Part shown: positions 1 through 64,000 of the stretch, piece after piece
Position numbering within the stretch: position 1 is the stretch's first letter
How the letters are laid out: every line of letters begins with the position of its first letter
Position numbers and translations under genes: made by a program
Assembly (NCBI RefSeq): GCF_003609775.1
Contig: NZ_AP018049.1
Coordinates: 1,116,001 to 1,180,000, forward strand
Reading direction: 5' to 3'
Source: Prevotella melaninogenica
GTDB taxonomy: Bacteria; Bacteroidota; Bacteroidia; Bacteroidales; Bacteroidaceae
DNA length: 64,000 bases
The notes under the pieces: model-generated
The model's input: the letters and a program-made list of their open reading frames with translations, nothing else
The model's database searches: none
Told to the model about the DNA's origin: nothing

Positions 1-127
1 CGAGAAAGCTGCAGTACAGGACAATACAACAAACCCTAACAACTTGCCTAACTTCGGTGCAAGCCAGCAGAAGCAGGCTGCTCCAGCAGCACAGGCTCCA
101 GCAACACCAGCAGCACCAGCAAAATAA
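1..127 (+). CDS. secG: Preprotein translocase subunit SecG, C-terminal end (partial)
   Basis: Only the last 41 codons are present, read in the frame that starts at base 2 and stops with TAA at 125-127. The peptide contains TNPNNLPNFG and then a tail rich in alanine, proline and glutamine. That motif followed by an Ala/Pro tail is what I know from the cytoplasmic or periplasmic tail of Bacteroidota SecG, the small two-helix component of the SecYEG protein-export channel. The two membrane helices would lie upstream of the window. The identification rests on the tail only, so a different Ala/Pro-tailed protein cannot be excluded. A hairpin that overlaps the next promoter follows 17 bp after the stop. 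Confidence 0.7.
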   Translation, partial: EKAAVQDNTTNPNNLPNFGASQQKQAAPAAQAPATPAAPAK

Positions 128-144
128 GGGAAATAATAAAAAAA

Positions 145-183
145 GTACGGGAAATATTTGGTCAGTCCAAATAAAACCCGTAC
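145..183. terminator. Two-step hairpin after secG, overlapping the tRNA-His promoter
   Basis: GTACGGG (145-151) pairs with CCCGTAC (177-183), and inside it ATTTGG (156-161) pairs with CCAAAT (167-172) around a 5-base loop. It could terminate secG transcription. The T-tract is poor (CTTTG). The same bases hold both boxes of the next promoter. Confidence 0.5.
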
Positions 184-188
184 CTTTG
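157..188 (+). promoter_or_regulatory. Bacteroidota promoter for tRNA-His
   Basis: TTTG at 157-160 and TACCTTTG at 181-188 are separated by 20 bp, which matches the Bacteroidota sigma-ABfr consensus (TTTG, about 19 bp, TAnnTTTG). The tRNA begins 28 bp downstream. Confidence 0.75.
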
Positions 189-215
189 CACTCGCTAAAA
201 AGAAATAGCCAATAT

Positions 216-290
216 GGTGGATGTAGTTCAGTTGGTTAGAGCGTCAGATTGTGGTTCTGAATGTCGTGGGTTCGAATCCCACCACCCACC
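216..290 (+). tRNA. tRNA-His (anticodon GTG)
   Basis: A cloverleaf can be folded: extra 5' G at 216 (the G-1 of tRNA-His), acceptor 217-223, D arm, anticodon stem with loop carrying GTG, T arm GTGGG/CCCAC around TTCGAAT, and C at 290 as the discriminator base that pairs with G-1. CCA is not encoded. The acceptor stem contains an apparent A-C mismatch (A221 against C285), noted separately. A terminator follows immediately, so it is a single-tRNA transcript. Confidence 0.93.
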
Positions 291-301
291 CTTCAAGAAT
301 T

Positions 302-338
302 AAGCGGAAGTCTTTAAAGACCTCCGCTTTTCTTTTTA
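302..338 (+). terminator. Terminator of tRNA-His
   Basis: A long stem (AAGCGGA.GTCTTT paired with AAAGAC.TCCGCTT) is followed by TTTTCTTTTT, a standard rho-independent terminator. Confidence 0.85.
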
Positions 339-876
339 TATCATTCTATCTTATAAAACAGAAATTGAATAAGTGGCACATCTAAAAATCTTGCCTACAA
401 ATAAGGATGTAATTTTCTTTGAGAATAAGCCTACTAATAAAACCAGGCTCGCTTACTTTTGATAGAATGGTCTTTTCTTAACGACAATTTATATTCATAT
501 TTGCTATAAATTGCAAAGTGTTTAGTTCTTTGCACCATTAGTGTTGATGCTCCGCACATCTTGTGCTATTGGTCAGCACCACACGTGCGGAGCATCAACA
601 CATCAGTTAAAGATAAATAATAAGACCCGTTAAGAGTATTATCATAGGTATATATAATAAAGCAATATAACCTTCTTATATAGGATGTGTTTTCATGCCG
701 ATACCTTTTATTACTCATCTATATATCTGTTCTAACCGTAGTTATCGAACTCTCCTGCGGCTATAAGTAATCTTAGTTTTTCATTCTTATTCTCACCAGC
801 TTTAGTCTATCACCCTATCCTTGTACATTCTACATACAAAAACAAAATAAGAGACAGTTGTTTACAGATTATTTCC
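339..876. other. Gene-free interval with one repeat
   Basis: No ORF with coding character is seen. The interval holds the CAC-N5-GTG repeat at 531-606 and otherwise AT-rich sequence up to the promoter at 877. Confidence 0.7.
531..606. repeat. CAC-N5-GTG modular intergenic repeat, copy 1
   Basis: It contains a perfect 17-bp inverted repeat (541-557 against 585-601, core TGATGCTCCGCA), so the transcript could form a long hairpin. Inside are small palindromic modules of the form RCAC-N5-GTGY. Related sequences recur at 6471-6548, 19917-19995, 28487-28552, 38790-38841, 52480-52553 and 58715-58766, always between genes. Confidence 0.8.
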
Positions 877-884
877 TATATTTG
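877..884 (+). promoter_or_regulatory. -7 box upstream of the 911 gene
   Basis: TATATTTG fits TAnnTTTG and lies 26 bp before the ATG. No convincing -33 TTTG is seen at the right distance. Confidence 0.55.
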
Positions 885-910
885 CAAAAGAAAGAAAATA
901 CCTAAACGGA

Positions 911-1315
911 ATGGATATATACATTATAAAAAAGAAGTTGGGAAGTAGAAAAGAATTAGGAAGGCACCTTGTAGAAATTGATGAAACCGTCAATACGCTC
1001 GGAGCCCTACTCTACATATTAACCCTACAAGGCCTAACAGAAGCGCAGACACCAAAAGAAAACTATGCGTTATCCGACAGTGAGATAGCTGCACAGGCTG
1101 AAGAAGGACGCATCCGCTTTGCAGAAAACTATGGCGAAAACAACGATACGATGGCAAAAGCGATGGAACGAACAAAGCAGGCATACGATGACGGTCTCTT
1201 CAGAGTATTCATCAACGGTGAAGAAATAACGGAATGGGATGCCCCTATCACCCTCTGCCAAGGAGCAGAAGTCGTCTTTCTCAGACTCACAATGCTCACA
1301 GGTCTTTATTTTTAA
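911..1315 (+). CDS. Hypothetical protein, partner of the DUF4132 gene
   Basis: A 134-residue soluble protein without signal peptide or membrane segment. I do not recognise a named domain. The middle (about 60-95) is charged and probably helical. The C-terminal third (about 96-130) contains FINGEEI, then a run ending VVFLRLTMLTG, which reads like a small beta domain. It has its own -7 box and lies 141 bp ahead of the giant gene on the same strand with no terminator visible between, so the two are probably co-transcribed. The start is the first ATG after the promoter. A functional link with the downstream protein is inferred only from position. Confidence 0.6.
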   Translation: MDIYIIKKKLGSRKELGRHLVEIDETVNTLGALLYILTLQGLTEAQTPKENYALSDSEIAAQAEEGRIRFAENYGENNDTMAKAMERTKQAYDDGLFRVFINGEEITEWDAPITLCQGAEVVFLRLTMLTGLYF

Positions 1316-1456
1316 GGTTAAACTTAGAGAGAAAATTGTGAGGGGAAAAAGTATTAGATTCAGCAAAGATCACTACTTTATAAGTCTTATTAACCAGCAA
1401 ATTCGCATTGACTGGAACACATTTACCATCTAAAAACTTATTGAAAGGAATAAAAT

Positions 1457-4400
1457 ATGAAAACAAAGAAGGAGTTACAGGAACACTGTTCACAATATAT
1501 CAATAGCATCAACCTATCCCAATGCAATATATGGGAGAAAAGATTTGTAAACACATGCAAGGAAGAAGACTATCAATTCAATTACTACCGAAATGTTTTT
1601 TACAAAGGTTATGACGAAGAGAAGATTCCTTTCCGTACCATAAAGGAACTTATTTCTGCAGGTGCAAACCTCCCTCACATTCTTCCAGAGGATTATTCTC
1701 AGCTTTTAGAAATACATTTGAAACAGCTCAAAGACCTTTCCCATACGAAAGGAATCTATCGTATAGATGTGAGAGGTGATATTGATTTGCAGGAGAGAGC
1801 AGACGATATATCTAATATCATGCGCTCTTTCTTTGCCGCAGCTTCCTACGGTCTCACAATTGACGAGCTAATCCGTGGACAATACCCTGACATAACCAGC
1901 TATTACCTCTCATTTACTCCTGTACTTACAGCTGCCATCCAGCAGGGGAAACCAGAAACTATCGAAGCTGTGAAAGAGGTACTGACCAGTGAAAATAACG
2001 TCGGAATCCTTACGCAAAGCCTCATCACAGCCATAGAGTCTAATAACAACGAGGAGTTGCATACCCTCCTCCTCAACGTGCTGAGGGCTGCAAAACTACA
2101 AGAGGGTCTGCGCCAGAGTATCGTAGAATGTGGTAATGAATACAGCCTGACATTCTATAAACGGATGCTGGATGTCATTGCCGAAGAAGGACTTCTGCGT
2201 TATAGTTCCGTTAGACGATCTGTCCAAACATGGGCTGGTATCGGCTACGAGTCTGTTTCCGACAAGGATATCAAAACTATCTTCGAAGGTATTCATCTAT
2301 TCTTGACCCACCCAGAGGAACGAGTAAAAGCCTATACGGGTCCGAATGCACTACTCGTTTACATTGCTTTATATACGGCTGGTGTTGAGGATTTCAGTAT
2401 TGCACAGCGTGATGCCTTACAGTTAATTGATGGCGACGCCCCTCTCCAGAACCGTATTGCAGCCATCTACTATCTTGACCGTTCAAGTCATTTCAAAGTT
2501 ACTGACCACTTCGAGTTCTTTGCAAAGCATCTGGATGATCCTTTCACAAAGGCTTTCTTCATTGATCAGCTAAGTGATGTGGCGAGAGAGGACAAGTATA
2601 AATATGGAAAGGTTGAAACGGTTTCAAGCAAAAAACGTGAACTTTTCCAAAAGCTTTTTGATGAGATTGCGAAATGGGAGAAGGAGATTAAGAATAACAC
2701 AGACTTCACCTTCAAAGGCTTTGAATGGTTCAAAATCCGTCTTTCACGCGAACGCTTCATCAATGCTCTGTGGGTACTTGCCAGCCAAATGAAGACACAG
2801 GAAAGTATTGACCATATTCTTCTTGAGAAGATGCCTAACTGGGGAGTGCACTTCATAAGATATTATAACAATAGCCAAGAAGATGAGAAAAAGAATCCTT
2901 TATACACCTTTATGAAGGAATATTACTCTTTAGGCAGTCCTGAAGTACGTCGCCAGTTCCTTGTTAAGAATATCTTTGGCAATAAGAAAGATGGCTTTGA
3001 CTTCCTCTTAACCTTCTTCTACAAGGAAGAATTTACCACAACAGATGTCAAAGATATAGAGAAGAAACTAAAATCCAAGGTTTCTGACACACGAAGTACG
3101 GCTGTACGTGTACTGCTTACGTTACCCTACGAACAGCTGAAAGCATCATACGAACGCTTGCAGACAACAAAGGGAGACTATATAACAGCCGCTTTGACTG
3201 AGCTTAGGGAGGGCAGCAAACAGCTTACAAAGGACTTTGCTCCTACAAGTGAAGAAACAAGTACAACTACACCAACAACCTATCCCGGAGCAGAAGGTGG
3301 TTACGGTCTGTACAAGGTGGGAGACATTCCGACTATTAAGCTATCCGATCCTTTCCTGACAAAGAACGATTCGCAGTCGTTCCTTGGTAAGGTATTCAAT
3401 AAGGTTACCGGTAAGAACCGTGCAGATGCAGGCTCTGTCTTTACCTACTCCATTGATGAACTGCGCAAGCTATACACCGAACTGGAAAAGATTATAAAGG
3501 ACAATGCTGACAAGGAGTACAAGAACCGTTGGGGAGGAACCGAAACAATTGGTGACAGTTTTTTTTCCTTTACGTTTGACGAGCATACCCTTGACACACT
3601 TCCTTATCCTGAACTCTGGAAAGGTTTTCTTGCAACTCATCCTCTCAAGGATGAAGATTTGTTGGGTATCTACTTAATGCTATTAGTACTTGAAGACAGC
3701 TATAGCCCCGAATTCGTAGAACTTGATGCAGACAATTATCCATTCAAGAACAAGAAAAGCATTGAAACGTGGAAGTATGGCAGCCATTTCCGACTCATCG
3801 TACAAGCATTGCTCAACGATTTAGAAAAGAAGAACCCTTCCCTACTTTTCTCTCAAGCCTACTCCATTCTGGCGTTGATTTTCTTCCATTGTCCAACCAA
3901 CAGATACACAAGGATTTCCGGTTACGGTTCAGATGATGATAAACACGTTTTCAATAGCGAACTCTTCCAGATTGCAATGAGATACGCAAGAAGCTGTTGG
4001 AGAAATGAAGAAGAGTTCAAACTCTTTGCAGATATGACAATGGCTATGTATGGAAAGTATGCGCCAATAGCCCGAATGGACAAGAAGCTATACCCTACAT
4101 ACTTTACAATTGATGCACTCATATTGTCACGTTACAACCTTCAAGGCAAGCTGTCTGACGATGCCTTTATGGAATTACTGCTGAATGACGAAGGAGAAGA
4201 ACTACGTAATGCAGGAGATTATATCTATAATACACGAGGTCACCGACTTACTTTACTATATGAAAATGAGAAGAATGTTGACGCACGTTATGGCAAAGAG
4301 ACTTACAAGAATCTGGAGAGAATCATCAACAAGACAGCTCAACACCTCTTCAAGATTGAAATGACTCGCCTCAATGCACCGACAACAGCCTCTAATATCA

Positions 4401-6397
4401 TCATCCGTATAAATGACGCAATGGTACTTCAGGGTGCTGAATATATGGTTACAGCAATGAAAGCATTGGGCAAAGACCACCTGATAGCAAGTAGCTACGG
4501 CACTGAAAAGCGTGCAGTGCTGACCGATATCATTGAGCGTACCTTCCCACTCGAGACAGATACGCCAGAAATACTTAAGACTATCAAAGACGACAGACTT
4601 TTAGAACTGGCATATTTTGCACCACAGTGGGTTGCACTTATCAAAGCACATCTCAACTGGGAAGGCTTCGATCTTGCCTATTACTACTTCATTGCACATA
4701 CTAAGGAGATGGGTGAAGATGAGAAGAAGGCTGCAACGGCACTCTTCACCGACCTCGACCCAGCTGATCTTGCCGATGGAGCCTTTGACGAAAAACTCTT
4801 CCACGAAGCTTATACCGTGGTTGGAGAAAAGCGTTTTGACCTGTTCTACAAGGCAGCACGATACATTGGAAACAGCAACTATCACAGTCGCGCACGTCGC
4901 TTTGCAGACACAGCACTCGGCAAGATAGACGAAGAAACCATCATAGAACAGATACACTCCAAACGCAACAAAGATGCTGTTTGTTCATTGGGACTACTCC
5001 CAGACAAGAGTGATAAGGCATTACAGAGCCGTTATCAACTTATACAAGCCTTTCTGAAAGAGTCTAAGCAGTATGGCGCACAGCGTCAAGCATCAGAGAA
5101 GAGGGTATGTGAGATTGCCTTACTCAACCTCTCACGCGGTGCCGGATATGCTGACCCGATACAGCTAACGTGGCGTATGGAGAGCCAGCAGGTGACTGAC
5201 AACGCAGCTTTCCTGCAAGGAATAGACGTGGAGGGATACACACTGAAACTACAGTTAGCAGAGGATGGCACCAACAAACTCATCATTCAACAAGGTGAGA
5301 AGGTGTTGAAAACGGTACCTGCAAAGATTAAGAAGCACCCTGACTACCTCAATATTGCTGCTATGGGCAAGGAGTGGACGAAGCAGAGAAAGCGTGCCCG
5401 CACGATTATGGAGGATATGATGATACGCCAGACACCATTACGTCCACAGGATGTAAAGGTGATTGCTGAAAATCCTATCGTCAGTCCGATGTTCCGCTTG
5501 CTACTCCTTCGACAAGGAACAACCACAGGCTTCTATACCGACGAGGGACTGGAAACGCTCAATGGCGTCCAGAAGATAAAAGCAGACGAGCCCATTACCA
5601 TTACCCACGCCCAGCAACTCTATGCTGATAGTACGTGGTCAGCATGGCAAAATTTCGTCTTCAGCAAGAAGATTGTACAACCTTTCAAACAGATATTCCG
5701 TGAGATTTACATCCCAACACCTGATGAAGCAGAACAAAACGAGTCACTTCGTTACAGTGGATATCAGATTCAGGTGAAGCAGGCTGCAGCTGCATTGCGT
5801 AGCCGTGGGTGGAGTGCAGACTATGAAGGAGGGCTGCGCAAGGTATTCTATCGCCAAGGAATCTCTGTTGAACTCTATGCACAAGCCAACTGGTTTACTC
5901 CTGCCGATGTGGAAGCTCCCGCCATTGAGTATGTCTACTTCTCATCTACACGCAATTACAATCGACTAAAGATTGCGGATATTGACCCAATTCTCTACAG
6001 CGAAGTGATGCGTGACGTGGACATGACGGTTAGCATTGCCTTCGTCGGTGGTGTCGACCCAGAGACAGGAAACTCAACGAAGGAACTACGTGCAGCTATT
6101 ATCAAGTGTACTGCTGACTTAATGAAGTTTAAGAATGTAACAGTTTCAGACAACTTTATTCACGTTAAAGGCTCACTTGCCGACTATACTATTCACCTCG
6201 GTTCGGGTAATGTGCGTCAGGTCGGTGGCGTAGAGATTCCTATCATTCCTGTACACAGTCAGCACCGTGGGAAACTCTATCTCCCATTTATGGATGAAGA
6301 CCCAAAGACCGTGGAGATTGTTTCTAAGATGGTACTCCTTGCAGAAGACAACAAGCTGAAAGACCCAACAATTCTGAAATGGATTAAACGAGAATAG
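1457..6397 (+). CDS. Giant DUF5724/DUF4132-type protein
   Basis: A 1646-residue cytoplasmic protein, the largest gene in the window. The first 1250 or so residues look like helical repeat material, as in DUF5724. The last 400 (from about LRPQDVKV, through SRGWSADYEGG and the FSSTRNYNRL region to GGVEIPIIPVHSQHRGKLYL) match my memory of the DUF4132 C-terminal region found in proteins formerly called molybdate metabolism regulators (MolR/YehI). No enzymatic function is established for this family and I see no obvious ATPase or nuclease motif. AAGGA lies a few bases before the ATG. It follows the small gene at 911-1315 and ends before a repeat-rich gap. No MoxR, VWA or SWIM genes, which often accompany DUF4132 genes elsewhere, are present here. 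Confidence 0.75.
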   Translation: MKTKKELQEHCSQYINSINLSQCNIWEKRFVNTCKEEDYQFNYYRNVFYKGYDEEKIPFRTIKELISAGANLPHILPEDYSQLLEIHLKQLKDLSHTKGIYRIDVRGDIDLQERADDISNIMRSFFAAASYGLTIDELIRGQYPDITSYYLSFTPVLTAAIQQGKPETIEAVKEVLTSENNVGILTQSLITAIESNNNEELHTLLLNVLRAAKLQEGLRQSIVECGNEYSLTFYKRMLDVIAEEGLLRYSSVRRSVQTWAGIGYESVSDKDIKTIFEGIHLFLTHPEERVKAYTGPNALLVYIALYTAGVEDFSIAQRDALQLIDGDAPLQNRIAAIYYLDRSSHFKVTDHFEFFAKHLDDPFTKAFFIDQLSDVAREDKYKYGKVETVSSKKRELFQKLFDEIAKWEKEIKNNTDFTFKGFEWFKIRLSRERFINALWVLASQMKTQESIDHILLEKMPNWGVHFIRYYNNSQEDEKKNPLYTFMKEYYSLGSPEVRRQFLVKNIFGNKKDGFDFLLTFFYKEEFTTTDVKDIEKKLKSKVSDTRSTAVRVLLTLPYEQLKASYERLQTTKGDYITAALTELREGSKQLTKDFAPTSEETSTTTPTTYPGAEGGYGLYKVGDIPTIKLSDPFLTKNDSQSFLGKVFNKVTGKNRADAGSVFTYSIDELRKLYTELEKIIKDNADKEYKNRWGGTETIGDSFFSFTFDEHTLDTLPYPELWKGFLATHPLKDEDLLGIYLMLLVLEDSYSPEFVELDADNYPFKNKKSIETWKYGSHFRLIVQALLNDLEKKNPSLLFSQAYSILALIFFHCPTNRYTRISGYGSDDDKHVFNSELFQIAMRYARSCWRNEEEFKLFADMTMAMYGKYAPIARMDKKLYPTYFTIDALILSRYNLQGKLSDDAFMELLLNDEGEELRNAGDYIYNTRGHRLTLLYENEKNVDARYGKETYKNLERIINKTAQHLFKIEMTRLNAPTTASNIIIRINDAMVLQGAEYMVTAMKALGKDHLIASSYGTEKRAVLTDIIERTFPLETDTPEILKTIKDDRLLELAYFAPQWVALIKAHLNWEGFDLAYYYFIAHTKEMGEDEKKAATALFTDLDPADLADGAFDEKLFHEAYTVVGEKRFDLFYKAARYIGNSNYHSRARRFADTALGKIDEETIIEQIHSKRNKDAVCSLGLLPDKSDKALQSRYQLIQAFLKESKQYGAQRQASEKRVCEIALLNLSRGAGYADPIQLTWRMESQQVTDNAAFLQGIDVEGYTLKLQLAEDGTNKLIIQQGEKVLKTVPAKIKKHPDYLNIAAMGKEWTKQRKRARTIMEDMMIRQTPLRPQDVKVIAENPIVSPMFRLLLLRQGTTTGFYTDEGLETLNGVQKIKADEPITITHAQQLYADSTWSAWQNFVFSKKIVQPFKQIFREIYIPTPDEAEQNESLRYSGYQIQVKQAAAALRSRGWSADYEGGLRKVFYRQGISVELYAQANWFTPADVEAPAIEYVYFSSTRNYNRLKIADIDPILYSEVMRDVDMTVSIAFVGGVDPETGNSTKELRAAIIKCTADLMKFKNVTVSDNFIHVKGSLADYTIHLGSGNVRQVGGVEIPIIPVHSQHRGKLYLPFMDEDPKTVEIVSKMVLLAEDNKLKDPTILKWIKRE

Positions 6398-6470
6398 CGT
6401 TATAACCTATTCCCAATAACTCTATCTATGGTAAAGCATTGCCAAAAAGGCTATCCATAGTATTGTGTTT

Positions 6471-6548
6471 AGTGCTCCGCACCATTGGTGCGAGGCGTTA
6501 GCACCATTGGTGCGGAACCTCAACACCACACGTGCGGAGCATCAACAG
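6471..6548. repeat. CAC-N5-GTG modular intergenic repeat, copy 2
   Basis: Three modules are visible: GCACCATTGGTGC twice and CACCACACGTGC once, with GGAGCATCAACA after the last. It lies in the 435-bp gap between the DUF4132 gene and the glmM terminator. The remainder of that gap shows no gene. Confidence 0.75.
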
Positions 6549-6770
6549 CATAAAAGAAGATGGGGAATGAACTTGTTATTGACCTGATTCTTGTATATAA
6601 TAATACACTAATGACTCACGTATATAGGAAGAGAATTATTAAACCTCTATATTTAAAAAAATAAAAAGAGCGTATATAGGGGCATAAAACAGAATCCTAC
6701 TATACCTTATAAGTCAACAAAAGGAATATATAAACCAGTGATAAAATATTATATTCAACGCCTATCAACG

Positions 6771-6808
6771 AAAAAGAGGATGCTTCGGAACATTCCCAAA
6801 GCATCCTC
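6771..6808 (-). terminator. Terminator of glmM
   Basis: AGAGGATGCTT and its complement AAGCATCCTCT form an 11-bp stem. On the minus strand it is followed by a T run (plus-strand AAAAA at 6771-6775). Confidence 0.85.
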
Positions 6809-6832
6809 TTCTTTTATATAATAAGGTTAAGT

Positions 6833-8224
6833 TTACTGCATATCGTAAACAACCTGCATCAATTTCTTGCCCAATGCATCAGCAGCCTCCATTGTGTTAG
6901 CCTCGCTATACACACGGATAATAGGCTCTGTATTTGACTTACGGAGATGAACCCAAGCATCAGGGAAATCAAGCTTAACGCCATCGATATCAGTTACCTG
7001 TACATCCTTCTCCTGTCCGTAAAGTTCTTTCACGCGAACGAGGATTGCATCAACATCTGTATCAGCTGTAAGGTCGATACGATTCTTTGCAATGAAATAC
7101 TCTGGGAAGGTCTTACGAAGTTCGCTTACCTTCATTCCCTTCTGTGCCAAAGAGCTAAGGAAAAGAGCAATACCAACGAGGGCATCACGACCATAATGAC
7201 TATCTGGATAGATTACACCACCATTACCTTCACCACCGATAACGGCACCAACTTCCTTCATCTTTGTGGTAACATTCACCTCACCAACAGCAGAAGCATA
7301 ATACTTACCGCCATGCTTCTCCGTTACATCACGCAAAGCACGAGTTGAAGATAGGTTGCTTACAGTGTTACCCTTTACATGTTCGAGAATATAATCTGCC
7401 ACTGTGACGAGGGTGTACTCCTCACCATACATCTGGCCATCCTCCTGAATGAATGCCAAACGGTCAACATCAGGGTCAACAACGATTCCCAAATCATAAC
7501 CGCCCTTAGCAACCTCATCCATAATACCAGTAAGGTTTGCTGCGATTGGCTCTGGGTTATGAGAGAAGTCGCCAGTAGCATCACCATTGAGGAACTTATA
7601 TTCAACTCCTAAACGGTCGAGCAACTTAGGAAGGATAACACCACCAACAGAGTTGATAGCATCTACAACGACACGGAACTTACGGTTCTTAATAGCTTCA
7701 AGGTCGAGCAATTCAAGGTTCATCACCTCTTCTATATGACGCTCATCGAACGAATCATCGTCAACATAGCTACCCAAACCATCAACATCAGCGTAATCAA
7801 AGTCCTCACGCTCTGCAATATCCAGCACCTCAGCACCATCAGCTGCAGTAAGGAACTCTCCCTCCTCATTCAGAAGTTTTAAGGCGTTCCAATGGCGTGG
7901 GTTATGAGAAGCAGTGATAATAATACCACCATCTGCACCACTCATACGCACAGCCAACTCTGTTGTAGGGGTTGTAGCCAGGCCGATGTTCACAACATCT
8001 GCGCCAATACCCATCAGCGTACCGCATACTACATTCTTGACCATTGGACCAGAGATACGTGCATCACGACCAACAACAATCTTCAACTTCTTTCCTGGAT
8101 GCTTACGCGCAATGAAAGTAGCGTATGCAGAAACAAATTTAACGATGTCCAGCGGGTTCAGTGTATCTCCCGCACGACCTCCGATAGTTCCACGGATGCC
8201 GGAAATAGATTTAATAAGCGTCAT
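6833..8224 (-). CDS. glmM: Phosphoglucosamine mutase
   Basis: A 463-residue alpha-D-phosphohexomutase. It interconverts glucosamine 6-phosphate and glucosamine 1-phosphate on the way to UDP-GlcNAc for peptidoglycan and lipid A. Visible motifs in order: catalytic TASHNP with the phosphorylated Ser at about 106, metal loop DPDVDR at about 250-255, sugar loop GEGNGG at about 331-336, and the C-terminal phosphate-binding SNTEPIIRVY. GEGNGG is the form I associate with archaeal and Bacteroidota enzymes, where proteobacterial GlmM has GEQSGH, so a phosphomannomutase side activity cannot be excluded. It is the second gene behind the DUF4827 lipoprotein, 97 bp downstream. Confidence 0.9.
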   Translation of the reverse strand: MTLIKSISGIRGTIGGRAGDTLNPLDIVKFVSAYATFIARKHPGKKLKIVVGRDARISGPMVKNVVCGTLMGIGADVVNIGLATTPTTELAVRMSGADGGIIITASHNPRHWNALKLLNEEGEFLTAADGAEVLDIAEREDFDYADVDGLGSYVDDDSFDERHIEEVMNLELLDLEAIKNRKFRVVVDAINSVGGVILPKLLDRLGVEYKFLNGDATGDFSHNPEPIAANLTGIMDEVAKGGYDLGIVVDPDVDRLAFIQEDGQMYGEEYTLVTVADYILEHVKGNTVSNLSSTRALRDVTEKHGGKYYASAVGEVNVTTKMKEVGAVIGGEGNGGVIYPDSHYGRDALVGIALFLSSLAQKGMKVSELRKTFPEYFIAKNRIDLTADTDVDAILVRVKELYGQEKDVQVTDIDGVKLDFPDAWVHLRKSNTEPIIRVYSEANTMEAADALGKKLMQVVYDMQ

Positions 8225-8321
8225 ACTTAAAATATTTTTTGAAGGGTATTACCTTTATTGTTCTCTTGCGTTATTATTCTTTCTCGCACTTCCTTCTTAC
8301 TCTATTTCGCTTTCCTTTTCT

Positions 8322-8972
8322 TTAAAGTCCTCTTTGGAAAGTAAGGTCGTAGTAGCAAGGATAGACTGACTTTGACGCATTAATCTGTCCCTGCTGTGAA
8401 GGAACAATGAGTCTCACATGTGATAACTTAGATGATGCATTAACCAATCTACCAAGGCCAATATAAGGCATTGGGACCAACCAACCCGCAGGCACAGAAG
8501 TACTCTGATAGATTTCGTACATCACACTTGAAGATGGGTCAAATGAAGCAGTGTATGTTCCACTTGTGTTTGTAACAGACATCTTATCTACCTTAGGACC
8601 AAAGACGAGGAACTGATTTGACAACTGCAAAGTATCTCTAAGAAGATTGCGCTCCGTAAAACGGCAGAGAACAGTAGCTGTCTCGCCTTTCTTGATTACT
8701 TCGCCAGTTCCTTTCTCTACAATCTGCATATAAACACCAGTATTTGGAAAGAGAACATACTGATTCTTTGTTGTATCTGTTGTATTCCCCTGCTTTGCAA
8801 ACTGCTCTTCAGTAATTACATTTATACCTTTCTTGACTATAAATGAGTTGATTGCCTCAGTTTCTCGTTCCAACTGATCAGCATAGGTCTCAGTCTTACT
8901 ACATGAACTAAATGCCAGCACTGCAGCCAACACAACAAGGAGAAAATTTATCTTCTTCATTCGCTTTTTCAT
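8322..8972 (-). CDS. DUF4827 family lipoprotein
   Basis: A 216-residue secreted lipoprotein. The N-terminus has two Lys-rich turns, a hydrophobic stretch (FLLVVLAAVLAF) and a lipobox SSC, so Cys at about 23 would be lipidated. The rest (NTGVYMQIVEKGTGEVIKKGETATVLCRF) resembles an FKBP-type fold, as annotated for DUF4827 in Bacteroidota. Prolyl isomerase activity is unproven. An in-frame TTG at 8999 would overlap the -7 box, so I chose ATG at 8972. ATG at 8960 is also possible. It is probably the first gene of an operon with glmM. Confidence 0.8.
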   Translation of the reverse strand: MKKRMKKINFLLVVLAAVLAFSSCSKTETYADQLERETEAINSFIVKKGINVITEEQFAKQGNTTDTTKNQYVLFPNTGVYMQIVEKGTGEVIKKGETATVLCRFTERNLLRDTLQLSNQFLVFGPKVDKMSVTNTSGTYTASFDPSSSVMYEIYQSTSVPAGWLVPMPYIGLGRLVNASSKLSHVRLIVPSQQGQINASKSVYPCYYDLTFQRGL

Positions 8973-8987
8973 TTTTAATATGTTGTG

Positions 8988-8995
8988 CAAAGATA
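8988..8995 (-). promoter_or_regulatory. -7 box of the DUF4827-glmM unit
   Basis: TATCTTTG on the minus strand lies 15 bp upstream of the ATG at 8972, leaving a very short leader. Confidence 0.65.
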
Positions 8996-9171
8996 ACAAA
9001 AGTATTTAGAAAGGGAAAATAAGAAGTAAGAAAAATATATCAAGGTAGCTTGTAAAAATGCTCTTTGCAGGGTTTTTATCATTTAGAAGTCTTATTTAAT
9101 CTTCTATTGAAAGGGTATAAGGGAGAAAACAATTATGGTAGAAAAGGGAAGTCAAAGAGAGTAACAATAAA

Positions 9172-9210
9172 AATAGAGGCTATCCACTAAGACAGCAGGT
9201 AGCCTCTATT
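9172..9210 (-). terminator. Terminator of the patatin-like gene
   Basis: AATAGAGGCTA (9172-9182) pairs with TAGCCTCTATT (9200-9210). On the minus strand a T-rich run follows. The rest of the gap 9000-9251 holds no gene. Confidence 0.8.
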
Positions 9211-9251
9211 CTTCTATTTATTTCTTGTATATTCCTTTGTACAATAAACCT

Positions 9252-10130
9252 TTACGGCAGATTATCAGAGAAGTTTGGAAGATTATCCTTTACGAATCTT
9301 TCGCCCAACCGGAAACCTTCCTCATAAAGATTCTCAAGTTTCTCTACATCTTTCTCCATTCGACCAACAACAACAGGCTCTTCAGGGCGGATAACAAGTA
9401 TCTTACCTTCTTCCTCCAACTCATCCACCAAATCAAGCTGACGGTTATAAGCCTCTATCCTACGGCTCAGAGCAACACGTAAACGAGGGTAATTACGATA
9501 GATAAACTTGGGTTGCTTAAGGTCACGTCCAGATTCTCTCCATCCTTTGTTACGCGTGCTGATAACCACATTCGTTTCGTGCCCTGTATCTATAGAGCGT
9601 AATACAGGAATAGAGTCAACAATTCCACCATCCAATAACTCCTTTCCATCTACCTCAACAATCTTACAAACGTATGGAAGACTTGAAGAAGCACGTGCCA
9701 ATTCGTTTAAACGATGCGTATCACCTGATGATTCTGTAAGATATTCTGCAAAACCCGTCTGACAGTTTGTTACCACCATCTCAAAGATATCTCCATTCTT
9801 ACAATTACGGAAATACTCTTCATAGTCAAAAGGAATCAGCTCATAAGGGAAACGATGATAAAGTAATTCTGGATCGAAAATACATCCCTGCGTAACGAGA
9901 TGACGTAAACCTATATAATCATATTTGGCAAGCATATCAATATTGGAGATACGAGCGCGACGCGGTTGACGACTGGCGTATGACAAACCATTACACGCTC
10001 CGGCAGAAACCGCTACAGTGTAATGAAAATAAAGCTTATATTTCATAAAAGCATCCAACACACCAGAGGTAAATACACCACGCATACCTCCTCCTTCTAA
10101 CACTAAGCCCGTATTCCTATCTATTTGCAT
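9252..10130 (-). CDS. Patatin-like phospholipase family protein
   Basis: A 292-residue protein of the patatin/YjjU type, a serine-aspartate lipid acyl hydrolase. The oxyanion loop GGGMRG is at about 13-18, the nucleophile Ser at about 42 is in AVSAG, and the catalytic Asp is in DGG at about 167-169. The first glycine of the usual GxSxG elbow is alanine here. No signal peptide or membrane helix is visible, so it is likely cytoplasmic or peripheral. It is a single-gene unit, divergent from pepP, with 87 bp between them. The substrate is unknown. Confidence 0.82.
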   Translation of the reverse strand: MQIDRNTGLVLEGGGMRGVFTSGVLDAFMKYKLYFHYTVAVSAGACNGLSYASRQPRRARISNIDMLAKYDYIGLRHLVTQGCIFDPELLYHRFPYELIPFDYEEYFRNCKNGDIFEMVVTNCQTGFAEYLTESSGDTHRLNELARASSSLPYVCKIVEVDGKELLDGGIVDSIPVLRSIDTGHETNVVISTRNKGWRESGRDLKQPKFIYRNYPRLRVALSRRIEAYNRQLDLVDELEEEGKILVIRPEEPVVVGRMEKDVEKLENLYEEGFRLGERFVKDNLPNFSDNLP

Positions 10131-10153
10131 AAATTCTCGTTAAAAAACAACTG

Positions 10154-10191
10154 CAAAGTTAATAACTTTCAAACAAAAATAACTATCTTTG
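10154..10191. promoter_or_regulatory. Divergent promoter pair for patatin gene and pepP
   Basis: TAACTTTG on the minus strand (10161-10154) faces the patatin gene. TATCTTTG on the plus strand (10184-10191) faces pepP, 27 bp before its ATG. The two -7 boxes are only 22 bp apart, so the two promoters share most of their DNA. Confidence 0.65.
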
Positions 10192-10217
10192 CAATCAAAC
10201 CAACTAATAATTGAAAT

Positions 10218-11624
10218 ATGTTTAACAAAGAAACCTATGTAAAGCGCCGTGCAGAGCTTAAGAAGCTTGTTGGAGGGGGTATTGTTATCCTCTTTGGCAA
10301 CAATGAGTCGCCTGCAAACTTCCCTGCGAATGGGTATTATCCATTCCGTCAGGATTCATCATTCCTCTATTATTTTGGTCAGAAACGTGACGGATTAGTT
10401 GGTGTTATTGACATTGACAATGACACAGAAACACTTGTTGGTGATGACATTGATATCGACGATATTGTTTGGTACGGTAGCGTTGACTCTGTAAAGGATA
10501 TGGCCGATGCTGTCGGTGTAGCTAACACTGTCAACATGAAGGGTCTAAAGACTATCTGTAACAATGCGTTGCGCGAGCATCGTAAAGTTCACTTCCTACC
10601 GCCTTATCGTGCTGATATTAAGATTCAGATATTCGACCTCTTCGGAATTCATCCTAACCAGCAGAAAGAGTCTGCAAGTTTGGAACTTATCCGTGCGGTT
10701 GTTAAGATGCGTTCTGTAAAGACACAGGAAGAAATTGAAGAATTAGAGCGTGCGGCTGTTATCGGCTACAAGATGCACACAACAGCTATGATATTGGGTA
10801 AACCTGGCGTAACCGAGCAGTTCGTTGGTGGTCAAGTTAGTGGTATCGCTAATTCATACGGTTCGATGGTATCATTCCCAACCATCTTCTCTCAGCATGG
10901 TGAAATTATGCATGGCAATCCTTCAATGGCAGTATTAGAGGCTGGTCGCCTTGCTCTATGTGATTGTGGTGCTGAAACCATCAACCACTATTGTTCAGAC
11001 AATACCCGTACATTCCCTGTAAGTGGTAAGTTCACTCAGAAGCAGTTGGAGATTTACAAGGTTGTAGAAGAATGCCACGATGCAGCATTGAATCTTTCTA
11101 AGCCAGGTGTTAAGTACATGGACGTACACTTTGCTGTTTGCCGTATTCTCTTTGACCGTATGAAAGAACTTGGATTGGCTAAGGGTGATACAGATGCTGC
11201 CGTAGCTGCTGGTGCACATGCAATGTTCCTACCTCACGGTCTTGGACACATGATGGGTATGGATGTTCACGATATGGAGTCATTCGATCAGATTCACGTT
11301 GGCTTCGATGAAGAGACTCGCCCTAACCTTGAGCAGTTCGGTACTAACTGCCTGCGTATGGGTCGTCGCTTGGAAGAAGGCTTTGTTGTTACGGATGAAC
11401 CAGGTATTTATTTCATTCCTGCCTTAATCGATGATTGGCGTGCAAAGAAACATTGTGCAGATTTCCTCAACTTCGATAAGTTAGATGAGTACAAAGACTT
11501 CGGAGGTATCCGTCTCGAAGACGACATCCTCATCACAAAGGATGGTTGCCGATTCATTGGCAAGGATATAATTCCTTATCATCCGCAGGATGTTGAAGAC
11601 TTCATTGCAGCAAACCGAAAGTAA
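10218..11624 (+). CDS. pepP: Xaa-Pro aminopeptidase (aminopeptidase P)
   Basis: A 468-residue M24-family metallopeptidase that removes an N-terminal residue preceding proline. The N-terminal creatinase-like domain (about 1-165) carries FRQDSSFLYYFG. The pita-bread catalytic domain has the metal ligands in CDCGAE and NTRTFP, the HGLGHMMGMDVHD histidine motif, DEPGIYF and a late GGIRLEDD. Two metal ions are expected, usually Mn. It is cytoplasmic, with no signal peptide. The promoter is 27 bp upstream, and a secreted C1 peptidase gene follows after 83 bp. Confidence 0.9.
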   Translation: MFNKETYVKRRAELKKLVGGGIVILFGNNESPANFPANGYYPFRQDSSFLYYFGQKRDGLVGVIDIDNDTETLVGDDIDIDDIVWYGSVDSVKDMADAVGVANTVNMKGLKTICNNALREHRKVHFLPPYRADIKIQIFDLFGIHPNQQKESASLELIRAVVKMRSVKTQEEIEELERAAVIGYKMHTTAMILGKPGVTEQFVGGQVSGIANSYGSMVSFPTIFSQHGEIMHGNPSMAVLEAGRLALCDCGAETINHYCSDNTRTFPVSGKFTQKQLEIYKVVEECHDAALNLSKPGVKYMDVHFAVCRILFDRMKELGLAKGDTDAAVAAGAHAMFLPHGLGHMMGMDVHDMESFDQIHVGFDEETRPNLEQFGTNCLRMGRRLEEGFVVTDEPGIYFIPALIDDWRAKKHCADFLNFDKLDEYKDFGGIRLEDDILITKDGCRFIGKDIIPYHPQDVEDFIAANRK

Positions 11625-11707
11625 TAGAACATTTATAATTAATATTTACATCAAGGTTGCTGCAAGAGTACAACTCGTAACGGCAACCAAACTTTTTAAA
11701 AAGACTT

Positions 11708-12910
11708 ATGAAAAAAACTTTAGTTGTAGCATTGCTCGCTTTGGTTGCGATAGGTGCTAATGCCGCAGACAAGAAAGAGGGTGCAGCCTCTAACAAGCCT
11801 GTTTTTACAGTAGTAAAGCAGAACCCAATTACAAGTATCAAGGACCAGAACCGTTCAGGTACATGCTGGGACTACTCTACCCTTAGCTACTTTGAGGCTG
11901 AGATTTTGAAGAAGACTGGTAAGACATACGACCTCTGTGAGAGTTTCGTTGCTAATAAGACATATATGGAGCGTGCTATTCAGGTTGTTCGTTTCCATGG
12001 TGACTGCCAGTTTGCTCAAGGTGGTTCGGCATACGACGTGTTGCACACACTTGAGACCCATGGCATCTGTCCAGAGAGCGCAATGCCTTTCCCAGGCTCT
12101 CTCTATGGTGATTCACTGAATAACTTTAATGAGTTCTTCTCATTGTTGGAGCCATACGTAAACGGAGTTGCACGTAATAAGGCAAGCAAGATTTCTGGTC
12201 AGTGGAAGCAGGGTTTGCAGGGTATTCTTGATGCTTACCTCGGCAAATGCCCTGAAACCTTCACATACGAAGGCAAGCAGTACACTCCAAAGAGCTTTGC
12301 AGCAAGCCTTGGTTTGAACTGGAGCGATTATGTAACAATTACTTCTTACACACATCATCCATTCTATACACAGTTTGCTGTTGAGGTGCAGGACAACTGG
12401 CGTTTCCCATTGTCTTATAACCTTCCAATGGACGAGATGATGCGTATCATCGATAACGCTGTTATGAACGGCTATACAGTAGCATGGGGTGGCGACGTTA
12501 GTGAGCCTGGTTTCACTCGTAAGGGTTTGGCTTACATGGTTGACGGTAAGAAGGTTGAAAGCATGAAGGGTAGTGATATGGCTCACTGGCTCGGTCTTTC
12601 TGCATCAAAGAAGAAGGACATCATCGACTCACTTGGTGTAAACGTACCTGAGATTGTTCCAACACAGCAGCAGCGTCAGGAGCGTTTCGATAACTGGGAG
12701 CTCACTGATGACCATGGTATGCTCATCTTCGGTATCGCTAAGGACCAGAACGGTAAGGAGTACTACATGGTAAAGAACTCATGGGGTGAGACTGGTGACT
12801 ACAAGGGTATTTGGTACATGACCAAGAGCTTCATCGCAGCTAACACGATGGACTACATGGTAAACAAGAATGCTATCCCTAAGGACATTCGCAAGAAGAT
12901 GGGGCTCTAA
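11708..12910 (+). CDS. Secreted C1-family (bleomycin hydrolase-like) cysteine peptidase
   Basis: A 400-residue protein with a clear signal peptide (MKKTLVVALLALVAIGANA, cut near residue 19). The papain triad is visible: Cys at about 53 in SGTCWDYS, His at about 336 in DDHGML, Asn at about 357 in VKNSWG. Overall it resembles the C1B family (aminopeptidase C/bleomycin hydrolase), in which most members are cytoplasmic, so export is noteworthy. There is no lipobox and no C-terminal sorting domain, so it is probably periplasmic. It likely works in peptide breakdown, a main nutrient route for oral Prevotella. It follows pepP and ends at its own terminator. Confidence 0.82.
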   Translation: MKKTLVVALLALVAIGANAADKKEGAASNKPVFTVVKQNPITSIKDQNRSGTCWDYSTLSYFEAEILKKTGKTYDLCESFVANKTYMERAIQVVRFHGDCQFAQGGSAYDVLHTLETHGICPESAMPFPGSLYGDSLNNFNEFFSLLEPYVNGVARNKASKISGQWKQGLQGILDAYLGKCPETFTYEGKQYTPKSFAASLGLNWSDYVTITSYTHHPFYTQFAVEVQDNWRFPLSYNLPMDEMMRIIDNAVMNGYTVAWGGDVSEPGFTRKGLAYMVDGKKVESMKGSDMAHWLGLSASKKKDIIDSLGVNVPEIVPTQQQRQERFDNWELTDDHGMLIFGIAKDQNGKEYYMVKNSWGETGDYKGIWYMTKSFIAANTMDYMVNKNAIPKDIRKKMGL

Positions 12911-12987
12911 AAAAGGCAAGATGTTGAGTTGAGAATGAAGAAATTCTTTTCTTGCTTTCCCTTTTCAACAACCCACACTGAATTATA

Positions 12988-13028
12988 AACAATCCCGCTT
13001 CAATGATTTGGAGCGGGATTGTTGTTTT
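12988..13028 (+). terminator. Terminator after the C1 peptidase
   Basis: AACAATCCCGCT pairs with AGCGGGATTGTT across a short loop and is followed by TTTT. Confidence 0.85.
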
Positions 13029-13157
13029 ATTACCAATTGGGCTAATTAGCCTAATGGGCTAATATCATAAAAAAACAGAACCAAATAATACTCCACATAA
13101 CATTCTCATTTGCCATTTTTTTTGTACCTTTACGGACAGAAATAAAAACAATTTAAA

Positions 13158-14882
13158 ATGCAATTTAAATGGAACTACACTCCACCTGTAGATACTCAGG
13201 TCAATGCGGCTAAAGACTTAGGAGAGAAATTGGGGATTAGTCCCATTCTCGCTTCGCTGCTCATTCGTCGTGGTATAACCACGGAGAGTGCGGCTAAACG
13301 GTTCTTCCGCCCACAATTGGCAGACCTCATCAATCCTTTCTTAATGAAGGATATGGATGCAGCTGTCGACCGTCTTAATGATGCAATGGGCCATAAGGAG
13401 CGCATTCTTGTCTACGGAGACTATGACGTAGACGGCTGTACGGCTGTAGCGTTGGTGTATAAATTCTTACGCCAGTTCTATTCAAATATTGACTACTATA
13501 TTCCCGATCGTTATGACGAAGGGTATGGAGTTAGCAAAAAGGGAATAGACTTTGCTAAAGAAACTGGAGTAAAACTCATCATTATCCTTGATTGTGGTAT
13601 AAAAGCTATCGAAGAGATAACCTATGCCAAGGAACAAGGGATAGACTTTATCATCTGTGATCATCACGTCCCTGACGAGGTGATGCCACCTGCTGTGGCG
13701 ATTCTTAACCCCAAGCGACCAGATGACACCTATCCTTTCAAGCACCTATGTGGTTGTGGTGTAGGCTTTAAGTTCATGCAGGCATTTGCTAAGAACAACA
13801 ATATTCCGTTCTCTCGCCTCGTTCCCCTACTCGACTTCTGTGCTGTCAGCATAGCGGCCGACTTGGTTCCTGTGGTTGATGAGAACCGTATTCTTGCATT
13901 CCACGGACTAAAGCAGCTGAATCAAAACGCAAGTCTTGGACTGAAAGCTATCATTGACATCTGCGGTTTGAATGGTCGTGAACTGTCAATGAGCGATATC
14001 ATCTTCAAGATTGGACCACGTATCAATGCCAGTGGGCGCATGGAGAATGGCAAGAAGAGTGTTGACTTACTTGTTGAAAGAGAATATAGTTTGGCACTTA
14101 ACCAAGCAAAACATATTGACGAATACAACGAACAACGAAAGGATGTAGATCGTCAGATGACAGAGGAAGCCAACCAGATTGTGGCTCGCTTGGAAAGCCA
14201 AAAGCACCAATCCAGTATCGTCCTCTATGATGAACACTGGAAGAAAGGTGTCATAGGAATCGTTGCTTCTCGCCTGACTGAAATCTACTTCCGTCCAACG
14301 GTAGTATTGACACGTGACGAAAACCTTGCAACAGGCTCAGCACGTAGTGTAGCGGGATTCGATGTATATGCAGCTATTAAGAGTTGTCGTGATCTCTTAT
14401 TGAATTTCGGTGGACACACTTATGCCGCTGGACTTACCATGAAGTGGGCAGATGTGAAGGAGTTCCGTGAACGTTTTCAGACATTTGTGGAAGAGCATAT
14501 TGAGCCAGAACAGCGTGAGGCAATATTAGATATCGATGCAGTTATTGACTTCAAGGATATCACCAAGAAACTGCATACCGACTTAAAGCGCTTTGCACCG
14601 TTTGGTCCAGGAAATTCAAAGCCTCTCTTCTGCACATTAGACGTCTATGACTTCGGAACAAGTAAGGTTGTAGGACGTGAGCAAGAGCATATCAAGCTGG
14701 AACTGGTTGACTCCAACTCTAACAACGTGATGAATGGTATAGCCTTCGGACAGAGTGCATCTGCTCGTTATATCAAATCAAAACGCTCGTTTGACATAGC
14801 TTATACTATTGAAGACAATGTCTTTAAACGTGGAGCTGTACAGTTGCAGATAGAGGATATTAGACCAACTGAGGATTCTTGA
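13158..14882 (+). CDS. recJ: Single-stranded-DNA-specific exonuclease RecJ
   Basis: A 574-residue DHH-family 5'-3' exonuclease for recombination and mismatch repair. Visible motifs: YGDYDVDG at about 86-93 (motif I), DCG near 149, the DHH motif in CDHHVP near 173-178, and the DHHA1 part with FGGHTYAAG near 416-424. The C-terminal OB-like region follows. It lies directly before recQ, a helicase known to supply RecJ substrates in bacteria, with 92 bp between them. That supports a shared repair role. Confidence 0.93.
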   Translation: MQFKWNYTPPVDTQVNAAKDLGEKLGISPILASLLIRRGITTESAAKRFFRPQLADLINPFLMKDMDAAVDRLNDAMGHKERILVYGDYDVDGCTAVALVYKFLRQFYSNIDYYIPDRYDEGYGVSKKGIDFAKETGVKLIIILDCGIKAIEEITYAKEQGIDFIICDHHVPDEVMPPAVAILNPKRPDDTYPFKHLCGCGVGFKFMQAFAKNNNIPFSRLVPLLDFCAVSIAADLVPVVDENRILAFHGLKQLNQNASLGLKAIIDICGLNGRELSMSDIIFKIGPRINASGRMENGKKSVDLLVEREYSLALNQAKHIDEYNEQRKDVDRQMTEEANQIVARLESQKHQSSIVLYDEHWKKGVIGIVASRLTEIYFRPTVVLTRDENLATGSARSVAGFDVYAAIKSCRDLLLNFGGHTYAAGLTMKWADVKEFRERFQTFVEEHIEPEQREAILDIDAVIDFKDITKKLHTDLKRFAPFGPGNSKPLFCTLDVYDFGTSKVVGREQEHIKLELVDSNSNNVMNGIAFGQSASARYIKSKRSFDIAYTIEDNVFKRGAVQLQIEDIRPTEDS

Positions 14883-14928
14883 TTATTGATTGAATTTTAT
14901 AAGTAGCACTCGAACTAATAGGCATCTT

Positions 14929-14937
14929 CCCCCCCCC
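14929..14937. repeat. C9 homopolymer between recJ and recQ
   Basis: Nine consecutive C residues sit 37 bp before the recQ ATG, followed by TTCAAA-type direct repeats (about 14942-14970). It is non-coding in both genes. Confidence 0.8.
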
Positions 14938-14974
14938 TAAAGTTCAAAATTCAAACCTCAAAGTTCAAAGTCTA

Positions 14975-16867
14975 ATGTCCTACCTTGACATTCTTCATCA
15001 ATACTGGGGCTATCCTGACTTTCGCGGTATTCAGAAAGAAATTATCGAGAGTATCGGTTCAGGAAAGGATACCTTAGGACTAATGCCAACAGGAGGAGGA
15101 AAGTCTCTCACTTTCCAAGTACCAGCATTAGCCCAAGAGGGAGTATGCTTAGTCATTACCCCTCTTATTGCGTTGATGAAGGATCAGGTTGACCACCTTC
15201 GTCGTCAAGGAATCACGGCTGCTGCTATATACTCAGGTATGCGCCATGATGACATTATAACCACCTTAGAGAACTGCACCTTTGGAGGAATAAAGCTACT
15301 TTATATATCTCCAGAACGTATAGGCTCTGATATCTTTAAAGCAAAATTACGACATATAAAAGTAAGCTTCATCACCGTTGATGAAGCCCATTGTATCAGC
15401 CAATGGGGTTATGACTTTCGCCCTTCTTACCTGCAGATTGCAAACATTCGAAAGTTAGTTCCCGACGCACCTATCCTCGCTTTAACTGCAACAGCTACAC
15501 CAGAGGTTGTAGATGATATCCAAGACCGTTTAGGCTTTAAAGAGAAGAATGTCTTCCGAATGAGCTTTGAACGTAAGAACTTAGCTTATGTCGTACGCCA
15601 GACTGAGGACAAAGACGCAGAGATGGTGCATATCCTACAATCAATTCCCAAGACAGCTATCGTCTACTGCCGTAGTAGAAAACGCACGAAGGAGATTGCA
15701 CAGATGCTTACAGAGCAGGGGATCTCAGCCACTTGGTACCATGCAGGCTTAGAGCCAGGCGTCAAAGATCAACGCCAGAATGACTGGCAGAACGACAAGA
15801 TACGTGTCATGGTTGCTACAAATGCCTTTGGTATGGGTATTGACAAACCTAACGTACGTGTGGTTATTCACATTGATAGTCCGAGTTCTTTGGAAGCTTA
15901 TTTCCAAGAAGCAGGACGTGCGGGACGTGACGGCAATAAGGCATACGCAGTATTACTTTATAACGGGAACGACAATCGTACTCTACAGAAACGTATTGAA
16001 GATACCTTCCCTCCAAAAGACTATATTCAGACAGTGTATGAACACTTAGCCTACTTCTACCAAATAGGTATCGGAAGTGGCTACGGATGTATCTTTGAGT
16101 TTCCTATTGACAAGTTCTGCAACACCTTCAAACATTTCCCTATTCGTGTTAATGCAGCACTGACGATTCTTCAACGCGCTGGTTATATTGACTATGAACA
16201 GAACCCAGACACTAAGGCACGTGTACGATTCCTATTGAATAGGGATGACCTCTACCGACTGGACTCATTGACAGACAAAGAGAATGACATCGTCACTGCC
16301 CTACTCCGCAACTATGGCGGTTTATTCTCTGACAGCGGATATATTGATGAGAGCTATATTGCACAAGAAGCTGGACTCGATAGGAACCAAACCTATATGG
16401 TATTGGTCAACCTAAGCAAGAAACGTATCATCAACTTTATCCCACGCAAAAATACACCGCTTATTAGTTACACGCAAGACCGCATTGATGGTATTGACGT
16501 TATCCTTAATAAGAGTGTGTATGAAGATAGAAAGGAGCAATTCATAAAGCATATCAATTCTGTTATTAATTATGCACAGAATGAACGAGTATGTCGTAGC
16601 AGACAGCTACTCTCCTACTTTGGAGAAACAAAATCAAAGGACTGTGACCAATGCGATGTTTGCTTATCACATACCAAGAAGGAGGATGCAGATGAGAAGG
16701 AGCTTATAAGACAACAGCTATTGACCCTCTTATCAGATGGGCAAAAACATCCTATTACAGAGATTCGACAGTTGAATGATGACTGGGACCTTGTACAACA
16801 AGTAATGCGAGAAATGGTTTTGGAAGAGGAAATACTTATGGATGGAAGTTTCTTACTTCTACCCTAA
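14975..16867 (+). CDS. recQ: ATP-dependent DNA helicase RecQ
   Basis: A 630-residue SF2 helicase that unwinds 3'-5' in recombination repair. N-terminal YWGYPDFRGIQ gives the Q motif. Walker A is in TGGGKS at about 39-44 and the DEAHC box in VDEAHCISQWG at about 135. Later comes QEAGRAGRDG (motif VI). The zinc-binding RQC region has the Cys cluster CRSRQLL...DCDQCDVC near 548-570. The end is a short winged-helix-like tail, and I see no HRDC domain. It follows recJ on the same strand and is probably in the same unit. Confidence 0.92.
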   Translation: MSYLDILHQYWGYPDFRGIQKEIIESIGSGKDTLGLMPTGGGKSLTFQVPALAQEGVCLVITPLIALMKDQVDHLRRQGITAAAIYSGMRHDDIITTLENCTFGGIKLLYISPERIGSDIFKAKLRHIKVSFITVDEAHCISQWGYDFRPSYLQIANIRKLVPDAPILALTATATPEVVDDIQDRLGFKEKNVFRMSFERKNLAYVVRQTEDKDAEMVHILQSIPKTAIVYCRSRKRTKEIAQMLTEQGISATWYHAGLEPGVKDQRQNDWQNDKIRVMVATNAFGMGIDKPNVRVVIHIDSPSSLEAYFQEAGRAGRDGNKAYAVLLYNGNDNRTLQKRIEDTFPPKDYIQTVYEHLAYFYQIGIGSGYGCIFEFPIDKFCNTFKHFPIRVNAALTILQRAGYIDYEQNPDTKARVRFLLNRDDLYRLDSLTDKENDIVTALLRNYGGLFSDSGYIDESYIAQEAGLDRNQTYMVLVNLSKKRIINFIPRKNTPLISYTQDRIDGIDVILNKSVYEDRKEQFIKHINSVINYAQNERVCRSRQLLSYFGETKSKDCDQCDVCLSHTKKEDADEKELIRQQLLTLLSDGQKHPITEIRQLNDDWDLVQQVMREMVLEEEILMDGSFLLLP

Positions 16868-16987
16868 ACTGATTAGATTCTTTAGCAATACTAAGTGAGG
16901 AGGTCTACCCCAAATCCTCTTCAAGTTATTAGAGTCTAAACTGATTTGGATTAAACCACACTTCTAACAAGTTTATTTTCAATTACG

Positions 16988-17072
16988 TTTACTGTCATTT
17001 TAACATATAAGGCAAACCCATTGTGAACTAATCACTTATATATTCACAATGGGTGATAAGAGTGACAGCAAA
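16988..17072. repeat. 84-bp TGTCA element, copy A (reverse orientation)
   Basis: Terminal inverted repeats TTTACTGTCA and TGACAGCAAA bound 85 bp. Read in reverse it shows the family ends TTGCTGTCACT and ATGTTAAAATGACAG, plus an inner CCCATTGTGAA/TTCACAATGGG inverted repeat. The other copies are at 29148, 41928 and 62646. Confidence 0.8.
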
Positions 17073-17093
17073 TATTATATTATAGAATTTGGG

Positions 17094-17858
17094 TTAAACA
17101 AACTGTACTCTGCAACGACACACTTCTGTTTCTTCCCCTTCTGCATTACGCTTCGTTATTCTTACATTAAAATCGGTCTCCATTTCTCTCTGCTCCCGAT
17201 AGAAGTGAAGTTTATCTCCCTGATGAGATTCTGCCACGTATGCTATCTCAAAACGCTTGATACTGTGTTGCTTATACCAAGACAAATCCCAAAGATCTAA
17301 CACATGCTCTATATACTTGACAGAGTTAATATGTCCATTGATATCTACATCATTATAATAGGTATCTATTGAACGAATAGGAGCGGCATCAGCTGACATC
17401 TTAACACGTGAAGACTTCTCTATCGGGCAAGGATATTCAGTTTCTATATACTCGTTAATCAAACCGTCACGAACGGAAAGAATATCAACAGGCTGACGTG
17501 TGTCAAGGTCAATCATTGCCCAAACACTCTTGCCATAGCCATAAATATGGCCAGACTCACCGACAACCTTAAAGTTACGGCTTGTAAATGATTTCAAAGC
17601 ACTATCAACCCAAGTCTCTACAAAGAACTTATCATACGCCTTTGGCATTTCCTCCATCTCAATAGCCAAGCGACTCAACACCCACGTCTTGTTGACAGTA
17701 TTGAGATAGTTCATACCATAACCACGATCGTTGCTATGAAAATCTGCAGCATTCAGCAGGTGATTGCCTAAATGACCCATAAACAATTGATTAGAGAAGT
17801 CGCAATGAAACGGCTCCGCTAAAAACTCATATCTTCCTATCTTTGATAACTTTTCCAT
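17094..17858 (-). CDS. Acyl-ACP thioesterase
   Basis: A 254-residue protein of the FatA/acyl-ACP thioesterase family (double hot-dog fold), which releases free fatty acids from acyl carrier protein. The first hot dog covers about 1-130 (NTVNKTWVLSRL). The second has DVDINGHINSVKYIEHVLD near 170-190, where the Asn and His are the family's conserved catalytic-region residues. It is cytoplasmic. The longer reading frame begins with TTG at 17879; I prefer ATG at 17858, which has AAAAGGGG just upstream. It is a single gene between a TGTCA element and the OmpA terminator. Confidence 0.85.
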   Translation of the reverse strand: MEKLSKIGRYEFLAEPFHCDFSNQLFMGHLGNHLLNAADFHSNDRGYGMNYLNTVNKTWVLSRLAIEMEEMPKAYDKFFVETWVDSALKSFTSRNFKVVGESGHIYGYGKSVWAMIDLDTRQPVDILSVRDGLINEYIETEYPCPIEKSSRVKMSADAAPIRSIDTYYNDVDINGHINSVKYIEHVLDLWDLSWYKQHSIKRFEIAYVAESHQGDKLHFYREQREMETDFNVRITKRNAEGEETEVCRCRVQFV

Positions 17859-18027
17859 ATACCCCTTTTTCACTATCAAGTTGTTTCAAGCGATTATACC
17901 ACTTGTTACATTTTATATAACGGAGAATCAACAAGATTATTCTATCATTAGCAGGGAAAACTAAACTACTACTGCTGTACTTATTAATAATTTCTTTATG
18001 AAAAACTCCACATATAAACAAACAAAA

Positions 18028-18053
18028 GGGGATGCACCTTAAAGATGCATCCC
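18028..18053 (-). terminator. Terminator of the OmpA-family gene
   Basis: GGGGATGCA pairs with TGCATCCCC around TAAAG-type loop sequence. On the minus strand a TTTTG run follows. Confidence 0.8.
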
Positions 18054-18101
18054 CAATATTTATTGTTCGAAGGATAAACCTTCTTAACCTATTCGGTTAG
18101 A

Positions 18102-19256
18102 TTACTTTACGTAAACAACAGCGAGACGGTTAGAAGTTGTACCCTGTACGCCCTTACCAGTAGCCTCATCAACGATAACACCACGACCCTTGAGGTAGTT
18201 AGCAACTACGTCAGCACGAGCCTGTGAGAGACGATCGTTAAGCTCCTTAGAACCCTCTGGAGAAGCTGTACCAACAACCTGAACGTGAACACCCTGCTTA
18301 ACGTTGTTAAGAGCCTTCTTAGCATCGTTTGTAAGAGTAGACTTACCCTGTGCGAAGGTTACGAATACGAGGTCAGAAACTGTGAACTCCTTAACCTTAA
18401 CTGTAGGAACCTCCTTAACAATCTCCTTAACAGTCTCCTTAGTTACAACCTGTGGCTTACGGTTACGGAGCTCGTTGATCTGAGCGTTCAGAGCATCGAT
18501 CTCAGCCTGATCACGTGGAGTAACGATTGTGAAGTTGTGTGTACCGTTAGAGTTAGCAAACTTGTAAACGAGACCAGCATTCAACTGAACGAATGAGTTG
18601 TTGATGTTGTAAGCTGGCTGACCTGCCTGACCAGTTGCCTTGTAACCATAGTCTGCATGAACCTCTGTGAAAACAGGGCCTGCTGGACTTGCTGATACGT
18701 TGTGTGAGTTAGTCTGGCCCAAGAATGCGAAGTTGATAGAAGGCTCTACGTAGAACTGGAACTGCTTTGCTGAACCGAAGTTGAAAGCGAAGTCAAGAGC
18801 AGCCTTAGAAGTCATACGGTTACGATTCTCAGATGTAGCAGCCTTGAAGAGCTGGTTGTTAGAGAATACGTGCATCCAACCAAGACCATAGAGTGCGCTA
18901 ACCTCGAATGTACGTGGCTCACCCTTGTAACCACCGAACCAGTTGCTAAGATTTACAGTACCGAGCAAGCTTGCGTTAGTAGCGCGAACTACTGTACCTG
19001 TAGAACCCCAAGGCTTGTTTGAGAAGTATGCGTTACCCTCAATAGCAAGACCGAATACTGGAGTGAAGTAACGACCGATACGGATACCAGCGTTTGGATC
19101 GAGGTCGCTCAACCACTTGTGACCAGTTGTCTTTGTTGCAACACCACCGTTAATACCAACGTAGATGTTATCAAATGTCTTGCTTTCTGCTACAGTCTGA
19201 GCAGAAACAGATGCTGCCATAGAAGCTGCAGCCAACATTAAAACTAACTTTTTCAT
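18102..19256 (-). CDS. OmpA-family outer membrane protein
   Basis: A 384-residue outer membrane protein. A signal peptide ends near SVSAQ (about residue 19). About 25-235 is a beta-barrel with alternating aromatic strands (NIYVGINGGVATKT, GRYFTPVFGLAIEGNAYF). A short coiled linker with repeated KEIVKEVPTVKVKE follows, and then the OmpA-like peptidoglycan-binding domain (about 285-384) with VTFAQGKSTL and the conserved LSQARADVVANYL. It anchors the outer membrane to the wall, as OmpA-like proteins of Porphyromonas and Prevotella do. It is a single gene with a leader of about 60 nt and a strong terminator, consistent with high expression. Confidence 0.9.
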   Translation of the reverse strand: MKKLVLMLAAASMAASVSAQTVAESKTFDNIYVGINGGVATKTTGHKWLSDLDPNAGIRIGRYFTPVFGLAIEGNAYFSNKPWGSTGTVVRATNASLLGTVNLSNWFGGYKGEPRTFEVSALYGLGWMHVFSNNQLFKAATSENRNRMTSKAALDFAFNFGSAKQFQFYVEPSINFAFLGQTNSHNVSASPAGPVFTEVHADYGYKATGQAGQPAYNINNSFVQLNAGLVYKFANSNGTHNFTIVTPRDQAEIDALNAQINELRNRKPQVVTKETVKEIVKEVPTVKVKEFTVSDLVFVTFAQGKSTLTNDAKKALNNVKQGVHVQVVGTASPEGSKELNDRLSQARADVVANYLKGRGVIVDEATGKGVQGTTSNRLAVVYVK

Positions 19257-19317
19257 TGTTTCTCTGAATTAATTAATATTTTGTAAAATGTATAATGTCA
19301 ATGTTTTGAACTCGGTG

Positions 19318-19325
19318 CAAAGTAA
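19318..19325 (-). promoter_or_regulatory. Probable -7 box of the OmpA-family gene
   Basis: Minus-strand TTACTTTG matches TAnnTTTG except at the second base, 62 bp upstream of the start codon. Confidence 0.4.
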
Positions 19326-19576
19326 TAAAAAAATAATGAAACAACCAAATTTTTTTGGGGAAAAATCTGCACGCCCCCCTATATAATGAGCAAAAACAAC
19401 CACAAAGGAGGAAATAAAGAACAATGTTTATATTTTTTTCGTCTTTATAATACAAAAATAAATAAGGAAATAAAGCAAAACTGCGCCTTGTAGGGGCATT
19501 TCTGCTTAAATATTTATAGAGTTATTATTGTCCTATAAAACTTAAATTACATCTTCTCTCTCATTAAGAAACAGCT

Positions 19577-19780
19577 TTTAACCCAAATCTGTCATTAGAG
19601 CCTAAACATATTTTGTTTTATTATCGAGCAGATTGGCTATCGTTTGGGCGCAGGCGTAGCGGGCTACGTCAAGTTACAAAGACAGACAAGATGTCGATAA
19701 GAAAATAAAATATGTTAGGAAACAATTCATATCATCGTAAGAATGTACATATTGTGGTCTAATGACTGATTTGGCTTTAA
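19577..19780. repeat. Large imperfect inverted repeat in the OmpA-kor gap
   Basis: Left arm about 19577-19627 and right arm 19694-19780 are complementary in two blocks: TCGATAA.AAAA.AAAATATG next to the centre, and TCTAATGAC.GATTTGG further out. The centre (19628-19693) is more GC-rich than the surroundings and holds no ORF. The gap 19257-20241 contains no gene that I can support. Confidence 0.65.
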
Positions 19781-19916
19781 AAGAAAAACACTCTATAGTC
19801 TTTTGTAAGTGTAAGTAAACATATCATATAAGTTGGCTTATTTGTTACAAACCTTACACCGATTTTCAATAAATACAAATAAGACTTCCCTCTGTTTTAT
19901 ATTGCAAGCTAATTAA

Positions 19917-19995
19917 TGCTCAACACCATTAGTGTTGACCTACAACACAACATGTGCGGAGCAATAGCACAATACGTGCGGAGCTATAATACATA
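19917..19995. repeat. CAC-N5-GTG modular intergenic repeat, copy 3
   Basis: Modules ACACCATTAGTGT, ACACAACATGTGCGGAGC and GCACAATACGTGCGGAGC follow each other with 22-30 bp spacing. Confidence 0.75.
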
Positions 19996-20129
19996 GAATA
20001 AACATCGTCAAAGAGAGTCTTTATACTTCATTATATTATAGCAAGCTACTTATAATTAACTTATATGGGAAATATTTACTGGATAGAACCCATATAGAAT
20101 AACATGCCATCACCTATAAGCAAAGAAAA

Positions 20130-20164
20130 AAAGGGACCCGTAGCATCACTGCTTAGGTCCCTTT
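20130..20164 (-). terminator. Terminator of the ffh-to-oxidoreductase operon
   Basis: AAAGGGACC pairs with GGTCCCTTT. On the minus strand TTTTTCTTTG follows. Confidence 0.85.
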
Positions 20165-20241
20165 AACAAATTAGAGAGTTATAAAAAATCAGGTTCACTT
20201 TCATCATTACCATAGAAGTTTCTACAGCAATGAGAGATTGA

Positions 20242-20784
20242 TTATTGCTGAGCAATAATCTTCATACCCTCCTCCACTGCTTCCATATTCAGCGGAATGA
20301 GTTTATGATGGCGTTCTGGCAAACTCTTGAAAAGTGCCTTCTTGAGTCCATCAGTGCTGACAACAGGACAAACCTTGAGCAGACCACCCAGAACTATCAT
20401 ATTAAACACCTTAGCATTCTTCATCTCAGCAGCCTTATCCATAGCATTTATGCGATAGACTGTGATGTCCTTACGAGTTGGAGGATTGAAGACTCCATAA
20501 CCATCATAAATAAGCATACCACCAGGTTTAACCTTTGGCTCAAACTTATCCAGTGAAGGCTGGTTCAACACAATCGCTACATCATACTTGCTGAGAATAG
20601 GAGAAGAGATACGATCATCGCTTACAATGACAGTAACATTGGCAGTACCACCACGCTGCTCTGGACCATAAGCTGGCATCCATGTTATCTCCTTATCTTC
20701 CATTAGTCCCGAATAAGCCAGAATCTTACCCATAGAGAGTACGCCCTGACCACCGAAGCCACTAATAATTATCTCTTTTTTCAT
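20242..20784 (-). CDS. 2-oxoacid:ferredoxin oxidoreductase, gamma subunit
   Basis: A 180-residue gamma-type subunit (POR_N/gamma domain) of a CoA-acylating 2-oxoacid:acceptor oxidoreductase. The N-terminus has SGFGGQGVLSMGK, then PAYGPEQRGGTANVTVIVSD, both typical of this family. With the other three subunits upstream it forms an oxygen-sensitive enzyme that decarboxylates 2-oxoacids to acyl-CoA and reduces ferredoxin. It is the last gene of the operon, 28 bp behind the beta subunit. The substrate cannot be fixed from sequence: branched 2-oxoacids (VOR) or 2-oxoglutarate (KOR). Confidence 0.88.
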   Translation of the reverse strand: MKKEIIISGFGGQGVLSMGKILAYSGLMEDKEITWMPAYGPEQRGGTANVTVIVSDDRISSPILSKYDVAIVLNQPSLDKFEPKVKPGGMLIYDGYGVFNPPTRKDITVYRINAMDKAAEMKNAKVFNMIVLGGLLKVCPVVSTDGLKKALFKSLPERHHKLIPLNMEAVEEGMKIIAQQ

Positions 20785-20812
20785 ATTACACCTTATTTAT
20801 ATGGGAGAAGAA

Positions 20813-21580
20813 TTAAAGACCTGTAGTGTCTTTCAAATCTCCCTTTTCATATTCAGGGAACATATTCTCACGCATCCACTCGTTAGCCTTTACAGGAGTA
20901 AGCTTCCAACCACTATTACAGGTTGCAACAATCTCAATTAACGAGCTTCCCTTTCCTTGCATACTTGCTTCAAACGCCTTGCGTATTGCACGCTTTGCTT
21001 TATTGATTGAAGCAACGGTGTCAACACTCTGACGAGTTACATAGCAGGTTCCTTTCAGACGACTTGCCAAATCCGTAATGTTCAGATTATAGCCATGCAA
21101 TTCTGGCTCACGACCGTATGGACAAGTTGCAGTCTTCTGACCCATAAGTGTTGTAGGCGACATCTGACCACCAGTCATACCATAAATGGCATTATTAATA
21201 AAGATAATTGTGAAGTTCTCACCACGGTTCAAAGCATGGAGTGTCTCTGCTGTACCAATACAAGCAAGGTCACCATCACCCTGATAAGTGAATACCAAAC
21301 GATCTTCCCAAAGGCGCTTAATACCCGTTGCAACCGCTGGAGCACGACCATGAGGAGCCTCCTGCCAGTCGATATCAAGATAGCGATAAGCAAATACGGC
21401 ACAGCCTACAGGGCATACACCAATCGTCTTATTACTCATTCCCATGTCTTCGATTACCTCTGCAACTAACTTATGTACCACACCATGTGAACAACCTGGA
21501 CAATAGTGCATTGTCGTATCGTTCATCAAAGTAGGCTTCTTATACACCAGATTCTCAGGTGAAATGATATCATTTGTCAT
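20813..21580 (-). CDS. 2-oxoacid:ferredoxin oxidoreductase, beta (TPP) subunit
   Basis: A 255-residue subunit that binds thiamine diphosphate. CPGCSHG lies near 28-34 and the diphosphate/Mg motif GDGDLACIG with downstream FINNAIYGMTGGQ near 100-140. The short length and lack of a C-terminal extension fit KorB/VorA types. It lies 18 bp behind the alpha gene, with tight operon spacing. Confidence 0.9.
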   Translation of the reverse strand: MTNDIISPENLVYKKPTLMNDTTMHYCPGCSHGVVHKLVAEVIEDMGMSNKTIGVCPVGCAVFAYRYLDIDWQEAPHGRAPAVATGIKRLWEDRLVFTYQGDGDLACIGTAETLHALNRGENFTIIFINNAIYGMTGGQMSPTTLMGQKTATCPYGREPELHGYNLNITDLASRLKGTCYVTRQSVDTVASINKAKRAIRKAFEASMQGKGSSLIEIVATCNSGWKLTPVKANEWMRENMFPEYEKGDLKDTTGL

Positions 21581-21598
21581 AATATACGTCCTCCCTTC

Positions 21599-22684
21599 TT
21601 ACTTTACTAACTTTTCCTTGAGTGCATTGACAATCTCTTCAGGGTCAGGAACGATACCACCTAAGCGGCCAAAGTGCTCTACTGGTAATGCTCCGTTAAT
21701 AGCCAAACGTACATCCTGTACCATCTGACCAGCATTGATTTCACTTACCAACACACCCTTCTTATCCTTGCAAAGCTCTGCAAGTTGCTTGCTTGGGAAA
21801 GGCCACAAAGTGATTGGACGGAACAAACCGACCTTCAATCCTTCCTCACGAGCTAACTCAACAGCTTTCTCGCCGATACGTGCAGCACTACCGAAACTAA
21901 CGATAACATAGTCGGCATCCTCGCACTGCTGTGTCTCAAAGCGTACTTCGTTCTCACGAATCTGACGATACTTCTCCTGTAAGTGGAGGTTTCTCACTTC
22001 CATTATCTCTGGCTTCAATTCCAAAGAAGTAATGATATTAGGATTGCGATCAGCTGTACGACCCATTGAAGCCCAAGGACACTCCTTACGGATTTCCTCC
22101 TCTGTGCGACGTGGTTTCTGTGGAGGAAGTACAACCTTCTCCATCATCTGACCAATCACACCATCAGAAAGAATCATTGCAGGGTTACGATACTTGAATG
22201 CTAACTCGAAAGCCAAGTCAACAAAGTCAGCCATCTCCTGTACTGAGTTTGGCGCCAATACAATCACATTGTAATCGCCATTACCACCTCCACGCGTTGC
22301 TTGGAAGTAGTCACTCTGACTCGGCTGGATAGTTCCAAGACCAGGACCACCACGCTGAACGTTAACAAAGACGCCTGGGAGTTCTGCACCAGCCATATAA
22401 CTGATACCTTCCTGCATCAAAGCTACACCAGGTGATGAAGAACTTGTCAGCACACGCTTACCAGCACCAGCACCACCATAAATCATATTAATTGAAGCCA
22501 CCTCGCTCTCAGCCTGAAGTACAACCATACCTGTTGTCTCCCAAGGCTTTAAGGCTGAAAGTGTCTCAATTATCTCACTCTGAGGAGTGATAGGGTAACC
22601 AAAATAGCCATCAGCACCGCAGCGAATAGTTGCATGGGCGATAGCCTCGTTGCCCTTCATTAATTTTACATCTTGTTCTGCCAT
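21599..22684 (-). CDS. vorB: 2-oxoacid:ferredoxin oxidoreductase, alpha subunit (VorB-type)
   Basis: A 361-residue alpha subunit. It starts with KLMKGNEAIAHATIRCGADGYFGYPITPQSEI, the family's N-terminal substrate-binding block, followed by AESEVASINMIYGGAGAG and TSSSSPG. The C-terminal half has the domain II motif VIVSFGSAAR and a late RPITLWPFP. Bacteroidota homologues are commonly named 3-methyl-2-oxobutanoate dehydrogenase subunit VorB. The branched-chain substrate is therefore an annotation tradition and not something I can demonstrate here. It lies two bases after the ferredoxin gene. Confidence 0.87.
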   Translation of the reverse strand: MAEQDVKLMKGNEAIAHATIRCGADGYFGYPITPQSEIIETLSALKPWETTGMVVLQAESEVASINMIYGGAGAGKRVLTSSSSPGVALMQEGISYMAGAELPGVFVNVQRGGPGLGTIQPSQSDYFQATRGGGNGDYNVIVLAPNSVQEMADFVDLAFELAFKYRNPAMILSDGVIGQMMEKVVLPPQKPRRTEEEIRKECPWASMGRTADRNPNIITSLELKPEIMEVRNLHLQEKYRQIRENEVRFETQQCEDADYVIVSFGSAARIGEKAVELAREEGLKVGLFRPITLWPFPSKQLAELCKDKKGVLVSEINAGQMVQDVRLAINGALPVEHFGRLGGIVPDPEEIVNALKEKLVK

Positions 22685-22686
22685 AA

Positions 22687-22920
22687 TTATACCTCCACCT
22701 TTTTACGATAGACTGTGATACAGCCATCAGGACAAACCGTAGCACATGCGGCGCAACCGATGCAATCATCTGGTCGTGCAGACTCTATATACGGATAGCC
22801 GTGGACATTTACCTTTTTTTGAGCCAATGCAATAACATCTTTCGGACACGCAACGATACACAACTGGCATCCTTTGCATCGATCTGTGTTTACTACAATG
22901 GCACCTTTCATCTTGCTCAT
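22687..22920 (-). CDS. 4Fe-4S ferredoxin (delta) subunit of the oxidoreductase
   Basis: A 77-residue dicluster ferredoxin. CKGCQLCIVACP and CIGCAACATVCP give two CxxCxxCxxxC(P) motifs for two 4Fe-4S clusters, which carry electrons from the TPP centre to ferredoxin. Order in the operon is ferredoxin, alpha, beta, gamma, the arrangement of four-subunit VOR/KOR enzymes. It starts 12 bp after the small TPR gene. Confidence 0.92.
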   Translation of the reverse strand: MSKMKGAIVVNTDRCKGCQLCIVACPKDVIALAQKKVNVHGYPYIESARPDDCIGCAACATVCPDGCITVYRKKVEV

Positions 22921-22932
22921 AGTTTTTGTATT

Positions 22933-23112
22933 TTAAGGATTATACGCATCCTTGTTATAGAAGTTAAGAATATTCTCCACCATTTCTTTTGCGATTACTG
23001 CTGGAGAATTAGGGTCCAACTCGATTGCCTCCATATAGTTAGCTAAGGCTTCTTGCCAGTCGCCTCTCTGTCGGCATTCATTACCTCGTTGGAAATATTC
23101 TTCTGCTGTCAT
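22933..23112 (-). CDS. Small TPR-like protein inside the ffh-folD-oxidoreductase operon
   Basis: A 59-residue ORF that I translated by hand; it is too short for most length cut-offs. It contains one recognisable TPR motif: EEYFQRGNECRQRGDW, then QEALANYMEAIELDPNS, and a second helical part ending in KDAYNP. Its ATG follows the folD stop directly (TAG then ATG), and the ferredoxin gene begins 12 bp after its stop. So it is translated within the operon and probably coupled. A single TPR unit suggests a small protein-binding adaptor or assembly factor, but that is inference. Confidence 0.8.
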   Translation of the reverse strand: MTAEEYFQRGNECRQRGDWQEALANYMEAIELDPNSPAVIAKEMVENILNFYNKDAYNP

Positions 23113-23997
23113 CTACTTATAGTATTCTTTCTTGCCTGCAGCAAGTGTATTTTTCATTAGTGAACAGATGGTCATAGGACCAACACCACCCGGAACAGGA
23201 GTAATGAAAGAGCAGAGAGGAGCAACCTCATCAAATTTCACGTCACCACACAATCTGAAACCGCCCTTGCGTGTTTCGTCTTCAACACGTGTTGTACCGA
23301 CGTCGATAACCACTGCTCCAGGCTTCACCATATCAGCTGTTACAAATTCAGGTCTGCCAATAGCTGCGATGATGATATCTGCCTCCTGACACTCTTTCTT
23401 CAAATCCTTTGAGCGAGAGTGACATACTGTTACTGTAGAGTCACCATACTGTTTTTGCATCATCAACTGTGCCATAGGCTTACCAACAATATTGCTTCGG
23501 CCTAAGATGACACACTTCTTACCAGAAGTCTCAATATGATAATGCTGCAACAAGGTAAGAATACCCAATGGTGTAGCAGAGATAAAGCAAGGTAGACCAA
23601 TTGCCATACGACCCACATTGATAGGATGGAAACCATCCACATCCTTGCGATAGTCAACAGCCATTATGATCTTCTGCTCGTCAATATGCTTTGGCAAAGG
23701 GAGCTGAACAATGAAGCCATCAACGTCCTCATCCTTGTTCAGCTTATCCACACAAGCCAAAAGCTCTTCTTCTGTCACATCAGCCTCAAAACGAATGAGC
23801 GTAGACTTGAACCCACACTGTTCGCAGGCAATTACCTTATTCTTTACATAGGTTTCACTTCCCCCATCATGTCCCACCAAAACGGCAGCCAGATGGGGTT
23901 GTTTGCCCCCTTCGGCGACAATAGCCTTCACTTCTTTGGCAATCTCCTGCTTTATCACAGTTGCAGTTGCCTTTCCGTCTATTAACTGATATTCCAT
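23113..23997 (-). CDS. folD: Bifunctional methylenetetrahydrofolate dehydrogenase/cyclohydrolase
   Basis: A 294-residue FolD that interconverts 5,10-methylene-, 5,10-methenyl- and 10-formyl-tetrahydrofolate for purines and formyl-Met. Visible are SETYVKNK with the catalytic Lys, [12 protein letters not shown], the Rossmann motif [12 protein letters not shown] and [12 protein letters not shown]. The family's usual PCTP is SATP here. It lies 32 bp behind ffh and runs straight into the TPR gene. Confidence 0.93.
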
Positions 23998-24029
23998 AGT
24001 AATGATATTATTTGATAAATATGTGTCTT

Positions 24030-25382
24030 TTACATCTTCGGCATATTTGGCATTCCCGGCATACCCTTCATCTTGCTCATCATACCAGCCATCTTCGAGC
24101 CAGTAACCATCTTCATCATTTTACGAGTCTGGTCGAACTGCTTAATGAGTCGGTTCACCTCTTGTATATTGGTACCAGAACCCTTAGCAATACGCTGACG
24201 ACGAGAGTTATTGAGCAATTCTGGATTTGTGCGCTCCTTTGGTGTCATACTCTGGATAATTGCCTCAATACCCTTGAAAACATTATCGTCAATATCGACA
24301 TCACGGATAGCCTTGCCTACTCCAGGAATCATAGAAGCGAGGTCCTTTAAGTTACCCATCTTCTTGATTTGCTGTATCTGATTATAGAAATCGTTGAAAT
24401 CAAACTGGTTCTTCTGAATCTTCTTCTGCAGACGCTTTGCTTCTTCCTCATCAAACTGCTCTTGTGCACGCTCAACAAGTGAAACAACGTCACCCATACC
24501 CAAGATACGATCTGCCATACGACCTGGATGGAACACATCGATAGCCTCCATCTTCTCGCCCGTACCAATGAACTTGATAGGCTTTGTAACGACTGTACGG
24601 ATTGACAATGCCGCACCACCACGTGTATCACCATCAAGTTTTGTGAGAACAACGCCATTGAAATCCAAACGATCATTGAATTCCTTAGCTGTATTCACTG
24701 CGTCCTGACCTGTCATTGAGTCAACAACAAACAGTGTTTCATCAGGATGAACATGATTCTTAAGACTTTCTATCTCGTTCATCATCTCCTCATCAACGGC
24801 CAGACGACCAGCGGTATCGATGATGACAACATCGTGCCCCTTTGCCTTTGCCTCAGCAAGTGCATGATCAGCAATCTCATTCACGTTCTTGTTTTCAGGT
24901 TCACTATAGACAGCTACACCCACCTGTTCACCAACAACCTTCAACTGATCGATAGCTGCAGGACGATAGACGTCACAAGCAACCAACAAAGGATTCTTAT
25001 GCTCCTTTGTCTTGAGCATGTTTGCCAGTTTACCAGAGAATGTTGTCTTACCAGATCCTTGCAAACCACTCATAAGAATGATAGAAGGACGACCTGATAA
25101 ATTCAGACCGACAGCCTCACCACCCATCAACTCTGCCAACTCATCATGTACAATCTTAACCATGAGTTGTCCAGGCTTAACGGCTGTGAGTACGTTCATA
25201 CCTAATGCCTTCTGCTTTACGGTATCAGTAAAGGTTTTTGCAACTTTATAGTTAACATCGGCATCAAGAAGCGCTCTGCGCACGTCCTTCAGGGTTTCTG
25301 CTACATTTATCTCTGTAATCTTTCCCTCTCCCTTGAGAATCTTAAAGGAGCGTTCAAGACGATCACTTAAATTTTCAAACAT
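24030..25382 (-). CDS. ffh: Signal recognition particle protein Ffh
   Basis: A 450-residue SRP54-type GTPase that targets nascent membrane proteins to the Sec translocon with FtsY. The N domain covers about 1-90. The G domain has GLQGSGKTT at about 106-114, DTAGRL and TKLDGD. The M domain from about 300 carries the RNA-binding [12 protein letters not shown], and the C-terminus is Met-rich ([13 protein letters not shown]). It is the promoter-proximal gene of a seven-gene operon (ffh, folD, TPR, ferredoxin, alpha, beta, gamma). Confidence 0.95.
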
Positions 25383-25422
25383 TGCTTTTAAACGTAAACT
25401 TATATATTTTTATTCTATCTTA

Positions 25423-25430
25423 CAAAGATA
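25423..25430 (-). promoter_or_regulatory. -7 box of the ffh operon
   Basis: Minus-strand TATCTTTG lies 40 bp upstream of the ffh start. A weak CTTG sits at the -33 distance. Confidence 0.65.
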
Positions 25431-26000
25431 ATAAAAAGGAAAATAATACCGCAAGCGAATGGCTGCTATTTTAATGTATTTTAAAACACACACCTTATAA
25501 TAATGCGCATATAAATAGACTTTGTGCAAAAAAATGTAAAACAAATCGTACAATTGCCCTACTTTTTATCCATTATGGTAAGAAGAGAGAGTTAGACACA
25601 ACTAAAAATCGCAACTTATTAGATTCAACTTAGCTTCTAAATTTGATATATAAAAATAATGATAAGAGTATTCCAAAGTCTAATAAAAGTCACGCAGTTT
25701 TTACTCTCCACCCGAAAGAGAAACTGAAGATATACACTTTTGTCTTATTTTTTCACAAACCAGATTTTAATTGATGCTTAATTGCCTTCGAAAAGATGCC
25801 CTTTCAGCTTGCAAAAGATGCCCTTTTGGAGTCTAACTAACGCCCTTTTGAACCCAAACTAAGCACCTTTTCTTGCACAGCTTTATAACTAACTGATATA
25901 ATAACAGTTACAAGCACCCTAAAAACAACTATTTATATGCCTTTATTGAAGGATAAGAAGCCTTAAAGATGTAAACATTTTTCCAAACAGGAAACAAAAA
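25431..26000. other. Gene-free interval upstream of ffh
   Basis: About 570 bp without a supported ORF. It holds the GCCCTTTT periodic repeat at 25765-25900 and otherwise AT-rich sequence. Confidence 0.65.
25765..25900. repeat. GCCCTTTT 22-24 bp periodic repeat, copy 1
   Basis: Variants of GATGCCCTTTT, ACGCCCTTTTG and AGCACCTTTT follow each other every 22-24 bp. The block aligns with 46087-46200, including the start TTTTAATT and the end CTTTATAACTAACT. Confidence 0.75.
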
Positions 26001-26001
26001 A

Positions 26002-26050
26002 GAAGTGCCGACATCACTCTCTGAAAAGAGGAAAACGATGTCGGCACTTC
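26002..26050 (-). terminator. Terminator of the pyrK-pyrD-membrane protein unit
   Basis: GAAGTGCCGACATC pairs perfectly with GATGTCGGCACTTC. On the minus strand TTTTTTG follows. Confidence 0.88.
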
Positions 26051-26086
26051 CCTATTAATCAAAATACTGAATTCATAAAACCTTGT

Positions 26087-26473
26087 TTATTCTACAAAAT
26101 TTATGAGCAGCAATAACAATATATTAGGAATAATCATCCAAGCAATGAAAACAAACAAAAGCGTAGGCGGACTATCATAAATAGATCCCCGATAATGAGT
26201 CATTACACGACTATGTCGTCCTCGCACCTGATATATATAATATACAATGATATACGATAAAAGTATAAGTACACAGATTACAGTTTTTTCTTTCCATCCA
26301 GTAAAATGAAGCAGTGTGATATTCAGCAAATTTAAGCAATACCCCAAAAGGAACATAATCCCTAAAGGTATTAGTAACACTCCATCAATACTACGACGCC
26401 CTGGGAAAAGTTGATGTAACCGCTCTCCAACAAAGTAAACCAAGTCGAAAAAATAAAACTTTCTCTTACCCAT
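26087..26473 (-). CDS. Small membrane protein of unknown function
   Basis: A 128-residue protein with three likely membrane helices (about 32-56, 64-82 and 102-125) and a basic N-terminus. I do not recognise a family. It starts 15 bp after pyrD and ends before a strong terminator, so it is the last gene of the pyrimidine unit. Nothing else ties it to that pathway. Confidence 0.7.
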   Translation of the reverse strand: MGKRKFYFFDLVYFVGERLHQLFPGRRSIDGVLLIPLGIMFLLGYCLNLLNITLLHFTGWKEKTVICVLILLSYIIVYYIYQVRGRHSRVMTHYRGSIYDSPPTLLFVFIAWMIIPNILLLLLINFVE

Positions 26474-26488
26474 TCTTGCTTTAAAAGT

Positions 26489-27397
26489 CTATACAAGACA
26501 GTTGATGATTTCCGTAACCGACATACAGCCATGACGGTCAAGCCAGTCATTAATACCATCACGCACCTTTATCGTAACCTGTGGGTCAATGAAATTCGCA
26601 GTTCCTATCTGAATTGCCGTAGCTCCTGCCATAAGGAACTCAATAGCATCCTCAGCAGTAGAAATACCACCTAAACCGATGACTGGTATCTTCACAGCCT
26701 TTGCCACATCATTAACCATCCTCACAGCAACAGGTTTTACAGCAGGCCCACTCAAGCCTCCCGTACGGATACTCAACTTCGGACGACGACGCTCTATATC
26801 AATCGCCATTCCCATCAACGTGTTAATCAATGATACAGAATCAGCACCTTCATCTTCACAAGCACGTGCTATGCTGGCTACATCAGTGACATTTGGCGAG
26901 AGCTTCACAATCATTGTCTTATGATAATGCTGGCGCACAGCCTTAACAATAGAAGCAGCTCCAGAGCAGGTGACACCAAACGACATACCGCCTTCTTTCA
27001 CGTTAGGGCATGAGATATTTACCTCGATAGCTGGAATACCTTCCAATGCATCAAGTTTCTCTGCGGTTTCTGCGTACGATTCTGGCGAATTGCCACTCAC
27101 ATTGACAATCATATTCGTGTCGATATCCTTTATCTGAGGATAGATATGTTCGATGAAGTAGTCTACTCCCTTATTTTGCAAACCTACGCAGTTAAGCATT
27201 CCCTGAGGTGTTTCTACCATACGTGGATAGTCATTTCCCTCACGTGGTTCCAGTGTCGTACCCTTGACGATAATACCTCCAATTTCTTCCAATGGTACGA
27301 AATCAGCAAACTCCAAACCATAGCCAAAGGTGCCACTGGCTGTCATCACAGGATTCTTGAGCTGTAAGTCACTTATCTTTACACTTAAATCAGCCAT
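26489..27397 (-). CDS. pyrD: Dihydroorotate dehydrogenase, catalytic subunit (class 1B)
   Basis: A 302-residue FMN-binding TIM-barrel that oxidises dihydroorotate to orotate. Visible are [13 protein letters not shown] at the start, [28 protein letters not shown], and the FMN phosphate site [20 protein letters not shown]. The pairing with PyrK upstream marks it as class 1B, which passes electrons to NAD+ through PyrK. It lies 117 bp behind pyrK. Confidence 0.94.
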
Positions 27398-27514
27398 ATT
27401 ATAATCATCTATTTTTACAAAACTATGTGATTGTATGCTTCCTCTTCCTATTTAGCACTATTAATATAATAGGTATAATAAAAGGGAACTAAGCTTCAAC
27501 CACTCCTATCTGTT

Positions 27515-28291
27515 TTATTCTCCCCACATCAATCTACGTGTATCGAAGACTGGACCTTCTGTACAAACGCACAGATTTCCTTCTGTCGTTTTCTCTACAC
27601 AGCACAGACAAGCACCAACACCGCACGCCATCATATTCTCTAACGAAGCCTCGCAAGGAATTGATGCCTCATGAGCATAACGTGCCACTGCCATCATCAT
27701 TGGCTTAGGACCACATGTCGAAATACGGTCAAAACGCTCTGTGGACAAAACAGAATGATTTGTAACAAAACCTTTCTCACCTATAGAACCATCCTCAGTA
27801 GTAATACATACCTTTCCATACTTCTCGAAAAGCGACACCTCTGCTAAGTCGGCTTCTGTACGAGCTCCCAACAAAAAGACAGGCGAACCGCCAGCATCCT
27901 TTATCTGCTTACCGAAATAAAGCAACGGAGCAACACCAACACCACCGCCTACAAGTAATACTCGTTCTGACGGACTTGTCAAAGGTGCAAACGTATTACC
28001 CAAAGGAAGCACGCAGTTTAACACGTCACCTTCACGTAGACGTGCAAGCGTGTGCGTACCTTCTCCAACAGTTGCAACAAGCAGCCACAACTCATTACGC
28101 TCTTTATCAACAAAATTAATGGAAATAGGACGGCGAAGAAAGGTAGAAGGCGAGCCGTCCACTCTCACCTCTACAAACTGACCAGGCAGCATCTCTGGAA
28201 GCGGTTTCTCATCTGTCAGCTTAATAAGGACATTCCTTGCATTGACACGTTCCACGGAAGATACCTTCAAGTCGAGGACATACTTCTTCAT
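27515..28291 (-). CDS. pyrK: Dihydroorotate dehydrogenase electron transfer subunit
   Basis: A 258-residue protein with a flavin-binding barrel (FLRRPISINFVD), a nucleotide-binding part (LLVGGGVGVAPLLYFG) and a C-terminal 2Fe-2S site CGVGACLCCVEKTTEGNLCVC. It carries electrons from PyrD FMN through its iron-sulfur cluster and FAD to NAD+. A 30-residue upstream extension is open but lies across the -7 box, so the start is ATG at 28291. It forms an operon with pyrD. Confidence 0.92.
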   Translation of the reverse strand: MKKYVLDLKVSSVERVNARNVLIKLTDEKPLPEMLPGQFVEVRVDGSPSTFLRRPISINFVDKERNELWLLVATVGEGTHTLARLREGDVLNCVLPLGNTFAPLTSPSERVLLVGGGVGVAPLLYFGKQIKDAGGSPVFLLGARTEADLAEVSLFEKYGKVCITTEDGSIGEKGFVTNHSVLSTERFDRISTCGPKPMMMAVARYAHEASIPCEASLENMMACGVGACLCCVEKTTEGNLCVCTEGPVFDTRRLMWGE

Positions 28292-28315
28292 CTTGCTTTG
28301 CTTTTTAAAACTATG

Positions 28316-28323
28316 CAAATATA
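28316..28323 (-). promoter_or_regulatory. -7 box of the pyrK-pyrD unit
   Basis: Minus-strand TATATTTG lies 24 bp upstream of the pyrK ATG and decides its start. Confidence 0.65.
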
Positions 28324-28486
28324 GGTAAAATATCCCGATTATAGACTGATTGAAGAAAAAAACAGAAAGAAATCCTTTCAAAATGAGTAATGCCCATAAA
28401 CATCTATCACATTAATAACACAATTAACACCTTTATATATAATCAGAAAGAAACTATCTTATGCTTTTTCAGTCTCCGTGCTATAA

Positions 28487-28552
28487 CCCAGCACATAATG
28501 TGTTAGTTCCTAACACACATGGTGTGGATGATTAGCACGATATGTGCTAAGG
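28487..28552. repeat. CAC-N5-GTG modular intergenic repeat, copy 4
   Basis: Modules GCACATAATGTGT, ACACACATGGTGT and GCACGATATGTGC, each palindromic at the ends. The GGAGCATCA linker is degenerate in this copy. Confidence 0.6.
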
Positions 28553-28709
28553 GGGTAAACATCTCGAAAAACAACAAAGTAAGCTATGACACGCTGTAAA
28601 TCCTTGTATCAACAACCTTTGTATGAGATTGAATCACTTCTTTCGGAGGAATTAATCAGATAATAGATGTTTTTCAAAGTTAAACCTTGAAAACTTACCG
28701 AATCGATAT

Positions 28710-28916
28710 TAAGCAGAGGTGAAACTAACGGCAAGGTATTCAGTTATGGAAGTTTTTTCAGTTCTCTTCTTCAGCTACCTTTGTGTGAAGATTGTCCAGA
28801 AGATATCAATGCGCTTACAAGACAGTTCAACCAGGGTCCTGACACGCTGTTACCTTGTGCTGACCTTACCAATACTGAACATCTACCGAGATTTACAATG
28901 AACATAAGACAAGCGA
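28710..28916 (+). pseudogene. Remnant of an IS1380-like transposase (N-terminal part)
   Basis: Two frames each carry part of one protein. One gives VMEVFSVLFFSYLC. The next gives CEDCPEDINALTRQF and GPDTLLPCADL, ending at TAG 28914-28916. Together they resemble the IS1380-family segment with a YLC..GDC.EDI block and a following SADT-type block. At least one frameshift near 28785-28795 and the missing remainder mean it is non-functional. The family assignment is from memory of the motif. Confidence 0.42.
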
Positions 28917-29147
28917 GAAGAACATAGACATACAAAATATTGACTTCGTAAGCTCATATCTGCCCCTTTCTTTTATGTTCGAAAATATAGTTTTTATGAT
29001 GAATACTGCTGAATACAAACAAAATAGAGCAAAACTTTCTATACATAAATTGAAGAGTAAGAAAAGAGACGATAAGACACTATGTAATTGCTTTATCAAG
29101 TTTAAATAAATAGTCCGCTTCCAACATACGATTCCTTAGATTTACAC

Positions 29148-29232
29148 TTTCCTGTCACTACTGTCACCCAAAGAGAGTGTATAACTAATTAGTTTATAAG
29201 GAGTTTGTGCTAAATGTTAAAATGACAGCAAA
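29148..29232. repeat. 84-bp TGTCA element, copy B
   Basis: Ends TTTCCTGTCACT and ATGTTAAAATGACAGCAAA, with TAACTAATTAGTTTA in the middle. Confidence 0.8.
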
Positions 29233-29510
29233 CTAAATCGAAAATAGTTTTGTAAGTAAACGCTTAAATTTAAGTCTATCGTAACACCTCAAAACTCTGG
29301 ATAGACATGATAAAAACGTAAGAACCCAGTAGTATTAATAAGAGAAAAGATCTTTGTGGGCTTAAAGTTCGTTTGCATGCTATAAACACCTATTTCTTTA
29401 TAGTAAGAGCAAATACATCAAAATAGAAACAAAGGCTTGTAAGAAAGACTACATAGACTCCTATAGAATAATGTACGCTACTTAGAAATTGTTTTAAGAG
29501 ATATCTAATG

Positions 29511-29563
29511 TAACTTTGCACTCGGAAGTTAACGAATACGTTTACAAACTCCGAGTGCTATTC
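29511..29563 (+). other. -7 box followed directly by a hairpin (candidate short RNA)
   Basis: TAACTTTG at 29511-29518, with ATTG 19 bp upstream, is followed immediately by CACTCGGA, which pairs with TCCGAGTG near 29553-29562. The hairpin may also serve as the terminator of the XRE gene on the minus strand. The T-tract is weak on both sides. Confidence 0.4.
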
Positions 29564-29592
29564 TTTGAATATCATTTTCACATTCCGAAGGC

Positions 29593-30063
29593 TTACTTCT
29601 TTGGAACAAAAGTCTCCCATGTTTGGTCATCAAAGAAGATACGAATCTCTGTGATACGCCGTTGCGGTTTGTCAATATATTTTACCGCTGTGCGAGACGG
29701 ACTTTTGTACATATTATCACTATATGGAGAGTTTATCTGTTCCGACTCTGGTAGTGAGGAGGGGGTAGGATTAGGAAAGTCAAGCATACCTTCAGAGACT
29801 CCAGGAGACATCATACCAGCTTCTCCAGATGAAGAATTAGGTTCAGTAACCTGATCCTTAAACATAGGTCCTTGTCCATACAGAAGCCAATCAAGATTAA
29901 TCTTTGTAAACTTACTCTTGATAGCCTCAACTGTATTTAGAGTCGGTTTAGTTCTACCAGTAAAAATACTACTAAGAGATGCTGATGAGATTCCTATGAA
30001 ATCTGCGAAAGTTTGTTGAGTCATGTGCTGACTCTCCATAAGCTGTCTGATTCGATCTTTCAT
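29593..30063 (-). CDS. XRE-family helix-turn-helix protein
   Basis: A 156-residue protein. The N-terminal HTH (about 1-60) has MTQQTFADFIGISSASLSSIFTGRTKPTLNT, then NLDWLLYGQGPMF, a signature common in Bacteroidota HTH regulators. The middle (70-115) is Ser/Pro/Glu-rich and probably disordered. The C-terminus RRITEIRIFFDDQTWETFVPKK is short and basic. The longer frame starts with TTG at 30069; I prefer ATG at 30063. A palindrome between the -7 box and the start suggests autoregulation. Its targets are unknown, and it is not next to phage genes. Confidence 0.85.
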   Translation of the reverse strand: MKDRIRQLMESQHMTQQTFADFIGISSASLSSIFTGRTKPTLNTVEAIKSKFTKINLDWLLYGQGPMFKDQVTEPNSSSGEAGMMSPGVSEGMLDFPNPTPSSLPESEQINSPYSDNMYKSPSRTAVKYIDKPQRRITEIRIFFDDQTWETFVPKK

Positions 30064-30091
30064 ATCCAAATTCTATCGTTCGTTAGCAAAT

Positions 30092-30124
30092 AGAGAAGTT
30101 TTTTAGCTGATTAGCTACTTCTCT
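30092..30124. promoter_or_regulatory. Inverted repeat upstream of the XRE gene (candidate operator)
   Basis: AGAGAAGT (30092-30099) and ACTTCTCT (30117-30124) flank a 17-bp centre. It lies between the -7 box and the start codon, where a repressor would block transcription. Confidence 0.55.
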
Positions 30125-30134
30125 AAGAACTTTA

Positions 30135-30142
30135 CAAAGGTA
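30135..30142 (-). promoter_or_regulatory. -7 box of the XRE gene
   Basis: Minus-strand TACCTTTG, 71 bp upstream of ATG 30063. Confidence 0.6.
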
Positions 30143-30790
30143 AACATAATATTTTAAATATCAAAATAATGAGTTGATGATATTTCATTTGTATATCTAA
30201 CTTTTGATATTTACATTTTACAAACACAAAGGGCTAAGTATGTGCAATTCTAATATACATTTACAAAACGATATATACAAACCTATATAATATCAAAGGA
30301 ATAAATAAGCCGAAAACTCTAAATTACTGGCTATAAACAACCTTTATTGGCATATACAAACCTAAAACAGCCGAATATGCAATAAAAAGGGAGATAACAA
30401 GAGTTTAAGCTGATAATAGTATTAATAAATTATAATAAACATCTGATTAACAATGTATTATATATTAAAACTGCTTAGTGCATGAAAATGCATATTGATT
30501 TATAAACGTAAATACTTTAATTTTGATTTGCAAATACATTTTTGTGTGTGCAATTTTCAATATAAAAACTATCCGTATTATTCAACATATACAAACATAA
30601 AATATAAAAATACCTGTTTTTTATTTCACAAAACTAAAACTAAAAGAATGTGAAACATAAATCAATTATTACGAAAAAGTCCCATTTTTTGCGTGCTTAA
30701 AGTATTTACGAACAAGGGTAAAGAAGTCGAAAAATACGCGAAAAATGGAGAGGACAAAATGAGTTAACTACACTATAAATCAATAGGAAA
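30143..30790. other. AT-rich gene-free interval
   Basis: About 650 bp, very AT-rich, no supported ORF. A short motif ATATACAAAC recurs near 30270, 30352 and 30590. Confidence 0.6.
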
Positions 30791-30795
30791 CATAA

Positions 30796-30823
30796 AAAAA
30801 GCACCCTTTTCAGAGTGCTCCTT
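30796..30823 (-). terminator. Terminator of holA
   Basis: GAGCACTCT pairs with AGGGTGCT on the minus strand, followed by TTTTTTTATG. It lies 78 bp after the stop codon. Confidence 0.75.
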
Positions 30824-30900
30824 TTAGCTTAAAATATCATGATTTCGGGTAAAAATAAGTGATTTTTATGCCCCAAAAGCATCAAAAGTCCTACTACTTT

Positions 30901-31926
30901 TTAGTGAAGTATGAAAAAAATAAGCTCTTTCATCAAATCTCCTGCACCAGTATTAGGATTATCCAATCCTTTACTCTTTCCATCAATATCTCGAATCATA
31001 GAAATTATGTCCATCGTTTTACGAGCTGAATAATTCTTTTGGCCTATTACGAAATCTTTAGCTCCCCATGTATTACGCAAATCTAAAGCAGCAGCGATAT
31101 CTTGCTCTGTATTTTTTCGAGGAGAATAATGAACTATCATCAAACTTTGGAAATAAGAAAAGAGTAATGGGAGAAAAGAATAAAGAGAACCAGCCTTAGG
31201 ATTATTGTCAAAATATTTCACAATCTGATTTGCCTTAAAACAATCCTTCTGTACAATCGCGTTTCTAAGTTCGAACGCATTGAAATCTTTACTGACACCA
31301 ATCTCCTTCTCCACTACTTCTGGTGTCACCATAAGATTGTCTGCAGGAAGAGAGATAAGCACTTTATCCAACTCAGAAGTAAGACGACTAAGATCTGCAC
31401 CAATATGATCAGCTATTATCTGACATGCCTTTGGGTCAATACTAACTTTCCTCTCCTTCAAATAACTTTGGATAAAATCAGGGAGCTGATAGTCGCGCAA
31501 CTTCTTACTTTCAAAAACGACACCCACTGCCTGTGCTAAACCAACAGTTTTCTTACGTGCGTCAATTTTCCCGTTTTTATGGCACCATACAAGGATGGTT
31601 GATTTTACGGGATTTTTGAGATACTTCTCGAGTGCTTCCAAAGAACGAATATTCTGCGCCTCTTTAACTATGATAACCTGATACTCCGCCATCATAGGAT
31701 AACGTCGTGCCATATCCGCTACCTGAACAGCTGTAACGTCTGATCCAAAACAGATAGTCTGATTAAAGTCTCGTTCCTCTGGAGACAGAACATGCTCTGC
31801 TATATAACCAGAAATCTGATCGATATAATAAGACTCTTCTCCCATCAGCATATAGATGGGAGCAAAATTCTTATTTTTCAGATCCTGCATAATACTCTGA
31901 AATGTTGGTCCTTGCTTTGGTGGCAT
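30901..31926 (-). CDS. holA: DNA polymerase III subunit delta
   Basis: A 341-residue clamp-loader subunit that opens the beta clamp. The start PIYMLMGEESYYIDQISGYI is the conserved N-terminal motif that contacts the clamp. The AAA+-like fold continues with degenerate motifs (no Walker A, as usual for delta) and the C-terminal collar domain (about 215-341) with FNAFELRNAIV. It works with DnaX, encoded at 58828-60639. Its start codon region overlaps a plus-strand promoter. Confidence 0.9.
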   Translation of the reverse strand: MPPKQGPTFQSIMQDLKNKNFAPIYMLMGEESYYIDQISGYIAEHVLSPEERDFNQTICFGSDVTAVQVADMARRYPMMAEYQVIIVKEAQNIRSLEALEKYLKNPVKSTILVWCHKNGKIDARKKTVGLAQAVGVVFESKKLRDYQLPDFIQSYLKERKVSIDPKACQIIADHIGADLSRLTSELDKVLISLPADNLMVTPEVVEKEIGVSKDFNAFELRNAIVQKDCFKANQIVKYFDNNPKAGSLYSFLPLLFSYFQSLMIVHYSPRKNTEQDIAAALDLRNTWGAKDFVIGQKNYSARKTMDIISMIRDIDGKSKGLDNPNTGAGDLMKELIFFILH

Positions 31927-31946
31927 TTACTTTTTTATTAACTTTG
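31916..31946 (+). promoter_or_regulatory. Consensus promoter reading toward the HsdR_N gene
   Basis: TTTG at 31916-31919 and TAACTTTG at 31939-31946 with 19 bp between, an exact match to the consensus. It gives a leader of about 200 nt and starts inside the holA 5' end on the opposite strand. Confidence 0.75.
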
Positions 31947-32060
31947 CATAAAAGATAAACCATATACACAAGTAAGAAATATAAGGATATAAACCTATAT
32001 TGATAGAAAAACTATCTAAGGGAATACATCTCCCAAAGTCTTACGGTATGGTCTTTCATG

Positions 32061-32091
32061 CAAAGTTAATAGAAAAGAGATAGAAAACAAA
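32061..32091 (-). promoter_or_regulatory. Consensus promoter of holA
   Basis: On the minus strand TTTG (32091-32088), 19 bp, TAACTTTG (32068-32061). The leader to the holA ATG is about 130 nt. It faces the promoter at 31916-31946, so the two leaders overlap in antisense. Confidence 0.75.
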
Positions 32092-32149
32092 ATTTTCATT
32101 TGACTTTCAACATACACTTTACACCTTATTATATATAAGATATTTAGAT

Positions 32150-32599
32150 ATGATGCAGCTTAACCTCCCTCCTTACCAGATTAGAGTAAGAGAGGTAAAC
32201 GGACGAAAGCAGATTTTTGATGTACTCCGCAGGAAGTATGTAGCACTTACTCCTGAGGAATGGGTACGCCAACACTTTATTCATTACCTCATTGAGCATA
32301 AGAGCTACCCTGTTACCCTACTTGCTAACGAGGTTCCACTACAAGTAGGTGAGAAGAAAGTCCGCGCTGATAGTGTACTTTACGACAATCAGCTTCATCC
32401 GAGGATGATTATTGAATACAAAGCACCTACCATACCATTGACGCAGAAGGTTTTTGAGCAGATATCTGTTTATAACCTCCTACTCCACGTTGATTATCTG
32501 ATTGTATCAAATGGCTTAGATACCTATATCTGTAAAATGGATTATGAGAATCAAACATACGCATTTCTCGAGACGATTCCAGACTATCAAAACATTTAA
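32150..32599 (+). CDS. HsdR N-terminal-like (type I restriction nuclease fold) protein
   Basis: A 149-residue protein of the HSDR_N_2 type (PD-(D/E)xK fold), short and free-standing. RYVALTPEEWVRQHFIHYL, KKVRADSVLYD and MIIEYKAPTI give the expected D...E-x-K arrangement (Asp in RADSVLYD, E and K in IEYKAP). Such proteins sit beside holA in many Bacteroidota and are unlikely to be part of a restriction system, since no hsdM or hsdS is here. The function is unknown. MMQL gives two possible starts one codon apart. Confidence 0.8.
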   Translation: MMQLNLPPYQIRVREVNGRKQIFDVLRRKYVALTPEEWVRQHFIHYLIEHKSYPVTLLANEVPLQVGEKKVRADSVLYDNQLHPRMIIEYKAPTIPLTQKVFEQISVYNLLLHVDYLIVSNGLDTYICKMDYENQTYAFLETIPDYQNI

Positions 32600-32672
32600 C
32601 AATATAGTTGTTTAAACCTCATATATACGTTCTATTAATCTTTACAATCAATGAAGTAATATACTTTGGCAC

Positions 32673-32680
32673 TATCTTTG
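32673..32680 (+). promoter_or_regulatory. -7 box of the TerB/DnaJ gene
   Basis: TATCTTTG, 58 bp upstream of the ATG at 32739. Confidence 0.55.
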
Positions 32681-32738
32681 TTTATAAGTCCGTATGAAAC
32701 TATAAACAGAAGTTATTTCATATAATATAGAAGAAGAC

Positions 32739-33545
32739 ATGGCAATTGGAAAATGGATTGGTGGCGCATTAGGCTGGATACTTAGCGGAAATATGCTGGG
32801 AGGCTTAGTGGGCTATTGTATAGGTACTATACTTGACGAAGCGATTACAGGCGATAATAAAGATGATAGACAAAATGGATATGGAGATCAGAGCCATTTT
32901 GGAGATGCACGTCCTTTTGAAGAAGACCGCAATTCCTTTTTATTCTCGATGCTCGTCCTTTCCTCCTATATTATAAAAGCCGATGGGAGGATAATGCACT
33001 CTGAAATGGAGTATGTACGCCAATTCCTTCGTCATAACTTCGGTGAGCAGGCTGTAAGCCAAGGAGAATCAATTCTACTAAAGTTATTTGACTTACAGAA
33101 GCAACAAGGACCTTACCAATTTAAAGAAACAATCCGTAAGAGCTGCATAGAGATACATTTTCATACGAGTGATAGTCAACGACTACAACTACTAAATTAC
33201 CTTGTCATCATAGCAAAAGCAGATGGCACAGTAAGCCCAGAAGAAGTTCTTGCACTAAAGGAGATAGCCCTATATCTTGGGCTTTCAGCTCAAGACGTAG
33301 AGTCCATGCTTAACTTAGAAAGTGGAGCAAAAGCAAGTAGCAACATTGAAGATGCCTATAAAGCATTAGGGGTATCTCCATCAGCAACAGACGATGAGGT
33401 CAAGGCTGCTTACCGCAAGATGGCACTTAAACATCATCCAGACCGTGTTTCTACGCTTGGAGAAGATATTCGAAAGGCTGCTGAGAAGAAATTCCAAGAG
33501 ATTAATGATGCCAAAGAAAGAATCTATAAAGCAAGAGGACTGTGA
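32739..33545 (+). CDS. TerB- and J-domain protein (DjlA-like)
   Basis: A 268-residue protein. The start has a glycine-rich hydrophobic stretch (about 5-35), probably membrane-associated. TerB-like helices (about 60-185) contain the repeated acidic pattern KADGRIMHSEMEYVRQFL and KADGTVSPEEVLALKEIA. The C-terminal J domain (about 200-268) has AYRKMALKHHPDRVS with HPD, which stimulates Hsp70 (DnaK). This is the domain order of DjlA. The role in this organism is unknown beyond chaperone cooperation. Confidence 0.88.
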   Translation: MAIGKWIGGALGWILSGNMLGGLVGYCIGTILDEAITGDNKDDRQNGYGDQSHFGDARPFEEDRNSFLFSMLVLSSYIIKADGRIMHSEMEYVRQFLRHNFGEQAVSQGESILLKLFDLQKQQGPYQFKETIRKSCIEIHFHTSDSQRLQLLNYLVIIAKADGTVSPEEVLALKEIALYLGLSAQDVESMLNLESGAKASSNIEDAYKALGVSPSATDDEVKAAYRKMALKHHPDRVSTLGEDIRKAAEKKFQEINDAKERIYKARGL

Positions 33546-33656
33546 GTAAAGTTGAAGAATTTATAGTGGACAAGTAGACTGGTTTATATTAAACCAGCAA
33601 TTGCTAATAAAATTATAACAAGCATTTTCAATAAGAGACAATCATAAAATTGCACT

Positions 33657-34403
33657 ATGGCAACAAGACTTAAAATAAAAACAACAGAAGGTGATATCAT
33701 TATTCGCCTTTATGACGAGACTCCAAAACATCGTGATAACTTCCTAAAGCTGGTAAAAGAAGAATACTTCAACGGTACTCTCTTTCACCGAGTGATAAAG
33801 GACTTTATGATACAAGGTGGTGATCCAGATAGCAAAAATGCACCTAAGGGTAAGATGTTAGGTACAGGTGGACCCGATTATACCATTCCTGCTGAGTTTG
33901 TTTATCCACAATACTTCCATAAACGTGGTGCCTTAAGCGCAGCCCGTACTGGTGACGAAGTGAATCCTAATAGAGAAAGTAGTGGTAGCCAGTTCTATAT
34001 TGTATGGGGAAAGACCTTTAAACCTGCAGAGCTGAAGCAAATGGAGCATCAGATGGCAATGCAACAAGAACAACAGGTATTCAATCAACTTACACGAGAA
34101 CATCACGAGGAGATAATGAATTTAAGACGTAATCGTGACCGTGCAGGACTGCAAGAACTACAAGATAAACTGATAGAACAAACAAAGACTATCTGCAAGG
34201 AACAAGGTAAGCCGACCTTTACAAAAGAACAAATAGAAGTTTACACCAATGTTGGCGGTACTCCTTTCTTAGATAACCAGTACACCGTCTTCGGCGAGGT
34301 GGAGGAAGGTCTTGATATTGTTGAACGTATACAAAACTGCGATACAGACCGCAATGATCGCCCAACAGAAGATGTTAAGATAGAAACTATAGACTTATTG
34401 TAA
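33657..34403 (+). CDS. Cyclophilin-type peptidyl-prolyl isomerase
   Basis: A 248-residue PPIase with no signal peptide, so cytoplasmic. Visible: FHRVIKDFMIQGGDP (catalytic Arg and Phe region), SSGSQFYIVWGKT and DNQYTVFGEVEEGLDIVE. A charged, coiled-coil-like insertion of about 80 residues (about 125-205, EQQVFNQLTREHHEE) splits the barrel, a feature of Bacteroidota cyclophilins. It accelerates proline isomerisation during folding. It is a single gene before a shared terminator. Confidence 0.9.
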   Translation: MATRLKIKTTEGDIIIRLYDETPKHRDNFLKLVKEEYFNGTLFHRVIKDFMIQGGDPDSKNAPKGKMLGTGGPDYTIPAEFVYPQYFHKRGALSAARTGDEVNPNRESSGSQFYIVWGKTFKPAELKQMEHQMAMQQEQQVFNQLTREHHEEIMNLRRNRDRAGLQELQDKLIEQTKTICKEQGKPTFTKEQIEVYTNVGGTPFLDNQYTVFGEVEEGLDIVERIQNCDTDRNDRPTEDVKIETIDLL

Positions 34404-34437
34404 GCCTATATAATGAAACATTAAATGACACAACATT

Positions 34438-34476
34438 CCTTGTATAGTTATTTCTTGTTGGAATAACTATACAAGG
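34438..34476. terminator. Bidirectional terminator between cyclophilin and TM2 genes
   Basis: CCTTGTATAGTTATT (34438-34452) pairs perfectly with AATAACTATACAAGG (34462-34476) around a 9-base loop. It lies between converging genes. Confidence 0.8.
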
Positions 34477-34510
34477 ATAATCTTATTTAACCCAGCAGGT
34501 TTAATCTTTC

Positions 34511-34852
34511 TTAGCGAAGATAGTATGACAGAAGCTCCAAGTTCTTCTGCTTAGTAGCATCTACTATCAAGAAGATATCTATAAGCCACCAGATACCACA
34601 ACCACCACCTGTCAACAACTTACCAATACCTAAACCAACATCACCAATATAAAAACGGTCAACACCGAGTGTCCCGATAAATATTGACAAAAGAATTGAT
34701 AGCAAAGGATCTTTCATCTGAGAGTGGAGAGCCAATATCTCTGACTCACTAATATCAGTGTTTTCCAATCTTGTACGAACACTCGGAATACTTCCTGCAG
34801 GGATTTTTGATGAAAGCATCATCAATATATGATTCACCTTTTCTGATTCCAT
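34511..34852 (-). CDS. TM2 domain-containing protein
   Basis: A 113-residue protein. A soluble N-terminus (about 1-45) is followed by the TM2 domain with two helices and the family signature GTLGVDRFYIGDVGLGIGKLL, GGCGIWWLIDIFLI. TM2 proteins are membrane proteins of unknown function. It is the last gene of a trio with a DUF2752 and a CD225 gene on the same strand (59 bp from the former). Confidence 0.85.
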   Translation of the reverse strand: MESEKVNHILMMLSSKIPAGSIPSVRTRLENTDISESEILALHSQMKDPLLSILLSIFIGTLGVDRFYIGDVGLGIGKLLTGGGCGIWWLIDIFLIVDATKQKNLELLSYYLR

Positions 34853-34911
34853 AATGATTATCTTAGGTTTAATAATTTACATAACTTTACATGCTCTCAA
34901 ACTCATATCCA

Positions 34912-35292
34912 CTATATTTTTAGGATGTTTCTCACAATAAACCAAATGAAAAAGAGGGTTATATACAACCATATAAGCCGCTTATCTTCTATTACCTTTG
35001 TGAGACTATCCTTAGCCTTCCCTTTTGGAAGTAAGGCACGTACTCCAAACGATAATATGTATGGTCCAGAAAATAGAAGAAAATAATTATAGTGAATTGC
35101 TTCTGAAAACCGCCCTTGCAATAAAGCATGCAACGCACGTTGAATGCCACAACCAGGACATTGTAACCCTGTTGCGACCTTAAGGAGACATTTAGGTGCC
35201 CATAAAGTCGTAACAGGGTTATAGAAATAATACAGAATTAATAGGAAGGCTCCCAAACAGAGCCAACCTATACACTTTATAGTATGTTTCAA
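34912..35292 (-). CDS. DUF2752 membrane protein
   Basis: A 126-residue membrane protein with the DUF2752 signature CPGCGIQRALHALLQGRFSEAI near 44-65 and two to three helices (about 7-24, 70-88, 105-122). No ATG lies near the expected start. The frame opens with TTG at 35292, four bases after the CD225 stop codon, so I infer TTG initiation by coupling. The Cys pair might bind metal, but the function is unknown. Confidence 0.8.
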   Translation of the reverse strand: MKHTIKCIGWLCLGAFLLILYYFYNPVTTLWAPKCLLKVATGLQCPGCGIQRALHALLQGRFSEAIHYNYFLLFSGPYILSFGVRALLPKGKAKDSLTKVIEDKRLIWLYITLFFIWFIVRNILKI

Positions 35293-35296
35293 GGAT

Positions 35297-35599
35297 TTAG
35301 TGAGATCCAGCCATTGTGCTCAATGCAGCCAAACCACCGAAGCAAACAAAATAAAGGATAGAACCAATTAGACCCACAACAATACCAATAATACTCCACT
35401 TTTTAGCGTCATTAGCAGCTAAAACAGCTTCATCGTATTGTTTCATCATATAAAGCTCGTTCACCTTCATTGCACGAATGATTGCATAGATACCTGCTGG
35501 CAAACAGCAACATACAGTTGTGAAAATCGCAAGAGCCAAATTGTTATTTGGCTTAGGAGTATTCATTTCTTCCATAACTTTTTTGAGCCGACTCCCCAT
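35297..35599 (-). CDS. CD225/dispanin-family protein
   Basis: A 100-residue protein with two membrane helices. About 20-42 carries NNLALAIFTTVCCCLPAGIYAI, the double-cysteine and proline pattern of the dispanin (IFITM-like) domain, followed by ANDAKKWSIIGIVVG and the second helix (70-92). An N-terminal start at MEEMNTPKP is also possible. It is the first of the trio CD225, DUF2752, TM2. Bacterial members have no established function. Confidence 0.85.
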   Translation of the reverse strand: MGSRLKKVMEEMNTPKPNNNLALAIFTTVCCCLPAGIYAIIRAMKVNELYMMKQYDEAVLAANDAKKWSIIGIVVGLIGSILYFVCFGGLAALSTMAGSH

Positions 35600-35963
35600 G
35601 GCATTTTTTCTGTTTTATTAATTGAACCACGTTGCTACTATGGTGGGGAAGTCTTAAGTGACACCTCTTCACAAACGGGCTATTGTTTTCAGCTATTACT
35701 TAACTGAGGACAAATTTAAGTAATTTAGATTAAATATACAAGCTAAAGAAAGACTTTTCTTTCTATCACAAACAAAAAAAATACATTTTAAACAAATATA
35801 ACATCTATAAATATGCCAAGAAGAGCGAGTAAACCTAATTAGTTTATCTTTCCACAAAAACATCAGGAATTCTTTAATATGTTAAAACAATCACAAAACT
35901 TTATACATTCTTCCCTAAGTTCATAAACAAAGTCAAATAAACCGAGAAACTTCCATAAACAAT

Positions 35964-36005
35964 AATCGGATTAAAGTCAATTGACTCTAACCCGATTCTT
36001 TTTTA
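35964..36005. terminator. Hairpin with T-tract on the plus strand
   Basis: AATCGG and CCGATT enclose a further near-palindrome around AGTCAATTGACT, and TTCTTTTTTA follows on the plus strand. On the minus strand it closes the candidate small transcript that starts near 36294, but with a weaker T-tract. Confidence 0.6.
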
Positions 36006-36068
36006 TATTCTCTCAATTATTCTTTCTTAACTACATTTGAATTGCGCAAGAATAAGTCTGCATCTGAT

Positions 36069-36173
36069 TTATGCCAAACAGTTTACACGACCTATATTGT
36101 ATTCACGAATAACATCTGTCATATAATGAAACATCTTACGCATAACACTCATATTCTTTACTTTCTTTTTCAT
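36069..36173 (-). CDS. Candidate 34-residue small protein
   Basis: A hand-translated ORF beginning MKKKVKNMSVMRKMFHYM and ending IREYNIGRVNCLA. AGGAAAGGAAACG lies before its ATG, and a strong promoter (36307-36300) and the hairpin at 35964 bound it. A second 34-codon ORF (36240 to 36136, starting MGFSLNKN) overlaps it in another frame in the same transcript. Only one or neither may be translated. I recognise no family, and the transcript may instead be a regulatory RNA. Confidence 0.4.
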   Translation of the reverse strand: MKKKVKNMSVMRKMFHYMTDVIREYNIGRVNCLA

Positions 36174-36299
36174 AACGTTTCCTTTCCTCTATTGAGTTAT
36201 ACAATCTTTTACTTGTGTTCTTATTGAGACTGAAGCCCATTTTTATCAGCAACCTCTTTGTTATCCTTACGAGGTGCTGCTTGTGTTGTTTTGTGTTTG

Positions 36300-36331
36300 C
36301 AAAGTTAGTACACTTTCCAAAATCTCACAAA
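36300..36331 (-). promoter_or_regulatory. Consensus promoter of the small transcript
   Basis: On the minus strand TTTG (36331-36328), 20 bp, TAACTTTG (36307-36300). It fires into a region with no annotated-size gene, which makes an RNA or small protein likely. Confidence 0.7.
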
Positions 36332-36512
36332 GGAAACTTACACTTTCACTTTGTTTTTCTATTAAATTTTGACCTGCGTCAATAAGGTTGACACGTATCA
36401 ACCCCGCTATTTGACATATATCAACCCATGCGTGCCTTTATATCAACATCCTCTAAACGAATATATTATAATAAAAAAAAGACGGAAAGACAAGTATAAC
36501 ATTTTCTTTTCT

Positions 36513-36520
36513 TACCTTTG
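36513..36520 (+). promoter_or_regulatory. -7 box immediately before aguA
   Basis: TACCTTTG ends only 4 bp before the ATG at 36525, so the transcript would be leaderless or nearly so. Confidence 0.65.
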
Positions 36521-36524
36521 CACT

Positions 36525-37592
36525 ATGAACACAAACGATAATCATAGCTTTCGATTACCTGCTGAGTGGGAACCACAAAGCGGAGTTATACTGATATGGC
36601 CGCATGAAGATACCGATTGGTGTCCTTATCTTGAAGATATTACCGAGGTTTATCTCCAAATGGCGGACGCTATCTCACGATATGAGGCATTGCTTATTAC
36701 AGCAAGAGACACTGAACTTGTACGCTCTTTACTGGCTGAAAGGCTGAAAGAGGATCAGATGAAACGTGTAACGCTCTTTGCTTGTGATAACAATGACACT
36801 TGGGCACGCGACGTTGCTCCAATTTCTCTCATATCAAACAAGACATCAAAGGATAGCTTCCAGCCACCTCACCTACTCGACTTCTGTTTCAATGGATGGG
36901 GTGAGAAGTTTGCAGCAGAAAAGGATAATAGAATCAATCGACAACTTTACGAGGCTGGACTCCTCCAAGGAGTATTAGAAAACCACAAGGATTTTGTACT
37001 GGAAGGTGGTTCTATAGAGAGTGATGGAGAGCGTACACTCTTTACAACAACGAGTTGTCTCATGGCCCCACACCGTAATCAGCCTCTCACACAAGAGGAT
37101 ATAGACAAACAATTGCGCCTATTCTTCCCAAATGTAGAGCGAGTTATATGGTTAGATTATGGTCAGTTGGCAGGTGATGATACAGACGGACATATTGATA
37201 CTATCGTACGTATTGCACCAAATGACACCTTATTGTATATAGGATGTGACGATAAGGAGGATGAGCATTATGAGGATTTCCGACTCTTAGAGGAACAGTT
37301 GAAGCAGCTTCGCACACTGGATGGTAAGCCTTATCGCCTACTCCGCCTTCCTATGCCTGATGCCATCTATGATGATGACGAGCGTCTGCCTGCAACTCAT
37401 GCGAACTTCCTTATCATCAACGGAGCAGTACTTGTACCAACTTATAACCAGCCCAAAAAGGATAAAGCAGCATTGGACACAATCCAAGAGGCATTCCCTG
37501 ATCGTGAAATCATCGCCATAGACAGCCGTACTATCATCAGACAGCATGGTTCAATACACTGTCTTACGATGCAGCTACCATTAAACGAATAA
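36525..37592 (+). CDS. aguA: Agmatine deiminase
   Basis: A 355-residue guanidino-group-modifying enzyme that converts agmatine to N-carbamoylputrescine and ammonia. LPAEWEPQSGVILIWPHEDTDW opens the fold. DNDTWARD and VLEGGSIESDGERTLFTT follow, with DGHIDTIVRI. The catalytic Cys is at about 346 in RQHGSIHCLTMQLP. The open frame extends 52 residues further 5', but the ATG at 36525 starts right after the -7 box. It is followed after 88 bp by aguB, the next step to putrescine. Confidence 0.93.
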   Translation: MNTNDNHSFRLPAEWEPQSGVILIWPHEDTDWCPYLEDITEVYLQMADAISRYEALLITARDTELVRSLLAERLKEDQMKRVTLFACDNNDTWARDVAPISLISNKTSKDSFQPPHLLDFCFNGWGEKFAAEKDNRINRQLYEAGLLQGVLENHKDFVLEGGSIESDGERTLFTTTSCLMAPHRNQPLTQEDIDKQLRLFFPNVERVIWLDYGQLAGDDTDGHIDTIVRIAPNDTLLYIGCDDKEDEHYEDFRLLEEQLKQLRTLDGKPYRLLRLPMPDAIYDDDERLPATHANFLIINGAVLVPTYNQPKKDKAALDTIQEAFPDREIIAIDSRTIIRQHGSIHCLTMQLPLNE

Positions 37593-37680
37593 CACCGCTC
37601 ATCTTTTGAGTTGACAATAGATGGAATGGTAATAAATAGAACACAGAACAATAAACATAAACAAGGTAAAAACCTTTATT

Positions 37681-38565
37681 ATGAGAGAACTTAAGATAGG
37701 TTTCCTGCAGCAACACAATGTTGCAGATATCAAAAACAATATTGAACGATTGGCTGAGGGTATTACAGACTTGGCACAACGCGGTGCGGAACTTGTTATC
37801 CTCCAGGAATTGCACAATTCACTTTACTTCTGTCAGACAGAAGACGTGAATAAGTTTGACTTAGCCGAGACGATACCGGGTCCATCAACTGGTTTCTATG
37901 GCGAGTTAGCACGCGAGTTGGGTATTGTCATCGTGACATCACTCTTTGAGAAGCGTGCACCAGGACTTTATCATAACACTGCCGTGGTAATAGAGAAGGA
38001 TGGTAGTATTGCTGGTAAATATCGCAAGATGCATATTCCAGACGACCCTGCTTACTACGAGAAGTTCTACTTCACACCAGGCGATCTCGGATTCCACCCA
38101 ATTGATACAAGCGTAGGACGCCTTGGTGTACTTGTATGCTGGGATCAGTGGTATCCTGAAGCAGCCCGCCTGATGGCATTACAAGGTGCAGATATGCTTA
38201 TCTATCCAACTGCTATCGGCTACGAAAGTAGTGATACAGAAGAGGAAAAGCAACGTCAGCGTGAGGCTTGGACAACAGTCATGCGTGGTCATGCCGTTGC
38301 TAACGGTTTGCCAGTAATTGCTGTAAACCGTGTCGGTCATGAACCTGACCCAAGCGAGCAAACTCAAGGTATTCAGTTCTGGGGAAGCAGCTTTGTTGCT
38401 GGCCCACAGGGCGAACTGCTCTATCGTGCTTGTGACAACGACGAGGAAAGCGTTATCCTCAACATCGACCTTGACCATAGCGAGAATGTACGTCGTTGGT
38501 GGCCTTTCCTGCGTGACAGAAGAATCGATGAGTATGGGGAGATAACTAAAAGGTTTATAGATTAA
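37681..38565 (+). CDS. aguB: N-carbamoylputrescine amidase
   Basis: A 294-residue nitrilase-superfamily amidohydrolase that releases putrescine, CO2 and ammonia. The catalytic triad is visible: Glu at about 43 (LQELHNS), Lys at about 116 (YRKMHIPDD) and Cys at about 153 (LVCWDQWYPEAAR). It completes the agmatine route to polyamines with AguA. The arginine decarboxylase for the first step is not in the window. Confidence 0.93.
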   Translation: MRELKIGFLQQHNVADIKNNIERLAEGITDLAQRGAELVILQELHNSLYFCQTEDVNKFDLAETIPGPSTGFYGELARELGIVIVTSLFEKRAPGLYHNTAVVIEKDGSIAGKYRKMHIPDDPAYYEKFYFTPGDLGFHPIDTSVGRLGVLVCWDQWYPEAARLMALQGADMLIYPTAIGYESSDTEEEKQRQREAWTTVMRGHAVANGLPVIAVNRVGHEPDPSEQTQGIQFWGSSFVAGPQGELLYRACDNDEESVILNIDLDHSENVRRWWPFLRDRRIDEYGEITKRFID

Positions 38566-38567
38566 AA

Positions 38568-38597
38568 ACCTCCCCTAACCCCTCCAAAGGAGGGGAA
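38568..38597. repeat. CCTCCCC/GGGGAGG-type repeat
   Basis: CCTCCCCTAACCCCTCC followed by AAAGGAGGGG is a well-known type of dispersed G/C-cluster sequence in Bacteroidota genomes. A partial GAAGGGAG continuation lies near 38661. Confidence 0.7.
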
Positions 38598-38747
38598 TTC
38601 CCCCTGCTCCTCGCTTAAACCAACAGTCATTGACCGAAGGGAAGTTATGAGGAAGGGAGTCCTAACAGGGTAAGAGATTTTCTCTTTATTAATGATTATA
38701 GCTTGATAGGACTTAAATAACATCTCCTTCCACACGGAATATGATAA

Positions 38748-38781
38748 TAAGTTGTACTATCTAACAAGATAGTACAACTTA
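38748..38781. terminator. Perfect 15-bp stem with 4-base loop
   Basis: TAAGTTGTACTATCT, loop AACA, AGATAGTACAACTTA. No T-tract. It lies between aguB and asnA, so it may end aguB transcription. Confidence 0.55.
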
Positions 38782-38789
38782 ATATGCCA

Positions 38790-38841
38790 TCCGCACCATT
38801 GGTGCTTACCATGCGCACCACACGTGCTAAGCACCAACACA
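38790..38841. repeat. CAC-N5-GTG modular intergenic repeat, copy 5
   Basis: GCACCATTGGTGC and GCACCACACGTGC with CTAAGCACCAACAC after them. Confidence 0.75.
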
Positions 38842-38878
38842 TAGGCTGGATATGGATTGAGAGTTGCTATTGTTATAC

Positions 38879-38927
38879 AAAAAGAGCCATACCAAACCCA
38901 TTTTTAGAGTTTGATATGGCTCTTTTT
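38879..38927. terminator. Terminator between aguB and asnA
   Basis: AAAGAGCCATA.CAAAC pairs with GTTTG.TATGGCTCTTT, with T/A-rich flanks on both sides, so it can work in both directions. Confidence 0.8.
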
Positions 38928-38954
38928 AGTTCTATAAATATAATATGTAGGCTT

Positions 38955-39992
38955 CTAAATCAACGGCATTCCCGCTTCTTCACACGCTCTTCTCATTTCC
39001 TCAGGCCAGATACTTGCTTGTATCTCACCGATATGTGCTTTATGCAACATTATCAGACAAAGACGACTCTGACCAATACCACCACCAATACACAATGGTA
39101 GTTTGTCAGAGAGTAACTGCTGATGGAAGAAGAGATGCTCACGTTCTTCTTGCTTCTCTATCGACAACTGACGAAGTAAGGCAGACTTATCCACACGAAT
39201 ACCCATAGACGAAAGTTCAATGCTACGTCCTAAGATAGGATACCAAATGAGAATATCACCATTCAACCCCGTCTTTCCGCCTTCTGCAATAGTTGACCAA
39301 TCATCATAATCGGCAGCACGGCCATCGTGCTTCTCACCATTACTTAATCTACAACCAATACCCTCAATAAACACCGCACCATACTTCTTACAAATAGTGT
39401 CTTCACGTTCTTTTGCTGTCATTGTAGGATACATATCCAACAAATCTTGCGCATGAATAAAATGAATCGTCTGTGGAAGGAAGGGTTCTAACTGGGGATA
39501 GGTCTCACAAGCAAGAAACTCTGTGCGGAGGATAGCTGCATAGATACGACGAACGACATTCTCTAAAAAACTACGTGTTCTATCGCTTTCGGTGATAACC
39601 GCTTCCCAATCCCACTGGTCAACATAAAGTGAATGAAGGTTGTCTAATTCTTCATCGGCACGGATAGCATTCATATCAGTATAAATACCATAGCCTGGCT
39701 GAATGTCATAATCAGCCAACGTCAGTCGCTTCCACTTTGCCAACGAATGTACCACCTCAGCTTGTGCTTCCCCTAAATCCTTAATAGGAAAGGAAACAGG
39801 GCGTTCAACACCATTCAAGTCGTCATTGATACCTAATCCTTTCAGGACGAACAGTGGTGCCGTAACACGACTTAGTCGTAGCTCGGTAGCTAAATTCTGT
39901 TGGAAGAACTCCTTTATCAGTTTGATACCCAGCTCCGTCTGGCGTTTACCAAGTACAGCTTTATATCCTTCTGGCTTTATCAGTTGACTCAT
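38955..39992 (-). CDS. asnA: Aspartate-ammonia ligase
   Basis: A 345-residue ammonia-dependent asparagine synthetase of class II aminoacyl-tRNA synthetase fold. It makes asparagine from aspartate, ammonia and ATP. Motif 2-like DQWDWEAVI and motif 3-like IGGGIGQSRLCLIMLHKAHIGE are visible, with the N-terminal RLSRVTAPLF typical of the family. Its use of ammonia fits a peptide-degrading anaerobe. It is a single gene with its own -7 box. Confidence 0.94.
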   Translation of the reverse strand: MSQLIKPEGYKAVLGKRQTELGIKLIKEFFQQNLATELRLSRVTAPLFVLKGLGINDDLNGVERPVSFPIKDLGEAQAEVVHSLAKWKRLTLADYDIQPGYGIYTDMNAIRADEELDNLHSLYVDQWDWEAVITESDRTRSFLENVVRRIYAAILRTEFLACETYPQLEPFLPQTIHFIHAQDLLDMYPTMTAKEREDTICKKYGAVFIEGIGCRLSNGEKHDGRAADYDDWSTIAEGGKTGLNGDILIWYPILGRSIELSSMGIRVDKSALLRQLSIEKQEEREHLFFHQQLLSDKLPLCIGGGIGQSRLCLIMLHKAHIGEIQASIWPEEMRRACEEAGMPLI

Positions 39993-40037
39993 TATGGTTC
40001 CTTTCTATTAATCTTTTATCAGTTATTCAATTGCACA

Positions 40038-40045
40038 CAAAGGTA
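40038..40045 (-). promoter_or_regulatory. -7 box of asnA
   Basis: Minus-strand TACCTTTG, 45 bp upstream of the start codon. Confidence 0.6.
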
Positions 40046-40228
40046 TATATTAATTATCAGACTGAGAAACAAACATCATCTCAATCTAACAAAATAACAT
40101 ATTTCCTCTACGCAATACAACTTTATGACAGCTTATATCTAATGTTCCCACTTGTTATAAAGGATTGGCCTAAGCCTTGAACCCCACACTTCTATATCAT
40201 AAACTTTAACAAGAATGTTTACTGTTCG

Positions 40229-40260
40229 TTTGGAGTTATGCAAACTTTACTGTATCTTTG
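40229..40260 (+). promoter_or_regulatory. Consensus promoter of tRNA-Arg
   Basis: TTTG at 40229-40232, 20 bp, TATCTTTG at 40253-40260. The tRNA begins 11 bp downstream. Confidence 0.75.
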
Positions 40261-40271
40261 CACTATCATTA

Positions 40272-40345
40272 GGCTCCGTAGCTTAGCTGAATAGAGCGTC
40301 AGATTCCGGTTCTGAAGGTCTTGGGTTTGAATCCCAACGGAGTCA
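40272..40345 (+). tRNA. tRNA-Arg (anticodon CCG)
   Basis: Acceptor GGCTCCG pairs with CGGAGTC (one G-T). The D arm, anticodon stem TCAGA/TCTGA with loop TTCCGGT (anticodon CCG) and T arm TTGGG/CCCAA are all visible, and the discriminator is A. CCA is not encoded. It is followed by two decayed tRNA-like copies before the terminator. Confidence 0.93.
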
Positions 40346-40366
40346 CTAAAAAGTGATAATCCACTA

Positions 40367-40434
40367 ATGACATTTAGCCGAATGAGGTCAGAAAAATGTT
40401 CTGAAGGTCTTGGGTTTGAATCCCAACGGAGTCA
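40367..40434 (+). pseudogene. tRNA-Arg-like copy 1 (decayed)
   Basis: TTAGCCGAATGAG-GTCAGA aligns with the D arm and anticodon stem of tRNA-Arg, and 40398-40438 is identical to 40309-40349 of the true gene over 41 bp (anticodon stem 3' half, T arm, acceptor 3' half). The 5' acceptor strand is lost and the loop reads AAAATGT, without U33. It cannot act as a normal tRNA. Confidence 0.8.
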
Positions 40435-40487
40435 CTAAGAAGAAAGAAATACTCCCTAAAGAGTCTCTAAAAAGTGATAATCCCTTG

Positions 40488-40555
40488 ATGACATTTAGCT
40501 GAATGAGGTCAGAAAAATGTTCTAAAGGTCTTGGGTCTGAATCCCAACGGAGTCA
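40488..40555 (+). pseudogene. tRNA-Arg-like copy 2 (decayed)
   Basis: It repeats copy 1 at a distance of 121 bp with a few changes (TCTAAAGG, GGGTCTGA). The upstream AAAAAGTGATAATCC is shared with the sequence after the true tRNA, so the unit was duplicated in tandem. A trace of a further acceptor end (ATGGAGTCAC) is at 40580-40589. Confidence 0.75.
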
Positions 40556-40597
40556 CTAAGAAGAGAAAACAGAACTCTCAATGGAGTCACAGATTGT

Positions 40598-40638
40598 AAC
40601 AAAGGATGTATGGTTGTTTACTGTTCATCCTTTTTTTG
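40598..40638 (+). terminator. Terminator of the tRNA-Arg transcript
   Basis: AAAGGATG pairs with CATCCTTT, followed by TTTTG. Its position behind both decayed copies implies that they are transcribed with the tRNA. Confidence 0.8.
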
Positions 40639-40689
40639 TTCAACCGAGTTAACTCAGAAATAGATTAATTCATCCTAAAAGAATAGAGT

Positions 40690-41877
40690 ATGCAGAAGAA
40701 AATCAGAATTGGACTACTCCCACGCGTTATCATTGCCATACTGTTTGGATTATTCCTTGGTTATTATCTACCAGATCCAGCAGTAAGAGCGTTTCTGACT
40801 TTCAATAGTATTTTCAGTCAGTTCCTTGGCTTTATGATTCCGCTGATTATCATTGGATTGGTAACACCTGCTATTGCAGGAATTGGAAAAGGAGCAGGTA
40901 AGTTATTGCTTGCAACAGTAGCGATAGCCTATGTAGACACGATTGTAGCAGGCGGCTTGTCCTACGGAACAGGAACATGGTTATTCCCCTCTATGATTGC
41001 TTCCACAGGAGGAGCAATACCACATATTGACAAGGCAACAGAGCTGACACCTTACTTTACTATCAATATCCCTGCAATGGTTGATGTGATGAGTAGTTTA
41101 GTATTCTCATTCATCGCTGGTTTAGGTATTGCATACGGTGGTTTACGCACAATGGAGAATATCTTCAATGAGTTCAAGACTATTATTGAGAAAGTGATTG
41201 AGAAGGCTATTATCCCTCTCCTACCACTCTATATCTTTGGTGTATTCCTCAGTATGACCCATAACGGACAGGCACGACAGGTACTTTTGGTTTTCTCACA
41301 GATTATCATTGTTATCCTCGTACTGCATGTACTCATCCTTATCTATGAGTTCTGCATTGCAGGTACAATTGTGAAGCGCAATCCTTTCAGATTACTATGG
41401 AATATGTTGCCAGCTTATCTGACGGCATTAGGAACAAGTTCGTCTGCTGCAACAATCCCAGTAACATTGAAGCAAACTGAGAAAAATGGTGTAAGCGACG
41501 AAGTGGCAGGCTTTGTTGTACCGCTTTGTGCTACAATCCACCTCAGTGGTAGTGCGATGAAGATTACGGCTTGTGCATTGACAATCTGCCTGCTGACAGG
41601 TTTGCCACATGACCCAGGACTATTCATTTACTTTATCCTCATGCTTTCCATTATTATGGTTGCAGCCCCAGGTGTACCTGGCGGTGCGATTATGGCAGCT
41701 TTAGCTCCCCTATCAAGTATCTTAGGCTTTAACCAAGAGGCACAAGCTTTGATGATAGCCCTGTATATTGCAATGGACAGCTTTGGTACAGCTTGTAATG
41801 TAACAGGTGATGGAGCAATAGCCCTTGTTGTCAATAAATTCTTTGGAAAGAAAAAAGAGTCATCTGCCCTTTCTTAG
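40690..41877 (+). CDS. Dicarboxylate/amino acid:cation symporter
   Basis: A 395-residue inner-membrane transporter of the DAACS (GltP/DctA/SstT-like) family, taking up C4-dicarboxylates or acidic or neutral amino acids with Na+ or H+. About eight helices are apparent. The hairpin HP1 has the serine-rich GTSSSAATIPVTLK near 243, and HP2 with AAPGVPGGAIM near 325 and MDSFGTACNVTGD near 360 form the substrate site. It starts 52 bp after the tRNA-Arg terminator. The exact substrate is not clear. Confidence 0.9.
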   Translation: MQKKIRIGLLPRVIIAILFGLFLGYYLPDPAVRAFLTFNSIFSQFLGFMIPLIIIGLVTPAIAGIGKGAGKLLLATVAIAYVDTIVAGGLSYGTGTWLFPSMIASTGGAIPHIDKATELTPYFTINIPAMVDVMSSLVFSFIAGLGIAYGGLRTMENIFNEFKTIIEKVIEKAIIPLLPLYIFGVFLSMTHNGQARQVLLVFSQIIIVILVLHVLILIYEFCIAGTIVKRNPFRLLWNMLPAYLTALGTSSSAATIPVTLKQTEKNGVSDEVAGFVVPLCATIHLSGSAMKITACALTICLLTGLPHDPGLFIYFILMLSIIMVAAPGVPGGAIMAALAPLSSILGFNQEAQALMIALYIAMDSFGTACNVTGDGAIALVVNKFFGKKKESSALS

Positions 41878-41927
41878 GAAATGTAATAGATATGAAGTTT
41901 GGAAAATGAAACTGTATAAAACAAGAG

Positions 41928-42011
41928 TTACTGTCACTTCTGTCAGGCATAATGATTGTTTAACTAATTAGTTTACAACAAGTTCTCTCCAACTGTTAAA
42001 ATGACAGCAAA
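41928..42011. repeat. 84-bp TGTCA element, copy C
   Basis: TTACTGTCACTTCTGTCA at one end, TGTTAAAATGACAGCAAA at the other, TTAACTAATTAGTTTA in the middle. Confidence 0.8.
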
Positions 42012-42118
42012 GAGAATTAAAACTAAACTAACAGAATATATAGTAAAATCAGCATAATAAGAAATCCTAAAAAGAAACAGCAGACGACCTATCATTAGGC
42101 ATTATCAAAATTAAATAG

Positions 42119-42126
42119 TATCTTTG
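42119..42126 (+). promoter_or_regulatory. -7 box of pepT
   Basis: TATCTTTG, 68 bp upstream of the pepT ATG. Confidence 0.6.
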
Positions 42127-42194
42127 CAAATGACAGGCTGCAATTAGCAGCACTGATTTAGCAAAAAGACATACAACTAAATATCCGTAACATC

Positions 42195-43418
42195 ATGGAA
42201 ATAGTAGAAAGATTTATCAACTACACCAAGTTTGACACACAGTCGGCTGAAGATTCAGAGACAGTGCCAAGTACACCGAAGCAACTAATCTTTGCGAAAT
42301 ACCTCAAGGAAGAACTTGAGCGTGAAGGCCTGAAAGATGTTGAAATGGACGAGATGGGCTATATCTATGCCACTCTTCCTGCCAACACAAAGAAGAAGAT
42401 TCCTACAATCGGTTTCATCTCTCATTATGACACAGCACTTGACGCAAGTGGTGCCAATGTTAATGCTCGTATCGTAGAAAACTACGATGGCGGTGATATA
42501 CAACTGAACCCTAACATGGTTAGCTCTCCACGAATGTTCCCAGAACTTTTAGAACACAAGGGAGAAGACCTCATCGTAACTGATGGTACAACCCTACTGG
42601 GTGCCGACGACAAGGCAGGTATTGCTGAGATTGTACAAGCGATGTGCTTCCTCCGCGATCATGACGAGATTGAACATGGTGACATCCGCATTGCTTTCAA
42701 CCCAGACGAGGAGATTGGTATGGGTGCACATCATTTCGATGTAGAGAAGTTCGGTTGTGAATGGGGCTATACCATTGATGGTGGCGACCTCGGTGAGCTT
42801 GAATACGAGAACTTCAACGCTGCTGGTGCTAAAGTTCTTATCCATGGAGTAAGCGTTCATACAGGTTATGCGAAGGGAAAGATGGTCAACGCCAGCCGTT
42901 TGGCTTGTGAATTCAACAACATGATTCCTTCAACAGAGATTCCTGAAGAGACTGAAGGCTACCAAGGATTCTATCACCTCACCAGCATTGAAAGCCGTTG
43001 TGAGGAGGCAAAACTCAGCTATATCATTCGTGATCACGACCGTGACCATTTCGAAGACCGCAAGCGTTTTATTGAGAATTGTGTAAAGCAGATGAATGAG
43101 AAGTATGGCGAAGGAACTGTTGAGTTGAAGATGAACGACCAGTACTATAACATGAAGGAGAAGATTGATCCTAACATGCACGTTATTGAGTTAGTTCTTC
43201 AGGCTATGCAGCAGGCAAATGTAGCCCCAAAGGTACAGCCTATCCGTGGTGGAACAGATGGTGCACAGCTTTCATTCAAGGGTCTTCCTTGTCCAAACAT
43301 CTTTGCAGGTGGCGTAAACTTCCATGGTCCTTACGAATTTGTTTCAGTTCAGGTAATGGAGAAAGCCATGCAGGTTATCATTAACATCTGCCGATTGACG
43401 GCTGAGTTTAATGATTAA
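42195..43418 (+). CDS. pepT: Peptidase T (tripeptidase)
   Basis: A 407-residue M20B zinc aminotripeptidase. [13 protein letters not shown] holds the first metal His and the Asp, [13 protein letters not shown] the bridging Asp, and [14 protein letters not shown] the catalytic Glu and its neighbour. A dimerisation domain with [13 protein letters not shown] follows. It is cytoplasmic and finishes peptides taken up by the cell, alongside PepP. It ends at a strong terminator. Confidence 0.94.
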
Positions 43419-43452
43419 TCACTGAAGATTAATTAGTTAAAGATATCATACC

Positions 43453-43515
43453 GGAGTTAAACCAACACTTTTATGGATTATATATTTATGTTGGTTTAAC
43501 TCCTTTTCTTTTAAC
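43453..43515 (+). terminator. Terminator of pepT
   Basis: GGAGTTAAACCAACA pairs with TGTTGGTTTAACTCC, followed by TTTTCTTTT. Confidence 0.88.
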
Positions 43516-43634
43516 TATAAGATTTTCAGCTATAGCCCACCTCTCCCACAAACAACACCTACAAAATTACTCATAAAAGGTATTGGTTAAACTTCCAACT
43601 ACCCCACTAACTCCTCTAACTCCATAAAGTATTT

Positions 43635-45905
43635 ATGTCAGAACTACCCGAATTGGTCAAAGACCTTGCTCTTATTCTCGTTGTAGCAGGATTTGTAACA
43701 CTTCTTTTCAAGAAACTCAAACAACCATTGGTATTAGGATATATCGTGGCAGGTTTCCTCGTATCACCTCACATGCCTTATACCATGAGTGTTGTCGACC
43801 AAGGTGACATACAAACATGGGCAGATATTGGTGTTATCTTCTTATTGTTCTCATTGGGATTAGACTTCTCCATTAAGAAGATTCTCAAGATGGGAGCCTC
43901 CCCCATCATAGCCGCCTGTACCATCATCTTCTGTATGATGGCATTAGGTATCATTGTTGGACACAGTTTTGGATGGAAAGAAATGGACTGTATCTTCCTC
44001 GGAGGTATGGTCGCGATGAGCTCCACAACCATTATATACAAAGCCTTCTCAGACATGGGACTCACACAGCAAGGCTTCGCCTCTACCGTGATGAGTGTAC
44101 TTATCTTGGAGGATATCCTTGCCATTGTTATGATGGTGATGCTCAGTACCGTAGCCAGCGGAAACAGTCCTGACGGCGTACAGCTTATTGGTAGCATCAT
44201 GAAGATTGGTTTCTTCCTTGTTTTATGGTTTGTTGTTGGGCTCTTTGCCATTCCACTCTTCCTTCGTTCTGTTCGTAAAATCCTTAACAACGAGACCCTG
44301 CTTATCGTATCATTAGGCTTCTGTTGTCTTATGGCCGTTACATCAACACAGGTAGGCTTTAGTGCTGCCTTCGGTGCCTTCGTTATGGGAAGTATCTTAG
44401 CAGAGACTGTTGAGGCAGATAAAATTATCCGCCTTGTAGATCCGGTAAAGAATCTCTTTGGAGCCATCTTCTTCGTCTCTGTTGGTATGTTAGTAAAGCC
44501 TGACGTTATTGTTCAATACGCTTTACCGATTCTTTTACTTGTCATAACAATTCTTGTTGGACAAGCTTTGTTCGGCACCTTGGGTTATCTTCTCGGTGGA
44601 CAGACCCTTAAGAACGCTATGCGCTGTGGATTCTCAATGGCACAAGTTGGCGAATTTGCCTTTATTATTGCGACATTAGGAAAATCCTTAGGTGTAATCA
44701 GCGAATTCCTCTATCCTGTTGTTGTAGCTGTATCAGTTATCACAACCTTCCTTACTCCGTATATGATTCGTGCGGCAGAACCTTGTTATAACGTCCTTGT
44801 TAAGCATCTGCCAAAACGATGGGTACGCCGTCTTACTCATATTCAGACAAACAGTGCTGGAGAGAGTGCTTCATCTGATAACCATTGGAAAGTTCTTATG
44901 AAGAAGATGATACTCAATACTCTTATCTATGGTATTCTCTCTGCTGCTGTCATCGCTATCATGTTCTCTGCTGCCCTTCCTATATGTAGGGACTTATCTA
45001 TAAAATGGACTGGCAGTCACTGGATTGGTAATGCTGTGTGTGGATTCCTTACAATCGTCTTTATTGCACCTTTCCTACGCTCTATCGTGATGAAGCAGAA
45101 TCATTCAGAAGCGTTCAAAGCACTATGGACAGACCGTCGTATAAATCGTCTGCCCCTCACTGCAACCATCCTTGCACGTGTCCTTATTGCACTCAGTTTC
45201 ATCTTCTACGTATGCAACTATCTCACACGCTTTAAGAATGCGCTGATGATTGCCGTTGCTATAGGCTTGTTGATACTGATGCTTCTCTCTCGTTGGCTTA
45301 AGAAAAGAAGTATTACACTGGAACGTCTGTTTATTCAGAACCTTCAAAGCCGTGACATCGAGGCACAAAAACAAGGAAAGAAGAAGCCACTATTTGCCAA
45401 TCACCTGATTGATCGTGATATTCATATCGCCAATCTTGAACTGCCTGACGACTCGCTTTGGGCTGGTAAGACATTGTATAGTTTGAAGCTCCGAAATCGC
45501 TTTGGTGTGCATATCAGTAGTATTCTTCGTGGCTCCAAGCATATCAATATTCCGAATGGTAGCACAATTCTCTTCCCTGGTGACAAACTGCAAGCCATTG
45601 GTAATGATGAACAGCTTACAAAACTTTCTAAGGCAATAAATGCTGAGTTACAGCCAGAGGTTACCAACATAGAGAAGCATGAGATGAAACTCCGCAGCTT
45701 CACCATCTCTAAAACAAGTCCTTTCATTGGAAAGACGCTTAAAGACAGTGGTATCCGCGACGAATACAACTGTATGGTTGTGGGTGTTGATGAAGGCCAG
45801 AAAAACCTCACACTCATCACTCCTTCCCGCTGCCTGCAGGCTGGTGACGTTCTATGGGTTGTAGGTGAAGAAAAAGACTTAGAACGTATCCTCGCATTAG
45901 GATAA
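43635..45905 (+). CDS. Cation:proton antiporter, CPA2 family with two TrkA_C-like domains
   Basis: A 756-residue inner-membrane protein. The N-terminal antiporter part (about 1-385) has eleven or more helices, with GYIVAGFLVSPH, FSLGLDFS and GGMVAMSSTTIIYKAF (KefB/KefC type). Further membrane helices lie at about 425-560. The C-terminal part holds two TrkA_C-like modules (about 590-675 with IPNGSTILFPGDKLQAIG, about 680-756 with LQAGDVLWVVGEEKDL). No TrkA_N (Rossmann) domain is present, so regulation differs from KefC. It exchanges K+ or Na+ for H+; the ion is not decided by sequence. Confidence 0.88.
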   Translation: MSELPELVKDLALILVVAGFVTLLFKKLKQPLVLGYIVAGFLVSPHMPYTMSVVDQGDIQTWADIGVIFLLFSLGLDFSIKKILKMGASPIIAACTIIFCMMALGIIVGHSFGWKEMDCIFLGGMVAMSSTTIIYKAFSDMGLTQQGFASTVMSVLILEDILAIVMMVMLSTVASGNSPDGVQLIGSIMKIGFFLVLWFVVGLFAIPLFLRSVRKILNNETLLIVSLGFCCLMAVTSTQVGFSAAFGAFVMGSILAETVEADKIIRLVDPVKNLFGAIFFVSVGMLVKPDVIVQYALPILLLVITILVGQALFGTLGYLLGGQTLKNAMRCGFSMAQVGEFAFIIATLGKSLGVISEFLYPVVVAVSVITTFLTPYMIRAAEPCYNVLVKHLPKRWVRRLTHIQTNSAGESASSDNHWKVLMKKMILNTLIYGILSAAVIAIMFSAALPICRDLSIKWTGSHWIGNAVCGFLTIVFIAPFLRSIVMKQNHSEAFKALWTDRRINRLPLTATILARVLIALSFIFYVCNYLTRFKNALMIAVAIGLLILMLLSRWLKKRSITLERLFIQNLQSRDIEAQKQGKKKPLFANHLIDRDIHIANLELPDDSLWAGKTLYSLKLRNRFGVHISSILRGSKHINIPNGSTILFPGDKLQAIGNDEQLTKLSKAINAELQPEVTNIEKHEMKLRSFTISKTSPFIGKTLKDSGIRDEYNCMVVGVDEGQKNLTLITPSRCLQAGDVLWVVGEEKDLERILALG

Positions 45906-45910
45906 CCCCT

Positions 45911-45965
45911 TTCAGGCTTATTAGCCCTTATTACTCAATTAAGTAAATGGACTAATAAGCCTGAA
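45911..45965 (+). terminator. Terminator-like hairpin after the antiporter
   Basis: TTCAGGCTTATTAG (45911-45924) pairs perfectly with CTAATAAGCCTGAA (45952-45965). The T-tract is weak. Confidence 0.6.
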
Positions 45966-46086
45966 TTGTATATAAACACTTCTCTCCACATCTTATCATT
46001 AATCATCAATCATTGACTCAGAGAGAGGGATATTGCCAGCTTTGTCATATATTTTCACGTCTTCATTTTCAAAAGAGTACAAATTG

Positions 46087-46200
46087 CATTTTAATTAACG
46101 CCCAATTGACTTGTAATAAATGCCCTTTTACATTGTTACTAATGCCCTTTTGAAAGTCAATTAAGCATCTTTTTATACGCAACCTCATAAACCACTAATT
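46087..46200. repeat. GCCCTTTT 22-24 bp periodic repeat, copy 2
   Basis: ACGCCCAATTG, AATGCCCTTTT, AATGCCCTTTTG and AAGCATCTTTTT follow each other every 22-24 bp. It aligns with 25765-25900. The rest of the gap 45966-46344 shows no gene. Confidence 0.75.
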
Positions 46201-46344
46201 TCCTTATGGTTACAAAATCAAGGCTTTAGTTCCTTTCTACAACTCTTAAAGACAGAATAGCATTAATTTTTGTAAGGTTTTTTCGACACAACAAATTAAA
46301 TAAAAGGGTGTTTTTATCTTTCTCTTTACAGCATCCTTCTCGCA

Positions 46345-49059
46345 TTAAAGTGATACAAAAACCTCCTTTAAACTTTCTGCTGTTATAGTATCAGTAGTTG
46401 AAATACGATAAGGAATTAATGAATACTTTGTAAGAATTTGGTCTTTTAGCCTATCTCTTGATTGCTGTACTACTTTGTCCTTATGATAAAGCCACCCATC
46501 CACCTCTATCGCCATTAGAGGTTGCTTTGTCAGAGAATTATAAATGAGAAAATCTATATGCGTTAGCGAGTTTTTAGCAAAATCATGTTCCTGATTACTT
46601 AACAGTGACCAATCAGATATTATTTTAGCCAGCGGATAATGACACACTACAGCGAGATTCTTCCAGCTTAATTCTTCAAGAACCTTAACTATTAGATTAT
46701 ACACAAGATTTTCAGACATATAATCTGAAACCATAGTGTGTTCAGACTGATATGCTAATCGCTCCATAGTGTATTGCTGATATAATAAATCGAATACCGA
46801 GTGAATTTTACTATTTTTCACTGCAAAATTATTATACTTGACATAGGATATTAACTGCGCTAAATTCGTGTCTTGTGCCATTTCATTACCAGAAGTTACA
46901 ATATAAAGTTGGCTTTTAGCACGTGAAATAGCAACATTAAGAAGATTCTTATCATCAGAAAACGATGTAGGCAAATTATCTACCATACTCATAATGATTG
47001 TATCGCACTCACGCCCTTGATATTTATGTACAGTACTTGCTATATCTTTACCTAACACACGATTTATTGCTTCCGCCTGTGTTCTATAGGGAGTTATGAT
47101 TCCTACAGAACCCTTTCCTGCACATAGCGGCATAACCTCCTGTACAATAACATCTATTTCACGTTGATTGAAATGTTCACGCGCATGATTTCCTTTTACA
47201 GTCTGAATTACTTGTAACACATCTTCTTCGCCTTTGTCAATCGTCATAGGAAGAAGTTCTCCGCCATAAAAGCGTTGATTACAAAACTGAATTATCTTCG
47301 GATGACAACGGTAATGTTCACGTAGAAGCGTAGTCGGTGCATCCTTTAATATTTCTGTACACGACCGTAAAAAGCTATGTGTTACAGCATTATATCTGTC
47401 ATCAACATTATATGTAGTCCGGATTGCATTAAGCGCCTTTTCTTCTTCAGAACTTACAACATTAGGTAATTGCATATCATCTCCTACAATCACAACATTC
47501 GTAGCACACGACAATGCCAAAGCTCCAGTCTTGATGTCTACTTGCGAAGCTTCGTCCATAATCATATAATCAAAGACAAAATCCTTACTAATACAGCTTT
47601 TAGCAGAATAAGTCGTACTAAGAACAATAGGATATTCCTTCAAAAAAGTTTCTGTACGGGGCTTTATATCTTGCCTTGTAAACAGTGTCCTTCTACCAGA
47701 CCCATACTGTTTTGCTATTTCCTGCTTCAATATCTTAAGCGAAGACTTACCGAGTTCTTCTGCACTTTCCTTAACGTCTACAGACAGCAACTGTTGTTCA
47801 ATGCTATCCACCTCCTGCTCTATCTCAAGCTTTCTGGTTAAATAATAAGCACTTTCCAGTTGTTCAATTACAATTAAAAGATTATTTTTAAGTAATGAAT
47901 AAGCACGAGGACCTAACAGAAACACCCATTTAAAGCAAAACAATAAAGAAGGGGATTTTCCATATTCTTGCATTATTTTACAAAGATTGAGCAGTTTCAT
48001 TATTTTAGAAGAATGCTTTTCACTAAGCCAATCATTGTCAAAACCAGATGCCATTTTTAGCTTTTCGTCATATTTCTTCTCTGTAACCAATGCATCATAC
48101 TCAGCCTTCAACTGTGCCAATCTTGTTTGTCCATCGAATCCCAAGGAAACAGCAGCAAGAGAATCTTTTACTATTTTCCGGACTTCCTTAGAATTATCTA
48201 AATACCATTCTTCCATATTAGGATAGCACTCAGACTGACTTTCAACAAAAGCCTCCTTATTCTTTACGCTTCCTAACTGAGCAACAAGAAATCCTAACCC
48301 TTCTTTTTCTAACTTTTCTGCAACATTCTCAACTGCAGAGTTGTTATTTGAAACTACAAGAATAGTCTTCTTCTGTACTAACAAATTAGATACGATATTA
48401 AGAATAGTTTGCGTTTTTCCAGTTCCCGGAGGTCCTTGTATAATACTTGCTTGGTGTGTCAAAGCTGCTTCAACAGCCTTTTTCTGACTTGCATTACAAC
48501 CAAAAGGGTAATATACCAATTGAGGCAAACGATAAGTTGCCAACTTTGTTTTATCACCTAAGTATTGAGCCAATGGCACATTATCTCTTTTCAAGTCGAT
48601 AAGATCATACTGCTTTGAAAGAATACTTTCTTCATCTTCAGCAAGCAAACCTGTTTCATCGGCCAGCTTTCGTAAATAATCCCATGTGGAACCACCACAC
48701 ATATCAATTGGTGTACGTGTCACATAAACATTATTTCCATCAAGATTTTCAGAGTATCCATTGGAATATGTTACATAGTAGAAAGTATATTGTTTATTTG
48801 AAAATCTTAGTAATTCAACAGCACTCGTTATGTGCTTATTACCAATATAAAGTCCTTTTTCATGTAGATTAACAGGCTCTCCATGTGTAAAATAAAGTAC
48901 ACGTGCTTGATTATACTGAAATATACGAGGGGATTTTAAAAATCGAATCATCCAATTCCCATTATCAGCTTTCTTTATAAAATCCACTTGGTCTGTAATA
49001 AACATTTGCTTATCACCGCGTCGTTCTAAATCCACAATCATGCATTGCTTGGCATCCAT
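46345..49059 (-). CDS. SF1 (UPF1-like) helicase fused to a PD-(D/E)xK-type nuclease
   Basis: A 904-residue protein. About 1-190 is an unrecognised N-terminal region. The helicase core follows: Walker A GPPGTGKT at 209-216, then a long charged, partly coiled-coil insert (about 290-460), MIMDEASQ (motif II), VIVGDDMQLPN (III), LREHYRCHP (IV), VHKYQGRECDTIIMS (V) and NVAISRAKSQLY (VI). The C-terminus (about 800-904) has HIDFLI with Asp at about 836 and AIEVDGWLYHKD with Glu 852 and Asp 854, a DUF559/DUF2726/Vsr-like nuclease arrangement. Helicase-plus-Vsr-type fusions include anti-phage proteins; here that is inference. It is a solitary gene, visibly AT-richer than its neighbours. Confidence 0.82.
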   Translation of the reverse strand: MDAKQCMIVDLERRGDKQMFITDQVDFIKKADNGNWMIRFLKSPRIFQYNQARVLYFTHGEPVNLHEKGLYIGNKHITSAVELLRFSNKQYTFYYVTYSNGYSENLDGNNVYVTRTPIDMCGGSTWDYLRKLADETGLLAEDEESILSKQYDLIDLKRDNVPLAQYLGDKTKLATYRLPQLVYYPFGCNASQKKAVEAALTHQASIIQGPPGTGKTQTILNIVSNLLVQKKTILVVSNNNSAVENVAEKLEKEGLGFLVAQLGSVKNKEAFVESQSECYPNMEEWYLDNSKEVRKIVKDSLAAVSLGFDGQTRLAQLKAEYDALVTEKKYDEKLKMASGFDNDWLSEKHSSKIMKLLNLCKIMQEYGKSPSLLFCFKWVFLLGPRAYSLLKNNLLIVIEQLESAYYLTRKLEIEQEVDSIEQQLLSVDVKESAEELGKSSLKILKQEIAKQYGSGRRTLFTRQDIKPRTETFLKEYPIVLSTTYSAKSCISKDFVFDYMIMDEASQVDIKTGALALSCATNVVIVGDDMQLPNVVSSEEEKALNAIRTTYNVDDRYNAVTHSFLRSCTEILKDAPTTLLREHYRCHPKIIQFCNQRFYGGELLPMTIDKGEEDVLQVIQTVKGNHAREHFNQREIDVIVQEVMPLCAGKGSVGIITPYRTQAEAINRVLGKDIASTVHKYQGRECDTIIMSMVDNLPTSFSDDKNLLNVAISRAKSQLYIVTSGNEMAQDTNLAQLISYVKYNNFAVKNSKIHSVFDLLYQQYTMERLAYQSEHTMVSDYMSENLVYNLIVKVLEELSWKNLAVVCHYPLAKIISDWSLLSNQEHDFAKNSLTHIDFLIYNSLTKQPLMAIEVDGWLYHKDKVVQQSRDRLKDQILTKYSLIPYRISTTDTITAESLKEVFVSL

Positions 49060-49131
49060 ATCCTATAACGTTCTTTATATTATAAATTCTATGATACTTT
49101 AATAGTTTTATACTTTTTCTATTTGCAAGTG

Positions 49132-49139
49132 CAAATATA
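49132..49139 (-). promoter_or_regulatory. -7 box of the helicase-nuclease gene
   Basis: Minus-strand TATATTTG, 73 bp upstream of the start. It overlaps the inverted repeat ATTTGCA-AG-TGCAAAT at 49121-49136. Confidence 0.55.
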
Positions 49140-49381
49140 CTATAAGTATATTAAATCTTAGTATTGACAAATGAATTTATTTATGCAACATACAACCAAA
49201 TACATAAAACTTATAAATAGGAAACACCTATCGATAAACCGTCAAAACAAAGTAGATAATAAGAAGATTATATAATCCTACACTTCTCTAAAACAGCCAA
49301 ATAAAATGAGGAACAAAATCTCGTTTCTCCTTTTATTAGTATTTTTAATATTTAATCTGACGTTTCCTCACATAATTAGAG

Positions 49382-49389
49382 TATCTTTG
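49382..49389 (+). promoter_or_regulatory. -7 box of the Cbp1-like gene
   Basis: TATCTTTG, 24 bp upstream of ATG 49414. It excludes the upstream in-frame ATG at 49306. Confidence 0.65.
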
Positions 49390-49413
49390 CATTGTCATTC
49401 GATGATTATACAG

Positions 49414-50322
49414 ATGAAACGTAACAAATTAACAGCTCTGATAGCATTTGTAGGTGTTGTAGCCTTCACATCTTGTGAAGATGTGAAACGTCCGACCCCT
49501 GTCAGAGAACGTATCAATATCACTCCTCCATCAAGAGAGGCAGAGGCTATAAGTCAACTGACAGCATCAATAGATGAGATTTCAGCTAACCTCGATGCCA
49601 TCTCTTCTCAGGAGGCAATGCTCAGCAAAACTACTGAGCACGCAAATAAGAAGTCGAAGATTATACAGCAGATTAGAGGGCTCGGTGCGCTACTCAGAGA
49701 GAAGCAGAACCAGATTGATAAACTGCTAAATGAAAAGGTTAAGAAAGTGGATGCACCAGCAGAGTCTAATCCCACTGTAGAAAACCTTTACAAGATGATA
49801 GAGTTCCTTTCATCACAGCTGAAGGAGAAAGGAGATCGTGTAACTCAGTTGGAACAAGTTGCAAGTCGCAAGGATGTCACTGTAGACCAACTTAAATACA
49901 TCGTTATGAACCAAGCTAATAGTGTTGATGCAATGCGTTATAGGTTCAATATGGCTGCTTTGGAGCGCGAATATGCTCAGTTAAAGGCTAAGGAGAAGCA
50001 AAGAGCAAAAGAGGAGAAGGAGTCAAACAAAGTCTACTATATCATTGCTAATAAAGAAACACTGAAAGAAAAAGGTCTTTTGAAGACATCACTTTTCTCT
50101 AAGAAAGTGGATAATAACAATGTAACAAAAGATTTGTTTACAGAGGCTAACAGCAAGGAACTAACGACACTGACGATAAACTCATCGAATCCAAAGCTCT
50201 TATCTCAGAACCCAGAAGGTAGTTATACACTCACGGAGAACGAGGACGGAACAACAACACTCACCATTACCGATGCTGAGAAGTTTTGGAATGTGTCGCG
50301 CTATCTGATTATCCAAGAGTAA
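49414..50322 (+). CDS. Cbp1-like coiled-coil lipoprotein
   Basis: A 302-residue lipoprotein: signal MKRNKLTALIAFVGVVAFTSC with the lipobox Cys at about 21. A long heptad-rich coiled coil covers about 45-190. The C-terminal domain has NKVYYIIANKETLKEKGLL, DNNNVTKDLFTEANS and a close TLTITDAEKFWNVSRYLII. This order matches my memory of the Cbp1 family, one member of which is described as a collagen-binding adhesin of Bacteroides fragilis. Adhesion is not demonstrated for this protein. Confidence 0.65.
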   Translation: MKRNKLTALIAFVGVVAFTSCEDVKRPTPVRERINITPPSREAEAISQLTASIDEISANLDAISSQEAMLSKTTEHANKKSKIIQQIRGLGALLREKQNQIDKLLNEKVKKVDAPAESNPTVENLYKMIEFLSSQLKEKGDRVTQLEQVASRKDVTVDQLKYIVMNQANSVDAMRYRFNMAALEREYAQLKAKEKQRAKEEKESNKVYYIIANKETLKEKGLLKTSLFSKKVDNNNVTKDLFTEANSKELTTLTINSSNPKLLSQNPEGSYTLTENEDGTTTLTITDAEKFWNVSRYLIIQE

Positions 50323-50350
50323 ATCTACTTTGAAATAGAAAGAAAATAAA

Positions 50351-50403
50351 TTAGGCTGCAAAGGTTGTGAAAATAGAATAATTTTCTTATCTTTGCAGCC
50401 TAA
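50351..50403. terminator. 13-bp inverted repeat carrying the next promoter
   Basis: TTAGGCTGCAAAG (50351-50363) and CTTTGCAGCCTAA (50391-50403) are perfectly complementary. The right arm contains the -7 box of the Nif3-like gene, and the hairpin can end the Cbp1-like transcript. Confidence 0.6.
50388..50395 (+). promoter_or_regulatory. -7 box of the Nif3-like gene
   Basis: TATCTTTG, 13 bp before the ATG at 50409, giving a very short leader. Confidence 0.65.
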
Positions 50404-50408
50404 AACTT

Positions 50409-51224
50409 ATGCGTAGCGTGAAAATAAAGGAAGTAATTGATGCCCTTGAACGATTCGCGCCTTTGCCCTTGCAGGAAAGCTATGATAATGCTGGCCTACA
50501 AGTTGGATTGACAGAGGCGGAAGTATCAGGGGCTTTATTGTGTCTTGACGTGACGGAAAAAGTCGTTGATGAGGCCATCAACAAGGGGTGTAACTTAATT
50601 GTTGCACACCATCCACTCATCTTCCGCAAGCTGGCACAAATAACAGACGTGAACTATGTGCAGCGTATAGTGATAAAGGCTATTAAGCACGATATCGTCA
50701 TTGCTGCTATGCACACAAACTTAGACTCAGCTGTGGGTGGTGTTAACTACAAGATAGCTGAGAAATTAGGACTAAAGAACCTACATTTCTTCGGTCGTAA
50801 TAAACAAGTGGTAAACCCACAGACAGGAGAATCAGTAACAGGTGGCGATGGTGTCATCGGTGAGTTTGAGGAGCCTTTGGCAGCAGATGACTTGATTCTG
50901 TTATTGAAGAAGAAGTTTGATGTAGAGTGCGTTCAAACCAATGAGTTACTTCGTCATGAGATTCGTACCATTGCTCTCTGCGGTGGTTCAGGCTCATTCC
51001 TCTTACAGGATGCTATCGCAGCAGGCGCAGATGCCTTTATGACAGGTGAAATGAGCTATCACGAATACTTTGGTCATGAGCAAGAGATACAGATTTGTGT
51101 CATCGGACATTATCAGAGTGAACAGTTCACTACTGAGGTTCTTCGTGACATTATCGAAAAGGAATGCCCAGACGTAAAGTGCTACTTGTCTGAGATAAAT
51201 ACAAATCCTATCGGGTATTTTTAG
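50409..51224 (+). CDS. Nif3-like dinuclear metal centre protein
   Basis: A 271-residue protein of the NIF3/YbgI family (dinuclear metal hexamer). Start SYDNAGLQVG, then VAHHPLIFRK (metal His pair), AAMHTNLDSA, and the C-terminal YHEYFGHE and IGHYQSEQFT with further ligands. The family's middle PII-like insertion, which makes some homologues about 365 residues long, is absent. The function is unresolved. It lies 205 bp before the zinc-ribbon gene, which follows Nif3 genes in other bacteria too. Confidence 0.92.
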   Translation: MRSVKIKEVIDALERFAPLPLQESYDNAGLQVGLTEAEVSGALLCLDVTEKVVDEAINKGCNLIVAHHPLIFRKLAQITDVNYVQRIVIKAIKHDIVIAAMHTNLDSAVGGVNYKIAEKLGLKNLHFFGRNKQVVNPQTGESVTGGDGVIGEFEEPLAADDLILLLKKKFDVECVQTNELLRHEIRTIALCGGSGSFLLQDAIAAGADAFMTGEMSYHEYFGHEQEIQICVIGHYQSEQFTTEVLRDIIEKECPDVKCYLSEINTNPIGYF

Positions 51225-51290
51225 TTGACGAGTTAGACAAGTTGACAGGTTGACGTGTTAGACAAGTTAATTGTTAAGAAGTTGGACGAA
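51225..51290. repeat. GTTGAC/GTTAGAC tandem repeat
   Basis: Units AGTTAGACA, AGTTGACAG, GTTGACGTG, TTAGACAAG repeat with small changes between the Nif3-like and zinc-ribbon genes. A CTCCTAAACTCCTAAAAC run follows near 51320. Confidence 0.7.
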
Positions 51291-51429
51291 TGGAGTCTGT
51301 GGTGTTGTCTTAACTCCTCTCACTCCTAAACTCCTAAAACAACAGTAATCATAATTATGACGCATTGATGAGAACTTTTGTTCGAATAATTTTGAATTAT
51401 GAATTTTGAATTAAATTAATATAAGAACT

Positions 51430-52251
51430 ATGGCAAAGAAAGATCCAAAAGAGTTACCAGTAGAGGAGAAGTTGAAAGCCCTTTTCCAGTTACAGACAAC
51501 CCTGTCAGGAATCGACGAGAAGCGTGCTTTGCGTGGTGAGTTGCCACTTGAGGTACGTGACTTGGAAGACGAGTTGGAAGGTCTGCACATTCGTATTGAA
51601 AAGATTGAGCAGGACATTAAGGACTATCAGAGTGCTATTACTCAGAAGAAGGGTAATATCCTCGATGCTCAAGCAAGCTTGGAGCGTTACAACAAGCAGT
51701 TGGACTCTGTTGCAAACAACCGTGAGTACGACACATTGACAAAGGAAATCGAGTTCCAGACACTGGAGATTGAGCTTTGCAATAAGAAGATTAAAGAGGC
51801 TCAGATTAAGGTTGAGGAGAAGCACAAGGACTTGGAAGCCAACCGTGCATTGCTCGAGGATCGTCAGCACGCCTTAGAGGAGAAGCGTAACGAGCTCGAC
51901 GAGATTATGCAGGAGACACGTGAGGAGGAAGGTTTGCTCAAAGAGAAGGCTGCAGAGCTTGAGACTAAGATTGAGCCAGGATTGCTCCGTAGCTTTAAGC
52001 GCATTCGTCGTGGTGCCCGCAACGGTTTGGGTATCGTTTACGTACAGCGTGATGCTTGTGGTGGTTGCTTCAATAAGATTCCACCTCAGCGTCAGTTGGA
52101 TGTAAAGATGCACAAGAAGATTATCGTTTGTGAGTACTGTGGTCGTATTCTTATCGACCCAGAGTTGGCTGGTGTAAAGGTTGACAAGACTGAGGAGAAG
52201 CCAAAGAAGCGTAGAGCTACTCGCAAGAAGAAGGAAGAGGAGGGAGAGTAA
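51430..52251 (+). CDS. Coiled-coil protein with C4-type zinc ribbon
   Basis: A 273-residue protein. About 15-180 is one long coiled coil. Then comes the C4 zinc ribbon with CGGCFNKIPPQ near 217-227 and CEYCGRIL near 237-244, and a Lys/Arg-rich tail (KKRRATRKKKEEEGE). This matches the zf-RING_7/PF02591 family; nucleic-acid or ribosome association is plausible but unproven. It follows the Nif3-like gene. Confidence 0.9.
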   Translation: MAKKDPKELPVEEKLKALFQLQTTLSGIDEKRALRGELPLEVRDLEDELEGLHIRIEKIEQDIKDYQSAITQKKGNILDAQASLERYNKQLDSVANNREYDTLTKEIEFQTLEIELCNKKIKEAQIKVEEKHKDLEANRALLEDRQHALEEKRNELDEIMQETREEEGLLKEKAAELETKIEPGLLRSFKRIRRGARNGLGIVYVQRDACGGCFNKIPPQRQLDVKMHKKIIVCEYCGRILIDPELAGVKVDKTEEKPKKRRATRKKKEEEGE

Positions 52252-52310
52252 TTAACCCCCTTTATTCCCATTGAGGAATAGGCTCTTTCAACTTTGAAAG
52301 ATAAAAAGAA

Positions 52311-52370
52311 TAGCCTCAATACATTTGAAATGCAAATAAAGCATTCTTATGTATTGAGGCTAATTTTTAT
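52311..52370 (+). terminator. Terminator of the zinc-ribbon gene
   Basis: TAGCCTCAATACAT (52311-52324) and ATGTATTGAGGCTA (52349-52362), then ATTTTTATT. Confidence 0.85.
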
Positions 52371-52479
52371 TATCTTTCTGTTAATACTATGCGAAGAAAC
52401 ACAAATAACATCGTCTTCCTAACAGAAACTAATCAATAATAGCACACTCTTTAACGGCATATAGCAAGGCTTCAAGTGG

Positions 52480-52553
52480 TCAACACTATATGTGCGGAGC
52501 ATCAACACCAATGGTGCTTACCATGAGCACAACATGTGCGGAGCGTTAACACA
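52480..52553. repeat. CAC-N5-GTG modular intergenic repeat, copy 6
   Basis: ACACTATATGTGCGGAGCATCA, ACACCAATGGTGC and GCACAACATGTGCGGAGC in one row, spaced 22-30 bp. The gap 52371-52660 holds no gene. Confidence 0.8.
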
Positions 52554-52660
52554 TAGGTTAATGACGTAAAAGAAAAGTCTGCCTTACCTTATTATATATA
52601 GTAAGTCACCACCAATTAACTTATACAAATATGCTAACCCTACAATGACAAACCAGTTCC

Positions 52661-53176
52661 TTACTTCACACAGAAGACACGATTCGCCTTGCGTGGCGCT
52701 GTCTTACCTCCCTTTGCAGCATAACCAAGAATACAAAAGCCGATACCTTCATAATCGCCTTCTACACCCCACTCTTTCAGCATCTGCTTACCATCTTCAC
52801 GCTCAAAAGTTTGCTTAGCACGATTAATCCAACAACTTCCTAAACCAACGGCATGAGCAGCATTCATAAGGTTACCCATCATCAACGCACCATCATAGAC
52901 ATGATTAGGGCTACTCTTATCTGCTAATACTGCAAGAACGACAGGTGCGCCATAAAAAGGGTCACTTGTTACGCCCATTATCTCAGCATTTATCACAGAC
53001 AAGCGGTCGCGTACATCCTTATTGGTCACTTCAACGATGATAGCAGTCTGCATATTCTTTCCGCTTGCAGCGTAAAGACCAGCCTCCATAACCTTATCAA
53101 TCAGTTCCTGTTCTGGCATACGTTCTTCATAAGCACGTACACTACGACGTGTTAATAATGCCTCTAATGCTTCCAT
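52661..53176 (-). CDS. Nitroreductase-family FMN protein
   Basis: A 171-residue protein. RRSVRAYEERMPEQELIDKVMEAGLYAASGKNMQ binds FMN in this family, with SCWINRAKQTF and EGIGFCILGY later. It reduces nitro compounds or quinones with NAD(P)H; the natural substrate is unknown. It is the last gene of the lptD operon, 12 bp behind the MalY-type gene. Confidence 0.9.
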   Translation of the reverse strand: MEALEALLTRRSVRAYEERMPEQELIDKVMEAGLYAASGKNMQTAIIVEVTNKDVRDRLSVINAEIMGVTSDPFYGAPVVLAVLADKSSPNHVYDGALMMGNLMNAAHAVGLGSCWINRAKQTFEREDGKQMLKEWGVEGDYEGIGFCILGYAAKGGKTAPRKANRVFCVK

Positions 53177-53188
53177 AACAAATCTTTT

Positions 53189-54367
53189 TTATAATTCATT
53201 CACCGCCTCAGCCAACTGTTCCAACGCCTGACGAAGTATAGAACGTGGTGTACCGATATTTAAGCGCATAAATCCTTCGCAACCAATACCAAACATTCTA
53301 CCATCGTTCAGAGCTAAATGAGCCTTATCAATAAAGAGGTTTAATAGTTCTTTATGCTTCAACCCCAATCCACGACAATCCAACCAAACAAGGAAACTTG
53401 CCTGTGGGCGGAGTGGACGAATACCTGGAATATGCTCACGACAGAAGTCTTCTACAAAGCGAACATTCTCTTCTACATACGCCAACATCTGTTTGCGCCA
53501 CTCTTCGCCCTTCCGATAAGCGGCTATCGTGGCTATTGGTGCAAAGAGTGTAGGCTCATCTAATTCGTTAGCCTTCAACCAACCATAGAAGCGATTACGC
53601 AGTTCTTCGTTCGGAACGATAGCATACGAACTAACGATACCCGCCATATTGAAGGTCTTTGTTGGAGCTGCAAAGGTAATACTGATTTGTGCTGCACGCT
53701 CTGACACACTGGCAAATGGAATATGACGATTACCAAAGAGTGCCATATCACTGTGTATCTCGTCGCTGATAACGATAATATTATGCTCGTAGCAGAAGTC
53801 TGCCAAGCGACGTAATGTATCTTCTGACCAACACAATCCTGCTGGGTTATGAGGATTGGAGAGTATCAGTACACAGCATTTATCATCGCAAACCTCTGCA
53901 AGATTATCAAAATTCATGTCATAATATCCGTCCTCACGACGACGAAGCGGATTGAAGACTACCTTACGATGATTAGCCTCTGGCGTCAAACGGAATGGAT
54001 GATAGACAGGTGGTTGTATAATAACTTTTTCGTCAAGTTCCGTAAATACATTCACCACAAAGCCGATACCCCTAACAATACCAGGAATAAAACTCAACCA
54101 CTCTGGCTTTACCTCCCAATTATGATGTGCACGTATCCAGTCGATGATAGCAGGACGGTAGTCTGCTGGCTCGACTGTATAACCAAAGATTGGATGAGAA
54201 AGACGTTCCTTGAGAGCATCCACAATAAAGTCAGGGCAAGCAAAATCCATATCAGCCACCCACAGAGGCAGCAGGTCATTACGCCCCCAACGTGGAAGAA
54301 GTGCCTCATGCTTCAAGTCACCACTCCCCGAACGATCAATTATTTCATCAAAATTATAAGTCTTCAT
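53189..54367 (-). CDS. MalY/PatB-type pyridoxal phosphate enzyme (C-S lyase)
   Basis: A 392-residue fold-type-I PLP enzyme. WVADMDF and the PLP Lys in FAAPTKTFNMAGI are visible, with ILSNPHNPAGLCW and VISDEIHSDMA. The match is to MalY/PatB cystathionine beta-lyases, which cleave cystathionine or cysteine and release H2S. Its ATG overlaps the stop of the upstream gene by one base, so translation is coupled. With the gene before it, it suggests methionine/cysteine interconversion. Confidence 0.87.
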   Translation of the reverse strand: MKTYNFDEIIDRSGSGDLKHEALLPRWGRNDLLPLWVADMDFACPDFIVDALKERLSHPIFGYTVEPADYRPAIIDWIRAHHNWEVKPEWLSFIPGIVRGIGFVVNVFTELDEKVIIQPPVYHPFRLTPEANHRKVVFNPLRRREDGYYDMNFDNLAEVCDDKCCVLILSNPHNPAGLCWSEDTLRRLADFCYEHNIIVISDEIHSDMALFGNRHIPFASVSERAAQISITFAAPTKTFNMAGIVSSYAIVPNEELRNRFYGWLKANELDEPTLFAPIATIAAYRKGEEWRKQMLAYVEENVRFVEDFCREHIPGIRPLRPQASFLVWLDCRGLGLKHKELLNLFIDKAHLALNDGRMFGIGCEGFMRLNIGTPRSILRQALEQLAEAVNEL

Positions 54368-55542
54368 TATGCTTCCAAAGCTTGCTTTATATCATCAAAT
54401 AAATCATCAACACATTCCAAACCTATACTGAGACGTATAGTAGTGTCTTGCACATCCATTGCTGCACGTTCCTCAGCAGTGAAGAGCCCAAAGATAGTAC
54501 TTGCTGGGTGGATAGCCAAGGTACGATTATCAAAGAGGTTAGTTGCACGATGAATGAGTTTCAAGTTATCGAGCATTCTGAAGCAAGCCTCTTGACTCTC
54601 TAAGTCTATTGTGACCATCGCTCCAGCAGTTTCACCATACTGACTAACAGCCAACTGATGGTAAGGATTATCCTCCAAACCCACATAATTCACCTTACAA
54701 ATAGGCTTAAGCGTACGCAGTCTTTGAGCCAACTCCAAAGCATTGCCAGCTTGCGCACGATAGCGAACGTCCAAAGTTTCTAAACCCAAAGTCTGCATAT
54801 AGGCTACCTGTGGCGTCATATAAGCCCCAAGATTAAAGAGCATCTCATTCAAGAGTCGCTTACCAATAGAAGGATAAGTACCATAATCAATAACAAGACC
54901 ACCCAAAGAGGTAGCACCACCACTGATATACTTCGTACTTGAAACGACCTCCAAGTCAATTCCTAAGTCCTTTGCAGAGAACTGTGTGAATGGGATAAGC
55001 GTTGTATCAGCAATAACAGGGATGCCATGTCGATGGGCTATTTCAGCCAAAGCACGCACATCAACCACCTCAAGTTGAGGATTTGACATTACTTCAAGGA
55101 ACAGACAACACGTATTATCATCTATCAATCGTTCCACAGCCTCAACATCTGTAAGGTCACAAAGTCTTGCATCCACACCCAATCTGCTCAGTGTTGATGT
55201 AAGCAAAGAATAGGTATTACCAAAGAGATGACGTGATGTGATAACGTTCTTACCCTGTTCAACAACAGAAAGCAACGTATTGCTGATAGCAGCCATACCC
55301 GAGTTGAGGGCAATAACATTCTCGGCACCCGTCAAAGCCTTAACACGCTGTTCGAGATTCGTCACTGTTGGGTTCTCCACACGTGAATAATCAGGAGCAT
55401 CAATACGCCCACAAAAGGCATCAGCCATCACTTTCGCATTGTCAAATTCAAAGGCAACAGCATTATATACTGGCATACTTAACGCATCGTATGCATCTCT
55501 ACGCTTGTAAGGCTGATGAATAGCCTGTGTCTGTTTCTTCAT
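54367..55542 (-). CDS. Trans-sulfuration PLP enzyme (Cys/Met metabolism family)
   Basis: A 391-residue fold-type-I enzyme. YSRVENPTVTNLEQRVKALTG, ALNSGMAAISNTLL and the PLP Lys in SSTKYISGG give the cystathionine gamma-synthase/methionine gamma-lyase family. Exact reaction unresolved: O-acylhomoserine sulfhydrylation, cystathionine synthesis or methionine breakdown are all possible. ATG 55575 would add 11 residues. I chose ATG 55542 because the Bacteroidota homologues I recall start with MKKQTQAIH. A hairpin sits between it and lptD. Confidence 0.82.
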   Translation of the reverse strand: MKKQTQAIHQPYKRRDAYDALSMPVYNAVAFEFDNAKVMADAFCGRIDAPDYSRVENPTVTNLEQRVKALTGAENVIALNSGMAAISNTLLSVVEQGKNVITSRHLFGNTYSLLTSTLSRLGVDARLCDLTDVEAVERLIDDNTCCLFLEVMSNPQLEVVDVRALAEIAHRHGIPVIADTTLIPFTQFSAKDLGIDLEVVSSTKYISGGATSLGGLVIDYGTYPSIGKRLLNEMLFNLGAYMTPQVAYMQTLGLETLDVRYRAQAGNALELAQRLRTLKPICKVNYVGLEDNPYHQLAVSQYGETAGAMVTIDLESQEACFRMLDNLKLIHRATNLFDNRTLAIHPASTIFGLFTAEERAAMDVQDTTIRLSIGLECVDDLFDDIKQALEA

Positions 55543-55587
55543 ATCTTTCAAACGTTTGTGTTGTTTTAAAAGCATTTATAAATCAAG

Positions 55588-55610
55588 GACGGACGGGAAA
55601 ACCGTCCGTC
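55588..55610. terminator. Hairpin between lptD and the trans-sulfuration gene
   Basis: GACGGACGG (55588-55596) and CCGTCCGTC (55602-55610). Without a real T-tract it may weaken rather than stop read-through. Confidence 0.5.
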
Positions 55611-55632
55611 TTATAAGTTGTATTTAATCTTA

Positions 55633-58479
55633 TTAATACCACTGTACCGCATTAGTAATACCGCTTCGCTTATCATATTTCAACGCATCCGTCAGCGTTG
55701 CTGCATTACAACGGAAGGTGAAGTTGTAAGAGGTATATGGTGCTAAAACTACAGAGGCACTCATATTAAAACAGTGGAGGTCACGTGACAAACTGGCTGT
55801 TGTCATACTCATCGCATGGTTTTCAAAGTCATAACCACTTGAGAAGTTAATGTTCCAGCCATCACTGATACGAATATTACCAGAGAAGTTCAACGTCTGC
55901 GTAAACTTATAAGGATAACGCATCGTTTTAGTATTGAACTTACCCGCTGTATTCTCACGCATCGTAATACCATAACCGATTGTCAATGACCAAGGCATAT
56001 TGAAGCTCATATAACCATCATCATCCGTCTCAGCAATATTACCACGCTTCTTCTTAGCAGCATATTTTCCCTTTTCAAGATCATCGTCCATATTCGACTC
56101 AATGTTAGTATCTGGACCATCGCTATCTACTGACACCTTATCATCATCTTTGTCATCCTTACGTCCGAACCACTTCTTCAACTTCTCTGGATTCAAAGTG
56201 AATGAGAAGTTCTGCGACATACCTTGGAAACGAGGTAAACGACCATATCCCCATTCTGTATGATTACCTACATAAGGCTTACCATTAGCATCAAGTTCGT
56301 AAGCATAGGTAGCAAACTGTGCATTCATTGAGAAGGTATAATTCTTCCACCACTTCAAACGTAAGCGCATACTAAGGTCACTCCAACGATGATAGTCAGC
56401 AGCCGCATTGTAAGACATACTTGCTCCTAACTCATCAATGATACTTATCTTCTTATAACCAGTCGTATCCTTATCACTCTTAATCTTCATTTCGATGTTA
56501 TTGCTAACATCCCAACTAATCATCTCTGTCTTGTACTTACCCGGCACACTATAAAGTTCGTCCTGATAAGGAGAGTACTCAACAAGTTTCACGTTACCGC
56601 TTGCATCTGTGTACTGATAGCTATCATAGTAGCCATAACGACGTGCACCGAAGTTTGGTGAATATGAGAAAGAAACCTGAGGAGTGATGACATGACGGAT
56701 AGCCTGAATTTTATCACCAAACAATTTTCTATTAGGTGTCCAGAAACCATACAACTTAGTGCTGGCACCAACATTCATACTCCAGTTGTAAACATTATGG
56801 AAGCCATAGGTAGTATCTCTTACTACTTCTTTCTGAAGGGTATTATCCCATCCACGTGTCACCTTCTTAGAATACATACGATCCGTAAAGTTGAAAGAAG
56901 GTGTCACATTGATATAATTAAACAAGGTGAAGTTTGCCTGTACAGGAATTGTATGTTGGAAAGCATTCTTCCAGTCTTTGATCAGATTAGAGTGTAAGAG
57001 CTTGTCTTCCTTCGTTGATATAGAATTAGCCAACTGACCCGTATAGCTCATAGAAATCTTCTCATACCAACGTTCCTTACCTACAAGATGCTTGCGCTTG
57101 AAAGGATAGAAACGGCTCAAACTAATGTTCAAGTCTGGCAATGTTATCTGAATAGAAGAATCACGCATGTTCTGTGAAAGGTTAGTTGTTGCACTCAAAG
57201 AGAGTCCAATACTTGAAAAACCAGTGCTCCAACTTACAGAAGAAGTTCTCGTAGACTGTGTGAGTGTCTGCGGATTATACATACTATTGAGGTTGTTACG
57301 CTCATAGCTTGATGTTGCAAAGTTCACACTTGCTGATAGCGAACTATATGGATTCGCCTTCGGATCTTGGCGATGATTCCACTGAATCTTGAAACTCTCC
57401 TGTTCAGCAAAGTCTGGCAATCCCTTGTCACCCGTCTTTGAATCCTGATAGCTAAAGAGGAATGAGCCCGAATATCTATAACGCTTGCGGTAGTTGCTGG
57501 CAGCAGACACACCCCAAGAACCCTTGGTATAGATTTCTCCTAAGAGTTTTAAGTCCCACTTATCACTAATAGCAAAGTAGTAACCACCATCACGAAGATA
57601 AAAACCACGATCGCTTTCATCACCATAACTTGGCATAATAAAACCACTTGAATACTTCTTTGAGAAAGGGAAGAAGCCGTATGGAATAGCCAATGGCAAA
57701 GGAACATCAGCCACAACAAGATAAGCTGGACCAAAGACAACATCCTTACCCGGACGAACCTTTGCACGAGAAAGAGCAATGTAAAAGTCTGGATGAGGTT
57801 TATCACAAGTAGTGTAACGGCCATGCTGCAAGTAAACAGAGCCCGAAGAATCACGTTTCCCAACTTCTCCACTCAAGAAACCATCTTGCTGTTCGGTATA
57901 AATACCCTTAATCAAGCCTTTCTTTGACTTAAAGTTGAAAGCCATTGTATCACTCTTATACTCATCTTTACCCATTGTAAAGACAGGCTTTCCCTTGATA
58001 CCACCTTCTGCTGTAGAATCCACCGTACCCGTTGCACGCACAGTACTTTTATCAAGATTCATGTGTACCTTGTCACTCGTAAGCTTCATATTCTCATAAT
58101 CAACCTTCGAGTTACCATACAAATACGCTGTACCCGACTCTGCATCATAAACGAGAGAGTCCTCTGCAGAATACTTAACAGGTGCATCAATTCCATTCGA
58201 ACGTGCACGCATCATGCTATCAGCACGAATAGAATCGTCTATTGCTTTATTATGATGATAGATAGCCAACTGAAGAGAATCCATCTTCGTGGTATCTGGA
58301 ATATTCTTATCGACCGCCTTACTATCCTTTGGAGTTTGTCCTTTCAGTAAAGTATCAACAACAACCGTGCTTGCCTTTGCCTTCTTGGTTTTCTTACCTT
58401 GAGGCACAGGCATATTGACACTTGCCATTGCAAAGACAACAACAAAGGATAATAGGAATATAATGCTCTTATTTCTCAT
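55633..58479 (-). CDS. lptD: LPS-assembly protein LptD (Bacteroidota type)
   Basis: A 948-residue outer membrane protein. The signal peptide MRNKSIIFLLSFVVVFAMASV is at the start. After a Lys/Asp-rich linker comes the LptA/OstA-like periplasmic domain (about 105-230, YSAEDSLVYDAESGTAYLYGNSKV). A beta-barrel rich in aromatic strands follows to the C-terminus, which ends in Trp-Tyr. It would insert LPS or LOS into the outer leaflet. Only one lptD-like gene is seen, so it is likely the main exporter. Confidence 0.85.
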   Translation of the reverse strand: MRNKSIIFLLSFVVVFAMASVNMPVPQGKKTKKAKASTVVVDTLLKGQTPKDSKAVDKNIPDTTKMDSLQLAIYHHNKAIDDSIRADSMMRARSNGIDAPVKYSAEDSLVYDAESGTAYLYGNSKVDYENMKLTSDKVHMNLDKSTVRATGTVDSTAEGGIKGKPVFTMGKDEYKSDTMAFNFKSKKGLIKGIYTEQQDGFLSGEVGKRDSSGSVYLQHGRYTTCDKPHPDFYIALSRAKVRPGKDVVFGPAYLVVADVPLPLAIPYGFFPFSKKYSSGFIMPSYGDESDRGFYLRDGGYYFAISDKWDLKLLGEIYTKGSWGVSAASNYRKRYRYSGSFLFSYQDSKTGDKGLPDFAEQESFKIQWNHRQDPKANPYSSLSASVNFATSSYERNNLNSMYNPQTLTQSTRTSSVSWSTGFSSIGLSLSATTNLSQNMRDSSIQITLPDLNISLSRFYPFKRKHLVGKERWYEKISMSYTGQLANSISTKEDKLLHSNLIKDWKNAFQHTIPVQANFTLFNYINVTPSFNFTDRMYSKKVTRGWDNTLQKEVVRDTTYGFHNVYNWSMNVGASTKLYGFWTPNRKLFGDKIQAIRHVITPQVSFSYSPNFGARRYGYYDSYQYTDASGNVKLVEYSPYQDELYSVPGKYKTEMISWDVSNNIEMKIKSDKDTTGYKKISIIDELGASMSYNAAADYHRWSDLSMRLRLKWWKNYTFSMNAQFATYAYELDANGKPYVGNHTEWGYGRLPRFQGMSQNFSFTLNPEKLKKWFGRKDDKDDDKVSVDSDGPDTNIESNMDDDLEKGKYAAKKKRGNIAETDDDGYMSFNMPWSLTIGYGITMRENTAGKFNTKTMRYPYKFTQTLNFSGNIRISDGWNINFSSGYDFENHAMSMTTASLSRDLHCFNMSASVVLAPYTSYNFTFRCNAATLTDALKYDKRSGITNAVQWY

Positions 58480-58494
58480 TGCCTAAATAACGTA

Positions 58495-58502
58495 CAAAAT
58501 TA
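58495..58502 (-). promoter_or_regulatory. -7 box of lptD
   Basis: Minus-strand TAATTTTG, 15 bp upstream of the start codon. Confidence 0.55.
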
Positions 58503-58714
58503 CTGAATTAATGCCGAACATAAACACCATTACGCTATTTTAACTTTTATAATAATGTACGTATGCGATACTGAAAATATCTATTTCTAAATTTGCTGTC
58601 CGTTAAAACTTGAATAGTACACTCACATCTTCCGTATGTCATCAATAACGATAATCCCACAATACCTTTGGAAATATAACGTTTTTAACCCTACAAGGAA
58701 TTAGTATTTGCCAT

Positions 58715-58766
58715 CAGCACCAATCGTGCTAAGCATCAACACCAATCGTGCTAAGCATCAACACAA
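58715..58766. repeat. CAC-N5-GTG modular intergenic repeat, copy 7
   Basis: Two identical units of CACCAATCGTGCTAAGCATCAA at a 22-bp period, the clearest view of the repeat unit. The gap 58503-58827 has no gene. Confidence 0.85.
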
Positions 58767-58827
58767 CAACTAAAAGCTGTGAAGCCCATTAAGAACGCTT
58801 CTTATTTCAGCGAAGAAAGAGGATTTC

Positions 58828-60639
58828 TTAATCCAAACACAAGCCCAACGTATCAACAAGCTTCTTTACTGGACGATTCGTTTTCAACAGTTTATCGAAA
58901 GACTCACGAGGGGTAAGCATCGGCTTGATTTCCTCATGCTTGGCAAGACGAATTTCTACTTCTATCTGTCCATTGCGCAATTCCTTTGCCAAAGTTGCAC
59001 GAATACGCGACTTGATAGCTAACATTTCGTTGAGCTGAATATTGTTACCAGCAAGCACTAAGATTGTGGGGTATTCTGTGATAGTTGGCGTAATATTCTT
59101 CATGCGCTGAGCCAAAGCTTGCATCTTCTCTGGCATTCGTGAACACATAGCACGCCAACTCACAACAAGATCTTGCTGTGTAAAACCTTCGCTCTCATCC
59201 TTATTGGTCACCTCAACTTCCTCTTCCTGCTTATTTTTCTTATTGGTTTTAAGCAGATTGTCAAATGACATCGTCAACGAACCAAGATTAACAGATTTCG
59301 GAATACCAGAAGATACATTCATTTTAAGGCGTACACCAGAAGTTTCTGCAACAGACTTTTCTGGTGAAGACACAACCTCAACAGACACTGTTTCGGCAAC
59401 GTTAGAACTACGAACAGTGTCATCATCACGTTTCAGGCTCCCAACCACCTGCGGAGTCGGTTTCTGTTGAGCCTTCAGAATAAGATTCTTGAACAGGGAT
59501 TTTAATCGTTTAGGGCTGCGCCCCGAGGCAGGCACATCATCATCCTTCTGCGTAATCTGCGCCACTTGGATGAGCGTCAGTTCCACCAACAAACGTTTAT
59601 TAGAACTCTGACGATATTCTACATCACAACGATTCATAATCTGCAATGCAGTATAAAGGAAGTTGACTGGGCACTTCTGCGCCTGCAACTGATAACGATT
59701 ACGCAGTTGTTCGCTTACTTCAAGCAGTGGAAGTGTCTGTGCATCCTTTGCCATCAACACGTTACGAACATGAGATGCCAAACCGTTCACAAGGTGTCCG
59801 TCATCGAACCCTTTGTTGATAACGCTATTCAAGAGAACCATAATCTCACTCACTTTATTCTCTAAAGCAAGGTCGATGATATTAAAATAATTCTCTGCAT
59901 CGAGTACATTCAAGTCCTCTATCACCTTCTGATAAGTGATGTTTCCCTGTGAGAAACTTGCTACCTGATCAAATATTGAGAGTGCATCGCGCATTCCGCC
60001 ATCCGCTTTCTCTGCAATCACATTCAGAGCCTCTTCATCATACTGTATGTTTTCCTTTTCAGCAACACGCTTAAGATGGTCGATGATATTAGGAACGGTC
60101 ATACGCTCAAAGTCGTAAATCTGACAGCGAGATAGAATCGTTGGGAGAATCTTGTGTTTATCTGTTGTTGCAAGGATGAAGATAACGTGTGCAGGTGGTT
60201 CCTCCAAAGTCTTAAGAAAAGCATTGAAGGCTGCCGTAGAGAGCATGTGAACCTCATCGATGATAAAGACCTTATAACGTCCTACCTGTGGTGGGATACG
60301 TGTCTGATCCATCAATGACTTGATGTTCTCAACAGAGTTATTGCTGGCAGCATCCAACTCGAAGATATTATAGCTTCGTCCTTCGTTAAACGCCTTACAG
60401 CTCTCACACTCATTACAAGCCTCGCTATCAGCCGTTGGATGTTCGCAGTTTATAGCCTTCGCAAAGATACGAGCACAAGTAGTCTTACCTACACCTCGTG
60501 GACCACAGAAAAGGTAAGCATGAGCCAGCTTTCCACTCTTCACAGCATTCTTCAGCGTAGTAGTCAACGCCTGCTGTCCAACAACCGAGTCAAAGGACAA
60601 CGGACGGTACTTTCGCGCCGAAACAATATATTCATCCAT
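58828..60639 (-). CDS. dnaX: DNA polymerase III subunits gamma and tau
   Basis: A 603-residue AAA+ clamp-loader ATPase. YRPLSFDSVVGQ opens it; Walker A GPRGVGKT is at 46-53 and four zinc-binding Cys (65, 75, 78, 81) follow. DEVHML is the Walker B box and LEEPPAHVIFILATT the sensor region. The C-terminal 200 residues are the variable tau-like part. The longer frame begins at 60666 inside the -7 box, so ATG at 60639 is used. It works with HolA, also in this window. Confidence 0.93.
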   Translation of the reverse strand: MDEYIVSARKYRPLSFDSVVGQQALTTTLKNAVKSGKLAHAYLFCGPRGVGKTTCARIFAKAINCEHPTADSEACNECESCKAFNEGRSYNIFELDAASNNSVENIKSLMDQTRIPPQVGRYKVFIIDEVHMLSTAAFNAFLKTLEEPPAHVIFILATTDKHKILPTILSRCQIYDFERMTVPNIIDHLKRVAEKENIQYDEEALNVIAEKADGGMRDALSIFDQVASFSQGNITYQKVIEDLNVLDAENYFNIIDLALENKVSEIMVLLNSVINKGFDDGHLVNGLASHVRNVLMAKDAQTLPLLEVSEQLRNRYQLQAQKCPVNFLYTALQIMNRCDVEYRQSSNKRLLVELTLIQVAQITQKDDDVPASGRSPKRLKSLFKNLILKAQQKPTPQVVGSLKRDDDTVRSSNVAETVSVEVVSSPEKSVAETSGVRLKMNVSSGIPKSVNLGSLTMSFDNLLKTNKKNKQEEEVEVTNKDESEGFTQQDLVVSWRAMCSRMPEKMQALAQRMKNITPTITEYPTILVLAGNNIQLNEMLAIKSRIRATLAKELRNGQIEVEIRLAKHEEIKPMLTPRESFDKLLKTNRPVKKLVDTLGLCLD

Positions 60640-60663
60640 AATTCTAAAATCTAATTGTATATG

Positions 60664-60671
60664 CAAAGGTA
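60664..60671 (-). promoter_or_regulatory. -7 box of dnaX
   Basis: Minus-strand TACCTTTG, 24 bp upstream of ATG 60639. Confidence 0.65.
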
Positions 60672-60767
60672 ATAAAAGTTAAGAAAAGAGGAGGATGGTA
60701 GGGAAAATTAAATTGTTAATTTGCTGAAAATATATATGTTTCATGCGCCAATATGCAATCTTTTCCT

Positions 60768-60775
60768 TACTTTTG
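60768..60775 (+). promoter_or_regulatory. -7 box of the DivIC-like gene
   Basis: TACTTTTG fits TAnnTTTG, 19 bp before the GTG at 60795 and inside the longer open frame. Confidence 0.55.
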
Positions 60776-60794
60776 CAAAAAAGAATGTAAAGAA

Positions 60795-61139
60795 GTGAGT
60801 AAAATAACTGGACATATTTATAAGTTTTTCAGTCGATTTAAGTTTCATATCGTCATCATCTTGGGCGTACTCATCGTAGGCGTACTGGATGAGAACAGTT
60901 TTATGAAACGCATAGAGTATGCTTATCAGATTGAAGACCTAAAAACTGAAATCCAAAAGTATGATAACCAATACCAGCATGACATGCAAGAGCTCAAGGA
61001 ACTTAAAACGAACCCTAAGGCTATTGCACGTGTAGCTCGGGAACGTTACTTTATGAAAGCTGATAATGAAGACATCTTCGTGTTAAGCGATGATGAGCAT
61101 CAAACTGAAAACACAGCCAAAAATGAGACAGCTGAATAA
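60795..61139 (+). CDS. Septum formation initiator (FtsB/DivIC) family protein
   Basis: A 114-residue single-pass membrane protein. The basic N-terminus GHIYKFFSRFKF precedes one helix (about 18-36), then a coiled coil EDLKTEIQKYDNQYQHDMQELKEL, and the family's C-terminal LKTNPKAIARVARERYFM. It belongs to the divisome subcomplex with FtsL and FtsQ. The frame is open from an ATG at 60753, but that lies upstream of the -7 box. I therefore prefer GTG at 60795, with AAAG before it. Confidence 0.8.
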   Translation: MSKITGHIYKFFSRFKFHIVIILGVLIVGVLDENSFMKRIEYAYQIEDLKTEIQKYDNQYQHDMQELKELKTNPKAIARVARERYFMKADNEDIFVLSDDEHQTENTAKNETAE

Positions 61140-61557
61140 ACTCGAATCAATTATTTACCTTTTGGGAGGAATCATAATGGTTGCAGGTGCAGGCTTGTAC
61201 GCTTTCCTATTGATTCAGCCAATCGCTTGCTGGCTTATGCTTGCTGGTGCTATTGCTTTTGCACTTATGCAGTCACGTCAGCGTTACCTTGGAACATCTC
61301 TTTCTATTCGCCGCTTACGCAAGATTATGTCACTGGCTGGCTGGGGTTTTATTCTTGCAGGATTCTTTATGGTAGAAGACTCTTACCATTTCCTTCGCCC
61401 TGTGTTTGCAGGCTCATTAGATGGTTATAGCAGTTATGTAAGTATTTTCCATCACAACTGGGTTATACTCCTACTTATTTCTGCTATCGTAGAAATGTAC
61501 ACAACCCATCGTATCAGCTACGAACTAAAAAAGGAAACAGAAAGCCCAAGTACCTAA
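61123..61557 (+). CDS. Four-helix membrane protein of unknown function
   Basis: A 144-residue protein with four apparent membrane helices (about 9-30, 33-50, 66-85, 112-130), starting at ATG 61123, and overlapping the DivIC-like gene by 17 bp. The overlap indicates coupling and perhaps a role at the division site or envelope. I recognise no family. Confidence 0.75.
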   Translation: MRQLNKLESIIYLLGGIIMVAGAGLYAFLLIQPIACWLMLAGAIAFALMQSRQRYLGTSLSIRRLRKIMSLAGWGFILAGFFMVEDSYHFLRPVFAGSLDGYSSYVSIFHHNWVILLLISAIVEMYTTHRISYELKKETESPST

Positions 61558-61601
61558 AAAAAGCTAAAAGCTTAGAGATAGTTTTAATTTGAATAAAAAA
61601 G

Positions 61602-61633
61602 TTTCTCGACTTCAATTATAGAATGTAATTTTG
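61602..61633 (+). promoter_or_regulatory. Promoter of the DUF4369 lipoprotein gene
   Basis: TTTC at 61602-61605, 20 bp, TAATTTTG at 61626-61633; 32 bp to the ATG. Confidence 0.6.
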
Positions 61634-61665
61634 TCTTAGAAGAAACAGAACCAGTTTAATGATCT

Positions 61666-62514
61666 ATGAATAAAATTCTTTACGCACTTCTAACACTTAT
61701 CGTGTTTACGTCATGTGCCAATTCATTCAATATACAGGGAACATCTAACGTGTCAAGTTTAGATGGAAGAAAGTTGTACCTGAAAACAGACCAGGCAGAC
61801 TCTTTGATTGACTTAGATTCATGTGATGTGGTTCATGGTCAGTTTGCATTCCATGGAACTGTTGACTCTACTAAGATTGCGCAGATTTTCATGGATGACA
61901 TCAACTTGCAATTCCCTGTTGTTATTGAGAAGGGAGATATTACCGTTAAACTGGATAATACACAGCAGCGTGTTAGTGGAACACCACTGAATGACAAGCT
62001 AAATGATTTCTGGACAAAGTTTATACAGCTCCGTAATCAATATGCAGAAATAGATCATGAGGAAAGTGCTGCCATTATGAATGGTCACGATGAAGAAACT
62101 GTAAATGCTCAACTTATCAAGAAGGCATTGAGCGTATATGACAAGAGCGATAAACTCTTTACTAAGTTCATAACAGAGAACTTCAACAATATCCTTGGCC
62201 CATGGTGTTTCCTTACACGTATCAGCTACGAGACAACACCTAATGCTTATCCTATATGGATGAATGATTATATGTATACCAATGCTATTAATCAGTTGCC
62301 ATCATGGATTGAGTACATTATGACCAAGGCTACAGACACCTTTAAGCAGAATCCTCAGATTAAAGCATTCTATGCAGACTTCCAACAAGCACAAAAGGAA
62401 ATGAATGGAATGGTTGACCCAGCTGGAATTGCTGATGCTGCAGGAACTACTCATAACTCAGCTGTAGCACCTCCTACTCCTGCACAGATGGCAGGAGACT
62501 CTATCCCAGAGTAA
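61666..62514 (+). CDS. DUF4369-type lipoprotein
   Basis: A 282-residue lipoprotein, signal MNKILYALLTLIVFTSC with Cys at about 17. A beta-rich N-terminal domain (about 20-110) has LDGRKLYLKTDQADSLIDLDSCDVVHGQFAFHGTV and IEKGDITVKLDN, the DUF4369 pattern usually found before a thioredoxin domain. No CxxC thioredoxin follows here; the rest is helical and the end is Ala/Pro-rich. Function unknown. Confidence 0.8.
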   Translation: MNKILYALLTLIVFTSCANSFNIQGTSNVSSLDGRKLYLKTDQADSLIDLDSCDVVHGQFAFHGTVDSTKIAQIFMDDINLQFPVVIEKGDITVKLDNTQQRVSGTPLNDKLNDFWTKFIQLRNQYAEIDHEESAAIMNGHDEETVNAQLIKKALSVYDKSDKLFTKFITENFNNILGPWCFLTRISYETTPNAYPIWMNDYMYTNAINQLPSWIEYIMTKATDTFKQNPQIKAFYADFQQAQKEMNGMVDPAGIADAAGTTHNSAVAPPTPAQMAGDSIPE

Positions 62515-62645
62515 AGAGGCAGGCCTACTACTATTAGTTCTATGCGCTACGCTGACGGAACTGTTGCATGATAAGATTTTATAGGAGGGTTTTGAGGTTT
62601 GGATAAAGAGTTTACCATTAACGAACTATCTATTCAAAACGAAAG

Positions 62646-62729
62646 TTGCTGTCACTCCTATCACTCAATTTAGTAATTTAACTAATTGGTTGACAGAACA
62701 TTGAAACAATATGTTAAAATGACAGCAAA
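62646..62729. repeat. 84-bp TGTCA element, copy D
   Basis: TTGCTGTCACTCCTATCACTCA at one end, ATATGTTAAAATGACAGCAAA at the other, TTAACTAATTGGTT in the middle. The rest of the gap 62515-62838 has no gene. Confidence 0.8.
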
Positions 62730-62838
62730 TAAAAATAAAACTACTATTCGTAATACCCCCATCTTACTTTAGTAGATTTTATCACTCCATATTTCGGAAG
62801 AATCAACAAACAACCTCTAACAATAAAGAATATAATAT

Positions 62839-64000
62839 ATGAGGAAACTCATTCAAGGTGGAACTATCGTCAATGAAGGGCGAAGCTTTATTGGTTCGCT
62901 CATCATAGAGGACGATTGTATCATAGAGATTATAGAAAATAACGAAACGCCCCGTGGAGAATTTGACGAAATCGTCAACGCCACGGGGTGCTTTGTATTA
63001 CCGGGTGTTATTGATGACCATGTTCACTTTCGTGAGCCGGGTTTAACGGAAAAGGCTGACATTGAAAGTGAGAGTCGTGCGGCGGCATACGGCGGCATCA
63101 CCTCTTACTTTGAGATGCCAAACACGAACCCACAAACGACTATGTTAGAGGCTTTACAAGACAAGTGGGAACGCGCAAAACAATCGAGTTATGTTAACTA
63201 TAGCTTCTTCATTGGTGCAACAAATGCCAATTATAAACTATTCTCTCAACTCGACATCCACACTATTCCTGGAATAAAACTCTTCATGGGAGCCTCAACA
63301 GGTAATATGCTTGTAGATAGACGTGAAGCATTAGAACAGACCTTCCGTACTGCCGCTGAATTAAACCTACCAGTGATGACACATTGTGAGGATTCTGGTA
63401 TTATCAACGATAACATGAAAGTGGCCAAAGAACAATTTGGTGACGACCCCGATATAACACATCATTGGCAGATACGCAGTGCTGAGGCATGCTGGGTTTC
63501 CTCTCAGTTAGCTGTAGAATTAGCACGAAAATACAAAACACAACTTCACATAGCACATATCTCTACTGAGAAGGAACTTTCGTTGGCTAATCAACCTGAA
63601 GATGAAGGAAGAATTACTTTAGAGGCTGTTATTGCACACATTACTTTCTCCAACGAAGACTACCTTACGAAGAAAGCGCTTATAAAGTGTAATCCTTCTG
63701 TCAAGACCAATACTGACCGAACTGCAATTCGCAAGGCACTCACAGATGGACGTATTTCAGTGATTGGCACCGACCATGCTCCACATCTATTGTCACAGAA
63801 GCAAGGTGGCTGCTCTAAGGCAGCATCAGGTATGCCGATGATTCAGTTCTCACTTGTTACAATGCTTGAATTGGTTGACGAAGGAGTACTTACAATCGAG
63901 CAAATGGTAGAGCTGATGTCACACGCACCAGCACGTCTATTCTGCATTGACCAACGAGGTTTCTTACGTAAAGGGTATAAAGCTGACATAGCTATCGTTG
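62839..64000 (+). CDS. pyrC: Dihydroorotase, partial at the window end
   Basis: 387 codons are present and the frame is open at the right edge. It interconverts carbamoyl aspartate and dihydroorotate. The metal ligands H61 and H63 are in DDHVHFREPG. The carbamylated Lys lies in GIKLFMGAS, further His in THCED and IAHIST, and the catalytic Asp in GTDHAPH. The long AllB-like form is class I. PyrD and PyrK, which act on the product, are about 35 kb away. Confidence 0.92.
   Translation, partial: MRKLIQGGTIVNEGRSFIGSLIIEDDCIIEIIENNETPRGEFDEIVNATGCFVLPGVIDDHVHFREPGLTEKADIESESRAAAYGGITSYFEMPNTNPQTTMLEALQDKWERAKQSSYVNYSFFIGATNANYKLFSQLDIHTIPGIKLFMGASTGNMLVDRREALEQTFRTAAELNLPVMTHCEDSGIINDNMKVAKEQFGDDPDITHHWQIRSAEACWVSSQLAVELARKYKTQLHIAHISTEKELSLANQPEDEGRITLEAVIAHITFSNEDYLTKKALIKCNPSVKTNTDRTAIRKALTDGRISVIGTDHAPHLLSQKQGGCSKAASGMPMIQFSLVTMLELVDEGVLTIEQMVELMSHAPARLFCIDQRGFLRKGYKADIAIV

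Follow-up and report, generated by a model that had tools for sequence, protein, structure and literature searches.

The rtT repeats of the E. coli tyrT operon are tandem repetitions of the tRNA 3′ end behind the tRNA gene. Tyrosine-integrase elements that use tRNA genes leave attR scars, in which the 3′ half of the host tRNA is repeated downstream, and tandem duplication of tRNA genes with decay of the copies to pseudogenes is also known. Here, a tandem array of tRNA 3′ halves behind a tRNA-Arg(CCG) gene of Prevotella melaninogenica is compared with these systems. The array lies in a stretch of 64,000 nucleotides, referred to below as the window, and no published description of it was found in a literature search that lay mostly outside the subscription journals. 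Other genomes are designated by our own labels (G170 and the like).

As the preliminary description of this DNA had stated, the 3′ half of the tRNA recurs behind the gene, with 41 bp identical in copy 1 (the last four of them in the trailer), and recurs again in copy 2 with differences at a few bases. Both copies lack the 5′ acceptor strand and have AAAATGT as the anticodon loop. A 62-nt direct repeat is present at 40298, 40387 and 40508 (spacings of 89 and 121 nt), and a 117-nt repeat pair at 40332 and 40453, with 90% identity, bears out the proposed tandem layout with a 121-bp unit; the spacers are 24 and 57 nt long. When a 41-nt piece of the tRNA 3′ half was compared, ungapped, with both strands of the window, it gave 41, 37 and 35 matches at the array, and the only other place with at least 28 of 41 matches was tRNA-His (29). 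The array is therefore real and not the result of chance. Two degenerate remnants of the tRNA end (a and b in Table 1) had been overlooked; their counterpart is clearer in G1122, where the spacer still reads CCCAACGGAGTCAC. No open reading frame of at least 50 amino acids overlaps 40098-40689. The neighbours by Pfam matches are asnA (- strand), a sodium:dicarboxylate symporter gene and an M20-family peptidase gene, presumably pepT; the name asnA is likewise our assumption. In the intact tRNA (40285-40335), the D loop holds an A and the T loop reads TTTGAAT (by eye), and the usual G19-C56 contact, in what we take to be the standard numbering, looks replaced by A-U.

Table 1. Features of the tRNA-Arg(CCG) locus, in positions of the window.
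Feature	Position	Strand	Basis
Promoter, Bacteroidetes type, TTTG-N20-TATCTTTG	40229-40260	+	Pattern scan; 11 nt upstream of tRNA
tRNA-Arg, anticodon CCG, intact	40272-40346	+	ARAGORN; Rfam RF00005, 59.4 bits
Copy 1, 5′-truncated tRNA-Arg copy	40371-40434	+	3′ half identical to tRNA
Conserved 23-nt core of copy 1, TTAGCCGAATGAGGTCAGAAAAA	40374-40396	+	Pattern/sequence comparison
Remnant a, degenerate tRNA 3′ end and trailer, within spacer	40451-40478	+	By eye against G170, G1122
Copy 2, 5′-truncated tRNA-Arg copy	40492-40555	+	Few changes in 3′ half
Conserved 23-nt core of copy 2, TTAGCTGAATGAGGTCAGAAAAA	40495-40517	+	Pattern/sequence comparison
Remnant b, degenerate tRNA 3′ end after copy 2	40574-40592	+	By eye against G170, G970
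Intrinsic terminator, first seen 3′ of tRNA	40601-40637	+	Fold z -3.31

The promoter before the tRNA and the only terminator after copy 2 were both found as previously described. The pattern TTTG-N18-22-TANNTTTG, which we take to be the Bacteroidetes promoter consensus, has three matches on the + strand of the window, one of which is the array promoter and another of which lies before tRNA-His; the sigma-70 promoter scan does not cover promoters of this type. The terminator stem, AAAGGATG/CATCCTTT, shares three T with the seven-T run at which it stands; the site was unlisted by the terminator scanner, probably owing to the long, partly paired loop. Between the tRNA and copy 2, no terminator-like site was found on the + strand by the scanner or by eye. 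The final terminator has nearly the same sequence in G170, G156, G372, G334, G970 and G1122 (by eye). With a promoter before the tRNA and no terminator until after copy 2, the single transcript of tRNA and copies that had been proposed is plausible in the window's clade, judging from the sequence. This arrangement is not conserved elsewhere, as a T-tailed hairpin directly 3′ of the tRNA (by eye) splits it from the copies in G016, G224 and G228; a shared transcript, if there is one, is therefore not what keeps the core.

The outline of the array is similar to that of the rtT repeats, with the 3′ end of a tRNA in tandem 3′ of the tRNA and probably on its transcript, and to that extent the earlier comparison with rtT stands. 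In contrast to rtT, another tRNA is involved, the units keep a part resembling the D arm and anticodon arm together with the 23-nt core, the unit length varies (88-121 bp), and there is no conserved reading frame. Of the six Rfam matches that 40200-40700 gave at E up to 10, none was to the rtT model.

The copies are not tRNA genes and show no sign of tRNA constraint. They were missing from the ARAGORN output and from the Rfam matches at the gathering score; at a lax threshold, copy 1 reached 13.8 bits with the Rfam tRNA model, below the cut-off of 29, and copy 2 had no match at E up to 10. Folded alone, the copies were unremarkable against shuffles (z -0.49 for copy 1 and z -0.98 for copy 2). 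An alignment was made of 19 copies from ten genomes, leaving out copy 3 of G970 (letters the same as copy 1 there), the cut G403 copy, the truncated G228 copy and the G063 unit without a 3′ half. None of the 13 cloverleaf pairs was changed on both sides, 21 of 247 cloverleaf cells were unpaired, and the five anticodon-stem pairs were all intact in 11 copies, with the stem broken in the other 8. Rejection by the tRNA models and the lack of compensatory changes speak against the tRNA-like RNA that had been proposed. Loss of the copies in close relatives without covariation had been named as a sign against it; there are no copies up to 1 kb from the tRNA in G003 and G026, and no covariation was found, which goes part of the way to that outcome.

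A DNA search with 40347-40570 over 398 genomes of the genus, the window's own included, gave a match in 362, and among the matches listed nearly all of those opened were the tRNA itself. The core pattern was searched in three draws, of 398 genomes from the genus, 399 from the family and 393 from the order; many of the genomes are incomplete, so that the counts given here are lower bounds. The core, TTAGCYGAATGAGGYCAGAAAAA, is present in 12 genomes (the window's, G170, G156, G372, G334, G970, G1122, G016, G063, G224, G228 and G403), in 11 of them at 0-1 mismatch over 23 nt. The twelfth, G403 (Prevotella histicola JCM 15637), came from the DNA search rather than the core pattern and is cut by a contig end, with about 18 of the 23 bases visible. 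The genus draw gave the core at 0-1 mismatch in 9/398 genomes and at up to 3 mismatches in 15/398. The other six were all at 3 mismatches, about as frequent as matches to the reversed control (five genomes), and no genome was at 2 mismatches; the 3-mismatch matches of G003 and G026 lie on a contig other than that of the tRNA. In the family draw, the core was found in 5/399 genomes, all of the same genus, with G970 and G1122 new. The order draw yielded 2/393 when up to 2 mismatches were allowed, namely the window's genome and one 2-mismatch match in another family. Elsewhere in the window's genome, nothing beyond the two copies matched the core within 3 mismatches. The core adjoins tRNA-Arg(CCG) in 10 of the 12 genomes; in G156 it stands beside the attR of an element inside the tRNA, and in G403, where tRNA and copy lie at the ends of separate contigs, we infer that the two adjoin. 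Copies of the tRNA 3′ end within 1 kb of the tRNA were found at 6 of 52 genus loci, all six with the core, by a search with a 16-nt probe and up to 2 errors that did not count shorter repeats of the tRNA end, for example in G035 and G022, and in which six loci held less than 1 kb behind the tRNA.

Copy number differs even among genomes whose PepT is 96-98% identical to that of the window: there are two copies in the window, G170 and G1122, three in G372, four in G970, one in G156, and one with a ruined 3′ half in G334. In the other genomes, G016 has one copy, G224 three, G228 one full and one truncated, and G403 at least one, while in G063 the core is followed by unrelated sequence with no tRNA 3′ half behind. 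The four copies of G970 (1501-1790) form 88-bp units that differ within the core at a single position, which reads T, C, T, C along the array. The 3′ halves carry the species' own acceptor end, which is GGGATC in G224 and G228, GGAGTC in the window and G016, and GGAGTC or a close variant elsewhere. The terminators of G224 and G228, which are sisters on the PepT tree (support 100/100), are wholly different between the two genomes, and within each genome the terminators behind the copies match that behind the tRNA (both by eye), except that the third copy of G224 has at best a degenerate terminator behind it. The units of G016 carry the local terminator too, and the same terminator flanks the full copy on both sides in G016 and G228. 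Copy-number variation, species-matched 3′ halves and local terminators together point to tandem duplication with unequal exchange, and the array has the head-to-tail units, variable copy number and homogenisation with the parent that characterise tandemly duplicated tRNA genes.

On balance, we believe, with slightly more confidence than doubt, that the array is a local partial tandem duplication of the tRNA-Arg(CCG) gene with unequal exchange, so that the simple duplication mentioned earlier as an alternative is favoured in its tandem form. In the route that we infer, a stretch from the D arm to beyond the terminator of the tRNA would have been duplicated head to tail, giving a copy without the 5′ acceptor strand. 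In three other genomes the copy joins the terminator T run directly (TTTTTTATTAGC in G016, TTTTTTCATTTAGC in G224 and TTTTTTGTTAGC in G228), which suggests a short-homology junction. Unequal recombination between the tRNA 3′ half and the copies would then have added, removed and homogenised units, which would account for copy numbers that differ among close species and for 3′ halves that match the local tRNA. In the window's clade, the copies form part of the tRNA 3′ trailer, and transcription from the tRNA probably runs through them as far as the final terminator; their RNA would then be degraded, and maturation into tRNAs is not expected.

Duplication alone does not account for the preservation of the core and its patchy spread. 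Among 15 copies of the window's clade, the mean pairwise difference per site was 0.053 in the core, lower than the 0.260 of the spacer (Mann-Whitney p 9e-5) and the 0.120 of the 3′ half (p 0.014), and among 22 copies of all lineages the p values were 9e-7 (spacer) and 1e-6 (3′ half), G403 being dropped from both comparisons; a pattern located in the core itself had served to select the copies, so the comparison is partly circular and the p values overstate the case. When 3′-half copies were picked without the core at ten loci, the core was within 2 substitutions in 17 of 18, the exception being the G156 attR, although the loci had been chosen earlier and the pick missed two G372 copies and the G334 copy. 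This result and the lack of 2-mismatch matches reduce the circularity and do not remove it. The spacers are unalignable across lineages while the core stays at 0-1 mismatches. Simple duplication with drift does not predict such a core in separate lineages. Independent events would not give the same altered core, one old event needs many losses, and G063 keeps the core in the absence of a 3′ half. In contrast to known tandem tRNA duplications, the altered 5′ part is thus kept across distant species instead of drifting.

On the PepT tree (one gene, 46 selected genomes, all 12 positives included), the core trait needs five changes, at least four of them on well-supported branches. The positives form four groups: the window's clade with G403; G016; G224 with G228; and G063, on a long branch. 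G003 and G026 stand next to G403, and G324, also without copies within 1 kb, stands next to G016. The core may have been gained once and lost many times, or it may have been transferred; both histories are possible. The patchy spread would fit a DNA-level element, in which the core would be bound by a recombinase or another protein and would pass between Prevotella through recombination at the tRNA, the unit being a minimal non-autonomous cassette (88-121 bp). The forced changes on the tree, the near-identity of the core, its restriction at 0-1 mismatch to the neighbourhood of tRNA-Arg(CCG) or an attR, and the anticodon-stem repeats TCAGA/TCTGA, candidate recombinase arms that are whole in 11 of the 19 copies, are all consistent with such an element. 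We nevertheless regard it as highly improbable, because no mobile form was seen, the terminators and 3′ halves on its flanks belong to the host, the stem is broken in 8 of the 19 copies, and the tree rests on a single gene. It is also very unlikely, in our judgement, that the tRNA 3′ half and the core make up a new kind of minimal tRNA-tethered cassette of this length, which would pass from one Prevotella species to another and multiply in tandem behind tRNA-Arg(CCG), either mobilised in trans by the integrases that act at this tRNA or kept because a protein recognises the core.

Preservation of the core could also reflect a functional trailer RNA, in which the core and a hairpin (TCAGAA-loop-TTCTGA) would act in the tRNA-Arg transcript, for example in processing or as a decoy, in a manner reminiscent of rtT. 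In the partly circular comparison above, no other part of the units varies as little as the core, and the array stays between promoter and terminator in the window's clade. For the putative transcript of 369 nt, the fold is better than that of shuffles (z -2.91), but this value takes in the intact tRNA and the terminator, and the copies folded alone do not stand out. Since the T-tailed hairpin lies between tRNA and copies in three genomes, the breaks in the anticodon stem are uncompensated, and the array was found in few genomes of the genus, a role of this kind appears quite unlikely.

An integrase attachment site had been mentioned as a further alternative, and elements do integrate at tRNA-Arg(CCG) in this genus. 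In G156, an insertion of 56 kb has a tyrosine integrase gene right behind the tRNA (Phage_int_SAM_5 and Phage_integrase by Pfam), and the tRNA 3′ half recurs 56 kb away. At least 12 stand-alone 3′-half fragments were found in nine genomes (two each in G099, G020 and G018, and one each in G397, G162, G315, G310, G027 and G156), with the Pfam integrase test made for G156 only and the other fragments classed as attR from their shape. Candidates in G382 and G247 were rejected as a full and a cut tRNA gene, respectively, and those in G024 and G014 are parts of other tRNA genes or of full ones. One left flank is common to G397, G310, G020 contig C37, G018 and G027, and another to G162 and G315 (by eye), so the 11 attR-like junctions stand for fewer element families. 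The twelfth fragment, on G020 contig C22, follows TTTGC and has neither the anticodon loop nor the core. There (about 1011, - strand), a promoter-like CTACCTTTGC runs straight into the tRNA-Arg 3′ half, as if the tRNA 5′ half had been lost.

If the copies were attR scars, each would have been left by an element that used the tRNA and was later deleted, and the core would be the left arm of that element. This would explain both the conserved core and the host-matched 3′ halves, and the array shares with the likely scars of G018, G027, G099 and G156 a host tRNA 3′ half repeated downstream. However, the anticodon loop is kept in 11 of the 12 fragments (TTCCGG in ten, TTCCGC in G027), whereas the copies of the array lack TTCCGG and have a D-arm-like left side. 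The TTCCGG loop is probably the crossover region, and the identity block of an attachment site would include the crossover region used at the tRNA, which that of the copies does not. None of the 12 left flanks aligned to the core clearly better than shuffles. The best, at the far end of G018, was equalled by 102/2000 shuffles and the G020 C22 flank, taken a few bases short, by 230/1000; two real tRNAs used as controls were equalled by 0/2000. The G162/G315 left arm, TTGAATGACAGA before TTCCGG, is slightly like the core (TGAATGA, CAGA), but 238/2000 shuffles score equally. In the window, no element or integrase remnant lies between the repeats, and an element with a tested integrase was found only between the G156 tRNA and its attR; that element sits in the real tRNA and left the copy 120 bp beyond alone. 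Moreover, cores at 0-1 mismatch in the 398 genomes are all at tRNA-Arg(CCG) or beside the G156 attR, three core patterns have no exact match in IMG/VR, and the identical terminators around the full copy in G016 and G228 are as in duplication. The junction is thus unlike those of the examined scars and disfavours an origin from integrase att sites; scars of an unsampled element with a different crossover are what we consider unlikely though conceivable. Our data suggest that not every tandem array of tRNA 3′ halves behind a tRNA comes from integrase scars, and scar and duplication can be told apart by whether the anticodon-loop sequence is kept. The preserved core poses a small puzzle, its 23 nt having been seen next to a single tRNA only and in lineages scattered over a common human-associated genus.

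Several further readings were rejected. The core can be read as ATG AGG TCA GAA AAA (MRSEK...), but the downstream frame differs between groups and mostly ends early, and the 59-aa frame of G228, used as a protein query, gave no candidate. A phage origin was set aside on the IMG/VR result. Of three phage matches to the copy, the one opened (H5) is another full tRNA-Arg gene, with anticodon TCT (by eye), and not an attachment site; of four plasmid matches, the one opened (H2, P. nigrescens) is a full tRNA (by eye). Nor is the array a general habit of tRNAs in this genome: among 30 of its 49 tRNA matches, the tRNA-Arg of the window not being one of them, 3′-end repeats within 1.5 kb downstream occur at four, and all four coincide with another full tRNA gene.

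Some neighbouring observations were also made. In P. histicola G403 (5,710-bp contig compared with window 40690-45905), the block of symporter, pepT and cation antiporter behind the copy is inverted, which marks the 3′ side of the tRNA as a rearrangement point; in G016 and G324, pepT lies on the upstream side of the tRNA. In several species (G035, G027, G022 and G063), the first 250 bp or so behind tRNA-Arg contain a palindromic REP-like motif, GGATGGCTGGCGCCAGCC or a near variant, and after it short repeats of the tRNA 3′ end such as AATCCCAACGGGAT. On G014 contig C129 (around 901-1050), the 3′ end and hairpin of another tRNA-Arg, whose anticodon looks like TCT, recur 90 bp later; this second copy is without a D arm, which makes it a partial duplication of a similar kind at a different tRNA.
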